Shown here: piece by piece, positions 1-48,641 of the stretch
How the letters are laid out: each line of letters begins with the position of its first letter
Numbering within the stretch: the first letter of the stretch is position 1
DNA from: a virus
Virus record (IMG/VR): IMGVR_UViG_3300032323_004436
Span: 1 to 48,641 of that record
Direction: 5' to 3' (one strand)
DNA: 48,641 nt
Position numbers and translations under genes: made by a program
Notes under the pieces: generated by a model
Seen by the model: only the letters and a program-made list of their open reading frames with translations
Told to the model about the DNA's origin: nothing
Database searches by the model: none

Positions 1-753
1 TCAGGGCCTCCGATCCTGTGCACACCGGAAACCAATATAGACCACCGCAGTTTCCGGGGGCTTACTGGCGCGATGGTCGCGATGCATTTGGGATGCGCCA
101 TACCACCAGGAACCACCGCGCGTGATGCGTTCGCTGCCAAGCGCAGTATCAACCCATTCCCAAGCATTCGCGCCCATGTCATGGAGCCCATTCACGCCAG
201 CCTGGGTGGTGCCAACGCGTGCAGGACCGATGCCTCGGCTGAGCCGCGCGGAGCGATCGAGCGCGAAAGGCGTTGGACCGCAATCGCGCAGACAATTCGC
301 CCCTGTCGGGCGTTCGCCGGTGGGATAGGGATAGGTTGCGCCGGTCTGGAACGGCGCCGGAGGCGACGCCCGCCTTTCGGTATGCGCGGCTTCCAGCCAT
401 TCAGCATCGGTTGGCAGGCGCTTGCCAGCCCAGCGGCAATAGGCCTGCGCTTCGTCGAAGGTGATGTGCACAGCGGGCTCACGCTCATCCGCAGGCTCAC
501 CGAAAGGCGTGCGCCAGGTCCAGCCAGGCTTACGCACCCAGCCTGCTTCGAACACCGAACCACCGCCCTGGCGTTCGGCCATGGTCACCATGCTGGTGGC
601 GGCAACAAAGCGACGAAAGGCACCAACCGAGACCTCGGTCCGGTCAATGGAAAAACGGCCGATCGGCTGCATTTCCCCATCCGCACGTGCGGTTGGCGCT
701 GCAAGCAGGGCCAGAACAATCAGCAGCGGGTTTCCAAGCATGCGGATCATCAC
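1..753 (-). CDS. Exported FGE/SUMF1-fold protein, probable lysogenic-conversion gene
   Basis: The 250-residue product starts with a signal peptide (hydrophobic core about residues 8-19, Ala-Arg-Ala cleavage site near 22-24), then a formylglycine-generating-enzyme/sulfatase-modifying-factor domain. Visible family motifs are GRFSIDRTEVSVGAF (32-46), KRLPTDAEW (111-119), a WEWVDT segment, RGGSWW and the terminal IGFRC. The pair of cysteines used by true FGE oxidases after the GGS motif is absent (the segment reads YGASQMHRDHRAS), so oxidase activity is unlikely; a structural or ligand-binding role of the C-type-lectin-like fold is more probable (inference). It starts with GTG (751-753) overlapping the repressor stop as GTGA; an in-frame ATG follows at 748-750. 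Co-transcription with the repressor suggests expression in the lysogen. Confidence 0.82.
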   Translation of the reverse strand: MMIRMLGNPLLIVLALLAAPTARADGEMQPIGRFSIDRTEVSVGAFRRFVAATSMVTMAERQGGGSVFEAGWVRKPGWTWRTPFGEPADEREPAVHITFDEAQAYCRWAGKRLPTDAEWLEAAHTERRASPPAPFQTGATYPYPTGERPTGANCLRDCGPTPFALDRSARLSRGIGPARVGTTQAGVNGLHDMGANAWEWVDTALGSERITRGGSWWYGASQMHRDHRASKPPETAVVYIGFRCAQDRRP

Positions 754-1457
754 AGCTTCTTCCCCGCCCAGATAACGCGGCCAATAATATTCACTTCCTC
801 GGTCGGGCGCTCATAATCGCCATAGATTGGATTGACCGATTTGATCACGATGCGTGATGGCTCCGCGGTCGGGATATGCTCGATGCGCTTGGCAACAATC
901 CCAAGCCCGTCCCAGATCACGAAAATGCCAGGCGGTGCCGGCACACGCTGCGACGTATCTACCAGCACGCGATCGCCTGAGGCCAAAAGCGGTTCCATCG
1001 AATCCCCATCAATGGTGATAATCCTGAGATTGGCGGATCTTGCACGCAATTCATGGCGAATTACGGCATCAGGAAACATCCAGACTGCCTTGATTTCCTC
1101 ATCACCCTCGTGAAAGGCGCCGTGCCCGGCCGAAGCACGGACATCCAGTTCCGGCACCTGAGAGAATCCAGGCATCCCGCCCCCCATCGCGCTCACCGAT
1201 GCCGCCGCAACCACCTGCGGCAAGGCAGGCTCCACCGCCGATTCTGTCTTGGCAGGACGCAGACTTTCTTCAGGCACACCAAGGAATGCCGCGAGCGCTT
1301 CGCGCGCATCTTCAGGCAGCGTCTTGGGAATCCCGCGATAGAGGTACTGCTGCAAATAGGCGGCGTTTCGCCCGATCGCGAGCGAGGCTTTTTTCAGGTC
1401 CGTGCGCCTTTGCTGGATCAATTTCATGACCCTGAGACGCGTTGGATCGAGGTCCAT
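750..1457 (-). CDS. Prophage repressor, HTH plus S24 (LexA/CI-like) peptidase
   Basis: The protein has 235 residues. The N-terminal 65 residues are a helix-turn-helix-like region and the C-terminal half is an S24 autopeptidase domain. The probable self-cleavage dipeptide is Ala110-Gly111 in ASAGHG. The nucleophile Ser153 lies in GDSMEP and the general base Lys190 in VAKRIE, so the SOS-type Ser/Lys dyad is intact. The start ATG is supported by AAGGAG about 9 nt upstream. It is transcribed leftward, divergent from the early genes, and is translationally coupled to the FGE-fold gene. The role is inferred: it maintains lysogeny and is inactivated on RecA activation. Confidence 0.9.
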   Translation of the reverse strand: MDLDPTRLRVMKLIQQRRTDLKKASLAIGRNAAYLQQYLYRGIPKTLPEDAREALAAFLGVPEESLRPAKTESAVEPALPQVVAAASVSAMGGGMPGFSQVPELDVRASAGHGAFHEGDEEIKAVWMFPDAVIRHELRARSANLRIITIDGDSMEPLLASGDRVLVDTSQRVPAPPGIFVIWDGLGIVAKRIEHIPTAEPSRIVIKSVNPIYGDYERPTEEVNIIGRVIWAGKKL

Positions 1458-1484
1458 GGTGCCTAACTCCTTGATCTGCCATTG

Positions 1485-1500
1485 ATAGGTAATAGCCTAT
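1485..1500. promoter_or_regulatory. Candidate repressor operator (ATAGG-N6-CCTAT)
   Basis: A perfect 5-bp inverted repeat, ATAGG TAATAG CCTAT, lies between the divergent repressor and first early gene. A related half-site (CCTATACC) sits at 1537-1544, next to the start of the rightward gene. Its position over the leftward -10 makes autoregulation plausible. Binding is inferred from position and symmetry only. Confidence 0.55.
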
Positions 1501-1522
1501 TTTATTTATTTGACCAGCGCAA
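1494..1522 (-). promoter_or_regulatory. Candidate leftward promoter of the repressor
   Basis: On the minus strand a TTGCGC -35 (1517-1522) and a TAGGCT -10 (1494-1499) are separated by 17 nt. The -10 lies inside the inverted repeat at 1485-1500. The -10 is a modest consensus match. A rightward TTGACC (1510-1515) is also present, but no well-spaced -10 follows it. Confidence 0.4.
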
Positions 1523-1546
1523 GTTGGGCTGTCAATCCTATACCTC

Positions 1547-1777
1547 ATGACGACCCGATACAGCGACGAATTCATCACGGAAGTTGAAGACTTCCTGGAA
1601 TCCACCCGGATGAAAGCCACTGATTTTGGCCGAGAATCCATCGGTGATCCGAACTTTATCAGGCATTTACGCCAAGGCCGCTCGCCAAGCCTTCTGACCG
1701 CAGATCGGGTCTGCGCCTTCATGGAAAAGGTGAGGCAGGACCGCCAAGCCTCAGGAAAAAGGACGAAACTCCCATGA
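1547..1777 (+). CDS. Small HTH-type early regulator, Cro position
   Basis: The 76-residue protein contains a compact helical DNA-binding-like region: helix around EFITEVEDFLESTRM, then ATDFGRESIGDPNFI and a basic RHLRQGRSPS turn. This pattern is common in short alphaproteobacterial phage and plasmid regulators. It is the first rightward gene opposite the repressor, the Cro position. No Shine-Dalgarno is visible before the ATG, and a CCTATACC half-site abuts the start, so weak or near-leaderless translation is possible. It overlaps the next gene by 4 nt (ATGA). The Cro-like role is inference. Confidence 0.7.
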   Translation: MTTRYSDEFITEVEDFLESTRMKATDFGRESIGDPNFIRHLRQGRSPSLLTADRVCAFMEKVRQDRQASGKRTKLP

Positions 1778-1980
1778 ACAATAGTCCTACGAATCACCTT
1801 AATCAGGTCCACCTCGCCCGGCGCTGGAACCTCAGCCCGCGCACGCTGGAACGCTGGCGCTGGCTCAATCAGGGGCCGCGTTACCTCAAGATCGGCGGGC
1901 GGGTCGTCTATCGGCTGGAGGATGTGGAGGCCTTCGAAAATGAGGTCGCCCATCAGCCCGAAGCAGTGGGGGCGAAGTGA
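1774..1980 (+). CDS. MerR/AlpA-like HTH_17 protein (excisionase-like)
   Basis: The 68-residue protein matches short MerR-type/HTH_17 DNA-binding proteins: VHLARRWNLSPRTLERWRW forms the helix-turn-helix, followed by GPRYLKIGGRVVYRLEDVEAF, the winged beta-hairpin typical of excisionases and AlpA-like factors. It may be a transcription regulator or recombination-directionality factor; with no integrase in the window the excisionase reading cannot be tested. It overlaps its upstream neighbour by 4 nt and the next gene at TGATG. Confidence 0.75.
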   Translation: MNNSPTNHLNQVHLARRWNLSPRTLERWRWLNQGPRYLKIGGRVVYRLEDVEAFENEVAHQPEAVGAK

Positions 1981-2339
1981 TGCTGACCCGCGCACCCTCT
2001 GTCCTTCGGCCGCAGATCGGCGAGCCCGAAATGCTCGCTTGGTTCCTGGCGGCAAGCCCCGGTGACCGCATCGCCTATTGGCGCGGGCATTTGGCCATTG
2101 AGCTGGCCCCGACCGCGAGCCCGCTTAGCCAAAGTGAGCGCCGCCGTCTGCGTGGCGTGAAGGTCCTGGCGCTGAGCATGGCGGAGACCGGCTTGGTGCA
2201 TCTCGTCCAGCAACGCCTCGGGCCGGATGACTACCTCTATCTGGCCATTGCGCGCCCCCGGCCGCGTCAGGGTAGCGCCCGCTTGATCCTGCCGGACCTC
2301 TCCCCCCAGGCGGCGTCATTGCTGCCGCAAGCCGCGTGA
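1980..2339 (+). CDS. Hypothetical early phage protein
   Basis: A 119-residue protein that I do not recognise. It is leucine/alanine/arginine-rich with a mid-protein basic stretch (SQSERRRLRGVKVLAL) and no predicted membrane segment. ATG at 1980 overlaps the preceding stop (TGATG); a GTG three bases earlier is an alternative. The tight spacing and GC-rich codon use agree with the surrounding early operon, which supports it being real. Confidence 0.6.
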   Translation: MLTRAPSVLRPQIGEPEMLAWFLAASPGDRIAYWRGHLAIELAPTASPLSQSERRRLRGVKVLALSMAETGLVHLVQQRLGPDDYLYLAIARPRPRQGSARLILPDLSPQAASLLPQAA

Positions 2340-2347
2340 GGCGCGCA

Positions 2348-2698
2348 ATGGGAAAAGCCTCTCGCGACAAGGGCCTGCGGCGCGAACGCGCGCTGGTGGA
2401 GATCCACAAGCAATGCGGCATCGCAGCCGAGCGTGTGCCGTTATCCGGTGCCACCCACTATCGCGGCAATGGCGCCGACATCGACATCTATGCGCGCGGC
2501 GCGGCCGAACCGCCGCTGATCGCCGAAGTTAAAGCACGCGGTGATGGCGAAGGTTTCAAGACGCTGGAACGCTGGCTTGGCACGCATGACGCGCTGTTTC
2601 TATGGCGTGATCGTGCCGCACCGCTGGTGGTCGTGCCGCTGCATGTCTGGCTGGAACTGATTGGTCGCGGCCTGCCCGCACCGCAGGTGAAGTCATGA
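2348..2698 (+). CDS. PD-(D/E)XK nuclease, Holliday-junction-resolvase-like
   Basis: The 116-residue product resembles small archaeal-type Hjc/VRR-like nucleases. It has an N-terminal basic region (GKASRDKGLRRERALVEIH), then RVPLSGA, YRGNGADIDIYA carrying the metal-binding aspartate, and IAEVKAR as the E-x-K motif. It probably resolves branched DNA in phage replication or recombination (inference). ATG at 2348 is used; an in-frame GTG at 2336 would add four residues. The end overlaps the next gene's start as ATGA. Confidence 0.75.
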   Translation: MGKASRDKGLRRERALVEIHKQCGIAAERVPLSGATHYRGNGADIDIYARGAAEPPLIAEVKARGDGEGFKTLERWLGTHDALFLWRDRAAPLVVVPLHVWLELIGRGLPAPQVKS

Positions 2699-2823
2699 CG
2701 CGCCGTTCCATGCGTCGGCTGCGTCGCCTCGGCCACTTGCTGCGCAACCTCTCCATCGGCGCTGTCTTTGCCGGCGGTTTCATCGCGCTCTGCTGGATCG
2801 CGGAACTGCTGGTGCTGCCATGA
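2695..2823 (+). CDS. 42-residue single-span membrane protein
   Basis: A short gene reading from ATG 2695 to TGA 2821-2823, overlapping both neighbours by 4 nt (ATGA at each end). The product has an Arg-rich N-terminus (MTRRSMRRLRRLGHLLRN) followed by one hydrophobic helix of about 22 residues ending LLVLP. The arginines before the helix predict a cytoplasmic N-terminus. The function is unknown. The double overlap is the main evidence that it is translated. Confidence 0.55.
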   Translation: MTRRSMRRLRRLGHLLRNLSIGAVFAGGFIALCWIAELLVLP

Positions 2824-3032
2824 CGCCCATCCCGATGAAAATGACGACGCCCGTCCGGCCGCCGTCATGCAAGCCAGAGCCGGACATCACCCATTCCAAC
2901 GAGACACACATGAGTAATCGCACCCAACTGGCGAAGTTGCGCGAGATGGACGCCGCGCAGGCCGCACGCCTGCCTGTCGATCATCCGGCGCTGCGGCCCT
3001 CCTACGCCCTCGAAGCGAAGGAGGCAGCGTGA
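2820..3032 (+). CDS. Small hypothetical early protein
   Basis: A 70-residue frame starting at the ATGA overlap with the membrane-protein gene. The first 30 residues are Pro/Thr/Lys-rich and low complexity. A second ATG at 2910 would give a more protein-like 40-residue product, MSNRTQLAKLREMDAAQAAR onward. The C-terminal part is charged and helical. The function is not recognised. It is followed by an AAGGAGG Shine-Dalgarno for the next gene. Confidence 0.45.
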   Translation: MTPIPMKMTTPVRPPSCKPEPDITHSNETHMSNRTQLAKLREMDAAQAARLPVDHPALRPSYALEAKEAA

Positions 3033-3220
3033 TGAACCATCAGCTTCGCATTGAAGTGATCATCCCCCTTGAAGGGGATGCCATCGCCCGCGCCAAGGAA
3101 GTCGCCGCCTTTGAGCCCACCATCGAGACATTTGCCGAGGCGGTGGTCCGTGCCGGCGGCGATCTCAAGATCGATGTCATCAAGGCCAAGGCGCGCAGCG
3201 CAAAGAAGGAGGCCGCGTGA
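3032..3220 (+). CDS. Small hypothetical early protein
   Basis: A 62-residue protein. ATG at 3032 is 7 nt after AAGGAGG (3018-3024), preferred over the GTG at 3029. It begins with an alternating strand-like segment (QLRIEVIIPLEG), then a helix (DAIARAKEVAAFE), and ends in a Lys/Ala-rich tail. The family is not recognised. It lies directly upstream of, and 1 nt overlapping, the Sak4-like ATPase gene, so a role in the recombination/replication module is possible. Confidence 0.55.
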   Translation: MNHQLRIEVIIPLEGDAIARAKEVAAFEPTIETFAEAVVRAGGDLKIDVIKAKARSAKKEAA

Positions 3221-4011
3221 TGGCGATCTCCCTTGCATCCCTGCGTCGTGGTGGGGACACGCGTCCCCCACGGTTTTTGATCTATGGCGTTGCCGGCGTC
3301 GGCAAAACCAAGCTCGCGGCCGATGCGCCGAGCCCGATCTTTCTGCAAACCGAGGACGGCCTTGGGCGTATTGACGCCGCAACCTTCGGGCTGCTGCGCA
3401 ACTTTGACGCTGTCATGGAAGCGCTGGGCAGTCTCTATTCCGAAGCGCATGAGTTCCAGACGCTCGTCATTGATAGCCTGGATTGGCTGGAACCGCTGAT
3501 CTGGCAGCACACAGCGCAGCAGCATAATCAGCGCGACATCGAAGCCTTCGGCTATGGCAAGGGCTATCAGGCCGCGCTGGATACCTGGCGGACCTTTCTG
3601 GATGCGGTGAATACGCTCCGCGATGAATGCGGCATGGGCGTTTTGCTGATCGCCCATGCGGAAATCCGGCGCTTTGATAGTCCGGAAACCGAGCCCTACG
3701 ACCGCTACCAGCCGAAGCTGCACAAAAGCGCCTCTGCCCTGGTGCAGGAACATGTCGATGCAGTGCTGTTCGCCAATTATCGCGTCAGCACGCTGAAGTC
3801 GGACGTCGGCTTTAACAAGAAGGTCGTCCGAGGCGTGAGCGGCGGTGATCGGCTGCTGCACACAATCGAACGCCCTGCCTTCCTGGCCAAGAACCGCTTT
3901 GGCCTTGAAGAAACCTTGCCGCTCGCCTGGGCCGATCTGGCCGCAGGCATTCCCTTCTACGCGGCAGCGCCCAACGCCCCCGTCCTCCCCACCCAAGACA
4001 CAGGGAACTGA
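3220..4011 (+). CDS. Sak4-like (AAA_24) phage nucleotide-binding protein
   Basis: A 263-residue RecA-fold ATPase. The Walker A GVAGVGKT is at residues 23-30 and the Walker B-like TLVIDSLDW follows at about 85-93. Family members (AAA_24/Sak4) act in phage single-strand annealing recombination, often beside an SSB-like partner. The immediately downstream DUF669 gene and a Cas4/RecB-like nuclease fit that arrangement. ATG at 3220 is 7 nt from AAGGAGG; a GTG at 3217 is the alternative. The recombinase role is inferred from family and neighbours. Confidence 0.8.
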   Translation: MAISLASLRRGGDTRPPRFLIYGVAGVGKTKLAADAPSPIFLQTEDGLGRIDAATFGLLRNFDAVMEALGSLYSEAHEFQTLVIDSLDWLEPLIWQHTAQQHNQRDIEAFGYGKGYQAALDTWRTFLDAVNTLRDECGMGVLLIAHAEIRRFDSPETEPYDRYQPKLHKSASALVQEHVDAVLFANYRVSTLKSDVGFNKKVVRGVSGGDRLLHTIERPAFLAKNRFGLEETLPLAWADLAAGIPFYAAAPNAPVLPTQDTGN

Positions 4012-4015
4012 TCCC

Positions 4016-4546
4016 ATGGCATCCCTCAATGGAACCTTTGATGCGACCGAGGTCGCCCCCGCTGTCCCGCTCGAAGTGCTGCCGCCCGGCAAATACCTCG
4101 CGCAGTTGATCGAGAGTGAAATGGCACCGACTAAGGCCGGTGACGGGCAGCTGCTAAAGCTGGTCTTCGAGATCTTGGAAGGCCCCTCGGCGCGGCGGAA
4201 AATCTTCGATCAGCTGAACCTGGTGAACCGCAACGAGCAGACGGTGGAGATCGCGCAGCGCACCTTGTCGGCCATTTGCCACGCGGTGGGTCAGATGCAT
4301 GTCGGCGATAGCGAGCAGCTACACTTCAAACCGCTGTTCGTGACGCTGAAGGTCGAGCCTGCCGGTACCGATAAATACGGCGTGCATCGCGAGGCGCGGA
4401 ACAAGGTGTCTGGCTATTCCACCGCCAAAGCAGGGAGCACCAGTGTTGCGCCGAGCCAAGCAGCGCCGCCGCTCCGCCCCGCGACAACGCCCGCGCCGGC
4501 CACCCGCCCGGGCACCGGCGGCACGCCCCCCTGGCGGCGCGCCTGA
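4016..4546 (+). CDS. DUF669-family protein, probable SSB-like partner
   Basis: A 176-residue protein. The N-terminal two thirds match the DUF669 pattern (LPPGKYLAQLIESEM, GDGQLLKLVFEIL, RKIFDQLNLVN, then helices and an LKVE strand). The C-terminal 45 residues are a Pro/Ala/Thr-rich flexible tail ending WRRA, reminiscent of SSB-type tails. DUF669 proteins commonly adjoin Sak4-like ATPases, as here, and probably bind single-stranded DNA (inference). The frame is open upstream inside the ATPase gene, but ATG 4016, five bases after its stop, is the natural start. Confidence 0.75.
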   Translation: MASLNGTFDATEVAPAVPLEVLPPGKYLAQLIESEMAPTKAGDGQLLKLVFEILEGPSARRKIFDQLNLVNRNEQTVEIAQRTLSAICHAVGQMHVGDSEQLHFKPLFVTLKVEPAGTDKYGVHREARNKVSGYSTAKAGSTSVAPSQAAPPLRPATTPAPATRPGTGGTPPWRRA

Positions 4547-4560
4547 TCGGGAGGGTTGCC

Positions 4561-5661
4561 ATGGTAAGCCTGCCAATCCCGCCAACGCCCACCGTATCGG
4601 CCATCTACACCGCCTATGAGGCGGCGGCCGATCACGGCTTTCGGGAACATCTGGGCGCGTCACTGATCGGCACCGAATGCGAGCGCGCCATCTGGTACGG
4701 CTTTCGCTGGACCACGCGCGCGAAGCATACGGGCCGACTGCTACGGCTATTCGATACTGGCAATCTGGCGGAGGCGCGCTTTGTCGCTGATCTCCGTCGC
4801 ATTGGCGTCACGGTGCTGGATCTTGATCCGGCCACCGGGCGCCAATGGCAGCTACGCGATACGGGCGGGCATTTTGGCGGCAGCATGGATGCTGTGGCGA
4901 TAGGGCTGCCCGAAGCGCCGCGCACCTGGCATGTCTGCGAGTTCAAAACCCATAGCGAGAAATCCTTCCTCTCGCTCAAGCGTGACGGCGTCGCCAAGGC
5001 CAAGCCGCCGCATTGGGCGCAAATGCAGACCTACATGCATCTGGCGGGACTGGATCGCGCCTTTTACCTCGCGGTGAACAAGAACACCGATGAGCTCTAT
5101 CAGGAGCGCCTGCATTACGACGCCGAGGCGGCGCTGCGCATCATGGCCAAGGCTGAGCGCATCATTGCCGCGAACCGACCGCCCGCGCGCATCAGTGACG
5201 ATCCAGCATGGTGGCAATGCCGCTTTTGCGAGCATCACGCCACCTGTCATGAGGGCGCGATGCCTGAGCGGCATTGCCGTTCCTGCCTGCATGCCTCGCC
5301 CACCAATGACGGTGCCTGGCATTGCGCGCGGCACAACCATCAGCTTGGCCGGCGCGACCAAGAGGCTGGTTGCGTCGCGCACCTCTTTATCCCGGACTTC
5401 ATCGCCGGCGAGCAGGAGGATGCTGGCGAGGATTGGGTAAGCTATCGGCTGCGCGACGGTACAGAGTGGCGCGACGGCGTGCCGGAAGCGCAATCCCAAA
5501 GAGTTATCGCGCGAAGCCCCTGCCTTACCTGCGACGGCACCATGTTCCGCGTGGTGCCCGGCAAGGGGCCGCATATCGCTGAATTGATCTGCACCGGCTG
5601 TGAGCGCGGTGGTCGCTGGCTCAGCAAGGCAGATGCGGTAACGATGGGGGTGGCGGCATGA
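4561..5661 (+). CDS. Cas4/RecB-like PD-(D/E)XK exonuclease with cysteine cluster
   Basis: A 366-residue nuclease of the RecB/Cas4 type. Active-site motifs are Asp110 (GGSMDAVA), Glu127-x-Lys129 (CEFKTH) and QMQTYMHL (154-161). Cys40 in GTECER and Cys220/223/229 in QCRFCEHHATC reproduce the one-plus-three layout of iron-sulfur-bearing Cas4/AddB nucleases. A second cysteine-rich region (CRSC at 239-242, and later CLTC and CTGC) suggests additional zinc ribbons. It probably generates single strands for the Sak4/DUF669 pair (inference). The start follows GGGAGG. The end overlaps the next gene by 4 nt. Confidence 0.8.
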   Translation: MVSLPIPPTPTVSAIYTAYEAAADHGFREHLGASLIGTECERAIWYGFRWTTRAKHTGRLLRLFDTGNLAEARFVADLRRIGVTVLDLDPATGRQWQLRDTGGHFGGSMDAVAIGLPEAPRTWHVCEFKTHSEKSFLSLKRDGVAKAKPPHWAQMQTYMHLAGLDRAFYLAVNKNTDELYQERLHYDAEAALRIMAKAERIIAANRPPARISDDPAWWQCRFCEHHATCHEGAMPERHCRSCLHASPTNDGAWHCARHNHQLGRRDQEAGCVAHLFIPDFIAGEQEDAGEDWVSYRLRDGTEWRDGVPEAQSQRVIARSPCLTCDGTMFRVVPGKGPHIAELICTGCERGGRWLSKADAVTMGVAA

Positions 5662-6281
5662 ACCGCGATCTCCTGGTGATCGTCACTATCAAAAACAATG
5701 CGCTGCTGACGGCGATGCGCGCTGCAGGATGTGAGACTGCAGCGGCACTCGCACGCGACAGTGGCGTCTCCTATACCCGCGTCAGCGACTACCTGAAACT
5801 CAAGATCGCGCCGCTGCGCCAGGACGGAGAATGGCGCAGCTGCATCCTCGCCATCTCGAAGACGCTATGCAGGCTGCCCGAGGATCTCTTCCCTGCGCCC
5901 TTCATACGACGGGCGCTGGATACCAACCGCGTTACGCGGGAAGTCGACGCAGAGGATCTACCGGCACTTGTTGGTAGCGCGACCAACTCAATTGCCTACG
6001 ATCCGGAACGGGCGATCTCCATGGGTGACGCCGTTAGTGCGCTCGAGGCCGCGCTGGCCACCCTACGCCCGCGGGAGCAGCGCATCATGCAGATGTATTT
6101 CGGATTGAATGGCGACGCGCCACAAACATTCGAAGACATCGGACAATCGTTCAATATCAGCAAGAACCGAGTGCGGCAGATCGTGCTCCGGTCCCAGCTT
6201 CTACTTTCGGCCCCGAGGCTCGATCTGCGCCGGCGCTGCGCACCGCTCCTTGAGGATGGAATGGAAGGGGCGCAGCGTTGA
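5658..6281 (+). CDS. Sigma-70 region-4-like regulator with N-terminal HTH
   Basis: A 207-residue protein with two DNA-binding regions. Residues about 20-50 form an HTH-like segment (AAALARDSGVSYTRVSDYLK). Residues about 140-180 form a sigma region 4 motif (LRPREQRIMQMYFGLNG, FEDIGQSFNISKNRVRQIV). No region 2 is present, so it is not a complete sigma factor; it may redirect host RNA polymerase or act as an activator of later genes (inference). It overlaps both neighbours by 4 nt (ATGA and TTGA). Confidence 0.8.
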   Translation: MNRDLLVIVTIKNNALLTAMRAAGCETAAALARDSGVSYTRVSDYLKLKIAPLRQDGEWRSCILAISKTLCRLPEDLFPAPFIRRALDTNRVTREVDAEDLPALVGSATNSIAYDPERAISMGDAVSALEAALATLRPREQRIMQMYFGLNGDAPQTFEDIGQSFNISKNRVRQIVLRSQLLLSAPRLDLRRRCAPLLEDGMEGAQR

Positions 6282-7861
6282 CCCTCTCCCTCCGTCCGTA
6301 TCAGCGCTCGGCCATCGAGGCGCTCTACGACTATTTCTCCGCCAGCGAGGGAAATCCGTTGGTCGTGCTTCCAACAGGTACGGGAAAAAGCCTCTGCATC
6401 GCAGGCTTCACGCAGGAGGCGATCGCCGCCTATGGCGATACCCGCGTGCTGATCCTTACCCATGTGAAGGAGCTGATCCAGCAAAACTTCATGGCGCTGC
6501 TGCGCGCCTGGCCCGATGCGCCAGCCGGTATCTATTCAGCCGGGCTGTCACGCCGGGACATTCATGCGCAGATTCTGTTTGCCGGCATTCAGTCCATCCA
6601 TCGCCATGCGTACAAGGTGCAGCGCTGCGATCTGGTGCTGATCGATGAAGCCCATCTGCTGGGCCGGAATGACAGCGGCATGTATCGCCGCTTTCTGACG
6701 CAGCTCAAGGAGATCAATGCCGGCCTCACCAAGGTCGTGGGTTTCACCGCCACACCTTACCGGCTGGACAGCGGCCTGCTGCATGAGGGCGAAGATCGGC
6801 TGTTCACCGACATCGCCTATGAGATGCCGGTGCTGGATATGATCCAGCAGGGCTATCTCTGCCCGGTGGTCCCCAAGCAAACCACCACTCAGCTTGATGT
6901 CGGTGGTGTTGGCACACGCGGCGGGGAGTTCATCGCCAAGGACCTTGAGGCCGCAGTTGATCGCGATGAGGTGACGCGCGCCGCCGTGGCCGAAATTGTC
7001 GAGCATGGTGCGGACCGCGGATCCTGGCTGGTATTCTGCTCCGGCGTTGCCCATGCGCGGCATGTGCGGGACGCGATCCGCGAGCACGGCATCTCCGCCG
7101 AGACCGTCACGGGCGACACGCCCGGCCCAGAACGCGATGGCATCCTAACGGCGTTTAAGGCCGGAAGGCTGCGCTGCGTCACCAACGCCAATGTGCTCAC
7201 CACCGGCTTTGATGCGCCGGGCACGGACCTGATCGCGCTACTGCGCCCCACCAAGAGCGTCGGCCTCTATGTCCAGATGGTCGGTCGCGGCACGCGTCTT
7301 GCCGAGGGCAAGGATGACTGCCTGGTGCTGGACTTCGCCGGCAACACAGCACGGCACGGCCCGATCGACACAGTGGATGGCCGCAAAAAGGAACCCGCAG
7401 AGGACGGTAAAGCACCAATCAAAACCTGCCCCGAATGCAAAACCATCAACCACGCGAGCGTGCGGCACTGCATTGAGTGCGACTATGAATTCCCACCGCC
7501 GGTAGTGAAGGTGGCGGCGAAGGCATCGTCAGACGCGCTGCTGTCCACGCAGATCCAGGCGGCCTGGTGCGACGTCACGGATATTGGCTACGCGCGCCAC
7601 GAAAAGCCTGGCAAGCCGGCATCGCTCCGCGTCACCTATGAATGCGGCCTTATCCAGCACAGCGAATGGGTGTGTTTCGAACACACAGGATTTCCTCGCG
7701 ACAAGGCGCTGTCCTGGTGGCGGCGTCGTGCGGGCAATCTACCGCCGCCGATGACGGTGAACGAGGCGCTGGCACAGCAGCACCATCTGCGCCGCCCCAT
7801 CGCCATCCAAGTCCGGCCCACCGGCCAATACACCGAAATCACCGCCGTGAGGTTCATGTGA
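6278..7861 (+). CDS. SF2 DEAD/DEAH-box helicase with zinc knuckle
   Basis: A 527-residue superfamily 2 helicase of the phage/type III-restriction-like group. Motifs: Q9, motif I PTGTGKS (32-38), DEAH (123-126), motif III TATP (157-160) and motif VI QMVGRGTR (333-340). A four-cysteine knuckle follows (Cys384, 387, 398, 401), then a C-terminal domain of unknown type. It likely unwinds DNA at phage replication start (inference). The start is TTG overlapping the upstream stop (TTGA). Confidence 0.88.
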   Translation: MTLSLRPYQRSAIEALYDYFSASEGNPLVVLPTGTGKSLCIAGFTQEAIAAYGDTRVLILTHVKELIQQNFMALLRAWPDAPAGIYSAGLSRRDIHAQILFAGIQSIHRHAYKVQRCDLVLIDEAHLLGRNDSGMYRRFLTQLKEINAGLTKVVGFTATPYRLDSGLLHEGEDRLFTDIAYEMPVLDMIQQGYLCPVVPKQTTTQLDVGGVGTRGGEFIAKDLEAAVDRDEVTRAAVAEIVEHGADRGSWLVFCSGVAHARHVRDAIREHGISAETVTGDTPGPERDGILTAFKAGRLRCVTNANVLTTGFDAPGTDLIALLRPTKSVGLYVQMVGRGTRLAEGKDDCLVLDFAGNTARHGPIDTVDGRKKEPAEDGKAPIKTCPECKTINHASVRHCIECDYEFPPPVVKVAAKASSDALLSTQIQAAWCDVTDIGYARHEKPGKPASLRVTYECGLIQHSEWVCFEHTGFPRDKALSWWRRRAGNLPPPMTVNEALAQQHHLRRPIAIQVRPTGQYTEITAVRFM

Positions 7862-8208
7862 GATGCGCTGCCTGTCGCCTGCGCACTGCGCGCTGCTTTG
7901 GTTGGTTCGATCCGCGGCTGAAAACCGGGACGCCACGTTGGGCCTGTTCCATGCGCTGCATGCATGCGCTGCGTCGGAGGTGGGGCGTGATTGATCCCGA
8001 CGAACACGAAATCGCTGCCATCCAGGCCGCGAGCCCCATGGCGGGCGAATATCTGGAAAGCATCGGCAAGACCGATCTCGCGGTGCTGAGCGATGCAGAA
8101 TGGCTGACGCTGCTGGAGGTAATCGTCACCGCCTATCAGGACGCGCTGGCACAGCGCCTGGATAGCGGCAGCCACCCCGCACCGCCTTTGCCTGGGAGGG
8201 CCGCATGA
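7858..8208 (+). CDS. DUF6511-like small protein with N-terminal cysteines
   Basis: A 116-residue product from GTG 7858, which overlaps the helicase stop as GTGA; the frame is open further upstream but only as a shadow inside the helicase. The N-terminus carries CAAC, a Cys at residue 12 and CSMRC, a possible metal site. The second half (IDPDEHEIAAIQAASPMAGE then a helical tail) resembles a family annotated DUF6511 in alphaproteobacterial phages. The function is unknown; it is coupled to helicase and primase. Confidence 0.65.
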   Translation: MRCAACRLRTARCFGWFDPRLKTGTPRWACSMRCMHALRRRWGVIDPDEHEIAAIQAASPMAGEYLESIGKTDLAVLSDAEWLTLLEVIVTAYQDALAQRLDSGSHPAPPLPGRAA

Positions 8209-10517
8209 AGGATTTCATGGCGCAATTCGGCGCGCGGCTGGTGGATAATGGCTATCCCGTCATTCCCATCATGCCGGGCGCCAAGGTTCCGGGGCATTTC
8301 CGCAAAGGCGCCTGGGCGGCCTATCCGGATTGGACGCGGCATTGCGATCGGGCGACCAAAAGCTTCGAGATCGACATCTGGCGCCGCTGGCCTGATTGCG
8401 CGGTGGGCATCGCCTGCGGTGCGGTGGTCGGCATCGACATTGATGTGCCCGATGCCTCGGTCGCGGTCGCGCTCACTGATCTAGCGAAGCGCATGCTGGG
8501 CGAGACACCATGTCTGCGTATTGGCCAGGCGCCCAAGCGCTTGCTCGTATATCGCGCAGCCACAGCCTTTCGCGGGCGCAAGCGCCATCCGCTGGAAGTG
8601 CTGGCACGCGGGCAGCAATTCGTCGCCTATGCCATCCATCCTGTCACCGGGCAGCCCTATGCCTGGCCGGAGGACGGCCTGACGGACACACCGCTTGCCG
8701 ACCTACCCGAGATAACCGAAGCGGCCTGCGACGCCTTTCTGGACGCCGCCTGGGACATGGTGCCGGCGGCACTGCGGAAGACAACGCTGAACATGGATAG
8801 CCCGAGCGACACCTGGCGCGGGCCATCCGATCCGCGCGGCACCCCAGAAGCTGTCGCTGCCGCGCTGGCCTATCTGCCGAATGATGATCTGCCGGGAAAT
8901 GAATGGATCACCATCGGCGCCGCAATCAAAGCCGCGATTGGCGAGGAAGGCCGCGAGCTTTGGATCGACTGGTCGCGCAATGCGAGCAAGTCCGGACAAT
9001 CGGGCCGCAGCGACACACCAGAACGGCGCTGGGCAACACTCAAACCGCATAGCGCAGGTGCAGGCAAAATCTATTGGCTGGCGGAAAAGCGCGGTTGGAA
9101 TCCACCGCCTGAGATCATCCTGAATGGGAATGTGGCTGAGCAATTGGCAATGCCGCATCCGGCGGCGGGGCTGTTGGCAAAGGCAAACGCTGCGGCCGCC
9201 CCGAGCGCACCACCACCCGCGCCTTATCGTGTTCCGCCAGAACTGCTGCAGGTTGACGGCGCCTTGCGGCTTTTTCTCGACTACGCGAACGCGACGGCGA
9301 TAAGCCCGCAACCCTTCCTGGCACTTGGCGCAGGTATTTGCATGATCGGCGCCCTCGCTGGCAGGCGATACCGCACACCCACCGATTTGCGCAGCAACGT
9401 CTATGCTGTCGGCATTGCGGACAGCGGCGGCGGCAAGGACCACGCGCGGCGTTGCGTCAAACGCACCATCTTCGCGGCAAAGCTTGACCGCTACCTTGGC
9501 GGTGAGGAACTCGCCTCCTCAGCCGGGCTGCTCACATCCTTGCAGCGCCATCCCGTGCGGCTGTTCCAGGTGGATGAATTCGGCCAATTCCTAAAGGCAG
9601 TCCTCAGCCCCCGTGCACCGGCGCACAAAGCAGCTATCTGGGCGGAATTGACCAAGCTCTATACCTCGGCGGCTGAGCCATACATCGGAACGGAATACGC
9701 GGACCAGAAAACCAAGCCGCGTGTCACGATTGAACAGCCCTGCGCGTGCCTTTGGGGCGTCACTGTGCCTGGACCGTTCTGGTCGGCGCTGGAAGGCGGC
9801 GCGCTCGCAGATGGCTCCATCGCCCGCTTTTTGGTCTTCGTGACAGACGAGGATTACCCAGAACGCAACGAGACGCCGGCCCAGATGGATCCGCCTGCCG
9901 ATCTAGTCGCGGCCATCCAGGCGATTGCACTTGGCGTGCCTGGACACAGCCATGGAGGCAATCTCGCCGACCTGATGGAAGCCACGGCACCAATGCACGC
10001 CTATACCGTGCGGCTCAGTACGGACGCTGAGGCGGCCATGGCGGTGGTGCGGCGGGAAGCGACAGACAAGCTGCGGTCGCACCGCGGAACCTACGCAACC
10101 GCGCTATTCGGCCGTCACGCCGAAAACGCCGCGAAGCTCGCCATGATCGCCGCCGTGAGCCGTGATCCGGCGCAGCCAGTGACCGAGGCGAAGGACGTCG
10201 TATGGGCATCGCGTCTGGTCGAGCATTGCATCAGCACCATGCTGCGGGAAGCCGAGCGCAGGGTTTCGAACAACGATACGGAAGCCAAGCACAAGCGGTT
10301 GCTGCAGATCATCCGTGACGGCGGACGACAATCCCGCAGCGAGGTGACGCGGCAATCTCAATTCCTCTCGCGCCGCGAGCGCGAGGAGATCCTGTACTCC
10401 CTCCAGGAGGCAGGCCTCATCCTAGTGGAGCAGGAGGTCGGCACGACCAAGCCAATCACCTTCTACACTGCCGTGGCATCGCCCCGCTCAGAGCCTTCCG
10501 CGGAGGCCGCGCCATGA
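8205..10517 (+). CDS. Bifunctional primase/polymerase plus DUF3987-like ATPase region
   Basis: A 770-residue replication protein. Residues about 5-180 are a prim-pol domain with catalytic aspartates in GIDIDVPD (Asp78, Asp80). Residues about 220-300 resemble a PriCT helical domain (NEWITIGAAIKAAIGEEG). The C-terminal half is DUF3987-like with a degenerate P-loop, GIADSGGGKD (403-412). It likely primes and drives phage DNA synthesis together with the SF2 helicase (inference). The start overlaps the previous gene by 4 nt. Confidence 0.85.
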   Translation: MKDFMAQFGARLVDNGYPVIPIMPGAKVPGHFRKGAWAAYPDWTRHCDRATKSFEIDIWRRWPDCAVGIACGAVVGIDIDVPDASVAVALTDLAKRMLGETPCLRIGQAPKRLLVYRAATAFRGRKRHPLEVLARGQQFVAYAIHPVTGQPYAWPEDGLTDTPLADLPEITEAACDAFLDAAWDMVPAALRKTTLNMDSPSDTWRGPSDPRGTPEAVAAALAYLPNDDLPGNEWITIGAAIKAAIGEEGRELWIDWSRNASKSGQSGRSDTPERRWATLKPHSAGAGKIYWLAEKRGWNPPPEIILNGNVAEQLAMPHPAAGLLAKANAAAAPSAPPPAPYRVPPELLQVDGALRLFLDYANATAISPQPFLALGAGICMIGALAGRRYRTPTDLRSNVYAVGIADSGGGKDHARRCVKRTIFAAKLDRYLGGEELASSAGLLTSLQRHPVRLFQVDEFGQFLKAVLSPRAPAHKAAIWAELTKLYTSAAEPYIGTEYADQKTKPRVTIEQPCACLWGVTVPGPFWSALEGGALADGSIARFLVFVTDEDYPERNETPAQMDPPADLVAAIQAIALGVPGHSHGGNLADLMEATAPMHAYTVRLSTDAEAAMAVVRREATDKLRSHRGTYATALFGRHAENAAKLAMIAAVSRDPAQPVTEAKDVVWASRLVEHCISTMLREAERRVSNNDTEAKHKRLLQIIRDGGRQSRSEVTRQSQFLSRREREEILYSLQEAGLILVEQEVGTTKPITFYTAVASPRSEPSAEAAP

Positions 10518-10584
10518 ATTATCTGACGGAACTGAAATTTGGCCTACCCGAAAACCCAGGCAAAAGGCCGGATCGCGGGGAGAG

Positions 10585-10680
10585 TTCAATAATTCAATAT
10601 TTCCCGCGCGCGCGCAGACGTACACATGCACGCGCCTTGTTGAGGGGCCATAGAACTATTGAATTATTATTATTATTGAA
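10585..10680. other. AT-rich inverted-repeat region after the primase gene (candidate origin or regulatory site)
   Basis: Right after the primase stop there is an AT-rich patch in otherwise GC-rich DNA. AATAATTCAATA (10588-10599) and its exact complement TATTGAATTATT (10657-10668) form a 12-bp inverted repeat separated by 57 nt. The right arm continues into ATT repeats ending TATTGAA. Between the arms is an alternating CGCGCGCGC run. Easily melted repeats beside replication genes suggest an origin or a regulatory site; this is inference. A 75-codon frame (10514-10741) crosses it but does not look protein-like. Confidence 0.45.
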
Positions 10681-10737
10681 TTTTCTCCCTCTCTATAGGG
10701 GGGCACGCCCTCTCAAGCCTAAGGGGATGGCCCTGCC

Positions 10738-10968
10738 ATGACCCTCCCAGGCTCTCCAACGCCGCCGCGCTCGTCCCTAAACCGCGGCACGCGCAGCCCA
10801 ACCACCACGCCCGAGATGGAAGCACTCCGCCGCCGCGTCTGGCAGCAGCAGGGAGTGGTCTCACTCGCGATCGAGGACATCACCGACCCCTGGCTGCGCC
10901 AGGCTGTCCAGAACGAAGCCGTGCGCCGCTGGGGGCCTCGGCCGCAGGAGAAGAACCATGGCCGCTAA
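10738..10968 (+). CDS. Small hypothetical protein
   Basis: A 76-residue product. The first 27 residues are Pro/Ser/Thr/Arg-rich; the remainder is a helical, charged segment (EMEALRRRVWQQQGVVSLAI, then DITDPWLRQAVQNEAVRRWG) that looks like real coding sequence. The family is not recognised. It overlaps the following gene by 11 nt, consistent with one late-early operon. Confidence 0.55.
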   Translation: MTLPGSPTPPRSSLNRGTRSPTTTPEMEALRRRVWQQQGVVSLAIEDITDPWLRQAVQNEAVRRWGPRPQEKNHGR

Positions 10969-11506
10969 GCGCAAGCAGAAACGCACCAAGACACCGGATA
11001 CGATGGGCCCGTCCCAATGGCGGCTGCAGCATGGCGACTTCACGCCACCGATCCGGGAAGCCGACCCCGAGACCGGAAGACCCGTTCAGCATCGCCGTGC
11101 GTTGGATACGCTGGGGATGATGCTGGCCAACGGGACGATCACGCAGGAAATGCACGACGCCGGCGCTACGTTCCGCTCGCTGTTCTACCTAGCCGCGTTG
11201 GATGGCGTGACGCGGTCAGCCCTGCTGCGCCTGCCTGGGGGGGCAAGCGATGACCTATCCGAACGCAGCCTGGACGCGCGGCGTCGGGTGGCAGCCGCGC
11301 TCAATGCGCTGGGTGGGCACGACAGCGCGGCAGGCTCCTGCGCCTGGTATGTCGTTGGGCTGGAGATGTCGGTGCGCGAATGGGCCATGCGCCAAGGCTG
11401 GGGCGGACGGCCTGTCCCGCCGCCGCAGGCGCAGGGGATGCTCGTGGCGACGCTCAGCGTGCTGGCGGGGCATCTCGGGTTGGCGGGGCGGCAGAGGGCG
11501 GCGTGA
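10958..11506 (+). CDS. DUF6456-like protein
   Basis: A 182-residue protein with a basic N-terminus (AAKRKQKRTK) and a helical core with RALDTLGMMLANGTITQEMH, AGATFRSLFYLAALDG and later a WAMRQGWGG segment. These resemble the alphaproteobacterial DUF6456 family, often near replication or cell-cycle regulators. Its function is not established. It is the last rightward gene before the reverse-strand solute-binding-protein gene. Confidence 0.6.
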   Translation: MAAKRKQKRTKTPDTMGPSQWRLQHGDFTPPIREADPETGRPVQHRRALDTLGMMLANGTITQEMHDAGATFRSLFYLAALDGVTRSALLRLPGGASDDLSERSLDARRRVAAALNALGGHDSAAGSCAWYVVGLEMSVREWAMRQGWGGRPVPPPQAQGMLVATLSVLAGHLGLAGRQRAA

Positions 11507-11533
11507 GGCGCGCCACGACTATGGCCTACCCGC

Positions 11534-12508
11534 TCAGCTTCCAGTGATACCCGCAGCGGCCACAGTCCGCGCAATGGTCTCTCGTTGCGCGGATAGAAAG
11601 CTGGCAAACGAACTCGGGGATGAGCCCATGGGCACAGCACCAAGCGTCGCAAGACGATCACGTACCGCTTGCTGATTTACAGCGTGCTGCGCCGCTTGAT
11701 GAAGCCGCGCTACAGCACCTTCAGGAGTACCGGCCGGAACAAACAAACCATTCCACTCCTGGAAAACAAAGCCTGGCACTGCCCCTTCATTGGCTGTGGG
11801 AACATCTGGCAGAGATGCCATTCGTTCAGGGCTCAGTATGCCAAGGGGTATGACCTTTCCTTCTCGGGCAAGCGCGACCGTCGAACCCGCAGTCACGACT
11901 GCGAATGCTAGGTTGCCAGACATCACATCCTGCAACGCTGGTGCAGCACCGCGATACGGCACGTGAGTAGCGCGAACGCCCGCTTGCCGAAGCAGGCTTT
12001 CAGCCGCGATGTGAGGGCCCGTTCCATTGCCCGACGAGCCATATGAAAAATCTGCGCCGGGCTGCTTCAGGCGCTCAAGCAGCTGTGCGAGCGAACGGAT
12101 GGGCAAGTTAGGATTGCCAACAACAATGATTGGTTGGCTCACGACCAACGAGACAGGGGAAAAGGCGCGCGCGTAATCGAAGGATAAATCACGGATCAAA
12201 AGCGGATTGATCACGTGCCCCAAAGCATCGAGAAGAAGTGTGTGCCCATCGGGCTGAGCCTGTGCGGCAGCGGCAGCACCGATCGAACCACCAGCTCCGG
12301 CTCGGTTTTCCACCACGACCGACTGCCCGAGAACTTCAGACATCGGACCGGCGATCAGACGTGCGACCGTGTCGATTCCGCCACCTGGTGGGTAAGGTGC
12401 AATGATACGCACTGGACGGCTTGGAAAGCTTTGAGATTGGCTCAGGGCGGGCGTGGCAAGAGCCGGAGCACTTACAAGCAAGGCAACCATTGATCGACGG
12501 TTCAGCAT
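11534..12508 (-). CDS. Bug/TctC-family periplasmic solute-binding protein
   Basis: A 324-residue protein with a signal peptide (RRSMVALLVSAPALATPALS) and the Bug family fold: PVRIIAPYPPGGGIDTVARL (ligand-binding loop), VVVENRAGAGG, FSYGSSGNGTGPH, THVPYRGAAPAL, LPDVPTANE and WNGLFVPAGTP. Such proteins bind carboxylates in the periplasm and may feed tripartite tricarboxylate transporters. No membrane TctA/TctB partner is nearby. AGGAG lies about 9 nt before the ATG. It faces against the phage genes on both sides and looks like cargo or a host gene stranded in the element. Confidence 0.9.
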   Translation of the reverse strand: MLNRRSMVALLVSAPALATPALSQSQSFPSRPVRIIAPYPPGGGIDTVARLIAGPMSEVLGQSVVVENRAGAGGSIGAAAAAQAQPDGHTLLLDALGHVINPLLIRDLSFDYARAFSPVSLVVSQPIIVVGNPNLPIRSLAQLLERLKQPGADFSYGSSGNGTGPHIAAESLLRQAGVRATHVPYRGAAPALQDVMSGNLAFAVVTAGSTVALAREGKVIPLGILSPERMASLPDVPTANEGAVPGFVFQEWNGLFVPAGTPEGAVARLHQAAQHAVNQQAVRDRLATLGAVPMGSSPSSFASFLSAQRETIARTVAAAGITGS

Positions 12509-13067
12509 TGGAAAAAACTCCTGCTCATCAAAGCTTCTTGGGCCATTGGAGGGCAGACCGTAGATGCAGGTGGGCTAAGTCGCAATCCCGAGAGATCATG
12601 GAAGGCGGCGAATACTCGTAGCCTTTCCGCATTTTTCATGGGACGTCATAATGCCCTCCCACGTTCCAGCTTTGCCTCGGCATCAAAAAAATCATGATCA
12701 GCGAAAACAAAGGTAGTGCAGCGAAAGATTGTCGTGTTGTACAGCGGAATTCGCTTCGGCTATTATGCCTTCACCTTAAAGAATTGTGATCGCGATTGAT
12801 CGTGAGTTCGTCGCAGGTGACGTTGCTGAAGGCCAGAGAGGAATAGCGAAACCAAGAGTGAACCTGATGGTTCCTTCCTGGCGATTTTGTATGCGGGGGG
12901 CGGAAGCGCTCGACATCGCTAGCGCCAGGCCGAAAATATGGGTTGCAGTTTGCACCTTAGCCTCGCCCTTTCAATAACTTAGCCGCAAACCCAAGCCCCT
13001 CAGGTTTGCACTTGGTTTGCACCTATCGGCGCCCTCAGCATCGCCCAACCTTTCCCGGATATCCCCC
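12509..13067. other. Gene-poor AT-richer spacer
   Basis: About 560 bp between the divergent solute-binding-protein gene and the first ParB-methylase. I see no convincing gene. Base composition is lower in GC than the flanks. Its right end holds GTTTGCAC repeats and a hairpin (described separately). The spacer must contain the promoters of both flanking genes, but I could not assign convincing -35/-10 pairs. Confidence 0.5.
12948..13023. repeat. Three GTTTGCAC direct repeats with a GCAAACC/GGTTTGC hairpin
   Basis: GTTTGCAC occurs at 12948-12955, 13004-13011 and 13015-13022; the first and third extend to GTTTGCACC. The last two are 11 nt apart, one helical turn. GCAAACC (12985-12991) pairs with GGTTTGC (13003-13009) across an 11-nt loop. 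The layout suits a protein-binding control site for the methylase genes that begin at 13068, or a recombination site; both are inference. Confidence 0.5.
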
Positions 13068-14519
13068 ATGACCCTTCCCTGGATGGCCGAGCGGATCCAG
13101 CTCCGCGCGATCGCCTCGCTGCGCCCACATGCCGGCAATGCGCGCGTGCACGACGCGGCGCAACTCGCGCAGATCATGGCCAGCATGCAGGCCTTCGGCT
13201 TCACCAATCCGCTGCTGGTGGACGAGGATGGCGTACTGATCGCGGGCCATGGACGGCTCGCGGCGGCGGAAGCGCTCGGCATCGCCAAGGTGCCGGTGAT
13301 TGTGCTGAAGCACCTCGCGCCCGCGCAAAAGGAAGCGCTGCGGCTTGCTGATAATCGCATCGCAGAGAACGCAACATGGGACCAGGCGCTGCTGCGAGAT
13401 GCTTTGGCGAGCGTCCAGGCGGCGGAGATTGACCTCACCGCGCTCGGTTTCTCGGCGGATGAACTTGCGGGCATCCTCGCGGCGGCTGGAGAGGCCGTGT
13501 CCGACGGCGATGCGCCCGAGGCCCTGTCCGCAGACACCTCCGAGAACCCTGCCGCGCCTGCGATTGGCGATGATGCTGATGATCCCGCCGATGCCGAGCC
13601 TGAGGCACCGCGCCAGGCGGTCTCCCGCCCAGGCGATTTGTGGTTGCTGGGCGCGCATCGGCTGCTGTGCGGGGACAGCACCGACGCGGCGGCGGTCGCG
13701 CGCGTCATGGAAGGCGATCGTGCCTCGATTCTGTTCACCTCGCCGCCCTATGGCAACCAACGCGCCTACACGACTGGCGGTGTCTCGGATTGGGATGCGC
13801 TGATGCAGGGCGTGTTCCAGCATCTGGACGCGGCGCTGCGGCCGGATGGTCAGGCGCTGATCAATCTCGGCCTGATCCATCGCGAGAATGAATGGCAGCC
13901 CTATTGGGAAGGCTGGTTGGAATGGATGCGCGCGCGGGGCTGGCGCCGGTTTGGGCTTTACACCTGGGACCAGGGGCCGGGCTTGCCCGGCGATTGGAAT
14001 GGGCGTTTGGCCCCGGCCTTCGAGTTTGTGTTTCACTTCAATCGCAGCGCGCGGCAGGCCAACAAGATCATCCCCTGCAAATGGGCTGGCACGCCGAACA
14101 AGGGCAGCGGGCTGCGCGCCGCAGATGGCGAGGTGAAGGCCTACACGCATATCGGGCAGCCCGTGCAGGACATGCGCATTCCTGACGCGGTGCTGCGTAT
14201 CACCCGCCACAAGGGGCGCGGCATTGAGACCGAACACCCCGCAGTGTTTCCGGTGGCGCTGCCGGACTTCCTTATGCGTGCGTACACCGATACTGGCGAG
14301 GTGGTGTTTGAACCCTTTGCCGGCAGCGGCACGACGCTGATTGCCGGGGAACGCACGGGTCGCTTTGTGCGCGGCGTTGAATTGGCGCCGGCCTATGTGG
14401 ATTTGGCGATTGCGCGCTGGCGGATGCTTTACCCGGATCAGCCGGTGACGCTGGCGGCTGATGGGCGCGATTACGATGCGATCGCTGCTGCGCGGGCGGA
14501 GGTGGCAGATGCAGCCTGA
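13068..14519 (+). CDS. ParB-N domain fused to DNA methylase (SPPY type)
   Basis: A 483-residue fusion. Residues about 5-105 are a ParB/Srx-like N-terminal domain (FGFTNPLLVDEDGVLIAGHG, RLAAAEALG, LRLADNRIAE). Residues about 185-480 are an amino-methyltransferase with catalytic motif TSPPY (224-228) before the AdoMet motif FEPFAGSGTT (414-423 region), the beta-class order. It likely makes m6A or m4C in phage or host DNA (inference). An upstream in-frame TTG (13017) exists but ATG 13068 is preferred. The stop lies 11 nt inside the next methylase gene. Confidence 0.85.
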   Translation: MTLPWMAERIQLRAIASLRPHAGNARVHDAAQLAQIMASMQAFGFTNPLLVDEDGVLIAGHGRLAAAEALGIAKVPVIVLKHLAPAQKEALRLADNRIAENATWDQALLRDALASVQAAEIDLTALGFSADELAGILAAAGEAVSDGDAPEALSADTSENPAAPAIGDDADDPADAEPEAPRQAVSRPGDLWLLGAHRLLCGDSTDAAAVARVMEGDRASILFTSPPYGNQRAYTTGGVSDWDALMQGVFQHLDAALRPDGQALINLGLIHRENEWQPYWEGWLEWMRARGWRRFGLYTWDQGPGLPGDWNGRLAPAFEFVFHFNRSARQANKIIPCKWAGTPNKGSGLRAADGEVKAYTHIGQPVQDMRIPDAVLRITRHKGRGIETEHPAVFPVALPDFLMRAYTDTGEVVFEPFAGSGTTLIAGERTGRFVRGVELAPAYVDLAIARWRMLYPDQPVTLAADGRDYDAIAAARAEVADAA

Positions 14520-15756
14520 GCTCGCCGTTGTATCGCTACCTGTAGCGGCGCTGGTGCCCTATGCAGAGAATGCGCGCACGCATTCGCCGGCGCAGGTGGC
14601 GCAGATTGCATCCTCGATTGCGGAATTCGGCTTTGTGAACCCGGTCCTGGTGGACGGTGCCGGTGTTCTGGTCGCCGGCCATGGCCGCGTGATGGCGGCC
14701 AAGCGGCTCGGTATGGCGAGCGTCCCCGCCATTCGACTGGCGCATCTGACCGAGCCCCAGGCGCGAGCGCTGCGGCTCGCGGATAATCAAATCGCGCTGA
14801 ATTCCGGCTGGGACGAGGCGATGTTAGCTGCGGAAATCGCGCGCATCCGTGACGATGCTTCGGTGGATTTGGACGTGCTGGGCTTCTCCGGCATGGAATT
14901 GGACCGGCTGCTGGCCGCCGCCGATGCTGGCCTGGATAGTGGGGATGCTGACGAAGCCCCGCCACTGCCAGTCAACCCCGTCACGCGCGAAGGTGACCTT
15001 TGGCGCTGCGGTGACCATCGGCTGCTCTGCGGCGATGCGACCAAGCTTGCCGATGTCGAGCGCGCCCTTGGTAATGGGCACCTCGCGGACATGGCCTTCC
15101 TAGACCCACCCTATAATGTTGCTTACGAGGGCGGCACGGCAGCCAAGATGACCATCGCGAATGACGCGCTGGGCAAGGGTTTTCTGGATTTCCTGCGCCC
15201 CGCGCTGACAAACCTTCTCTCTGTCACCAAGGGCGCCAGCTATGTCTGCATGTCGTCCTCCGAATGGCCAACGCTGCATCGCGCCTGGCAGGAGGCGGGC
15301 GGCAAATGGTCCAGCACCATCATCTGGGCCAAGAACACCTTTGCGCTGGGCCGCGCAGACTACCACCAGCAATTCGAAGCGATGCTCTATGGCTGGAAGG
15401 CCGGTGCGCAGCATTACTGGTGCGGCGCGCGCGACCAGGGAAATGTCTGGCATTTCGACAAGCCGGCCAGGAACGATCTGCACCCGACGATGAAGCCGGT
15501 AGCGTTGGTCGAGCGCGCCATCCGCAATAGCAGCAAGCCGCGCGATACGGTGCTGGATTGCTTTGGCGGATCGGGGACGACGATGATCGCGGCGGAACGC
15601 ACCGGGCGGCGGGCAGTGCTGCTGGAGATTGATCCGGCTTATTGCGATGTGATTGTGCAACGCTGGCAGGACGAAACGGGGCAAGCGGCGGTGCTTGATG
15701 GCGAGGACCGAACTTTTGCCGATGTCACTGCAGCGCGCGTAACCAATAGATCATGA
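14509..15756 (+). CDS. Second ParB-N/DNA methylase fusion (DPPY type)
   Basis: A 415-residue fusion of the same architecture: ParB-N domain (EFGFVNPVLVDGAGVLVAGH, LRLADNQIALNSGWDEA), then methyltransferase motif DPPY (199-202) followed by DCFGGSGTT (350-358). ATG 14509 has GGAGG seven bases upstream and overlaps the previous gene by 11 nt. Its N-terminal domain is clearly related to that of its neighbour, but the methylase halves differ strongly, so the two probably have different targets. No cognate restriction gene is adjacent. Confidence 0.85.
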   Translation: MQPELAVVSLPVAALVPYAENARTHSPAQVAQIASSIAEFGFVNPVLVDGAGVLVAGHGRVMAAKRLGMASVPAIRLAHLTEPQARALRLADNQIALNSGWDEAMLAAEIARIRDDASVDLDVLGFSGMELDRLLAAADAGLDSGDADEAPPLPVNPVTREGDLWRCGDHRLLCGDATKLADVERALGNGHLADMAFLDPPYNVAYEGGTAAKMTIANDALGKGFLDFLRPALTNLLSVTKGASYVCMSSSEWPTLHRAWQEAGGKWSSTIIWAKNTFALGRADYHQQFEAMLYGWKAGAQHYWCGARDQGNVWHFDKPARNDLHPTMKPVALVERAIRNSSKPRDTVLDCFGGSGTTMIAAERTGRRAVLLEIDPAYCDVIVQRWQDETGQAAVLDGEDRTFADVTAARVTNRS

Positions 15757-15855
15757 TTGCAACTCGCCAATCATAGCAACGAAATTATGCTCAATCTCGC
15801 TTGGCTCGCCCCCCGCTACAGCGCGAATGGTCCCTCAGGCGCAGGGAATTGCCCC
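15750..15855 (+). repeat. Conserved leader, copy A
   Basis: First of three related leaders. It begins with a hairpin ATGATTG (15753-15759)/CAATCAT (15768-15774), then AGCAACGAAAT, CTTGGCTC, an 11-nt spacer and ACAGCGCGAA (15818-15827), then GTC and a second hairpin GGCGC (15838-15842)/GCGCC (15857-15861). It ends shortly before the AAGGAG of the DUF6900-like gene. Conservation is in nucleotides rather than in any shared peptide. It is a candidate promoter-leader or regulatory RNA. Confidence 0.6.
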
Positions 15856-15878
15856 GGCGCCACAGCAAGGAGACCAAG

Positions 15879-16067
15879 ATGAACGACACCACCGACACCA
15901 CCCAGCTTTTCCTCGAAATCGCCAAGCGGCACATGCCCTCGGTTGAAACGCTGGAAACCAGAAACCGCGATGCGCTCGATTTCCACGATGTCGCGGTCTG
16001 GTCCATCCGCAATTCTCTCGCGGAAGCCTACGCAGCCGGCCAAGCCGCCGCAAAGCGCAGCCGATAA
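15879..16067 (+). CDS. DUF6900-like small protein
   Basis: A 62-residue protein starting 6 nt after AAGGAG. The core (LFLEIAKRHMPSVETLETRN, then DALDFHDVAVWSIRNSLAEA) matches small proteins annotated DUF6900 in alphaproteobacterial plasmids and phages, whose function is unknown. It is preceded by leader copy A and lies downstream of the two methylases. Confidence 0.75.
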   Translation: MNDTTDTTQLFLEIAKRHMPSVETLETRNRDALDFHDVAVWSIRNSLAEAYAAGQAAAKRSR

Positions 16068-16109
16068 GCGAAAGCGAGGGCCGAATGGTGCTGCCATTTG
16101 GCCCTCACA

Positions 16110-16215
16110 TCATGATCAAAACGCCTGAATCATAGCAATGAAATGACGCTCTATTTCGCTTGGCTCAGCCCCCATCACAGCGCGAATGGTCTGTCACGCG
16201 CAGGGGATTTCCCCC
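16110..16215 (+). repeat. Conserved leader, copy B
   Basis: The second leader is colinear with copy A: ATGAT (16112-16116)/ATCAT (16129-16133) hairpin, AGCAATGAAAT, TTCGCTTGGCTC, an 11-nt spacer, ACAGCGCGAATGGTC (16177-16191), then GGGG-ATTT-CCCC as a short hairpin. The distance from ACAGCGCGAA to the start codon is about 50 nt in both A and B. The GAATGGTC segment contains an ATG that is in frame with the gene here but out of frame in copy A. Confidence 0.6.
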
Positions 16216-16236
16216 GCCGATGACGGAGACAAACAG

Positions 16237-16593
16237 ATGAGCAAGATCCTTTCCACCGAAAACCAAGACTGGGGTTTCTGGGGCACCATGCGCGAACATG
16301 CGCAGCAAGCCTGGCCGATTGCCTTCACCGCGATCCACGACGCGACCAGCACGGATCCCGCCTCGGTCCGCGCCTTCCTGGACAGCCGCTACGGACGCCA
16401 CTTCGCGGATGGGGTGAATGGCCAGATGCATTACGGCGCAAGCCTTGCGGATGCGATTACGAAAACCACCACGGAGTGGATGGGCTGGCGCATCACGCAG
16501 CGCACCAGCCGCGAGACGGGCATCCCCGCCGGCCTGCCCTACCTGACGGGCTTCGTGATCAACGAAGGCATCGCCGCCGAAGCGCAAGACTGA
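16237..16593 (+). CDS. Hypothetical protein behind leader B
   Basis: A 118-residue soluble protein rich in aromatic residues (DWGFWGTMREHAQQAWPIAF near the N-terminus; TEWMGWRITQRTSRETGIP in the middle), ending in an acidic tail. I do not recognise the family. ATG 16237 follows ACGGAGAC. An in-frame ATG inside the leader (16186) would add 17 residues but lacks a ribosome site. Confidence 0.65.
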   Translation: MSKILSTENQDWGFWGTMREHAQQAWPIAFTAIHDATSTDPASVRAFLDSRYGRHFADGVNGQMHYGASLADAITKTTTEWMGWRITQRTSRETGIPAGLPYLTGFVINEGIAAEAQD

Positions 16594-16601
16594 CACGCAG
16601 C

Positions 16602-16659
16602 CCGCCGCAAGGCGGCGCCGCACTGCCCCGCAGGGTCCGCCCGCGGGGCTCCCGGCAGT
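16602..16659 (+). terminator. GC-rich hairpins between small genes
   Basis: CCGCC-GCAA-GGCGG (16602-16615) forms a GNRA-type tetraloop hairpin. ACTGCC (16622-16627)/GGCAGT (16654-16659), with inner CCCGC/GCGGG pairing, forms a second structure. No T-run follows, so a classical intrinsic terminator is not established; an attenuator or mRNA-processing structure is equally possible. Confidence 0.35.
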
Positions 16660-16699
16660 AGGGGCCGATGGTCGGCGCCCGCAACCGGAGACCGAGACG

Positions 16700-17467
16700 A
16701 TGAAGCTTTCTGACACGCAGCGGATTGTATTGAGCCATGGCGCACAGCACCCGCAATTGCTGGCGATTGCGCCGAAGCATTTGCCAGTCGCTGCCTGCCG
16801 CGCGGTGGTGAACAGCCTGATCAAAAGCCGCCTGCTGATTGAGGTGGCTGCGCCGTGCGATCAATTGGCGATGGTGTGGCGCAAGGATGGGGATGGCACG
16901 CCGATCCTGATCCAAGTGACGGATGAGGGGCTGCGCGCGATTGGCATTGACCCGAATGAGGGGCGCACCGCGCGCGACACGGCGCTGCAGGACGGGGAGG
17001 AAAAGACGCCGCAGGCTGAGCAGCAGCCTTCCGCCGAACCCGCCCACCCCGCGCCCGAGGCGCCGAACATGGGCAGCGTGAACCTGCGCGAAGCCGCCGA
17101 GCGCTTGCTGGCAGCCTGGGAAGAAACGCCACCGGTCAACGCGGATAAAGACCCCATCGCGCGCGCGATGGACATGCTGCGCAACGCACTCTCGCGGCGC
17201 GGCACGCGCGCCACGGGCGCGCCACGCAAGCCGCGCGAGGGCACGAAGCAGGAGGTGGTGCTGGCCATGCTCCGCCGCCCTGAGGGCGCGACCGTGGCGC
17301 AAATCGCCGAGGCCACCGGCTGGGCGCAGCATACGGTGCGCGGATTTTTCGCTGGGCTGAAAAAGCGCCAAGGCATCACGGTTGAGATCGCCGAGCGCAT
17401 TCGCCAAGTTGGTCCAAACAAGCAGGGCGCCAAAGGGTCCTACACCGTCTACCGCGTGGCGGAATAA
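16700..17467 (+). CDS. DUF3489-domain protein
   Basis: A 255-residue protein. The N-terminal 80 residues are a helical DUF3489-associated region (LSDTQRIVLSHGAQHP); a Glu/Pro-rich linker covers about 95-125. The C-terminal about 80 residues are the DUF3489 domain, a winged-helix-like module (KQEVVLAMLRRPEGATVAQI, then GWAQHTVRGFFAGLKKRQG and RIRQVGPN). DUF3489 proteins are common on alphaproteobacterial mobile elements; DNA binding is inferred from the fold, the target unknown. The start follows a GGAGACCGAGACG context. Confidence 0.8.
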   Translation: MKLSDTQRIVLSHGAQHPQLLAIAPKHLPVAACRAVVNSLIKSRLLIEVAAPCDQLAMVWRKDGDGTPILIQVTDEGLRAIGIDPNEGRTARDTALQDGEEKTPQAEQQPSAEPAHPAPEAPNMGSVNLREAAERLLAAWEETPPVNADKDPIARAMDMLRNALSRRGTRATGAPRKPREGTKQEVVLAMLRRPEGATVAQIAEATGWAQHTVRGFFAGLKKRQGITVEIAERIRQVGPNKQGAKGSYTVYRVAE

Positions 17468-17503
17468 AGCTGCACAGCCACAGCGACATGAATGATTGCA
17501 TCA

Positions 17504-17588
17504 GCCAGGGATCATCGCGATCCCTGGCGCTTTATTGCCTTGGCTCTCGCGAAACACAGCGCGAAGCGTCCGTCACGCAAGACGGAGA
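17504..17588 (+). repeat. Conserved leader, copy C
   Basis: A more divergent copy: a perfect 10-bp hairpin GCCAGGGATC-ATCGC-GATCCCTGGC (17504-17528) occupies the place of the upstream hairpins in A and B. Then come CTTGGCTC, a 9-nt spacer and ACAGCGCGAA (17556-17565). A CCGTC-ACGCAA-GACGG hairpin (17570-17585 region) includes the GACGGAG ribosome site of the next gene, so translation control is conceivable (inference). Confidence 0.55.
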
Positions 17589-17594
17589 ATGACG

Positions 17595-17873
17595 ATGCGC
17601 ACAGAAACTGGAATCCGCTGGATGGTCTTGGGCACCGATGGGCGGCATGTGTCCCTTGGTCGCACCGAGCCAAGCGAGGCAGAGATAGCGACCGCCAGCG
17701 ACGCCCTTGCCGCACAGGGACTTTCCGGGTGGCTGGTGCGCATGCAGGGCGACTACTACAGCCGGCGCAGGGTAACGCTCGAACCCCTGCAGCGCATCGG
17801 CGCCGAACATGACGCCGACTGGCAAGGCGCCGTCGCCGCATTCCACGCAGCGCGGCAGCGCGCCACTCACTGA
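17595..17873 (+). CDS. Small TDGR-x-V-x-LGR family protein, paralogue of 47188-47490
   Basis: A 92-residue protein with the pattern RWMVLGTDGRHVSLGR, PSEAEIA, LSGWL and a charged helical C-terminus. A second copy with the same pattern is encoded at 47188-47490 on the other strand. The beta-rich N-terminus and helical C-terminus suggest a compact domain; the function is unknown. ATG 17595 is preferred over ATG 17589 because GGAG lies 7 nt from it. Confidence 0.7.
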   Translation: MRTETGIRWMVLGTDGRHVSLGRTEPSEAEIATASDALAAQGLSGWLVRMQGDYYSRRRVTLEPLQRIGAEHDADWQGAVAAFHAARQRATH

Positions 17874-17915
17874 CGCTTCTGAACCCTCACCAACGCGCGG
17901 CGGGAGGTCGCCGCC

Positions 17916-18416
17916 ATGGCTGAACTGACACCCTCCACGCGCGAAGCCGCGCGACGCCTTGGCGTCAGCGATACCACCATGCACAAGGCCGAACGCACGG
18001 GACGCATCGCGCGTGAACCGGATGGCCAATGGGACATCGCCAAGACACGCGCCCGGATGCTGGAAACCTCGGACCCGCAGCGTTCCTCGCTTAGCGGCAG
18101 CGCGGCGGCCGAGGGCACGCCCTTCGCTCGCCTCAAGGTCGCGCAGCTTGCCTTGAAGGTCGAAGCCCAGCGTCTGGCGCTCGACGAAAGCAAGGGCAGG
18201 CTGCTCGATGTCGCGACCGCCAATGCGACGATTGATGAAATCGCCAGCACCATGCGCGACGCGCTGCTGAATTGGCCCGCGCGTGTCGCAGGTGTGATCG
18301 CCGCCGAACTCGGCGTCGAACCCCATTTGCTGCAAACCATTCTGCAGCAGCACATCAATGAGCTTCTAACGGAGGCTTCCGATCGCTTCGACCCTCCCGG
18401 CATCGGCGGCGAGTGA
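17916..18416 (+). CDS. Terminase small subunit-like protein (Nu1-like HTH)
   Basis: A 166-residue protein whose first 50 residues form a winged HTH (TPSTREAARRLGVSDTTMHK, then AERTGRIAREPDGQWD) similar to the Nu1 DNA-packaging domain. It is followed by a helical region for oligomerisation or large-subunit contact. It lies 19 nt upstream of the GpA-type large terminase, the expected order. It probably recognises the phage packaging site (inference). Confidence 0.8.
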   Translation: MAELTPSTREAARRLGVSDTTMHKAERTGRIAREPDGQWDIAKTRARMLETSDPQRSSLSGSAAAEGTPFARLKVAQLALKVEAQRLALDESKGRLLDVATANATIDEIASTMRDALLNWPARVAGVIAAELGVEPHLLQTILQQHINELLTEASDRFDPPGIGGE

Positions 18417-18435
18417 GAGCCGCACGCGTGAACAT

Positions 18436-20349
18436 GTGCGCCGCCGTGCCGGGGCCATGCTGCGCCCGCCGCCGCAACTCACTGTCTCGGCATGGGCGGA
18501 ACAGCATCGCATCCTGGGCAGCCGTGCCTCGTCAGAGCCAGGCCCCTGGCGCACGAGCCGCACGCCCTATCTGCGCGACATAATGGATGCGCTTTCCGCC
18601 ATGCATCCGGCGCGGCGGATCGTTTTGATGAAAGGCGCGCAGACCGGAGGTTCTGAGGCAGGCAATAACTGGCTTGGCTACATTCTGCATCACGTTCCCG
18701 CACCGATACTGGCGGTGCAGCCGACCGTCGAACTCGCTAAGCGCTTTTCTCGCCAGCGCATTGATCCATTGCTGGAGGAAACCCCGGCGCTGCGGGAACG
18801 CGTGGCGCCGGCCCGCGCGCGGGACAGCGGCAATACCATGCTGTCCAAGGAATTCCCGGGCGGCATTCTGGTGCTGACGGGCGCGAATAGCGCGGTCGGG
18901 CTGCGCTCCATGCCGGCCAGGTTTTTGTTTCTGGATGAGGTAGACGCCTATCCCGGCGATATCGAAGGTGAAGGTGATCCGATTGCCTTGGCCGAGGCTC
19001 GCGCACGCACCTTCGGCTGGCGCAGGAAAGCGTTTCTGGTGTCAACGCCAACCATCGCCGGGCGCAGCCGGATTGAACGGGAATATGCTGCCTCTGACCA
19101 GCGGCGCTTCTTCCTGCCCTGTCCGCATTGCGGCGCCATGCAGTGGCTGAAATTCGAACGCCTGATCTGGGAAAAGGGCGACCCGCGCAGCGTGCGCTAT
19201 CATTGCGAGGATTGCGACACGCCGATCGAGGAACATCACAAGACTGCCATGCTCGCCGCCGGCGAATGGCGGCCGACGACATCGGCGGAAAACCCGCATA
19301 CCATCGGCTTTCACATCTCGGCACTTTATTCCCCTGTCGGCTGGTTGTCCTGGGAGCAGATTGCGCGCGATTGGGAGGCCGCGCAGGGCAAGGCCGAGGA
19401 TCTGAAAACCTTCCGCAACACGGTGCTTGGCGAGACCTGGCAAGATCGTGGAGAGGCGCCCGATTGGGAACGCCTGGTGGAGCGGCGCGAGGATTTCCGG
19501 CTTGGTGTTGTGGCGCAGGACGCACTGGTGCTGACGGCGGGCGTCGATGTGCAGGATGATCGGCTGGAATGCGATGTCTGGGCCTGGGCGGAGGGCTATT
19601 CCTCCTGGCTGGTTGACCACATCGTCATCGCCGGCAGCCCGCGCGAGCGTGCGCCCTGGGATGCGCTGGCGGAGTTGCTGGCGCGCGACTGGCCGCGGGC
19701 CAATGGCGGCGCGATCCGCATCTCCAAGGCCTGTGTTGATACGGGCGGTCGCGATACGGCGGCGGTCTATGGCCATCTGAGGCGCCTGCGCGATCCACGC
19801 ATTGCGCCGACCAAGGGGGTTGATGGTTGGAATAGGGCTCAGCCGGTGCAGGGGCCGACGCCTGTCGATGCGCTGGTGGATGGGCGGAAACTGCGTCGCG
19901 GGTTGAAGCTTTGGACGGTGTCGGTTTCGACCTGGAAGGTTGATCTTTATCGCCGGCTTTGGCTCGGGCGTGGCGAGGCGGCGGAATTCCCACCCGGCTG
20001 GGTGCATTTGCCGCAGGGGATTGAGGTTGAATGGATCAAGCAGCTGGTGGCCGAGCAGCTCCACCAAGTGAAAGACCGTCGCGGCTTTGTACGCCAAGAA
20101 TGGGCGAAGCTGCGGGAGAGGAATGAGGCACTGGACTGTGCCGTGCTGGCGCGCGCGGCGCTGTGGTTGCTGGGTGCGGATCGGTATGGTGAGCGGTTCT
20201 GGCACAGGCTGCGTGAGGACATCGCGAATGCGCCGGTGGAAAGACAATCCGTCCAGACTGCCGCGCCTAATTCCGCGCCAAGCCTAGAACCACCGCCGCT
20301 GATACGGCGGCCCGGCTGGCTGGCGCCGCGTGGCGGTTGGTTGCGGTGA
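18436..20349 (+). CDS. Phage terminase large subunit, GpA family
   Basis: A 637-residue protein, typical for lambda GpA-like large terminases. The ATPase half has the deviant Walker A GAQTGGSE (67-74) within IVLMKGAQTGG and Walker B FLFLDEVDAYPGD. CPHCG and CEDCD form a zinc-binding insert. The C-terminal nuclease region carries LTAGVDVQDDRLE, KACVDTGG and ALDCAVLARAA. It cuts concatemers and drives DNA into the prohead. GTG 18436 is used; ATG 18457 is an alternative. Confidence 0.92.
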   Translation: MRRRAGAMLRPPPQLTVSAWAEQHRILGSRASSEPGPWRTSRTPYLRDIMDALSAMHPARRIVLMKGAQTGGSEAGNNWLGYILHHVPAPILAVQPTVELAKRFSRQRIDPLLEETPALRERVAPARARDSGNTMLSKEFPGGILVLTGANSAVGLRSMPARFLFLDEVDAYPGDIEGEGDPIALAEARARTFGWRRKAFLVSTPTIAGRSRIEREYAASDQRRFFLPCPHCGAMQWLKFERLIWEKGDPRSVRYHCEDCDTPIEEHHKTAMLAAGEWRPTTSAENPHTIGFHISALYSPVGWLSWEQIARDWEAAQGKAEDLKTFRNTVLGETWQDRGEAPDWERLVERREDFRLGVVAQDALVLTAGVDVQDDRLECDVWAWAEGYSSWLVDHIVIAGSPRERAPWDALAELLARDWPRANGGAIRISKACVDTGGRDTAAVYGHLRRLRDPRIAPTKGVDGWNRAQPVQGPTPVDALVDGRKLRRGLKLWTVSVSTWKVDLYRRLWLGRGEAAEFPPGWVHLPQGIEVEWIKQLVAEQLHQVKDRRGFVRQEWAKLRERNEALDCAVLARAALWLLGADRYGERFWHRLREDIANAPVERQSVQTAAPNSAPSLEPPPLIRRPGWLAPRGGWLR

Positions 20350-20370
20350 TTGGGTCAGAAAGAAGTGCCT

Positions 20371-20640
20371 CTATTCTCCGCCACCACCACCATCTCCCCC
20401 ACCGTCGGAACTTAGGTTGCCGCCATCGCCATCGCCATCCGATAAGTCAGTAGAAAACTCGATTAAGAATTTCAGCGCTACTGCCAGGGTAAAAATTACA
20501 GCGATAGGGAGCAAAAGAGCTGGAGCAAAAATCATGCTCATGAACGCCAAAATGGCGCCGATCAGAATGACCCAACGGCTGCTATACAGACTGGCTGCTA
20601 CGGCTTCAAAAAACCGCAAATAAAGTGAAGCGCCGAACAT
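20371..20640 (-). CDS. Reverse-strand small membrane protein (moron)
   Basis: An 89-residue product. Two hydrophobic helices (about residues 21-40 and 42-62) are followed by a low-complexity Asp/Gly-rich tail ending GGGDGGGGGE. AAGGAG lies upstream of the ATG with good spacing, supporting expression. It is antiparallel to terminase and head genes and locally AT-richer, which suggests later insertion. The function is unknown; superinfection exclusion is one possibility (inference). Confidence 0.65.
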   Translation of the reverse strand: MFGASLYLRFFEAVAASLYSSRWVILIGAILAFMSMIFAPALLLPIAVIFTLAVALKFLIEFSTDLSDGDGDGGNLSSDGGGDGGGGGE

Positions 20641-20746
20641 GAGTTACTCCAACTCCTTCAAGCCGAATGGTAGACGCGTCAAGAACTAGGCGCAACCAAA
20701 ACTAAAAACGGCGATCTGCCGCGCTGATCCAGTTTCGGAGGAAAAT

Positions 20747-20977
20747 ATGAGTAATGGGGAACTCCACGCGCGCGAGCGCGAGGATCTGTCGCTGCATGTC
20801 GAGCGCTGCGCCGAGCGCTACACGGCGGTGCGTGCGGAGATCTGTGGCCTGCGCAAGCAGACACGCCGGATTGAGGGCGCGATCTGGGGCATCGTTGCTG
20901 TTCTTATCGCGCTTGGCGCGGGTGGGGCGCAGATCCTGCCAATCCTACGCGCCCTTGCGCGCGGCGCGGGCGGGTGA
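20747..20977 (+). CDS. Small coiled-coil/TM protein (XhlA-like architecture)
   Basis: A 76-residue protein with a charged heptad-like N-terminal helix (residues about 6-44) and one hydrophobic helix (about 46-68, AIWGIVAVLIALGAGGAQIL). The layout resembles XhlA-type lysis accessory proteins, but small head-region proteins can look the same. GGAGGAAAAT directly precedes the ATG. It lies between terminase and the joining protein. Confidence 0.6.
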   Translation: MSNGELHAREREDLSLHVERCAERYTAVRAEICGLRKQTRRIEGAIWGIVAVLIALGAGGAQILPILRALARGAGG

Positions 20978-20983
20978 TCGGTC

Positions 20984-21214
20984 TTGGATCCCGCAACCCT
21001 CGCCTGGGCACTGGCACAGCCTGCGGGCAGCCGCGTTGCCGTGCTTGTCGCGGCCTTCACTGGCGGCGTCACACGCGTGACCTTCGAGGGCCGCACAGTC
21101 GAATATCGCAGCCTGGATGAATTGGGCCGCGCCATTGCGGCGCTTTACGGCGCCGAGAATGCCACTGCGCGGCGGCCGAGCGTCACACTCGCCAGCTTCA
21201 CAAGGAACGCATGA
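20984..21214 (+). CDS. gpW-like head-tail joining protein
   Basis: A 76-residue protein with SRVAVLVAAFTGG, VTRVTFEGRTVEYRSLDELG and an ARRPSV tail, the pattern of short phage head-completion proteins found just before portal genes. The start is TTG 20984, since an in-frame stop lies three codons upstream and no ATG is available. Lambda gpW-like function (stabilising DNA in the filled head) is inferred from family and position. Confidence 0.65.
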   Translation: MDPATLAWALAQPAGSRVAVLVAAFTGGVTRVTFEGRTVEYRSLDELGRAIAALYGAENATARRPSVTLASFTRNA

Positions 21215-21450
21215 TGGAACAGACGCACTGGCAACCCGCCACACTGGCGGCAGCGCTTGGCGTGCCGGATGAGGCATTCCGTGCTTTTGCCCGGCTGCGC
21301 CAGATCGCCTGGGAGAAGGAGCTCTCGCCGCCCGAGGCAGCAAGCCTCGCCCTCGCCTGGGTCGCAGCCGATCGCGAGGCCTGCCATGGCCCGATCGCCG
21401 ACGCCGCCGGCGCGCTGCTTGATGCAGTGACCGGGGCTCCTGCCGAATGA
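21211..21450 (+). CDS. Small hypothetical protein before portal
   Basis: A 79-residue mostly helical acidic protein (WQPATLAAALGVPDEAFRAF, then ARLRQIAWEKELSPPEAASL). It starts ATGATG overlapping the gpW-like stop; the second ATG (21214) has the better distance from AAGGA. It ends with ATGA overlapping the portal start. The family is not recognised; being nested between two overlaps supports translation. Confidence 0.6.
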   Translation: MMEQTHWQPATLAAALGVPDEAFRAFARLRQIAWEKELSPPEAASLALAWVAADREACHGPIADAAGALLDAVTGAPAE

Positions 21451-22904
21451 AGCTTCACCTGCGCGCTGCCTGGAATGCCCTCCGGGGTTACGCAGCCGCG
21501 CAGGAGAACCGCGCATCGACCTGGTCGCCCTCAGGCGGCAGCGCGAATGGCGAGGTCGGCATGGCCGCTGCCAGCGTTGCACGGCGCGCGCGCGATGCGG
21601 TGCGCAATGACCCCTATGCCGCGCGCATCGTGGATCTCTGGACTGGCAATGCGGTCGGTGCGGGCATCACGACCCGCTGGCCGGAGACGGCGCATGGCGC
21701 GGCCTGGCTGTCCTGGGCGGAAAGCACCGCCTGCGATGCGGAGGACAAGCTCGATCTCTACGGTCTGCAAGCGCTGGCCATGCGGGCAGTCGTCGAAAGC
21801 GGCGAATGCTTCATCCGGCTGCTGACAGTGCCAACGTCGCCGCGGAACCCAATCGGCCTCAGCTTGCAGGTGCTGGAAAGCGATCACCTAGATACGGCGC
21901 GTAATGGCGTGGTGAATGGCGCGCCAACTATTCAGGGCATCGCGCTTGGGAATTTTGGCGAGCCGCTTGGATACTGGCTTTTCCCAACCCATCCCGGTGC
22001 CTGGATGCTGCCTGGCGCGCGGCTCGCCAGCAATTTCATCCCCGCGCGCGATGTGCTGCATATCTTTCGCAAGCGCCGCCCTGGGCAATTGCGCGATGTA
22101 TCCTGGCTCGCGCCCGTGCTGCTCCGGCTGCGCGACCTCGGCGATTACGAGGCCGCGCTGCTGATGAAGGCCAAGATCGAGGCCTGCCTCGCCGCCGTGG
22201 TGACCGATGATGGCGAGGAAACACTGACTAAGCCGGGCGACGCCAACCCTGGTCTGCTACGCGACGCGCAAGGCCGCGCAGTGGAAAGCTTCGAGCCTGG
22301 GATGATCCTGTATCGGCGCGGCCAGGGTGATGTAAGTGTGGTCAACCCCTCCGGCGGAGGATCGCATACTGCTTTTGCGCGACGCTCACTTGAAGCCGCT
22401 GCTGTTGGTGCGGGCCTGACCTACGACCAGGTCTCCGGCGATCTGACCCAGGCGAATTACTCCAGCCTCCGCGCCGGCAAGATTGAATTCCGCAGGCTGT
22501 GCGAACAGGTGCAATACGGCATGCTGATCCCGATGCTGGTGCGGCCCATCGCCGAGCGCTTTCATGCGCAGGGCGCGCTGGTCGGGCTTTGGGGCGATGC
22601 TATGCCGAAGGGGGTCGCGCATGTGCCGCCGGCGCATGAGATGATTGATCCGCTGAAAGACACCACAGCGCTGATCGCCCAGGTACGTGCCGGCTTTGTG
22701 CCGCAGCCCGAAGCCGCCGGTGCCTTTGGCTATGATTTCCGCTCGGCGGTCGAGATGATCCGCGAAGCCAATGCTGCGCTGGATGCGGCAGGCATCTCAC
22801 TCGATACCGACCCGCGCCGTGTCGCCAAATCCGGCGGCGCACAGGACGCGGCGCAAATGGCAGCGGTGGAAATCGCCGCGACCGGGGCGGCCGGGGGCAC
22901 GTAG
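21447..22904 (+). CDS. Phage portal protein, lambda family
   Basis: A 485-residue portal of the lambda gpB family. Diagnostic segments are STWSPSGGSANGEVG near residue 25, RRARDAVRNDPYAARIVDLW, NAVGAGITTRWP, SDHLDTARNGVVNGA, FRKRRPGQLRDVSWLAPVLL, LTYDQVSGDLTQANYSSLRA and MIDPLKDTTALIAQVRAGF. It forms the dodecameric DNA channel of the head. Lambda-type phages usually follow it with the capsid protease; here a reverse-strand cassette intervenes. Confidence 0.92.
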   Translation: MKLHLRAAWNALRGYAAAQENRASTWSPSGGSANGEVGMAAASVARRARDAVRNDPYAARIVDLWTGNAVGAGITTRWPETAHGAAWLSWAESTACDAEDKLDLYGLQALAMRAVVESGECFIRLLTVPTSPRNPIGLSLQVLESDHLDTARNGVVNGAPTIQGIALGNFGEPLGYWLFPTHPGAWMLPGARLASNFIPARDVLHIFRKRRPGQLRDVSWLAPVLLRLRDLGDYEAALLMKAKIEACLAAVVTDDGEETLTKPGDANPGLLRDAQGRAVESFEPGMILYRRGQGDVSVVNPSGGGSHTAFARRSLEAAAVGAGLTYDQVSGDLTQANYSSLRAGKIEFRRLCEQVQYGMLIPMLVRPIAERFHAQGALVGLWGDAMPKGVAHVPPAHEMIDPLKDTTALIAQVRAGFVPQPEAAGAFGYDFRSAVEMIREANAALDAAGISLDTDPRRVAKSGGAQDAAQMAAVEIAATGAAGGT

Positions 22905-22934
22905 TGTATCAATAAACTAGACAAGAGCAGGCGA

Positions 22935-23948
22935 TTACTCGCTGCGTGTATAGCCAAGAGCTTCGAGAGCAAGGCTAGCGGTTTCTAAACGCTGACGGAG
23001 TATCAGACCAAAGTCACCTTGGAGTTGACCGTCAAGCTTTTGCGTTACCTCGTCATGATTTTCCTGTGCGCCATCGGCGATTTTTTTGAAGGCAAGCAAG
23101 TTTACTCGTAATTCCGTTAGCCAATTCGCAGCGCGGCGACAAAGGGTAACATCGGGTGCCCCTAGGATAAGCGACACGTGTTCCCAGTCATGACGATCAC
23201 GACGAACAATCCTATTGAACATCCCCTTGGATTCACTTATCGGGTCTAGGATTTTCTCATGGAAATCTTTGTCTTTTATGAGAAGACGTTCATCATTAAT
23301 ATCCTTGATGGGATTTTCAAAAAGATGTGAAACTGTCAAACATGCAGACAGATACTTCGGCCCCATTTTGTCGGAAATTGGTAAACTACCGAAGCGACGA
23401 AATGGGCGCTCTGGGGCAGCGCTAGGCTCAGCAAGCTGAGGGGCTAAACTCAAAGGCTCCAGAACATTGTTTCTTTCACGCGCGGGTTCCTGAATAAGCT
23501 CTTCAGCTTGATCTACGGCCTTGCGAATCTGTTCTGCAGGTGTCCAGCCTGTGTCATACGGTCGCTTTACCCAAATCGAACGCCAGGCATTCTTTGGGTA
23601 TTTAAAAAATTGATTGATAAAATCTGAGGGAGTGGTCTCTTGGTCGTTGTACATGAGCTTATTGTTTACAACCTTTGCAATCTCGCTTCGACGCTTTTGT
23701 CCACCATCCTTTGGGGTGTGATGGAAGGAGAGAAGAGTACCGCTGGGCAGGAAAACGGTTTTCCACCGATACCCTTCCTCCATTTTATAGGCGGGTGCCG
23801 ACACGAGCCCGGGATCCTTAGAAAACTCCTTCTCAAGCAATAGACGTAGCAGCGCTGGCAAGCTTAGGCCTCTCGCGGAGGCAGCTTCAGTCACGCGCTG
23901 ATAGAGAGAGAGGGGAATGTTGCATTGCAAGGGAATAAGGTTTTCCAA
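22935..23948 (-). CDS. RHH-like plus RAMA-like protein of the moron cassette
   Basis: A 337-residue protein of unknown family. Residues 5-42 (a short strand, then SLYQRVTEAASARGLSLPAL and a helix) look like a ribbon-helix-helix DNA-binding unit. Residues about 62-140 show a pattern reminiscent of RAMA/DUF4357-type domains linked to DNA modification: LPSGTLLSFHH, then KVVNNKLMYNDQETTPSDF, then NAWRSIWVKR. The C-terminal 150 residues are helical and charged. The segment is clearly AT-richer than its neighbours. It is the third gene of a three-gene leftward unit, 18 nt after the preceding small gene. The domain readings are tentative. Confidence 0.7.
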   Translation of the reverse strand: MENLIPLQCNIPLSLYQRVTEAASARGLSLPALLRLLLEKEFSKDPGLVSAPAYKMEEGYRWKTVFLPSGTLLSFHHTPKDGGQKRRSEIAKVVNNKLMYNDQETTPSDFINQFFKYPKNAWRSIWVKRPYDTGWTPAEQIRKAVDQAEELIQEPARERNNVLEPLSLAPQLAEPSAAPERPFRRFGSLPISDKMGPKYLSACLTVSHLFENPIKDINDERLLIKDKDFHEKILDPISESKGMFNRIVRRDRHDWEHVSLILGAPDVTLCRRAANWLTELRVNLLAFKKIADGAQENHDEVTQKLDGQLQGDFGLILRQRLETASLALEALGYTRSE

Positions 23949-23966
23949 GTTTTTCGAGCCCTGACA

Positions 23967-24170
23967 TTAAGGGGTGAGGTGAGCGCTTGACTCGTTGGAC
24001 CCATCATCCGGAGTCCACGTCATCCAGTTCGCAATGACACATCCCGTTGTCGCACCAATCGCCGTGACCGCGGCGCCCAAGGGACCCGATACATACGCCA
24101 TCGTGCCGGCTGCTGAAGCGACTGCGCCCCACTGTTGCTTCGAGGGACTGAGGCTTTTCTTCTTGTTCAT
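23967..24170 (-). CDS. Gly/Ala-rich small hydrophobic protein
   Basis: A 67-residue protein. A basic N-terminus (MNKKKSLSPSKQQ) is followed by a glycine/alanine-rich hydrophobic stretch of about 35 residues with small-residue spacing (GPLGAAVTAIGATTG), then a short acidic C-terminus. GAAGGGG lies upstream of ATG. It resembles membrane-inserting peptides, such as bacteriocin-like or toxin peptides, in composition only. It is the middle gene of the leftward cassette. Confidence 0.5.
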   Translation of the reverse strand: MNKKKSLSPSKQQWGAVASAAGTMAYVSGPLGAAVTAIGATTGCVIANWMTWTPDDGSNESSAHLTP

Positions 24171-24186
24171 GATTGAGCCCCTTCAA

Positions 24187-24291
24187 TCAAAGGCAGATCG
24201 CGAAAAACAGAGCACCGATACACATGGCAAGTAGATCGGTGATCCCTTCAAATAACTCTTTTACTTCGTCTAGAAGAGTAGTCGATTTCAT
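24187..24291 (-). CDS. 34-residue membrane peptide
   Basis: A very short gene. AGGAG is 9 nt before ATG (24289-24291), giving a peptide with an acidic N-terminal half (LLDEVKELFEGITDLL) and a hydrophobic C-terminal helix (AMCIGALFFAICL). The frame continues upstream to a GTG at 24412-24414, but no ribosome site lies there. It is the first gene of the three-gene cassette and is 16 nt before the next. Confidence 0.45.
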   Translation of the reverse strand: MKSTTLLDEVKELFEGITDLLAMCIGALFFAICL

Positions 24292-24422
24292 CAGAGGAAC
24301 TCCTATCAAGGTGGAGCGCGGTTTGATCGCGCTAGGGAACAATTCCCGGAAGACCGAATAGACAATCCGAATAAACACGTCAAGCGGAAATAGTTTTTTA
24401 AGCGAAAATAGCACATTAAAAT

Positions 24423-24451
24423 AATGTAATCTATTCTTATGTTATAATCAA
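24423..24451 (-). promoter_or_regulatory. Sigma-70-type promoter of the leftward cassette
   Basis: On the minus strand TTGATT (complement of 24446-24451) and TACATT (complement of 24423-24428) are spaced by exactly 17 nt in a very AT-rich stretch. The predicted transcript would start around 24416 and have a leader of about 125 nt before the 34-residue peptide gene. The cassette therefore appears to carry its own promoter. Confidence 0.5.
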
Positions 24452-24534
24452 AAATACCTCAAGCATCTGTAATTAAGTCATTTTTTTTTCACCTAGATCC
24501 TAGTGTGAGAAATTACATAGTCAAGGAATAGCAC

Positions 24535-26583
24535 ATGACCGAAACCACCGACCCGGGCGGGAGCGATCCCGCGCCGGTTGATCCCGCTTTGCCCGATCGA
24601 CTTCCCTCCGATGGGCAATCGATTACCGCCCGCCGTGCCATCACGGCCCCCGCAACCGTCGATCGCGCCGCTCGCACGGTCGAGGTCGTTTGGTCCACCG
24701 GCGCGCGGGCGCGGAACTTCGTGCCCTCGCTTGGCGGCATCACCGAGGAGCTGGATATGTCGCCCAATGCGGTCCGCATGGCGCAGCTCGGCTCCGGCAA
24801 TGCGCCTGTGCTGAATACCCATCGCAGCAGTGATGCGCGTGATGTGTTGGGCCGTGTGATTGCTGCCAGGCTTGAAGGCGGGCGCGGCCATGCGCGGCTG
24901 CAATTCTCTGCCGCTGCCGATGTGGAACCGCTCTGGCAGCGCATTGCCGATGGCACGCTGCGCGCCGTCAGCATCGGCTATCGCGTGCATCGCTATGACC
25001 AGCGCCCCGATCCGGTGAGCGGCGAGATGATTTACCGCGCCGTGGATTGGGAACCCTTTGAGATTTCCATCGTGCCCATTCCGGTTGATCGGGATGCGCA
25101 AGTGCGTGGCGCGGCGCCGCAGGGCGCGCCGTCCTTCGCCATTGAACCTGCCCTGCCTGATGAGGAACCCCCTATGACCGAGACGACGCCGGAAACCCCG
25201 GCAGCCCCTTCGGCGCCGCCCGCCGCGTCGCCGCCTGCAACCACTACGGTGGAAACGCCGCCTGACCTCGAAGCGCTCCGTGCCGAGGCACAGCGTGCCG
25301 AGCGTGAGCGTATCGCCGGTATTGATGGCGCGATTGAAGCCGCCCGCGCCCTGGTCGGCACGGAGACCGCCGCGCATATCCGGCGTGAGGCTGTGGAGCG
25401 CGGCTGGCACCCGGACCAGGCGCGCCGCTCCTTGTTCGACGCCATGGTGAAAAGCGCCGCACCGCCCGCCATCCCCGCGCGACCGGAAACCGGGCAAGGA
25501 CATGACTCGCCTTCGGAGATCCTTGATGCGATGGCTGAAGCCTTAGCCGCGCGCAGCATGCCCGGCTACCAGCCGCAAGGCGCTGGGCGCCACGCCGAAT
25601 TCATGGGTTGGCGGCCTTCTGACATGATCGGCGAATTGCTGCGGGTCCGCGGTGAACGCAATGTCCCGCGCAACCCAACACTGCTCGCCGAACGCGCGTT
25701 CCACACCACCTCCGACTTTCCGCTGCTGCTCTCGGCGGCGGCGAATAAGATGCTGCTGGCGGCCTATCAGCCGGCAGCGCCGAGCTATCGACAGATCTTC
25801 CTTCGCCGCGATTTCCGCGACTTCAAGCCGCACCGGCATCTGCGTGTCGGGGATTTCCCGACACTCATGCCGTTGATGGAGAATGGCGAAATCCAGGCCG
25901 GCACCATGTCGGAAAGCCAGGAAATCGTCCTGCTGCAAACCTTCGCACGGCGCATTCGTGTGACGCGGCCAATGCTGGTGAATGATGACCTTGGCGCCTT
26001 CACGGATTTCGCCGCCGCGATTGGTCGGCGCGTGGCGGATTTCGAGAATGCCACCGCCTATGCGCTGCTCAATCAGGCCAATGGCGATGGCCCGACACTG
26101 ACCAATGGCCCTGCTGCGGTGTTCGGCACGGCTGCCGCGCGGTTGAATAAGGCGGCGGCGGGCAGTGCGCTGGACATCAATAACCTCGCTGCCGGTCGTG
26201 CTGCGATCCTGCGCCAAAAGACGCTGGATGGCCTGCCGATTTCCGTAGGCAATGCCATGAAGCTGCTGGTCGGCCCGAGCCTTGAACTGCCCGCGCGGCA
26301 ATTGACGGTGAGTGTCGGCGCCACGCAGATCAGCAACGCCAATATCTATGCCGGCTTTGTCCAGCCGCTGGTCGAACCGCTGATCCCGAATAATCGCTGG
26401 TACCTGTTTGCCGATCCACCCACCGCGCCGGTCTATGTCTATGGCTATCTGAATGGCGCGGAGGGGCCGCAGGTCACCACCGGCCCGGTCTCTGGCGTGG
26501 ATGGTGTCGAAGTCAGCGTGATCTTCGACTTCGGCGTTGGCGCCATTGATTGGCGCGGGGCTTGGTTCAATCCGGGCGCCTGA
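24535..26583 (+). CDS. Prohead protease/major capsid protein fusion
   Basis: A 682-residue fused protein. Residues about 30-205 are an HK97-type prohead protease: APVLNTHRSSDARDVLG holds the catalytic-type His and LRAVSIGYRVH the Ser, with WEPFEISIVPIPVD completing the core. Residues about 210-340 form a Pro/Thr-rich, then charged helical, scaffold-like linker. The remainder is the capsid fold (ERAFHTTSDFPLLLSAAANK, VGDFPTLMPLMENGEIQAGT, RPMLVNDDLGAFTDF). Such fusions are known in phages; proteolysis is expected to release the capsid. AAGGAA precedes ATG by 8 nt. Confidence 0.9.
   Translation: MTETTDPGGSDPAPVDPALPDRLPSDGQSITARRAITAPATVDRAARTVEVVWSTGARARNFVPSLGGITEELDMSPNAVRMAQLGSGNAPVLNTHRSSDARDVLGRVIAARLEGGRGHARLQFSAAADVEPLWQRIADGTLRAVSIGYRVHRYDQRPDPVSGEMIYRAVDWEPFEISIVPIPVDRDAQVRGAAPQGAPSFAIEPALPDEEPPMTETTPETPAAPSAPPAASPPATTTVETPPDLEALRAEAQRAERERIAGIDGAIEAARALVGTETAAHIRREAVERGWHPDQARRSLFDAMVKSAAPPAIPARPETGQGHDSPSEILDAMAEALAARSMPGYQPQGAGRHAEFMGWRPSDMIGELLRVRGERNVPRNPTLLAERAFHTTSDFPLLLSAAANKMLLAAYQPAAPSYRQIFLRRDFRDFKPHRHLRVGDFPTLMPLMENGEIQAGTMSESQEIVLLQTFARRIRVTRPMLVNDDLGAFTDFAAAIGRRVADFENATAYALLNQANGDGPTLTNGPAAVFGTAAARLNKAAAGSALDINNLAAGRAAILRQKTLDGLPISVGNAMKLLVGPSLELPARQLTVSVGATQISNANIYAGFVQPLVEPLIPNNRWYLFADPPTAPVYVYGYLNGAEGPQVTTGPVSGVDGVEVSVIFDFGVGAIDWRGAWFNPGA
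25162..25176 (+). promoter_or_regulatory. Internal ribosome site and ATG inside the protease-capsid fusion
   Basis: GAGGA (25162-25166) is followed 7 nt later by ATG 25174-25176, codon 214, in frame at the protease-scaffold boundary. The internal start encodes MTETTPETP, echoing the gene's own beginning MTETTDPGG. Internal initiation would produce a separate scaffold-capsid polypeptide without protease, similar in principle to nested lambda C/Nu3. This is inference. Confidence 0.45.
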
Positions 26584-26614
26584 TCACTCCCAACCCTTTT
26601 TCGTCATCGCAACC

Positions 26615-26648
26615 GCGCAACGGGCGTCCTTCGGGGCGCCTGTTGCGT
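26615..26648 (+). terminator. 15-bp UUCG hairpin between capsid and decoration genes
   Basis: A near-perfect stem of 15 pairs, three of them G-U, is closed by a TTCG loop (26630-26633): arms 26615-26629 and 26634-26648. No strong T-run follows; the ribosome site CAGGAGG of the next gene starts at 26651. It may be an attenuator or an mRNA-stabilising or processing element that tunes capsid versus decoration output (inference). Confidence 0.55.
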
Positions 26649-26665
26649 TTCAGGAGGTTCTTTCC

Positions 26666-27013
26666 ATGCGTAACTTCATCCAGCCGGGCAATAGCCTGGC
26701 GATTGCCGTTCCCTATGCGACCGGCGTTTCCGCCGGCCAGGGCGTCCTGGTCGGTGCACTGTTCGGCGTCGCCGCCGTGGATGGCGTGCAGAACGCCATG
26801 ATCGAGGCCGGGACCACGGGCGTGTTCGACCTCACCAAGGAACCGGCGCTGGCCATCGGCGCCGGTGTTCGGGTGTTCTGGGACAATACCAATCGCCGCA
26901 TTACCGCGACCGCCGCTGGCAATTTCCAGGTGGGCATCTCCACCCAGGCCGCGCTGGCTGCCGATGCCACGGTGCGCGTCTGGCTCAACCGCGTCCCGGC
27001 GGCGGGGGCGTGA
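26666..27013 (+). CDS. DUF2190-family capsid decoration protein
   Basis: A 115-residue protein of the DUF2190 pattern: NFIQPGNSLAIAVPYATGVS, VLVGALFGVAAVDG, FDLTKEPALAIGAGVRVFWD, then FQVGISTQAA and VRVWLN. DUF2190 proteins are small beta-rich capsid-decorating trimers located after capsid genes, as here. CAGGAGG lies 8 nt before ATG 26666; the frame is open further upstream but without a start signal. Confidence 0.8.
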   Translation: MRNFIQPGNSLAIAVPYATGVSAGQGVLVGALFGVAAVDGVQNAMIEAGTTGVFDLTKEPALAIGAGVRVFWDNTNRRITATAAGNFQVGISTQAALAADATVRVWLNRVPAAGA

Positions 27014-27414
27014 ACATGACGAACATGCTGGCGCGCGATCACGAACGCCTGCAAGGGGTGCATCCCCATCTGGTGCGGGTAGTGATCGAGGCTCGCAAGG
27101 CCGCACCCTTCATTGTGCTGGAGGGGCTGCGCTCCCGTGAGCGCCAGGCCAAGCTTGTCGCGCTTGGTGCATCGCGCACGATGAACAGCCGTCATCTGAC
27201 AGGCCATGCTGTGGATCTCGGCTATTGGCTGGATGATGGGGATGGCGTGCCGGAGAATGGCGAAATCCGCTGGGACTGGCCTCTCTATGCGCAACTGGCC
27301 AGCGCCGTGAAAGGGGCAGCACAGAAACTTGGTGTTGCCATTACCTGGGGCGGTGATTGGGCGAGCTTCCCCGATGGTCCGCATTTCGAACTGGATCGGG
27401 GGAAGTACCCATGA
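27010..27414 (+). CDS. M15-family peptidase endolysin
   Basis: A 134-residue zinc peptidase of the M15 type (L-alanyl-D-glutamate or related peptidoglycan endopeptidase). Zinc ligands are His62 and Asp69 in SRHLTGHAVDL and His125 in GPHFEL, with conserved GLRSRERQAKL upstream. It probably degrades peptidoglycan at lysis (inference). The GTG start overlaps the previous stop (GTGA); ATG 27016 is an alternative. It is adjacent to the holin. Confidence 0.88.
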   Translation: MNMTNMLARDHERLQGVHPHLVRVVIEARKAAPFIVLEGLRSRERQAKLVALGASRTMNSRHLTGHAVDLGYWLDDGDGVPENGEIRWDWPLYAQLASAVKGAAQKLGVAITWGGDWASFPDGPHFELDRGKYP

Positions 27415-27800
27415 TCGGCGCGTTGCTGCCCGCGCTGGTGCCGATCCTGGGCGATGCGCTCAAGCGGCTATTCCCGGACCCGGAGGCGCGCCAAAAGGCT
27501 GAGGCGGAATTGAACGCCGCCTTGCTCGCACGCGCTGGCGAATTGGAGAAAGCCGCCGGTGATATCATCAAGACCGAAGCGCAGTCGGAGCATTGGCTCG
27601 CCGCATGCTGGCGCCCAATGATGATGATCACCTTCGGCATCCTGATCGTGCTGCGCTGGCTTGGCTGGTCGGCGCCTGGGATCAGTGAGGCCGAGGCGCT
27701 CAAGCTCTGGAACATCGTCGAGATCGGCCTTGGCGGCTACGTCATTGGCCGCTCCGCCGAAAAGACACTGCCGCGCATTGTCGAGGTGCTGAAACGATGA
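27411..27800 (+). CDS. 3TM-type phage holin
   Basis: A 129-residue protein. A hydrophobic N-terminus (ALLPALVPILGDALKRLF), a charged coiled helix (EARQKAEAELNAALLA), then the hallmark SEHWLAACWRPMMMITFGIL membrane segment and a further hydrophobic helix IVEIGLGGYVIGRSAEK match the 3TM holin family. It is expected to permeabilise the inner membrane for the adjacent M15 endolysin. The ATG overlaps the endolysin stop (ATGA). Confidence 0.82.
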   Translation: MIGALLPALVPILGDALKRLFPDPEARQKAEAELNAALLARAGELEKAAGDIIKTEAQSEHWLAACWRPMMMITFGILIVLRWLGWSAPGISEAEALKLWNIVEIGLGGYVIGRSAEKTLPRIVEVLKR

Positions 27801-28117
27801 GCGCCTTTGACGGGGCGATGGCCACGCTGCTCGCGGATCCGCACATGGCGGTCGCGGCGGAATGGCGCGCGGCGGCGGGCGGCCCCTGGCGGCCTTTGCG
27901 CGCGATGCTCACCACCGCAGCGCAAGAGATCGGCGCCATTGGCGCGCGCGGGGTGGCGCTGGAGGCGGTGCTGCGTGTCGCGGACCTCTCGCCGGACACG
28001 CCACGGCGGGGTGATTTGCTGCGGCGTCTATCGCCACCTGAGACCTGGCGTATTGAGGAGGTGGAGCCCGAGGCGCTCGGCCTATCCTTGCGCCTGACAC
28101 TGGCGCGGGCGCCATGA
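27797..28117 (+). CDS. Head-tail attachment-like protein
   Basis: A 106-residue protein in the position of lambda FII-type head-tail connectors. It starts MSAFDGAMATLLADPHMAV, a segment typical of phage joining proteins, followed by WRPLRAMLTTAAQE and a strand-rich C-terminus (ALGLSLRLTLARAP). It overlaps both neighbours by 4 nt. The assignment rests on position and general pattern. Confidence 0.6.
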   Translation: MSAFDGAMATLLADPHMAVAAEWRAAAGGPWRPLRAMLTTAAQEIGAIGARGVALEAVLRVADLSPDTPRRGDLLRRLSPPETWRIEEVEPEALGLSLRLTLARAP

Positions 28118-28572
28118 GTGGAACGCTGCCGCTCCGCGAAGCCGCGCTGGCCGCCATTGCCGAGCGCATCATCACTGGCCTGCCAGATGTGGCGCTGGAC
28201 CGCGCGCGCCGTGCGCCGGTGGATGTCGAGGCTGAGACGCTGCCGCGCCTCGTGCTGCGTGGTGAGGAGATTGAGGCCGACGATACCGAGGAACCGGGTC
28301 GCACGCATTATCGCATCGGCTTTGTGGTTTCCGGCTTTGCGGCGGGTGTTTCAGATCTTGCCGCAGAACAGGCACTGTCCACGCTTCATGCGCGCCTTGT
28401 CTCGCTGCTCGCCGGCTGGACGCCCGCCGCACCCGGGCTTGGCGATGTTGTCGAGCAGGGCGCGGAATTCCGCATGTATGATACCGAGGAATCCGCCCTT
28501 CCTGCCGGGGAATTCCTCGCCCGCTTCAGCATCCTCGCCATCGGACCCAATGGCGGCCTCTGGTCCGCCTGA
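28114..28572 (+). CDS. Tail terminator / minor tail protein U-like
   Basis: A 152-residue protein. LREAALAAIAERI at the start, PRLVLRGEEIEADDTEE, THYRIGFVVSGFA and a C-terminal ARFSILAIGPNGG match the alpha-beta pattern of tail-completion proteins located between head connectors and the tail tube gene. Function is inferred from position and pattern. Confidence 0.6.
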   Translation: MSGTLPLREAALAAIAERIITGLPDVALDRARRAPVDVEAETLPRLVLRGEEIEADDTEEPGRTHYRIGFVVSGFAAGVSDLAAEQALSTLHARLVSLLAGWTPAAPGLGDVVEQGAEFRMYDTEESALPAGEFLARFSILAIGPNGGLWSA

Positions 28573-28611
28573 CCGCAATCCTCCTCCTCCCATCCCGAAA
28601 GGAACCGCGAC

Positions 28612-29778
28612 ATGAGCCTTGATCTCGTGCGCATGCGCTTTGCCGCCCTGGCAGCGAAAATCGAAATCACGCCCGGACTGGACGCCATTGGCGGCACGCC
28701 CGCCAATGCCGATTGGCTCGCCGCTGATTGCGAGATCGATTTTGATCCGATCACGGTGGAGAATAACGAGCTCACCGGCTCGCTCGATCGCTCGCCCGCC
28801 ATTGTCGGTGGCTTGCGTCCGCGTATTCGGCTGCGCGTGCCATTGCGCGGGTCTGGCACGCCGGCGACGCCGCCGGAATGGGGCAAATTGCTGCGCTGCT
28901 GTACCATGGCCGAAGGCATCACCAATGCGGCCATTGGCGCACCCACCGCCGCCGCAAGCGGCACTACGACCAACCTCACGCTCGCCGCACCCTTCGCCGC
29001 CACCGCACAGCTTTATCGCGGCATGCCCTTGCTGCTTTCCGGTGATCGCAGCCTAGTCAGCGGCATCATTGATTACACCGCCGCGCGTGTCGCGAGCCTG
29101 GGCGAGACCATGGCCACCCCTGGCGCTGTCGCGACGCTCGCGCAAATCCCGGCCAATGTGCTCTACAGCCCAACCTCGGATGAGGCTGTCTATCGCACCG
29201 CCACGCTCTACTTCTATGCCGATGGGCTGCGCTGGCGCTTTACTGGTGCAGTCGGCAGTTGGAGCCTGGAGCTTTCCACCGGCGGTATCGGCTTTCTGGT
29301 TTTCGATCTGCGCGCGCAATTGCTCGACAAATCGGCGGCCGCGCTGCCGACCGGGTGGAACAATATCATTCGCCCGACGCCACCGCGCTTTGTGAATGGC
29401 CGCTGCCAATTGAACCAGCAATTGGCCCGCGCGCGGCGCCTGACGCTGGATGCCGGCGTCAATGTCATCCTGCCCGATAACCCCGAAGCGGCTGAGGGTT
29501 ATGATCCGGCCGTACCGACCGAGCGTGATGCGCGCGGGGCGATTGATCCCTTGATGAGCACCACAACTGCTGTTGCGCTGTTCAACGCCTTTCGTCTGGG
29601 ATCGGCGATGCCCTTGATGGCGATCCTGGGCGCCAATCCGGGCAATCGCTTTTGCGTCATCGCACCGGCGGCCAAGGCCACCGCCATGCGACCCGGGCAG
29701 CGCGATGGGCTTGGGCAATTCGACATTGGGTTTCAGCTGGATGGCGCGGATTGCCCGCTATTCCTGGCACAATTTTGA
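28612..29778 (+). CDS. Phage tail tube (major tail) protein
   Basis: A 388-residue protein preceded by AAAGGAA at 9 nt. Beta-rich segments (AAKIEITPGLDAIGG, CEIDFDPITVENNELTGSLD, LRPRIRLRVPLRGSG, RWRFTGAVGSWSLELSTGG) and location before the tail chaperone identify it as the tail tube protein. It is longer than lambda V. It is expected to polymerise around the tape measure. Confidence 0.78.
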   Translation: MSLDLVRMRFAALAAKIEITPGLDAIGGTPANADWLAADCEIDFDPITVENNELTGSLDRSPAIVGGLRPRIRLRVPLRGSGTPATPPEWGKLLRCCTMAEGITNAAIGAPTAAASGTTTNLTLAAPFAATAQLYRGMPLLLSGDRSLVSGIIDYTAARVASLGETMATPGAVATLAQIPANVLYSPTSDEAVYRTATLYFYADGLRWRFTGAVGSWSLELSTGGIGFLVFDLRAQLLDKSAAALPTGWNNIIRPTPPRFVNGRCQLNQQLARARRLTLDAGVNVILPDNPEAAEGYDPAVPTERDARGAIDPLMSTTTAVALFNAFRLGSAMPLMAILGANPGNRFCVIAPAAKATAMRPGQRDGLGQFDIGFQLDGADCPLFLAQF

Positions 29779-29789
29779 GGGAGATACCC

Positions 29790-30380
29790 ATGAGCGTTGT
29801 CTTTTCCCGCCGCGATGCGGAATGGTTCTCGCCACCCCATGCGCCTGAGCGGCGCTACCTGATCGCACCGCTCACGTTCCGCGAGCGTCAGGCCTTTCGC
29901 GCCGATCTTGCGCGTGATGGTGGCATCTATCCGCCACAGGCGCAGATGCTGGAAGCGCTGCGCCTCGCCATCACCGAAGCCGCGCCCGCCAATGCCGAGG
30001 AACTTGCGGTCGCCATTGCGCGCGCCGAGGCCGAGCCGGATGATCCCGAAGCGCAGGCACCGCTTGCGATGATCGAGGCCGCCTGCGCGGCGATCCCAAG
30101 CTATGCCGGCCTGCTGGCAGCGCGGCAGCGTTACATCGGCATGCTGCCCTGGGTGGCAGCGCGTCATGCACTACGCGGCTGGGAGGGTGCCGATCTACCG
30201 CCCTTCAAGCGCGATCGCGGCCTGGTCTCCGAGGCATTGATGGATGCTTTGCCGCAGGAGGACATTGAGCCGATCGGCTGGCGTGCGAGTGCGCTGATGC
30301 AACCAAGTCGGGATGCGGAAAAAAACTCCGCGGCGCCCTCGCCATCGCCCGCGAGCCAAGCGCCTATGACGGTGGATTGA
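29790..30380 (+). CDS. Tail assembly chaperone, zero-frame product (gpG-like)
   Basis: A 196-residue protein that begins 13 nt after the tail tube gene behind GAGGGAG. It is mostly helical (YLIAPLTFRERQAFRADLAR, QMLEALRLAITEAA) with a Ser/Pro-rich end. Near codon 178 the mRNA contains A-AAA-AAC; a -1 shift leads into a frame that stays open to 30634. The organisation matches lambda G/GT chaperones that load the tape measure. The zero frame ends at 30380. Confidence 0.82.
   Translation: MSVVFSRRDAEWFSPPHAPERRYLIAPLTFRERQAFRADLARDGGIYPPQAQMLEALRLAITEAAPANAEELAVAIARAEAEPDDPEAQAPLAMIEAACAAIPSYAGLLAARQRYIGMLPWVAARHALRGWEGADLPPFKRDRGLVSEALMDALPQEDIEPIGWRASALMQPSRDAEKNSAAPSPSPASQAPMTVD
30320..30326 (+). 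promoter_or_regulatory. -1 programmed frameshift site A-AAA-AAC
   Basis: Zero-frame codons read GAA AAA AAC; the heptamer A AAA AAC fits X-XXY-YYZ exactly. After the slip the -1 frame is open for 102 codons to 30634, with no stop between the heptamer and the end of the zero frame. GC-rich sequence immediately downstream could form a stimulatory structure, which was not folded here. Confidence 0.8.
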
Positions 30381-30634
30381 GACCCGCCGAGGGTGGCGAT
30401 TGGTTGGTGGGGGGTGAGGCTTGGGTGGAGAATCCTCGGCTGGTCATTGCTGAGCCCTGGCATGGCTTTGTGCGGCTTTGGGCGGCGTGTCGCGGCGGCA
30501 TGGGCGGCATTGCGCATTGGCCAGATGCTGGCGGCGTGAATGACCAAGCCGCCTGGGTGGTGGATGGGTTTGCGGTGCTGGCGAATGCAGAGGCGGTCGT
30601 GAGCAATTCGTTGGCGTCTTCCAAAATGGAATAA
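30326..30634 (+). CDS. Tail chaperone -1 frame extension (T-like part of GT)
   Basis: The shifted frame continues LRGALAIAREPSAYDGG then LRPAEGGDWLVGGEAW and NPRLVIAEPWHGFVRLWAAC, an aromatic-rich protein-like sequence. A fusion of about 281 residues would result. The TTG at 30377, overlapping the zero-frame stop, could alternatively start an 85-residue protein, but the perfect slippery site makes frameshifting the better model. Confidence 0.72.
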   Translation, partial: LRGALAIAREPSAYDGGLRPAEGGDWLVGGEAWVENPRLVIAEPWHGFVRLWAACRGGMGGIAHWPDAGGVNDQAAWVVDGFAVLANAEAVVSNSLASSKME

Positions 30635-30700
30635 TGCATACCCTTTGTCCTCAGTATCGATCACGCAACTCTTCGCCCCGTCATGAATGCGGAGTGATGA

Positions 30701-31633
30701 TTATCGAATGATATTACCACGCGCTGCAGCCACGGCACGTTCACGCTGAGCCGCCGTGATGGGCGGCGGTAATGGTGATTTGCCGAAGTGATTTCGTACG
30801 AAACGTAGTTGGCTATCGTCGACGCCCCATACAAATTCGACCGCTTGTCCAACAACAGCGAGATTAATCTGTCTGACTAGCCTAGTATGACTCCATGAAG
30901 CGATGGTGTCGGAAGCCTTGGGATTATTTGAAGCCAAAAAAAAGGCATTGGGTGCAATCGGTAAAATGATAAACGCGTCTGGTTCATTCAAGCCTAGAGG
31001 GCGGATCAATGGACGATCGGAGAGTAGGAGCGTGAATCGACTTCCAGTCAATCGGATTACTGACCAGTGCATCTTCGCGATATCGGTCCTAGCACGATCA
31101 TTGCCTATAATATTCATCATGAGTTTCGTGGCACCAACCTCCGCCGCTGCTGGGCGGTTAATCGCAAAAAAGTCTGCGAGGGCGTCTGGATCGTTTGGGT
31201 GGCGATGGTTTGCGTAATCCGGCTCAAGACTGGCAATACCCTCACGCCAAATAGTTTTGGAGTGTTCTTTCACGATTGAGACGGTTTCAGGATCACGATA
31301 CATCAGCGACATTAAATAGTGCGTCCAATTCTGCGGTAGTTCAGCTGGCCACTGCTTCTTGTTCAGATTAAGCAAACAGTTCAGTGCATTACTCGCCTTC
31401 GTGTCTAATGGTTTGAAGAAGTCCGTCTCAAGGTGCTGGGCCTTCTCATCGGGGATTCCTTCCGTCGTGTAGAGTCTACGTCTATAGCCGCTGGCGTTGG
31501 GATGCACCCGCTTCGACTTCACCTCTCGGTTGACCAATTTCATCTCGCAAATCGTACTATCGTTGCCCACGGCCCATGGTTGCTGGTGGAAGGCCGGGAG
31601 AAAATGATGTTTCTCAGGCTGGTTGTTAGGCAT
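30701..31633 (-). CDS. DUF4238 protein (reverse-strand moron)
   Basis: A 310-residue protein. The N-terminus NNQPEKHHFLPAFHQQPW is the DUF4238 signature, followed by RRLYTTEGIPDEKAQHLETD and a helical middle. The later SRFTLLLSDRPLIRPLG and FIILPIAPNAFFLAS segments are also typical. DUF4238 proteins are widely scattered, often in mobile or defence-rich regions; activity is unknown. AGGAA precedes ATG 31633 with 7-8 nt spacing; an upstream TTG (31639) is less likely. The gene is AT-richer than the tail genes around it. Confidence 0.8.
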   Translation of the reverse strand: MPNNQPEKHHFLPAFHQQPWAVGNDSTICEMKLVNREVKSKRVHPNASGYRRRLYTTEGIPDEKAQHLETDFFKPLDTKASNALNCLLNLNKKQWPAELPQNWTHYLMSLMYRDPETVSIVKEHSKTIWREGIASLEPDYANHRHPNDPDALADFFAINRPAAAEVGATKLMMNIIGNDRARTDIAKMHWSVIRLTGSRFTLLLSDRPLIRPLGLNEPDAFIILPIAPNAFFLASNNPKASDTIASWSHTRLVRQINLAVVGQAVEFVWGVDDSQLRFVRNHFGKSPLPPPITAAQRERAVAAARGNIIR

Positions 31634-31846
31634 TCTCAATTTCCTGACCTGAATTATTCGGGAAAAGATGGCACTAGCACTAAAGTTAATTACCCAATCA
31701 TATGTTTTAAATGGTCGTCTTCATATTTTGATTCAAAACTACTGCCAGTGGTTGAGGCAGGAACCCCTTGTGTGTCAAGCCAGCCATCTGTTTTCGCCAA
31801 ACCAAGCACGTTGATACCGAACAAGATCGAGTTGCATGAGCTCAGA

Positions 31847-32581
31847 ATGCCCCTTCTCCTCGCCACCATCCGCGGCGACCTCCGTGCTGCCATGGAGGCC
31901 GAGATCCGCGACGTCGCGCGCGCCATGCGTCGTGGCGTGGAACGCGCCGGGCGGGAAGTGCAAGCCGAGCTCCGCGCCCAGGCGCGGGGCGCGGGCTTCT
32001 CCGACAAGGGCCGCGCGCTCGCCAATAGCTGGCGCCTGAAACTCTACCCGCCGCCGGGCGCCGCGCCGCGCAGCTTTCGCCCGGCCGCGCTCGTCTATTC
32101 CAATGCACCGAAGCTGGTGGAGGCCTTCGACAAGGGACTGCCCATCGCCGCCAAGGGCGGGCGCTATCTTGCCTTCCCCACCGGCTACAACGCCACGCGT
32201 GGCCGGCGCGGCGCCTCATCGCGCGGTGGGCTGCGCGTCACCCCTGCCGAGATGAAGGCCGCGCGTGGTGAGGCTTTCATCATCCGCTCCAAATCCAACC
32301 CGGCCGTGCGGCTGTGGTGCCTGCGCGTGCGTGGCGCGAGCGGCCTCGGCAAGCGGCGGCGCTTGCGGCTGTTCGCCGGCGCGAATGTCGAAGTGCTCAC
32401 CGGCCATCGGCGCGGCCAGCAGCGCCTGGCGCGTGCCACTCTCGCCCAGGGGTTTGTCCCGATGTTCTTTCTCATGCGTCAGGTCAGGCTCGACAAGCGG
32501 CTTGATGTCGCGGGCGTGCGCCGACGTGCGGGCAATATCCTGGCGCGCGCCATCGTCGCTGAACTGGCGAACTCTGCATGA
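31847..32581 (+). CDS. DUF6441-family minor tail protein
   Basis: A 244-residue basic protein. LLATIRGDLRAAMEAEIRDV, a long Arg-rich helix, then RALANSWRLKLYPPPGAA, VYSNAPKLVEAFDKG and YLAFPTGYNATRGRRG match phage proteins annotated DUF6441, located just before the tape measure. The frame is open back to 31433, but that upstream part lies over the DUF4238 gene and is not protein-like. It overlaps the tape measure gene by 4 nt. Confidence 0.75.
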   Translation: MPLLLATIRGDLRAAMEAEIRDVARAMRRGVERAGREVQAELRAQARGAGFSDKGRALANSWRLKLYPPPGAAPRSFRPAALVYSNAPKLVEAFDKGLPIAAKGGRYLAFPTGYNATRGRRGASSRGGLRVTPAEMKAARGEAFIIRSKSNPAVRLWCLRVRGASGLGKRRRLRLFAGANVEVLTGHRRGQQRLARATLAQGFVPMFFLMRQVRLDKRLDVAGVRRRAGNILARAIVAELANSA

Positions 32582-35500
32582 GCGGCGCCGCACGCACCAT
32601 CGCCATCCGGCTCTCGGCTGAGAATGCCGAGACCGTGCGTCGGTCGCTCGAAAAACTTGGCGCCGATGGCAAGAAGGCACTTGAGCAAATTGATAGCGCC
32701 AGCGCCAAGGCACAGCCCGCCATGCGCGGCTTGGCCTCGGCATCCGATGCGGCAGTGCGCAGTTTTGGCGCGCTGGGCAATAGCCTGGGCAGCACGGGCA
32801 GCGCCTTTGTCAGTGTCGCAGGCCGCGCCGGCGGTGCGGCGGCAGCGATTGCAGCGGTAGCGGTCGGCGCGGCTGCGGCAGGCAGCGCCATTGCGCGCGC
32901 GGGCGACCAAGCAACGGAATCACTGGCACGCCTGCAAGCGGCGACCGGGTCCTTCAGCGCGGCTGAGAAGGTCTATCAAAACCTCTATGCGCTGTCGCAG
33001 CAGACGGGTGTGGCGATCAGCGAAAGCGCCAATGCCTTTGCCCGCTTTGCCATCGCGGCGCGGGAGATCGGCGCCACGAATGATCAGGTGCTGGCCCTGG
33101 TGCGCACGGTGCAACAGGCCGGGATCATCGCCGGGGCCAGCACGGCCGAGACCTCCGCCACCGTCATGCAGCTTGGCCAGGCTTTGGCCTCGGGCCGCCT
33201 GCAGGGCGACGAGTTGCGCTCCGTGCTGGAGAACATGCCAACCCTGGCGGAGGCGCTGGCGCGCGAATTGGGCGCCAGTGTTGGCGAACTGCGCAAGATG
33301 GGCGAGGCCGGAAAGCTGACGGCCGATGTGGTGATGCCTGCGCTGATCCGTGCCGGGCAATCGCTCAATGCCGAATTCGAGAAAATGCCGCCCACCATGG
33401 GAAGGGCTTTCTCCATCCTGGGCGAAGCCATGTCGCGCTTTGCCGGCGATCTGGATCGCGCGCTTGGGTTGTCCCAGGGCATTGCACGCGCGGCGCAGGC
33501 GGCGGCGGCAGCGGTCAATCAGGGCCGCGTGGCGGTCGGGCTTGGCACGCCGATGGAACAGGCGAGCGCAGGCTATGACCGCAGCCGGGATCGGTTGGCG
33601 GTGCTGGACCAGCAGATTGCCAATGCCGAGGCAGCCCTTGCAGAGACCGCCATGCCCGGCGGCACGCGCGGCATCATGCGGCGTAACCTGGAAAACCTGC
33701 GTACCGAGCGCGAGGCCGCGCTGCGCGAGCTACAAACCTTCATCACGCGGCGCAGCCAATTGGAGCGTGAGGCGCAAGAAGCTGGCGAGGCGGAAACCTA
33801 TACTGCCAGCCAGCGTGCCATCATCGCCGGACGCCGGGCCGATCAGGCGCGGCTCGAGGATTTGTACAAGGCGCTCGACAAGGAACGCGGCGTCCGCGCC
33901 GAACATGCCGAACGCGTGCAGCAGATTGACGCCCTGGCCGCGCGCGGCGCGATTGAGGGTGAGGAAGCGTCCCGGCTGCGCGCTGCCGCCGACAAGGACC
34001 GCGACGAGGCGCTGGCACGTCTTGCGGATCGCACTGAGACTACCCGCGCCGCAACAGAACGCCTGACCGAGGCTGAGCGCGCATATCAGCGTCTGGTGGA
34101 ACGCGGCACGTCGCTGGCGGAAGGTGCCGCGACCGAGCAGGAGAAATACGCCGAGCAGGTCAAGGCGCTGGACGCCGCGCTGGCCGCCGCGCGCATCACG
34201 CAGGAGCAATACAATCGCACCCTGTCGCAGCTTGACCCTGCCGCCCGCGCTGCGCGTGAGGCCGCAGCCAAGGCCGAGCAGGAAGCACAGCAATTCGCGG
34301 AACGGTCGCGCAATGCACTGGCCTCGATCGGGGAGAATGCGCTGGACCGGATTGGCAATGGGCTGGTGAATGCCTTTGCCATGGGCGGCAAGGCGGCGAT
34401 TGATTTCGGTTCCATCGCGCGGCAGGTGGTGGCGAGTGTGGTCACTGACATGGCGAAGCTCGCCATCGTCAATCCGCTGGTGAATGAAGTATTCGGTGCG
34501 TCGCGGCCGAGCCTGATGGGGGCATTTGGTGGGGCTGCGCCTGCGGGTGGGATAACGCCCGCCGCCAGCGTACCGAGCGGCGCAGGCGGCAGCGCGGGCA
34601 TGTTCAGTTTTTCCCCTCTGCCGTTTTTGAACATGGGTGCGCCCAATCTATTCGGCGGCACGGGCGGCCTTGGTGAGTCTCTCGGCCTTACTGGCGCGGG
34701 TGGGTTGCTCTCCACACCAATCTATACGCCGACCTCCTTTGGAGCGACGCAGAGCAATTTCTTTGCCGGCACCGCGTTGCCGGGTGAGGCAGGCTTCTTT
34801 GCCGGTGGTGGCGGTGCCGCAGCGCCAGTCACGCTGGGCAATCTGCTGGGCGCTGGCGCGATGGGGTTCGGCCTGGGTATGGCGGGCGGCACCATCTCGG
34901 GCAGCCTGCGCGGCACGGCGGATCCCATGCCGGGGACCTTAATCGGCACCGGCCTTGGCATGGGCATCGGCTTTCTGGTGGGCGGGCCGCTTGGCATGAT
35001 GGTCGGCGGTGCCATCGGTGGCGCGGCGGGCGGATTGTTTGGGCCAACCAAGAAAGGCATGGCAGCGCGTTCTGGCGGCGATGTGTTTTTGGGCGTGGAT
35101 GATGCCGGGCTGCTCACCATCAGTGGGGCGCGCGGCAAGCGCTGGGACCAGGCCGGCGCGGTAGCCGAGGTGCAGCAGCAGCTTGACGCCATTAACCGGC
35201 AAATCGCCGCACGCAATCTGAGCTTTGCCGCACCGGGTCAGGCAGCAGTCGGTTTTGGCCAGGCATCGGGCTCGCCGCGCGAACTATCCATGACCGCACT
35301 GGTCGAACAGTTGCGCAGTGACAATGCCAATCAGATGACCGCCTTTGGCACGCTGGCCGGGCGCGGCGGTAATCTCGAGGAAGCGCTTTCTGCCGCGGAT
35401 TTCGTGACGCAGGTATTTGAGCCTCTTGGCCGCGCAGTGAAAAAAACCAGCGCCTTCAAATCCGCCATGGAAGCGCTGACCAAGACTTACGATGACGCTA

Positions 35501-36300
35501 TCACCAAGGCCAAGGATCTGGGCCTGTCCGAGGCCGACCTGAATTCCCAGCGTGCCGAGCGTATCGCCAAGCTTGAAGCCGACCGCGCGCGGGATCTGGA
35601 TATCATTGACCGCACACTTGGCATTCGCCGCATGGCCTTGAATGGCGATAGTCGCGGCGTGGCGCTCGGCCAATTCGACCTACGGGCCGAAACTGAAATG
35701 CGCGCCTTTCGTGAGCAGCTATTCCAGCTTGGGCTCGAGGAGACCGGTCAGGAATACATCCGCCGCGTGGTGGCTTTGGAACAGACCATCGCTGATGAGC
35801 GTCTGGCTGTCATGCGCGAATTCGACCGTCAGGCGGAGGCATTGGCGGCCCAAATGCGCGGCATTGCGCGCGGCTTGCTGGAAAACCTGACCATGGGCGA
35901 TCTGGGCGGCCTGCCGTTGGAGGCGCGCTATGGCGCGGCACTGGCCTCGCTATCTGCTGCACAGCAGCCCTTGCTGGATGGTGCAACGCCCGAAGAACTC
36001 GCGGAATTTTCCCGCGTCGCGCAGATCGCGCTGCCGATTGCCAAGGACTTCCTTGGCATCTCCAGCAGCTTTGCGGAACTGGTGGCCGATGTCGCCCGCA
36101 CGCTCCGCACTGCCGCGCCCGGCAGCGATCCCGCCAATCTTGGCGCTTTGCTTGAAGCGCAAGTGGCGGGTGCAGATCGGCTGGAATTGGCGGTGATCGC
36201 GACCGGCAATGCGCAGACGGAAGTGCTGCGCAACCTGCTGTCCGAACTACGCCGCCTGACCGCCCAAAACGAAGCCATCCTGGCCCGCGCCAGCACATGA
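32578..36300 (+). CDS. Tail tape measure protein
   Basis: A 1240-residue tape measure protein, lambda gpH-like. The N-terminal half has the tape-measure domain (NAFARFAIAAREIGATNDQV, GDELRSVLENMPTLAEALA, MPALIRAGQSLNAEFEKMP). It is followed by long Ala/Glu/Arg-rich coiled coil (about 330-600) and Gly-rich hydrophobic segments about 730-840 that may insert into membrane during ejection. At the usual relation of about 1.5 angstrom per residue, a tail near 180 nm is implied (inference), i.e. a siphovirus. Confidence 0.92.
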   Translation: MSGAARTIAIRLSAENAETVRRSLEKLGADGKKALEQIDSASAKAQPAMRGLASASDAAVRSFGALGNSLGSTGSAFVSVAGRAGGAAAAIAAVAVGAAAAGSAIARAGDQATESLARLQAATGSFSAAEKVYQNLYALSQQTGVAISESANAFARFAIAAREIGATNDQVLALVRTVQQAGIIAGASTAETSATVMQLGQALASGRLQGDELRSVLENMPTLAEALARELGASVGELRKMGEAGKLTADVVMPALIRAGQSLNAEFEKMPPTMGRAFSILGEAMSRFAGDLDRALGLSQGIARAAQAAAAAVNQGRVAVGLGTPMEQASAGYDRSRDRLAVLDQQIANAEAALAETAMPGGTRGIMRRNLENLRTEREAALRELQTFITRRSQLEREAQEAGEAETYTASQRAIIAGRRADQARLEDLYKALDKERGVRAEHAERVQQIDALAARGAIEGEEASRLRAAADKDRDEALARLADRTETTRAATERLTEAERAYQRLVERGTSLAEGAATEQEKYAEQVKALDAALAAARITQEQYNRTLSQLDPAARAAREAAAKAEQEAQQFAERSRNALASIGENALDRIGNGLVNAFAMGGKAAIDFGSIARQVVASVVTDMAKLAIVNPLVNEVFGASRPSLMGAFGGAAPAGGITPAASVPSGAGGSAGMFSFSPLPFLNMGAPNLFGGTGGLGESLGLTGAGGLLSTPIYTPTSFGATQSNFFAGTALPGEAGFFAGGGGAAAPVTLGNLLGAGAMGFGLGMAGGTISGSLRGTADPMPGTLIGTGLGMGIGFLVGGPLGMMVGGAIGGAAGGLFGPTKKGMAARSGGDVFLGVDDAGLLTISGARGKRWDQAGAVAEVQQQLDAINRQIAARNLSFAAPGQAAVGFGQASGSPRELSMTALVEQLRSDNANQMTAFGTLAGRGGNLEEALSAADFVTQVFEPLGRAVKKTSAFKSAMEALTKTYDDAITKAKDLGLSEADLNSQRAERIAKLEADRARDLDIIDRTLGIRRMALNGDSRGVALGQFDLRAETEMRAFREQLFQLGLEETGQEYIRRVVALEQTIADERLAVMREFDRQAEALAAQMRGIARGLLENLTMGDLGGLPLEARYGAALASLSAAQQPLLDGATPEELAEFSRVAQIALPIAKDFLGISSSFAELVADVARTLRTAAPGSDPANLGALLEAQVAGADRLELAVIATGNAQTEVLRNLLSELRRLTAQNEAILARAST

Positions 36301-36311
36301 CGGGGTAACCC

Positions 36312-37517
36312 ATGCCAATCATCGCCTATCGCGCCAAGCAAAGCACCGATACCGCCGGCACTGGCACGCTGGTGCTCAGTGCTGCCGCCAGCAATGCACG
36401 CAGTTTTCAGGTGGCCTTCGGTGCGGCCGCACGGCGCATCCAATACTGCATTCAATGGAGCACCGGGTTCGAGATTGGCTATGGCGATTTCGATGGTGGT
36501 TCGCCAGGGTCACTGACGCGCGCGACCATCCTGGCCTCCTCCAATTCCGGCGGGCTGGTCGCGCTGCCAGCCGGCACCAAGGATGTGTTCAGCGTGGTGG
36601 ACCCGGCCGCGCGGGAAGTCATCGCGATTGCGGGCACGGCGAACCTCGCGCTCGCGGATCTTGGCAATACGGTGGTGTTCTCGGGCGGTGCTGCTGCCAC
36701 GCTCAATCTGCCCGCGGTTGCCGCTGTGGCCTCTGGTGCCGGCTGGCTGGTGCTGAATGTGGGCAGCGCGGCCCTCACCATTGATCCGAACGCCAGTGAG
36801 ACCATCAATGGCCAGGCCAGCATCGCGCTGATGCCGGGGATGACAGCGCATATCCTGCGCAGTGGTACCGGATGGGTGGCAGGGATTTTCGGCCATGGCC
36901 GGTTGATCGGCGAATATGTGCAGGTCGCCGGGCCTAACCTGCCGCCATTCTGTGTCTGGCCCAATGGGCAGAACCTATCGCGCAGTAGCTATGCCACGCT
37001 ATTCGCCGCGATCGGCACAACCTATGGCGCGGGGGATGGCGCGATAAGCTTTGGCACGCCCGATGTCCGGGGTCGCGCACTATTCGGATTGGATAATCTC
37101 GGCGGTGTTGCTGCCAGCAGGATTACCAGCGGCGTATCGGGCATCAATGCTGCTGCGCTGGGTAATGCGGGCGGTGATCAGCGCATCGGCACGCATGGTC
37201 ATGCGGCATCGCAAGCGGCGCATAATCACACTGGTTCGACAGATTCGCGCGGGGGTTACGGTAGTATTTACGGGCTGCGCTACACCGATCATCGCGGGGC
37301 CAATGGCATATTCAGCTTTGCGACGGGGCCGAATAGCTGGGATGCGAACAACGGGCAGTCCAATACCTGGTCGGCAAGCCTGGATACGACGCATGCCCAT
37401 AATGTTTCCATCGGCAATGCCACACCGCCCATCACGGTGAGCGACTTCGCCGGCGGCGCCGCAGCCAATATGCCGCCGGCGCTGATTTGTACGGTCGCGC
37501 TGTTTGCGGGCGCTTGA
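36312..37517 (+). CDS. Tail collar/fibre protein
   Basis: A 401-residue protein with a beta-rich N-terminal part (GTLVLSAAASNARSFQVAFG; DGGSPGSLTRATILASSNSG) and, from about residue 200, a phage tail collar domain (WPNGQNLSRSSYATLFAAIG, TYGAGDGAISFGTPDVRGRA, FGLDNLGG). A His/Gly-rich tip follows, containing GTHGHAASQAAHNHTGS. It likely takes part in receptor recognition (inference). Confidence 0.82.
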   Translation: MPIIAYRAKQSTDTAGTGTLVLSAAASNARSFQVAFGAAARRIQYCIQWSTGFEIGYGDFDGGSPGSLTRATILASSNSGGLVALPAGTKDVFSVVDPAAREVIAIAGTANLALADLGNTVVFSGGAAATLNLPAVAAVASGAGWLVLNVGSAALTIDPNASETINGQASIALMPGMTAHILRSGTGWVAGIFGHGRLIGEYVQVAGPNLPPFCVWPNGQNLSRSSYATLFAAIGTTYGAGDGAISFGTPDVRGRALFGLDNLGGVAASRITSGVSGINAAALGNAGGDQRIGTHGHAASQAAHNHTGSTDSRGGYGSIYGLRYTDHRGANGIFSFATGPNSWDANNGQSNTWSASLDTTHAHNVSIGNATPPITVSDFAGGAAANMPPALICTVALFAGA

Positions 37518-37550
37518 GGGCTTCAAACCAGAAACTCAGGGAGGCCAATC

Positions 37551-38120
37551 ATGGACAATGTCATCGAGGATTCCATCCAGGCAGGTGCAGCGCAGCCAGA
37601 GGAGGGTGCGGATAGCTTGTCGGCGCCAAGGCTCCGCATTACCGCCGAGGTCGTCGAAGCCTTCGGTCCAGCGCTCGCTGATCGCGTGGCAGCTTATGTT
37701 GCCGCGCTGGAGGCGCATCGGTTCAGCATCGGTGAACCCCGCCCGGTGGAACATCCGCTGGTCGAGGCCATCGTCGCGGCTGGTGGCATGGAAGGGGTCG
37801 AGATCATCCCCGATCCTCCAAAGCCTGAACCCGTTCCGGTGGTTGAAGTCAAAACAGTGCCTGAGGACCCGCCTCCGCCACCCGCACCACCACCAGGCGA
37901 AGTCACTAAGCTCCGCTTGGTTGAAGCCCTTGGTGCCACGGGAAAACTGCGCGATGCCATGGCGCTGCTCAAGCTTGAAGCGCCCGCCACCGAACTTACC
38001 GATGCGGAGTTGCTGCTGCGCGAACGGTGGCTTGCGGCGCAAAAGCTGAATTTGCTCGCGCCCGAAGTAGACGCGCTGCTGAAGGCCATCGGCTTTGACT
38101 CCTCAAGCCTGATCGCATGA
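37551..38120 (+). CDS. Proline-rich tail-region protein
   Basis: A 189-residue protein with N-terminal helix (ITAEVVEAFGPALADRVAAY), a Pro-rich hinge (about 105-125, including PPPPPAPPP) and a C-terminal helical domain (LRLVEALGATGKLRDAMALL). The C-terminus resembles short segments in phage tail-fibre assembly or chaperone proteins, but I cannot name the family. GGGAGG precedes the ATG by 7 nt; the stop overlaps the next start. Confidence 0.6.
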   Translation: MDNVIEDSIQAGAAQPEEGADSLSAPRLRITAEVVEAFGPALADRVAAYVAALEAHRFSIGEPRPVEHPLVEAIVAAGGMEGVEIIPDPPKPEPVPVVEVKTVPEDPPPPPAPPPGEVTKLRLVEALGATGKLRDAMALLKLEAPATELTDAELLLRERWLAAQKLNLLAPEVDALLKAIGFDSSSLIA

Positions 38121-38965
38121 TCGCATCCGATGCGCCCGCCATGGATGCGCCGGCCTTTCTTGGCGGCGGCATGTCCACTGCGGCGCTGGCAGCGCGGCCC
38201 GGCCTGGTCCTCGGCCCGCAACCCAGCGCCGCCGTGCTGCTGCTTGAAATCGCGATCCGCACGGCGAAGGATGTACCGGCACCACCGGAACCACCACCAC
38301 CGCCGCCAAGCATCATTAGCGACGGGTTGGTGCTGCATTTCGATATTGCTAACCCGGCATGCTACCCGGGCAGCGGTCTGGCCTTCACGGATCTGAGCAG
38401 CAGCGCCAATCATGGCACCCTGACTGGGCCCACCAATATCGCCGATGGTGCGATCAATTTTGATGGCACCACCAATCTCACCACCGCCAACCTTACTTCC
38501 AATCCGCAGAGTTTTACTATCGGCGTCTGGTTCCGAACCTCTGCCGCACTCGGGCGCAAGCTGATCGGTTTCGAGACATCGCAGATCGGTGGTTCCGGTG
38601 GCTATGATCGGCACTTCTATGTGGACACCGCCGGCCAATTGCGCTGGGGCGTCTGGAGCCCGGGCAGTTCTACTTTCCTCTATGGCAATGTGACCAACAA
38701 CCAATGGCGCTACGCCGTGGTGTCTTTCAACAATGGTGCCACGCTACACAGCATGAATGGGCTGGTTGTGGGTAACGTTACTGCTGTATCGCAGCCCTTT
38801 GACGGTTATTGGCGCATTGGTGGGCAGAGCCTGAATTTCTGGCCAGCGGCATCAGCCGGCTTTTTTGTCGGCAGCATCGCGGCGGTCGAGATCTACAACC
38901 GCCCGCTGGTGATCGCGGAGATCGAACAGAATTTCAACATCAACCGGGGGCGCTTTGGCCTATGA
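38117..38965 (+). CDS. LamG/ConA-like tail protein
   Basis: A 282-residue protein with a Pro-rich hinge (PPEPPPPPPS, about 57-66) followed by a LamG/concanavalin-like domain: DGLVLHFDIANPACYPGSG, FTDLSSSANHGTLTG, FNFDGTT-like ending INFDGTTN, QSFTIGVWFRTS, YAVVSFNNGATLHSMNGL and SIAAVEIYNRPLVIAEIEQN. Such domains bind carbohydrate or protein, suggesting a host-surface contact (inference). It overlaps both neighbours by 4 nt. Confidence 0.82.
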   Translation: MIASDAPAMDAPAFLGGGMSTAALAARPGLVLGPQPSAAVLLLEIAIRTAKDVPAPPEPPPPPPSIISDGLVLHFDIANPACYPGSGLAFTDLSSSANHGTLTGPTNIADGAINFDGTTNLTTANLTSNPQSFTIGVWFRTSAALGRKLIGFETSQIGGSGGYDRHFYVDTAGQLRWGVWSPGSSTFLYGNVTNNQWRYAVVSFNNGATLHSMNGLVVGNVTAVSQPFDGYWRIGGQSLNFWPAASAGFFVGSIAAVEIYNRPLVIAEIEQNFNINRGRFGL

Positions 38966-40521
38966 TCGGGTTTGATGCGCATGGCATGCTGGCGCCAGCC
39001 TTTCTGCCGGATGCCTTTCTGGCACCGGAACGGATCGCGACGCTGCGTCTGGCCTCGGCAGGCTTTGTCTCGGCGCCAGGCGATACGCCGGCGCTGGCCT
39101 TCTATGAACCACGTATTCTGGAAGACATCGAAATCGGCCAATCTGCGGCGGATGCCCTGGCGGTGGGTGGCAGGGTAGCGCTGACGGTCTCGGAAATCGC
39201 GGTGGCGGATGGCGATAACTTCTCGGCTGATCTGGCGCGCTATGGTGTGGCCGATGGCCGTGCTGTGCGGCTGCTGAGCCTGCCCGTGCTCAATCCCCGC
39301 GCGAGTGATTTCGGCACCAGCCTTTCCGCCGCGAGCCTGCCTTTCACTGGCATCATGCGCGGGGTGGAACGTGGTGGCGATTTCCGCGCCAGGCTGGCGC
39401 TGGGGGACGTGACCGAGCGGATGGCTACGCCCCTACAGCCGGTGCTTTATCAAGGCACGGGCGGCCAGGAAGGTGGCAATGAACTCAAGGGCCGCCCGAA
39501 GCCCGTGACGCTTGGGCAGGTGTTCAATGTCGCGCCGGTGTTTCTGGGGAATGTGGATCTCGGTGCGGGCAGCCTGCCGACCTATCAGTCGCATTGGCGA
39601 GAGATTGCTGGGCATGACGCCATTCGTATTCGTGGCGTGGCGCAGGCTATCATCACTTCCGGTACACCCCTGGTTGGCCAGGCGCGGGATTATCCGGTGC
39701 TCGGGCTGTTCCAGCTTGGTGCGGCGCCGGATGGTGATGTCACTACCGATCTACGCGGCGACACTGTGCCGATTTATGTGAACAGCATTGCCGGCATTCT
39801 GCGCCGCATGCTGGAAAGCCTGGGATTGGCTTATGAAGCGGCTGATTTCGATAGCACCGCCTGGGCTTTTGCCGAGGCTGACCTGCCTGGCATTGTCGGC
39901 TTTCACCAGGGCGCGACCGGGACCACCACGCTCGCTGCCGCCGAGGAAATCCTGGCGGGCTCGGGGGCGATGCTCGCGGCCGGGCGTGGGGGAAAACTGC
40001 GGCTTGCTGATCCGCTGGCAACCGATGCGCCGCAATTCGATCTGCCCTCGGCCTGCATACTGGCTTGCGAGCCCTTGCCACTGCCTGCGAGCCTGCGGCC
40101 CCTGCCGCGCGCCATTGCGGTGCGCTGGGGCCGCAACCATGCGCCGCTGTCCAACATGGCCGGCAGTGTCGCGGCAGCGGACAGGCAGCGCTTGTCGCAA
40201 GAGGGCAGTTTCGCCCGGGCGGAGAGCAGCCTGATCACCTCGCGCGTCGCGCAGCAACGAGAAATCTCTTTCCCCGCCGCATACTGGACCGAGGCTGAGG
40301 CGCTGGCGCGTGCCGAGAAATGGCGCGCCGTCCTGGAAGCTGGGCCGCGCATGGTGCGCATGCTGACGGATCGGTTCCTGGGCCAGATCGAGATCGGGCA
40401 GATCGGGCGCGTGACCTATCCGGCCTTTGGCTTTGACGAGGGGTTCGTCGGGGTTGTCGTTGGTTGGCGGGAAAGCCTGACAGCGCGGCGGGTCGAAATC
40501 ACACTCTGGGGGGCGGGCTGA
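38962..40521 (+). CDS. Large tail protein, probable tail tip/hub component
   Basis: A 519-residue protein of the late tail module. Beta-rich segments alternate with helices: DALAVGGRVALTVSEIAVAD, RPKPVTLGQVFNVAPVFLGN, EEILAGSGAMLAAGRGGKLR, and a C-terminal FLGQIEIGQIGRVTYPAFGF. Similar proteins occur near the end of siphovirus tail modules and probably form the tail tip or hub; this is inference. ATG 38962 overlaps the previous stop; the frame is open upstream only as a shadow. Confidence 0.65.
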   Translation: MIGFDAHGMLAPAFLPDAFLAPERIATLRLASAGFVSAPGDTPALAFYEPRILEDIEIGQSAADALAVGGRVALTVSEIAVADGDNFSADLARYGVADGRAVRLLSLPVLNPRASDFGTSLSAASLPFTGIMRGVERGGDFRARLALGDVTERMATPLQPVLYQGTGGQEGGNELKGRPKPVTLGQVFNVAPVFLGNVDLGAGSLPTYQSHWREIAGHDAIRIRGVAQAIITSGTPLVGQARDYPVLGLFQLGAAPDGDVTTDLRGDTVPIYVNSIAGILRRMLESLGLAYEAADFDSTAWAFAEADLPGIVGFHQGATGTTTLAAAEEILAGSGAMLAAGRGGKLRLADPLATDAPQFDLPSACILACEPLPLPASLRPLPRAIAVRWGRNHAPLSNMAGSVAAADRQRLSQEGSFARAESSLITSRVAQQREISFPAAYWTEAEALARAEKWRAVLEAGPRMVRMLTDRFLGQIEIGQIGRVTYPAFGFDEGFVGVVVGWRESLTARRVEITLWGAG

Positions 40522-41309
40522 TGCCGGGGGCGTTCTTGCAGCAGGACCGGGTGGCGACGGGCAGCGTGGCATCGGTGCAGGCGAGCATCGCCACCATGCC
40601 GATCACGAACCTGCAGGATCCACAGCCACGCCGGCGCGCCAGGCTGATGGGAAGCAGCGCGACCATCACCACGGATCTGGGTGCCGAGGTGCCGGTGGAT
40701 TGCGTGGCGCTGATTTCTACCACGCTTGGCGCAGGCGCCATGGTGCAGGTGCGGCTTTCGAATGTCGCGAATTTCAGCGTGACGCTTGCAGACACCGGGC
40801 TGCTGAACGCCGAGGCGCAGGATGAGAGTCAGGGCAATGTCGTGCTGGTACTGCCAGCCCCAGTTACAGCGCGGTATCTCCGCATTGACCTGACCGATGG
40901 TGCAGCGGCGTCCATGGATATCGGCCTGCTGGTCGCCGGGCAGCTTTGGCGGCTGCAACGCGGCACTGCCTATGGCATTCGCGAAGGCCGCGTGATGCTC
41001 GACCGGCGCGATCGCAATCCCTACACAGGGGCAGAATTCCCCGTCCCGGCCATCGTGAACCCGCGCATGGCGTCCTTCAGCCTGCCAGCGCTATCCACCG
41101 CCGAGGCCCGCAACCAGCATCGCGACATGCTGCGGCGCCTTGGTGCAGCGCGGGATACGCTGTGGATTGCGGAGCTTTCCGACAGCATGGCGGAACGGAA
41201 CCGCCGCGCCATCTGGGGCGTGATGAACGCGCCCGGCGAAGACGCCGCCATCAGCCGGGATAGCCTGCCGTTAGCCTCAAGGGGGTTCAGGATGGTGGAA
41301 AGGGTGTGA
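40521..41309 (+). CDS. Terminal tail protein with beta-sandwich-like domain
   Basis: A 262-residue protein whose start overlaps the previous stop as TGATG. The N-terminal 130 residues look like a galactose-binding/discoidin-type beta-sandwich (ITTDLGAEVPVDCVALISTT, VRLSNVANFSVTLADTG, APVTARYLRIDLTDGAAASM). A segment YGIREGRVMLDRRDRNPYTG follows. It is the last structural gene; then come a hairpin and a gap. A carbohydrate-recognition role is conceivable but unproven. Confidence 0.65.
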   Translation: MPGAFLQQDRVATGSVASVQASIATMPITNLQDPQPRRRARLMGSSATITTDLGAEVPVDCVALISTTLGAGAMVQVRLSNVANFSVTLADTGLLNAEAQDESQGNVVLVLPAPVTARYLRIDLTDGAAASMDIGLLVAGQLWRLQRGTAYGIREGRVMLDRRDRNPYTGAEFPVPAIVNPRMASFSLPALSTAEARNQHRDMLRRLGAARDTLWIAELSDSMAERNRRAIWGVMNAPGEDAAISRDSLPLASRGFRMVERV

Positions 41310-41336
41310 GACCCCTGCCATCGACTAGGCGTGAGC

Positions 41337-41357
41337 CCCTCAGCACTTTACTGAGGG
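41337..41357 (+). terminator. Hairpin after the last tail gene
   Basis: CCCTCAG-CACTTTA-CTGAGGG forms a 7-bp stem with a 7-nt loop 27 nt after the tail-module stop. No T-run follows, so termination is likely but not shown. It marks the boundary between phage structural genes and the methyltransferase/defence region. Confidence 0.45.
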
Positions 41358-41411
41358 CATACTGGACCAGTCCCCAATTCGACCGACACTTGAGCAGCAG
41401 ACTTTGCTAAA

Positions 41412-41478
41412 AATTGGTAACAATTCCGGATGGCAGCTTACCACGGATGCCCACCCCGCTCCAGGACCCTGAAGGTCC
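41412..41478. promoter_or_regulatory. Two palindromes upstream of the C5-methyltransferase operon
   Basis: AATTG-GTAA-CAATT (41412-41425) and GGACC-CTGAA-GGTCC (41464-41478) are short perfect inverted repeats within the 200-bp gap before the operon. Methyltransferase genes are often autoregulated through such sites. I could not define a convincing promoter pair. Confidence 0.4.
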
Positions 41479-41511
41479 AATCGCTGAGACGCTATCACCA
41501 ACCCGTTGTAA

Positions 41512-42624
41512 ATGCCTAGTTGTGTGAGTATAAATGATCGGAGGAGTCAAGTCTTGCTTGTTGGTGTCGATCTTTTTGCTGGAGCTGGGGGCCTGTCGCT
41601 TGGCGCTGCCGACGCCGGCGTAGATGTGCGTCTGGCGATCGAGAAGCATCCAATCGCAGCAGCGACTTACCGCTTAAACCACCCGAATACCAATGTATTA
41701 CAGGCAGCCGTGGAAGATGTGGACGAGTTTCGCGTTGGGCGAGTGATTCGTCACAATCTCGTGGTGTTTGGCGGCCCTCCATGCCAGGGATTTTCAACGA
41801 GCAATCAGCGCACTCGCTCGGCGTCAAATCCGAGGAATTGGCTGTTTCGGGAATTTTTGCGCGTTGTCGATTATCTGGATCCAGGATGGGTGTTATTCGA
41901 GAACGTTGCCGGAATCCTACAGACTGATGGTGGTATATTCGCCAAAAACTTGGAAAATTGCCTTCGCGCCAGAGGATACTCAGTCCGTTCGGGTTTGTTG
42001 GATGCGTCCCGATTCGGCGTGCCGCAACGTAGGACGCGGTATTTTGCCATTGGGTGCCGCGATGGCAGTCCGCCAGCTCTTCCGACTGGCTCAGATCGAC
42101 CGCCACCAAGCGTCTCGGATGCGATAGGCGACCTGCCGTCTCTCACAGTTGGCGCGGTGCACGGCCATCTTCCCTACTCGGAGCCTCCCCGTTCGGCGTT
42201 CGCCAAACGACTACGCGGACGACTAACGGAATGCGATGGTCACCTAGTCACGCTGAACGCCCCCGAAATCGTTGCACGATACCCCTTTATCCCGCAGGGA
42301 GGGAACTGGCGGGATATTCCTGGAGACCTTATGGCTTCCTATACTGACCGGTCACGCTGCCATACCGGAATCTATCGCCGGCTTCACAGCGGCCAACCTT
42401 CTATCGTGATAGGAAATTTCAGGAAAAACATGCTCTTGCACCCTTTCGAGCACCGCGGCCTTTCCGTTCGAGAAGCGGCTAGGCTGCAGTCGTTCCCTGA
42501 CCGGTATCAGTTTTCTGGTTCGATCGGGCTTCAGCAACAGCATGTTGGAAACGCGGTGCCACCCCTGCTTGCGAAGGCAGTCTTTGCCGCGATTGTCGCG
42601 GCGGCCGACGGTTGCGCATCATGA
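41512..42624 (+). CDS. C5 cytosine DNA methyltransferase of the putative defence operon
   Basis: A 370-residue complete m5C methyltransferase. Motif I VDLFAGAGGLSLG starts near 19; motif IV GGPPCQGFS has catalytic Cys91; motif VI is FENVAGI; FGVPQRRTRYFAIG carries motif VIII; the C-terminus has HVGNAVPP (motif X). The target-recognition region between VIII and IX is short. It likely methylates DNA to mark self (inference). Its stop overlaps the HD-domain gene by 4 nt (ATGA). Confidence 0.9.
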   Translation: MPSCVSINDRRSQVLLVGVDLFAGAGGLSLGAADAGVDVRLAIEKHPIAAATYRLNHPNTNVLQAAVEDVDEFRVGRVIRHNLVVFGGPPCQGFSTSNQRTRSASNPRNWLFREFLRVVDYLDPGWVLFENVAGILQTDGGIFAKNLENCLRARGYSVRSGLLDASRFGVPQRRTRYFAIGCRDGSPPALPTGSDRPPPSVSDAIGDLPSLTVGAVHGHLPYSEPPRSAFAKRLRGRLTECDGHLVTLNAPEIVARYPFIPQGGNWRDIPGDLMASYTDRSRCHTGIYRRLHSGQPSIVIGNFRKNMLLHPFEHRGLSVREAARLQSFPDRYQFSGSIGLQQQHVGNAVPPLLAKAVFAAIVAAADGCAS

Positions 42625-43682
42625 CGCTGACAATGGACTCCAAATTGGAGCAGCTCCTCAGAGAGCGAGCGCAGGTCAGCGAGGGATTTCCTCACGCTAC
42701 TTTATCCTATTGGGCGCTGTACGAAAGCATGAAAACGTATATACATCAGAGCTTTTATCGGAGCGCAGGCGCGGGGCTTGCGGCGGAGGGCGGACGCTAC
42801 ACACGGCACGACATCGAGCACGTGAACGACGTAATTCGGACGGCTGGTCACCTCTTAGGCATCAAGAGCGGCAGCAATCTAAGCAAGGCCGGCCAGCTGA
42901 ACTCGTTTGAGGTCTTCGTCCTCCTCACCGCCATCCTTCTGCACGATGCCGGTAATGCAGTTCGGCGGCAGGGACACGAGAAAGTAGCGCTCCCAACTCT
43001 TCGGGATATGGGGAATCTAACCCAACTGACAGCCGTGGAACTGCGCCTCATAAGCACCATCGCCCGCGTACACGGGGGAACTACAGAAGACGGGGATAAA
43101 GATACTATCGCCCAGTTAATCCTTCAGCCGGTTGCTGTCGTGAACAATGTGCAAGTGCACGCGCGGCGCCTGGCGGCACTGCTGAGATTCGCGGACGAAC
43201 TCAGCGAGAACCCTCAACGAGCCGACCCTATCGCTCTAAAGAAACCTTATATCAGCAAGGCTGCCGTCGTTCACAATCTGTATTGTCAAGTGGTTAATCC
43301 AATCATTGACCTTCCCAGTGGCACCATCACGCTGGAGTATGATCTGAATCCGTCACTTCTAGCGGAAGATTATAACATTGATCCGGCAGACGACACTAAG
43401 ATAATTAGTCTCGTAGATTATATTGCCCAAAGAATCGACAAATGCGAGGCGGAACGAATTTATTGCGGACGTTTCCTTGCTGATTTTGTAAGATACGACC
43501 GCTTGCTTGTGAAGCTACTTGTTCACGACGACGACGATTTGCTGGATCGGATCGACCTTGAGCTTTCTGAAAGCGGCTATCCTTCGCACCAGCGTCGCGT
43601 AGATCAAATAAGTGAACGCTTTTCAGGCGCGATCCTACGGCAAAAGCACTGCACCCAAGAGCAGGCAGGGGCATCCGGATGA
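42621..43682 (+). CDS. HD-domain protein (HD-CE-like) of the putative defence operon
   Basis: A 353-residue protein with an HD phosphohydrolase core: RHDIEHVNDVI (His63/His67), LLHDAGN (His108-Asp109), ARVHGG (His151) and LLRFADELS (Asp192). The order and spacing fit an intact metal-binding HD site, as in the HD-CE group described from bacterial conflict systems (assigned by pattern only). It could hydrolyse nucleotides or act as a metal-dependent nuclease. A C-terminal alpha-beta domain follows. It overlaps the methyltransferase and the ATPase genes by 4 nt each. Confidence 0.75.
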   Translation: MTLTMDSKLEQLLRERAQVSEGFPHATLSYWALYESMKTYIHQSFYRSAGAGLAAEGGRYTRHDIEHVNDVIRTAGHLLGIKSGSNLSKAGQLNSFEVFVLLTAILLHDAGNAVRRQGHEKVALPTLRDMGNLTQLTAVELRLISTIARVHGGTTEDGDKDTIAQLILQPVAVVNNVQVHARRLAALLRFADELSENPQRADPIALKKPYISKAAVVHNLYCQVVNPIIDLPSGTITLEYDLNPSLLAEDYNIDPADDTKIISLVDYIAQRIDKCEAERIYCGRFLADFVRYDRLLVKLLVHDDDDLLDRIDLELSESGYPSHQRRVDQISERFSGAILRQKHCTQEQAGASG

Positions 43683-45523
43683 AGATGAATCCCTTCTGGG
43701 TGAGCGCGCCTGAGCAGCTGGCTCCAGAGGATGTTGCGCGACTATTCGTGGACGTCTTCACAGACCTGCCGAAGCTGAAAGATGCCGAAAACACTTTTGT
43801 TCTTGGCGCCCGCGGTACTGGCAAGAGCATGATGATGCGCAGCCTCGAGCCCGCAGTCATGCTCAAGGCTGGCAAGGCGTCGTCAGTTGCCTCACTGCCT
43901 CATTTAGGTGTCGTGGTTCCGCTAAAGCAGGTGGAGTTCGGCAACCCCGAACTCGGTAGGCTGACCGGCTATGCGAAGTATGTGGTTGGAGAGCATCTTC
44001 TCTGCCTAAAAGTGCTCTTTCACTTAGTAGGCATGCTTGAAAGCCTCGGTGCCGAGCTCGATCCAAGCGACGCAGAACACGTTCAGAAGGAGTTCCGCGC
44101 GCTCTACACCGCAGCAGGTGGAAACCCCGGCATACTGGAGTCGCCCCGGCCAGGCGCGGGTACGGGACCGCTAGCGAATGTCCGCTGGGCCTGTGAACAG
44201 GAGCTGATGGCGGTCCGCCGCTTCTACATGCGGAGCCCCCTCGCTCCGTCCGAAGAGTATGCCGGCGCGCTCGGCGGTTATCTGGACATGATCGTGCCGT
44301 TTGCGATGACGATCCAGCGCCTTGCCAGCCTGCCCAAAGTGCCCCTGTTCGTGATGCTTGACGATGCTGACAACTTGCCTCGCCATTTGCAAAGAGTGCT
44401 GAACTCCTGGGTGTCGACCAGGACGACGAATGTAATATGTCTCAAAATTAGCACACAACTTGGCTATGCGACTTATCGTACAATGGACAATCGTATCATC
44501 GAGAGCCCTCACGACTTCAGCGTCGTGAATTTGACATCTCTATATACAGCAGATTCCGACAAATACACTGATCGCGTTCGTGAGATTGTCCGGAAGCGGC
44601 TCGATGCAGTAGGCATAGCGACTGAAGTCGAAGAGTTCTTTCCTTTCGACCAGGATCAGGCGCGCCGGCTTGAGGCCATCAAAGAGGACATCCGCGCTGG
44701 TCGGATGCGCCATCCATCTGACGAGAATCCCAACGCTCGGCGGGGCAGCGCGCGGCCACGCGACGACGTTACGCGCTACGCGGTCCCGACCTTAATGAAG
44801 GAGCTCGCGGGTAGCTCGAGATCCTCTCATACCTTCAGCTACGCAGGCTTCCGGTCCCTCGTTGACCTGTCCTCGGGTGTGATCAGGTGGTTCCTCGAGC
44901 CCGCAAGCCGGATGTATGATCAACTTCTGAGTGAAGGAAGCAGTATGCTGCCATGCAGCATACCGGTGGCACTTCAGGACACCGTGCTGGTGGAGTGGTC
45001 AGGCGAGTTTCGGCGCAACCTCGAGCATCGCGCTTTTCCAAAGCAAGATGATGAAGTCGTCGAAGCAGAAGCGGAGGTGAGCCTTCACGCCTTCGGGCAC
45101 GAAGGCAAAGAATATGAACAACTTGGCAGTCTTCTTGACGGTCTAGGTACGGTTTTTCGTCATTTCCTCTTAGATGAATCGCGAAGTGAGAGGCGAGTTT
45201 TTTCAATTGTTTTGAATGGGAAACCTTCCACCAAGCTCATTGAAATTCTGGAGCTCGGAGTGCGGATGAGCTACTTCCAAAGAACCGACCTCGCGGCCAA
45301 AGCCACGATCTTCGGTCGGCAGCCGCGGTTCATCATGTCGAGGCGGCTCGGCCCCCACTACAAGCTCGATATATCGGGCTATGCCGCCCACCTCTCTGTG
45401 AGAGCGGCCGAGCTTGAAGTGGCATTGTCTGACCACGTCGCCTTTGCAAGGATGCGCGTCGGAGCTGGCCGCAGCGAAATTTCGCAACCCACGCTAGCGT
45501 TGGATGACCCGCAAGATGACTGA
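43679..45523 (+). CDS. AAA/STAND-like ATPase of the putative defence operon
   Basis: A 614-residue ATPase. Walker A GARGTGKS (43-50) is followed by Walker B PLFVMLDDADNL (222-233, Asp228-Asp229) and a sensor-like VICLKISTQLGY about 20 residues later, the ORC/STAND-type arrangement. The C-terminal 300 residues are helical with a winged-helix-like end (LDISGYAAHLSVRAAELEVA), and the domain is of unknown type. It probably couples sensing to activation of a partner (inference). ATG 43679 overlaps the HD gene; its end is overlapped 20 nt by the next gene. Confidence 0.8.
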   Translation: MKMNPFWVSAPEQLAPEDVARLFVDVFTDLPKLKDAENTFVLGARGTGKSMMMRSLEPAVMLKAGKASSVASLPHLGVVVPLKQVEFGNPELGRLTGYAKYVVGEHLLCLKVLFHLVGMLESLGAELDPSDAEHVQKEFRALYTAAGGNPGILESPRPGAGTGPLANVRWACEQELMAVRRFYMRSPLAPSEEYAGALGGYLDMIVPFAMTIQRLASLPKVPLFVMLDDADNLPRHLQRVLNSWVSTRTTNVICLKISTQLGYATYRTMDNRIIESPHDFSVVNLTSLYTADSDKYTDRVREIVRKRLDAVGIATEVEEFFPFDQDQARRLEAIKEDIRAGRMRHPSDENPNARRGSARPRDDVTRYAVPTLMKELAGSSRSSHTFSYAGFRSLVDLSSGVIRWFLEPASRMYDQLLSEGSSMLPCSIPVALQDTVLVEWSGEFRRNLEHRAFPKQDDEVVEAEAEVSLHAFGHEGKEYEQLGSLLDGLGTVFRHFLLDESRSERRVFSIVLNGKPSTKLIEILELGVRMSYFQRTDLAAKATIFGRQPRFIMSRRLGPHYKLDISGYAAHLSVRAAELEVALSDHVAFARMRVGAGRSEISQPTLALDDPQDD

Positions 45524-46487
45524 CGTGACCCCAATTGGTGAATTCCGTAATGCATTCGGAAGAGAAACCGTACGGCTCATCATGCGGTCAAGCTTCGAGG
45601 AGCGGTCCTGCAGACTGATTGAAGCGTTGTCCGTCGCGACTGGTCCTCACTCCTGCCTGATTTTCGCGTCCGCAGAGCGGAGCGAGAGATCCACGGCAAA
45701 TCTGCTGAGGTGCCGCGCAGCAGCCCCGTGTGCAGAAATCGTTGAGCTTGACCGCAGTAACGCTCTCAATACTGCCTTAGCAATGCAGAGCGCCCTTCGG
45801 ATTTTTCTTGAAGCCAACCACGACGGCCGTTTGATATTGGATATCAGTTCGTTTCCGCGGGAAGAATTGCTCATTCTTTTATTTATTCTCCAGAATTCAG
45901 GGTTTTTATATTCTACTGCGATGCTCGCCTACGTCGGCGCGCTAAAGATGGGAGATCGGCTTTCTGGCGATGTCGTGCAGCATCGATCAGTAGTAGGCTA
46001 TGCTGGAGATATGCGCCCTTCCTTGCCAACCAAGCTCGTTTTGTTGCTGGGATTTGAGCTTGCTCGAGCAAAAAGTATCATCGAAAATTATGAGCCGGCC
46101 GAGGTTTTGATTGGAACACCAAGGTTGGGCGAATCGATGTCTGCCGATATGCGTCTTCGCGCCGAGAAGCTGCAAAGGGAGATCTCGTCGCTGCATTCCT
46201 GTCCAGCATCTATTTTCGAGTTTTCGCTGCGCGATCCGCTGAAAACCTGTTTGGAAATTCATGCCGTTATAGGAAGTTTTCTTCATCAGAATATTGTTAT
46301 CGCGCCATTGAATACTAAACTATCCACCATAGGTGTGGGGCTTTATGCTCTTTCGAATCCTTCTGTCCAGATCTGTTACGCCGCAGTGCGAGATTATCAA
46401 GAAGATGAATATTCCGAGCCAGGCGATAATGTATTTTATCTTGAATTGGGCTCATTAATTCGACCTAATAAAATACCATTATCTTAG
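45504..46487 (+). CDS. Rossmann-like protein with D-I-S-S-F-P-R-E motif, last gene of the operon
   Basis: A 327-residue protein of unknown family. Two alpha-beta halves are visible: LIFASAERSERSTANLLRC and RLILDISSFPREELLILLFI (Asp113-Glu120) in the first; VLIGTPRLGESMSADMRLRA and NIVIAPLNTKLSTIGVGLYA plus VQICYAAVRDYQEDEYSEPG in the second. The general Rossmann-like layout recalls CARF/nucleotide-sensing domains, without any named match. The gene becomes AT-richer toward its end. Start is ATG 45504 or 45516, both inside the ATPase gene. Confidence 0.7.
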   Translation: MTRKMTDVTPIGEFRNAFGRETVRLIMRSSFEERSCRLIEALSVATGPHSCLIFASAERSERSTANLLRCRAAAPCAEIVELDRSNALNTALAMQSALRIFLEANHDGRLILDISSFPREELLILLFILQNSGFLYSTAMLAYVGALKMGDRLSGDVVQHRSVVGYAGDMRPSLPTKLVLLLGFELARAKSIIENYEPAEVLIGTPRLGESMSADMRLRAEKLQREISSLHSCPASIFEFSLRDPLKTCLEIHAVIGSFLHQNIVIAPLNTKLSTIGVGLYALSNPSVQICYAAVRDYQEDEYSEPGDNVFYLELGSLIRPNKIPLS

Positions 46488-46663
46488 TATTATGCCCCAT
46501 TCGAATAGTAACCGCTGTCTGTCCTCCACCTTGCGCCTGAGCTGATTGATCTTGCCATCTGCGCTGGCGAACTGGTTTGTGGGCGTCTGTGATCAATGAT
46601 GGTGTGACTGAGAGCAATCGAAAGAGCGCTCCTTCGAGTACTCGGCAATCGCTTGTGAAGGTT
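46488..46663. other. Non-coding spacer
   Basis: I see no gene here. Short frames on both strands are low-complexity and lack ribosome sites. The segment lies between the last defence gene and an IS remnant and could be decayed mobile-element DNA. Confidence 0.35.
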
Positions 46664-46975
46664 GTGACTGTCCCCCGTCAGCACCTAAGGGACCAAACTG
46701 GCGATTTGACTAACGGAGGATTTCTGGCTCATCGTAATCACAAGGAGAGTGAGGATGAGCCAGAACTCCTCCGTCCCGCCCACGCGGGTGCCAGCCGAAA
46801 AGCTGGTCCGCGATGTTCACCGCGCCGCGCGCAGGCTCCATTCCGCCGAAGAGAATCCGCATCTTTCTGGAAGCGCTCCGCGATGCAGAAAATACATCTA
46901 ACCAGAGGGTTATGCCTTTCAGATCAAGACTGGTGCGGCATTGCAGTTGTGCTCGATTGCCATGCATAGTTGGCT
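46664..46975 (+). pseudogene. Decayed IS3-family OrfA remnant
   Basis: Behind AAGGAGAGTGAGG, ATG 46755 begins SVPPTRVPAEKLVRDVHRAA then RRLHSAEE, a match to the N-terminus of IS3-family OrfA. After SAEE the frame is lost; the continuation IRIFLEALRDAENTS is found one frame over, so a single-base deletion is present. Similarity ends soon after. No OrfB is seen. The element is inactive. Confidence 0.65.
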
Positions 46976-47187
46976 GATAAGGAGCGCATCACAGTGTGGA
47001 GTATGAGCCTTTCGACGGCGGATCTACCTGCGGGTGCGCTGCTTCTGCTGAGAAAAAAGCGGTTACGCTGACACGTGTATGAGTTCCGGGAAGTCCAGTC
47101 ATCAGCCAGGACAGCATACTTATGTCACCGCGGGGTTTCAGGATGCTTTAGGGGGTGTTGCACGTTTGGTCTGCTGCCCGTTGTGTG
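46976..47187. other. Non-coding spacer after the IS remnant
   Basis: No gene-like frame or recognisable RNA is visible. It separates the IS remnant from the convergent small gene at 47188-47490. Confidence 0.35.
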
Positions 47188-47490
47188 TCACTCCCTCGCC
47201 TCGGCTCGCTTGGCCACAATCGCCGCAATGCACGCTTTGGTTGCGTCAGCAAAGGTAGTTACCGGAGAGGCCAAAGACCTCACCTCCAAGAGCCGAGGCG
47301 TCTCTCCAGCCCAGGGACTCCCCTCCATTATTGCCAGCCAACCGCTCAAGTTTTGCAAACGCAAGGCTCGCTCAGCGGTGGCAATTTCCTCTTCGCTGGG
47401 ATCACTATCCCGACCAAGTGTAACATAGCGCCCATCAGTCGCCACAACCACCCATCGACGCTCGCGAGAACTTTCAGTGTCTGATCTCAT
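47188..47490 (-). CDS. Small TDGR-x-V-x-LGR family protein, paralogue of 17595-17873
   Basis: A 100-residue protein with RWVVVATDGRYVTLGR, DPSEEEIATAERAL, LQNLSGWLAIMEGSP and a helical Lys/Arg tail, aligning along its length with the protein at 17595-17873. No clear Shine-Dalgarno precedes the ATG, and only the CTTGGC element of the earlier leader is seen upstream. The function is unknown. It is transcribed leftward, as is the neighbouring methyltransferase. Confidence 0.65.
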   Translation of the reverse strand: MRSDTESSRERRWVVVATDGRYVTLGRDSDPSEEEIATAERALRLQNLSGWLAIMEGSPWAGETPRLLEVRSLASPVTTFADATKACIAAIVAKRAEARE

Positions 47491-47585
47491 GACCGCAGTA
47501 TGGCTCCGCTGACGCCAAGCTGAAAGCTACAATACTCCGCGAACAAAACATTTTCTGGCCCGCCACTGGGAACCAAAATCCCAAA

Positions 47586-48641
47586 CTATAATGTCGGGAC
47601 CAGTTCTATGGCCGTGCGGCGTCGTTTGGTCGAGATATTGGTGGACTGCTGTTGCCCTCCAGCTTTGTAGGGCCGTGCTGGGAGAGAGGCGGCTACGGAA
47701 GCAGTCAGCGCAGTTACGATATGCTGCATGACGGGGGGACACACCCCATTGCCCAGCAGCTTGATCTTGTCGCGCCTCGTGCCTTGACTGAGGGCATAAT
47801 CGCCGTTGAAGCCCATGGCTCGCTGCAACTCATCAACTTGTAACATTCGCATTCTCGGTTCACCTCCAATCCATTCAACGAGACCGAACCGGTCGAGAGT
47901 TGTAAGTGTTCGAATTGGCCGATCAATTCGCTGCCAGCCACCCGCTCCATCGCTGCTGTAATAAACGATCAGGAATGGCACCCCGCGTCCCAGCACATCC
48001 ATTGCACGCTCGGCGCGGGCGATTGTTGGTTCAGCCAAACCGCTACCAAACAAGGGGCGGGTCTTATAGGTTCCCGTTGGGGCTAAGATTTCAAGAACAG
48101 TGCGGCGGATTCCTGGTGGCGGTTTGGGAAGCTCTGGCGGTCCATCCTTGCGGCAAATTAGAAAAAGCCGTCGACGAGTCTGCGGGACACCGAAATCCTG
48201 CGCGTCAAGCACACACTCTTTCACCTGCATATGCTCTTTAAGAGCATTGAGGAAATTTGAGTATCGCTCCCATGACTGCATCTGGATGACGTTCTCGATG
48301 ACGGCCCAACGCGGCTTCATCTCTCTGATAAATTTCAGCACATGGAAAGCTGTTGCCCTGCTTTCCTCATCTTTAACGCGTCCGCCACGCGCTGGAGTAT
48401 GGTTCGTGCACTCGGGAGATGCCAGGAGTAGGTCGACGCGTCCGATATCACCCATTAGCGCCCCGCTGGACCAGCGATCGAGACGTGCCTCAACCACCTT
48501 TGCATTCGGGAAATTGCAGCGATAGGTCGACGCCGCCATATCCCAGGCATCAACCGCCCCCACCATTTCTATACCCGCAGCACGGGCGCCCCAGGAGCTC
48601 CCGCCGCCGCCACAGAAGAGATCAACGCCGCGAATCGCCAT
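47586..48641 (-). CDS. C5 cytosine methyltransferase with Ser-Pro-Glu-Cys catalytic motif
   Basis: A 351-residue protein starting at the window edge with ATG. Motif I is VDLFCGGGGSSWG (6-18). The catalytic Cys78 lies in ASPECTNHTPARG instead of the common PPCQ. VIENV is motif VI, FGVPQTRRRLFLI carries the arginine motif VIII, and LLGNGVCPPVM is the C-terminal motif. A phage-type orphan m5C enzyme is likely. The tail is basic (NISTKRRRTAIE). No restriction gene is adjacent in the window. Confidence 0.85.
   Translation of the reverse strand: MAIRGVDLFCGGGGSSWGARAAGIEMVGAVDAWDMAASTYRCNFPNAKVVEARLDRWSSGALMGDIGRVDLLLASPECTNHTPARGGRVKDEESRATAFHVLKFIREMKPRWAVIENVIQMQSWERYSNFLNALKEHMQVKECVLDAQDFGVPQTRRRLFLICRKDGPPELPKPPPGIRRTVLEILAPTGTYKTRPLFGSGLAEPTIARAERAMDVLGRGVPFLIVYYSSDGAGGWQRIDRPIRTLTTLDRFGLVEWIGGEPRMRMLQVDELQRAMGFNGDYALSQGTRRDKIKLLGNGVCPPVMQHIVTALTASVAASLPARPYKAGGQQQSTNISTKRRRTAIELVPTL

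Follow-up and report, generated by a model that had tools for sequence, protein, structure and literature searches.

A methyltransferase, HD-CE, ORC-CDC6-like ATPase and CARF cassette on a phage record, apparently an unnamed and widely spread bacterial defence-type system

What four overlapping genes just past the tail region of a phage genome do, and whether they form a defence system of their own, is the question raised by the IMG/VR virus record IMGVR_UViG_3300032323_004436, which was analysed over its positions 1 to 48,641 (48,641 nt, hereafter the window). The window carries phage genes for terminase, portal, head protein-protease, tape measure and tail proteins, and the cassette starts 203 bp past the final tail-region ORF (41309). 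It consists of four plus-strand ORFs at 41512-42624, 42621-43682, 43679-45523 and 45504-46487, confirming the overlaps of 4, 4 and 20 nt reported in the initial annotation; with an alternative internal ATG at 45516, the last overlap would be 8 nt rather than 20. The GC content of the cassette is 49-57%, compared with 63% for the phage structural genes. An IS3-type remnant at 46667-46882 (no strand assigned) is about 70% identical to IS3-family transposase DNA from alphaproteobacterial plasmids, which agrees with the earlier mention of an IS remnant beside the cassette and indicates a mobile context; there is a small chance that the right side of the window holds host DNA past a provirus edge. 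Scanning for promoters and terminators gave chance-level matches only, and no nuclease-like ORF was recognised between 46488 and 48641. The reading that we favour, with moderate confidence, is that the cassette acts as a methylation-gated, nucleotide-targeting abortive defence module carried on phages or prophages.

Proteins encoded by the four genes

The first gene (41512..42624, + strand) encodes a Dcm-type C5-cytosine DNA methyltransferase of 370 aa, predicted to be a self-marking enzyme. It matched Pfam PF00145 (DNA_methylase; E=7.7e-53, hmmscan) and the PADLOC model MTase_II PDLC03234 (E=1.1e-99), and a Dcm superfamily match to this protein was the only addition that NCBIfam made for the four proteins. 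The methyltransferase motifs noticed earlier are intact (GGPPCQGFS, FENV, QRRTR, REAARLQSFP and GNAVPP), and the enzyme is 46-60% identical to the cassette methyltransferases of Rhizobiaceae, Yoonia and Spirosoma. Target-recognition regions of restriction-modification (R-M) methylases usually change fast. In the cassette methyltransferases, by contrast, this stretch (about residues 201-300; compared over 54 loci) has a mean identity close to that of the whole protein, suggesting that these enzymes may share a single target motif. As for a standard type II R-M system, the C5-methyltransferase is present in the window, no cognate endonuclease was found in the operon, and the other three proteins gave no nuclease domain match in Pfam, PADLOC or NCBIfam; this candidate was rejected.

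The second gene (42621..43682, +) encodes an HD-CE protein of 353 aa, predicted to be a metal-dependent nucleotide phosphohydrolase/phosphodiesterase effector. Its residues 59-207 matched Pfam PF24391 (HD-CE; E=2.7e-21, 76.9 bits against a cut-off of 27, hmmscan). The HD residue set proposed in the initial annotation (His63, His67, His108-Asp109 and Asp192) proved real: in an alignment of 50 sequences, with identities to the window protein down to 24%, these residues are invariant (50/50), as are H119, H151 and E193, and the metal site (the H, HD, H, H, D set) is intact in every one. Structure prediction, which had been proposed for this protein, gave a phosphohydrolase/phosphodiesterase-like HD fold (AF2 model, pLDDT 92.3). 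Ppx/GppA HD domains come closest to it in fold (Z to 12.6), and cyclic-nucleotide phosphodiesterases of class I are next (Z to 11.8), matches that are modest given a mainly helical protein. Sequence profiles agreed weakly with the same two folds, and together model and profiles support a predicted phosphohydrolase/phosphodiesterase chemistry of nucleotide or polyphosphate type. The nearest fold neighbours are not dNTPases and the substrate is not readable from the HD domain, two points against the favoured reading; the dNTPase 3irh reached only rank 49 in the Foldseek list, and a dNTPase function may be compatible with the modelled fold despite this low rank.

The likeness of the HD protein to class I cyclic-nucleotide phosphodiesterases, in profile and in fold, also fits an alternative that we consider unlikely, namely that the protein is an off-switch degrading a cyclic or linear nucleotide messenger sensed by the CARF protein, while the ATPase or a Mza-like partner carries out restriction. 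CRISPR CARF receptors are indeed paired with messenger-degrading enzymes. However, the Pfam name HD-CE, in which we take CE to stand for 'conflict effector', speaks against an off-switch and for an effector. The name reportedly comes from the 2023 work of Nicastro, Burroughs, Iyer and Aravind on nucleotide-targeting effectors, to which the ORC-CDC6-like family is said to be tied as well.

The third gene (43679..45523, +) encodes an ORC-CDC6-like AAA+ ATPase of 614 aa, a predicted DNA-scanning switch. It matched Pfam PF24389 over nearly its full length (residues 4-569; E=2.5e-90, 304 bits against a cut-off of 27, hmmscan). The Walker A and B motifs described earlier are present as GARGTGKS and MLDDAD and are kept in 59 relatives, with DDA invariant in 59/59. 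The label AAA/STAND held for its AAA+ part; the STAND part was abandoned, since ORC/CDC6-like is not specifically STAND and, in Pfam, nSTAND scores were only weak and the ORC-CDC6-like score far stronger. PADLOC models gave only weak BrxL noise with this protein, and a PDB sequence search found no solved homologue. The ORC/CDC6 ATPases of Ssp systems have been proposed to encircle and scan DNA (PMC10853773). By analogy with them, and from the family name, the cassette ATPase is predicted to scan DNA and would provide a DNA-sensing step.

The last gene (45504..46487, +) encodes a protein of 327 aa containing the segment DISSFPRE. Residues 16-320 matched the PADLOC model CARF6 PDLC01917 (E=2.8e-82), and the AF2 model (pLDDT 91.5), which the initial annotation had called for, was a tandem CARF fold. 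The best structural match was Can1 (6sce_A; Z 14.4, residues 22-299, both domains), followed by Can2, Card1 and Csm6 (Z 12.5-13.5, on the C-terminal CARF domain), with Cam1 also among the matches. The predicted CARF fold is Rossmann-like, in keeping with the layout first suggested, and profile and fold together ruled out a metabolic enzyme. A PDB search with the CARF profile gave scores for low-complexity designed proteins and nothing useful. The segment DISSFPRE looked conserved by eye, and so it is: its D113 is invariant (59/59) and its E120 nearly so. R34, G183 and R188 are invariant like D113, and the invariant or nearly invariant residues sit after strands 1 and 4, as R34 and D113/E120 in the first half and, at the same strand places in the second half, as G183/R188 and K272/S274/T275. 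Known CARF domains contact their ligand after these two strands, and the conserved residues would form a putative ligand pocket.

Two CARF domains per chain are found in Can1 as in the cassette sensor, and the CARF fold is common to Can2 and Card1. However, Can1, Can2 and Card1 of type III CRISPR carry nuclease domains and answer Cas10-made cyclic oligoadenylate, whereas the cassette protein is a stand-alone CARF. The CARF6 family, reportedly named in the 2020 CARF classification of Makarova et al., is matched over the full length and with the same tandem fold; the cassette differs in that its sensor lacks a fused effector and its operon is free of CRISPR and CBASS genes.

Recurrence and neighbours of the cassette

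Searching plasmids by tblastn showed the ATPase in four records, from Agrobacterium, Rhizobium, Yoonia and Spirosoma, with the CARF gene adjacent and the full cassette in the same order in all four. The complete locus set comprises 65 other loci (4 from plasmids, 58 from a genome scan and 4 viral, 1 of the viral ones being a duplicate), and the ATPase loci span at least nine phyla. The four genes recur together well beyond the window, and a chance association is excluded by this recurrence. A CARF gene lies directly downstream of the ATPase in 66/66 loci, window included (profile count), a figure that describes this ATPase family rather than all ORC-type ATPases since the scan was seeded with cassette ATPases. 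HD-CE lies upstream in 57 of the 60 loci with room for it, and a methyltransferase lies within 4.5 kb in 54/59 (upstream in 48, downstream in 6); in L046 and L048 it is farther off, beyond Mza genes. Gene junctions mostly overlap or are no more than 30 nt apart.

The pairwise identities of the proteins correlate, most strongly for ATPase and CARF (Spearman 0.76; permutation 0/500) and most weakly for methyltransferase and HD protein (0.33). The genes are co-inherited, and these correlations point to ATPase and CARF as an inseparable core, with HD near-constant and the methyltransferase partly exchangeable. Three loci (L025, L037 and L065) lack HD-CE or have a broken copy, so that it is not strictly obligatory, which weighs against the favoured reading. 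That the ATPase-CARF pair is retained in L025 and L065, where HD is missing, is also a point for the off-switch alternative; most cassettes, however, have no other effector, which goes against it. Among individual loci, L036 (7639-9986) has a transposase insertion that splits the HD gene, a natural broken copy. L065 (5958-12711) is an HD-less variant with an AAA ATPase, a membrane protein, ThyA, methyltransferase, ORC and CARF genes, in which the membrane protein might serve as effector instead. In L025 (4612-10718), ORC-CARF comes right after HsdM, a PIN-like gene and HsdS pieces, with neither HD nor C5-methyltransferase, perhaps a variant associated with type I R-M.

Neighbours of the cassette include BREX, Mza, AbiE, type I R-M, Vsr, integrases, recombinases and Tn7-like transposition genes. 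A 2008 study (PMC2292703) described R-M operons of MORC type that include cytosine methylases and Vsr. Mza is a MORC-family R-M system (MzaB, C, D, E), and complete or partial MzaB-E sets lie near the HD-ORC-CARF triad in L042, L043, L046, L048 and L049. Some relatives thus carry the triad adjoining MzaB-E, with the same methyltransferase type, whereas no MzaB-E ORF lies beside the window cassette. The statement that the operon has no standard restriction enzyme therefore stands for the window but not for those relatives with an attached Mza restriction system.

These arrangements bear on two of the alternatives. Mza genes following the triad in the same five loci would supply the off-switch alternative with a restricting partner. 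They also bring to mind a backup abortive role, in which HD-ORC-CARF monitors the methylation of a partner R-M system and fires when restriction is defeated: the triad shares or adjoins the Mza methyltransferase in Bacteroidota and Bacillota, and it adjoins BREX (BrxA, B and C) in L075 and HsdM/HsdS in L025. This role is quite improbable, because a dedicated methyltransferase is the sole partner in most loci, the window among them, with no adjoining nuclease system.

As conflict families, HD-CE, ORC-CDC6-like and CARF6 have been catalogued before, and the HD protein and ATPase score above the curated cut-offs of theirs. Neither the HD protein nor the ATPase has a model in PADLOC-DB 2023, which yielded no matching system, and a literature search on CARF6 and HD-CE returned no useful paper. 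As a unit, the four-gene cassette is apparently an unnamed, widely spread bacterial defence-type system. With its genes recurring elsewhere, its last protein a sensor and no named counterpart in that database, the modification-coupled conflict system suggested in the initial annotation was supported.

Linked thymidylate synthases and the source of the CARF ligand

The commonest Pfam families among recurrent neighbours are two unrelated thymidylate synthases, ThyX and ThyA. A thymidylate synthase gene lies beside or inside the operon in 12/65 loci (the window has none): ThyX in eight (L002, L003, L015, L016, L017, L045, L047 and L075) and ThyA in four (L030, L054, L063 and L065). About 0.04 such loci would be expected by chance, assuming about 1.3 synthases per 4,500 genes. 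That only these 12 loci have the gene, and not the window, is a point against the favoured reading. The ATPase tree shows at least five separate gains (six changes by parsimony, with L075 not in the tree). ThyA overlaps the methyltransferase start in L030 and L065; the ThyX gene of L075 shares nucleotides with the CARF stop, and Vsr comes next. The catalytic motifs of the linked enzymes are intact. Genomes with a linked ThyX have one ThyX and a separate ThyA, and the single ThyX is the cassette copy where coordinates were compared (L015 and L045); three of the four ThyA-linked genomes have two ThyA. The linked synthases are thus accessory copies, extra to the housekeeping ThyA in most genomes checked.

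A thymidylate synthase has been validated as a component of another defence system (PMC13092281). In Clover, CloA is an HD dGTPase that is activated by dTTP and restrained by p3diT (PMC12265719). Clover (CloA/CloB), like the system proposed for the cassette, links an HD hydrolase effector to thymidine nucleotides; it has no methylase, ORC ATPase or CARF, and the cassette has no NTase. Most simply, the HD effector would act on thymidine nucleotides, or its regulation would depend on them.

No Cas10 or CD-NTase gene was found in the cassette, and a CBASS or CRISPR module was rejected for want of a cyclase. Among 37 host genomes, SMODS (CD-NTase) matches were found in 4. Cas10-palm matches above the cut-off were found in 9/37, most of them weak; the palm model scores in E. 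coli too, so that weak matches, probably GGDEF proteins, were not counted, which leaves a clear Cas10 in about 2/37. Even by the liberal count, 25/37 had neither Cas10 nor CD-NTase, a set that includes some incomplete MAGs and in which divergent cyclases could escape detection. The off-switch alternative needs a messenger, and this scarcity of messenger-making enzymes, in the cassette and in host genomes, tells against it.

On the favoured abortive reading, the C5-methyltransferase would mark cellular DNA at a single, constant cytosine motif, and the ORC/CDC6-like ATPase, paired with CARF, would inspect DNA and respond to unmarked or replicating invader DNA. The tandem CARF would gate the response through a nucleotide ligand whose source lies outside the operon; the ligand could derive from the phage or from damage, or be a messenger made by an unrecognised enzyme. 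The HD-CE hydrolase, once licensed, would destroy nucleotides, most plausibly the deoxythymidine/dNTP pool, and this loss would halt both phage replication and the cell. In some lineages the extra thymidylate synthase would protect or restore the dTMP pool, and in some Vsr would repair 5mC deamination.

CARF sensors are known mainly as receptors of Cas10-made messengers. We tentatively suggest, as a possibility of fairly low probability, that the cassette represents a widespread form of CARF immunity without Cas10 or CD-NTase: the ATPase, reading 5mC, and the tandem CARF, sensing an as yet unnamed nucleotide that is perhaps phage-derived or thymidine-based, would jointly release the HD hydrolase, which would collapse the thymidine pool and, in some lineages, the synthase would allow recovery. 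A conserved CARF that has no known cyclase but is tied, in at least nine phyla, to an ATPase, a methylase and an HD protein makes the orphan-CARF ligand question directly testable, and the fact that two unrelated thymidylate synthases were recruited again and again points to the dTMP/dTTP pool as a specific target that can be measured.

Carriage by phages and other observations

Carriage of the cassette by phages is not unique to the window contig. In L074 the cassette lies between the major head gene and the tape-measure gene, and in L037, a Magnetospirillum locus that is also present as the virus record L073, ORC-CARF and a broken HD gene follow the tail terminator and minor tail genes. A scan of viral contigs with single proteins gave nothing useful. 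R-M-like systems can be addictive, and the presence of the cassette on plasmids and within phage structural clusters (window, L073/L037 and L074) would suit a selfish addiction or phage-propagation module, in which the methyltransferase would mainly shield the DNA of the phage or plasmid, or stabilise the element, and the triad would kill cells that lose the methylase. We regard this as very unlikely, as the cassette is also chromosomal in many genera, and among defence genes. The human-gut phage contig L006 (MT838009.1) has Mza-type C-D-E genes, then HD and then the beginning of the ORC ATPase.

Elsewhere in the window, a second C5-cytosine methyltransferase of phrog_116 type, different in type from the cassette enzyme, lies at 47586-48641 (-), with its ATG exactly at the window edge. 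In the middle of the phage record, the ORF at 11534-12508 (-) looks by eye like a bacterial gene, one for a periplasmic binding protein of TctC/Bug type. Two consecutive ORFs at 13017-15756 (+), near the packaging genes, have N-termini that look ParB-like by eye and are possible ParB/DNA methylase proteins.
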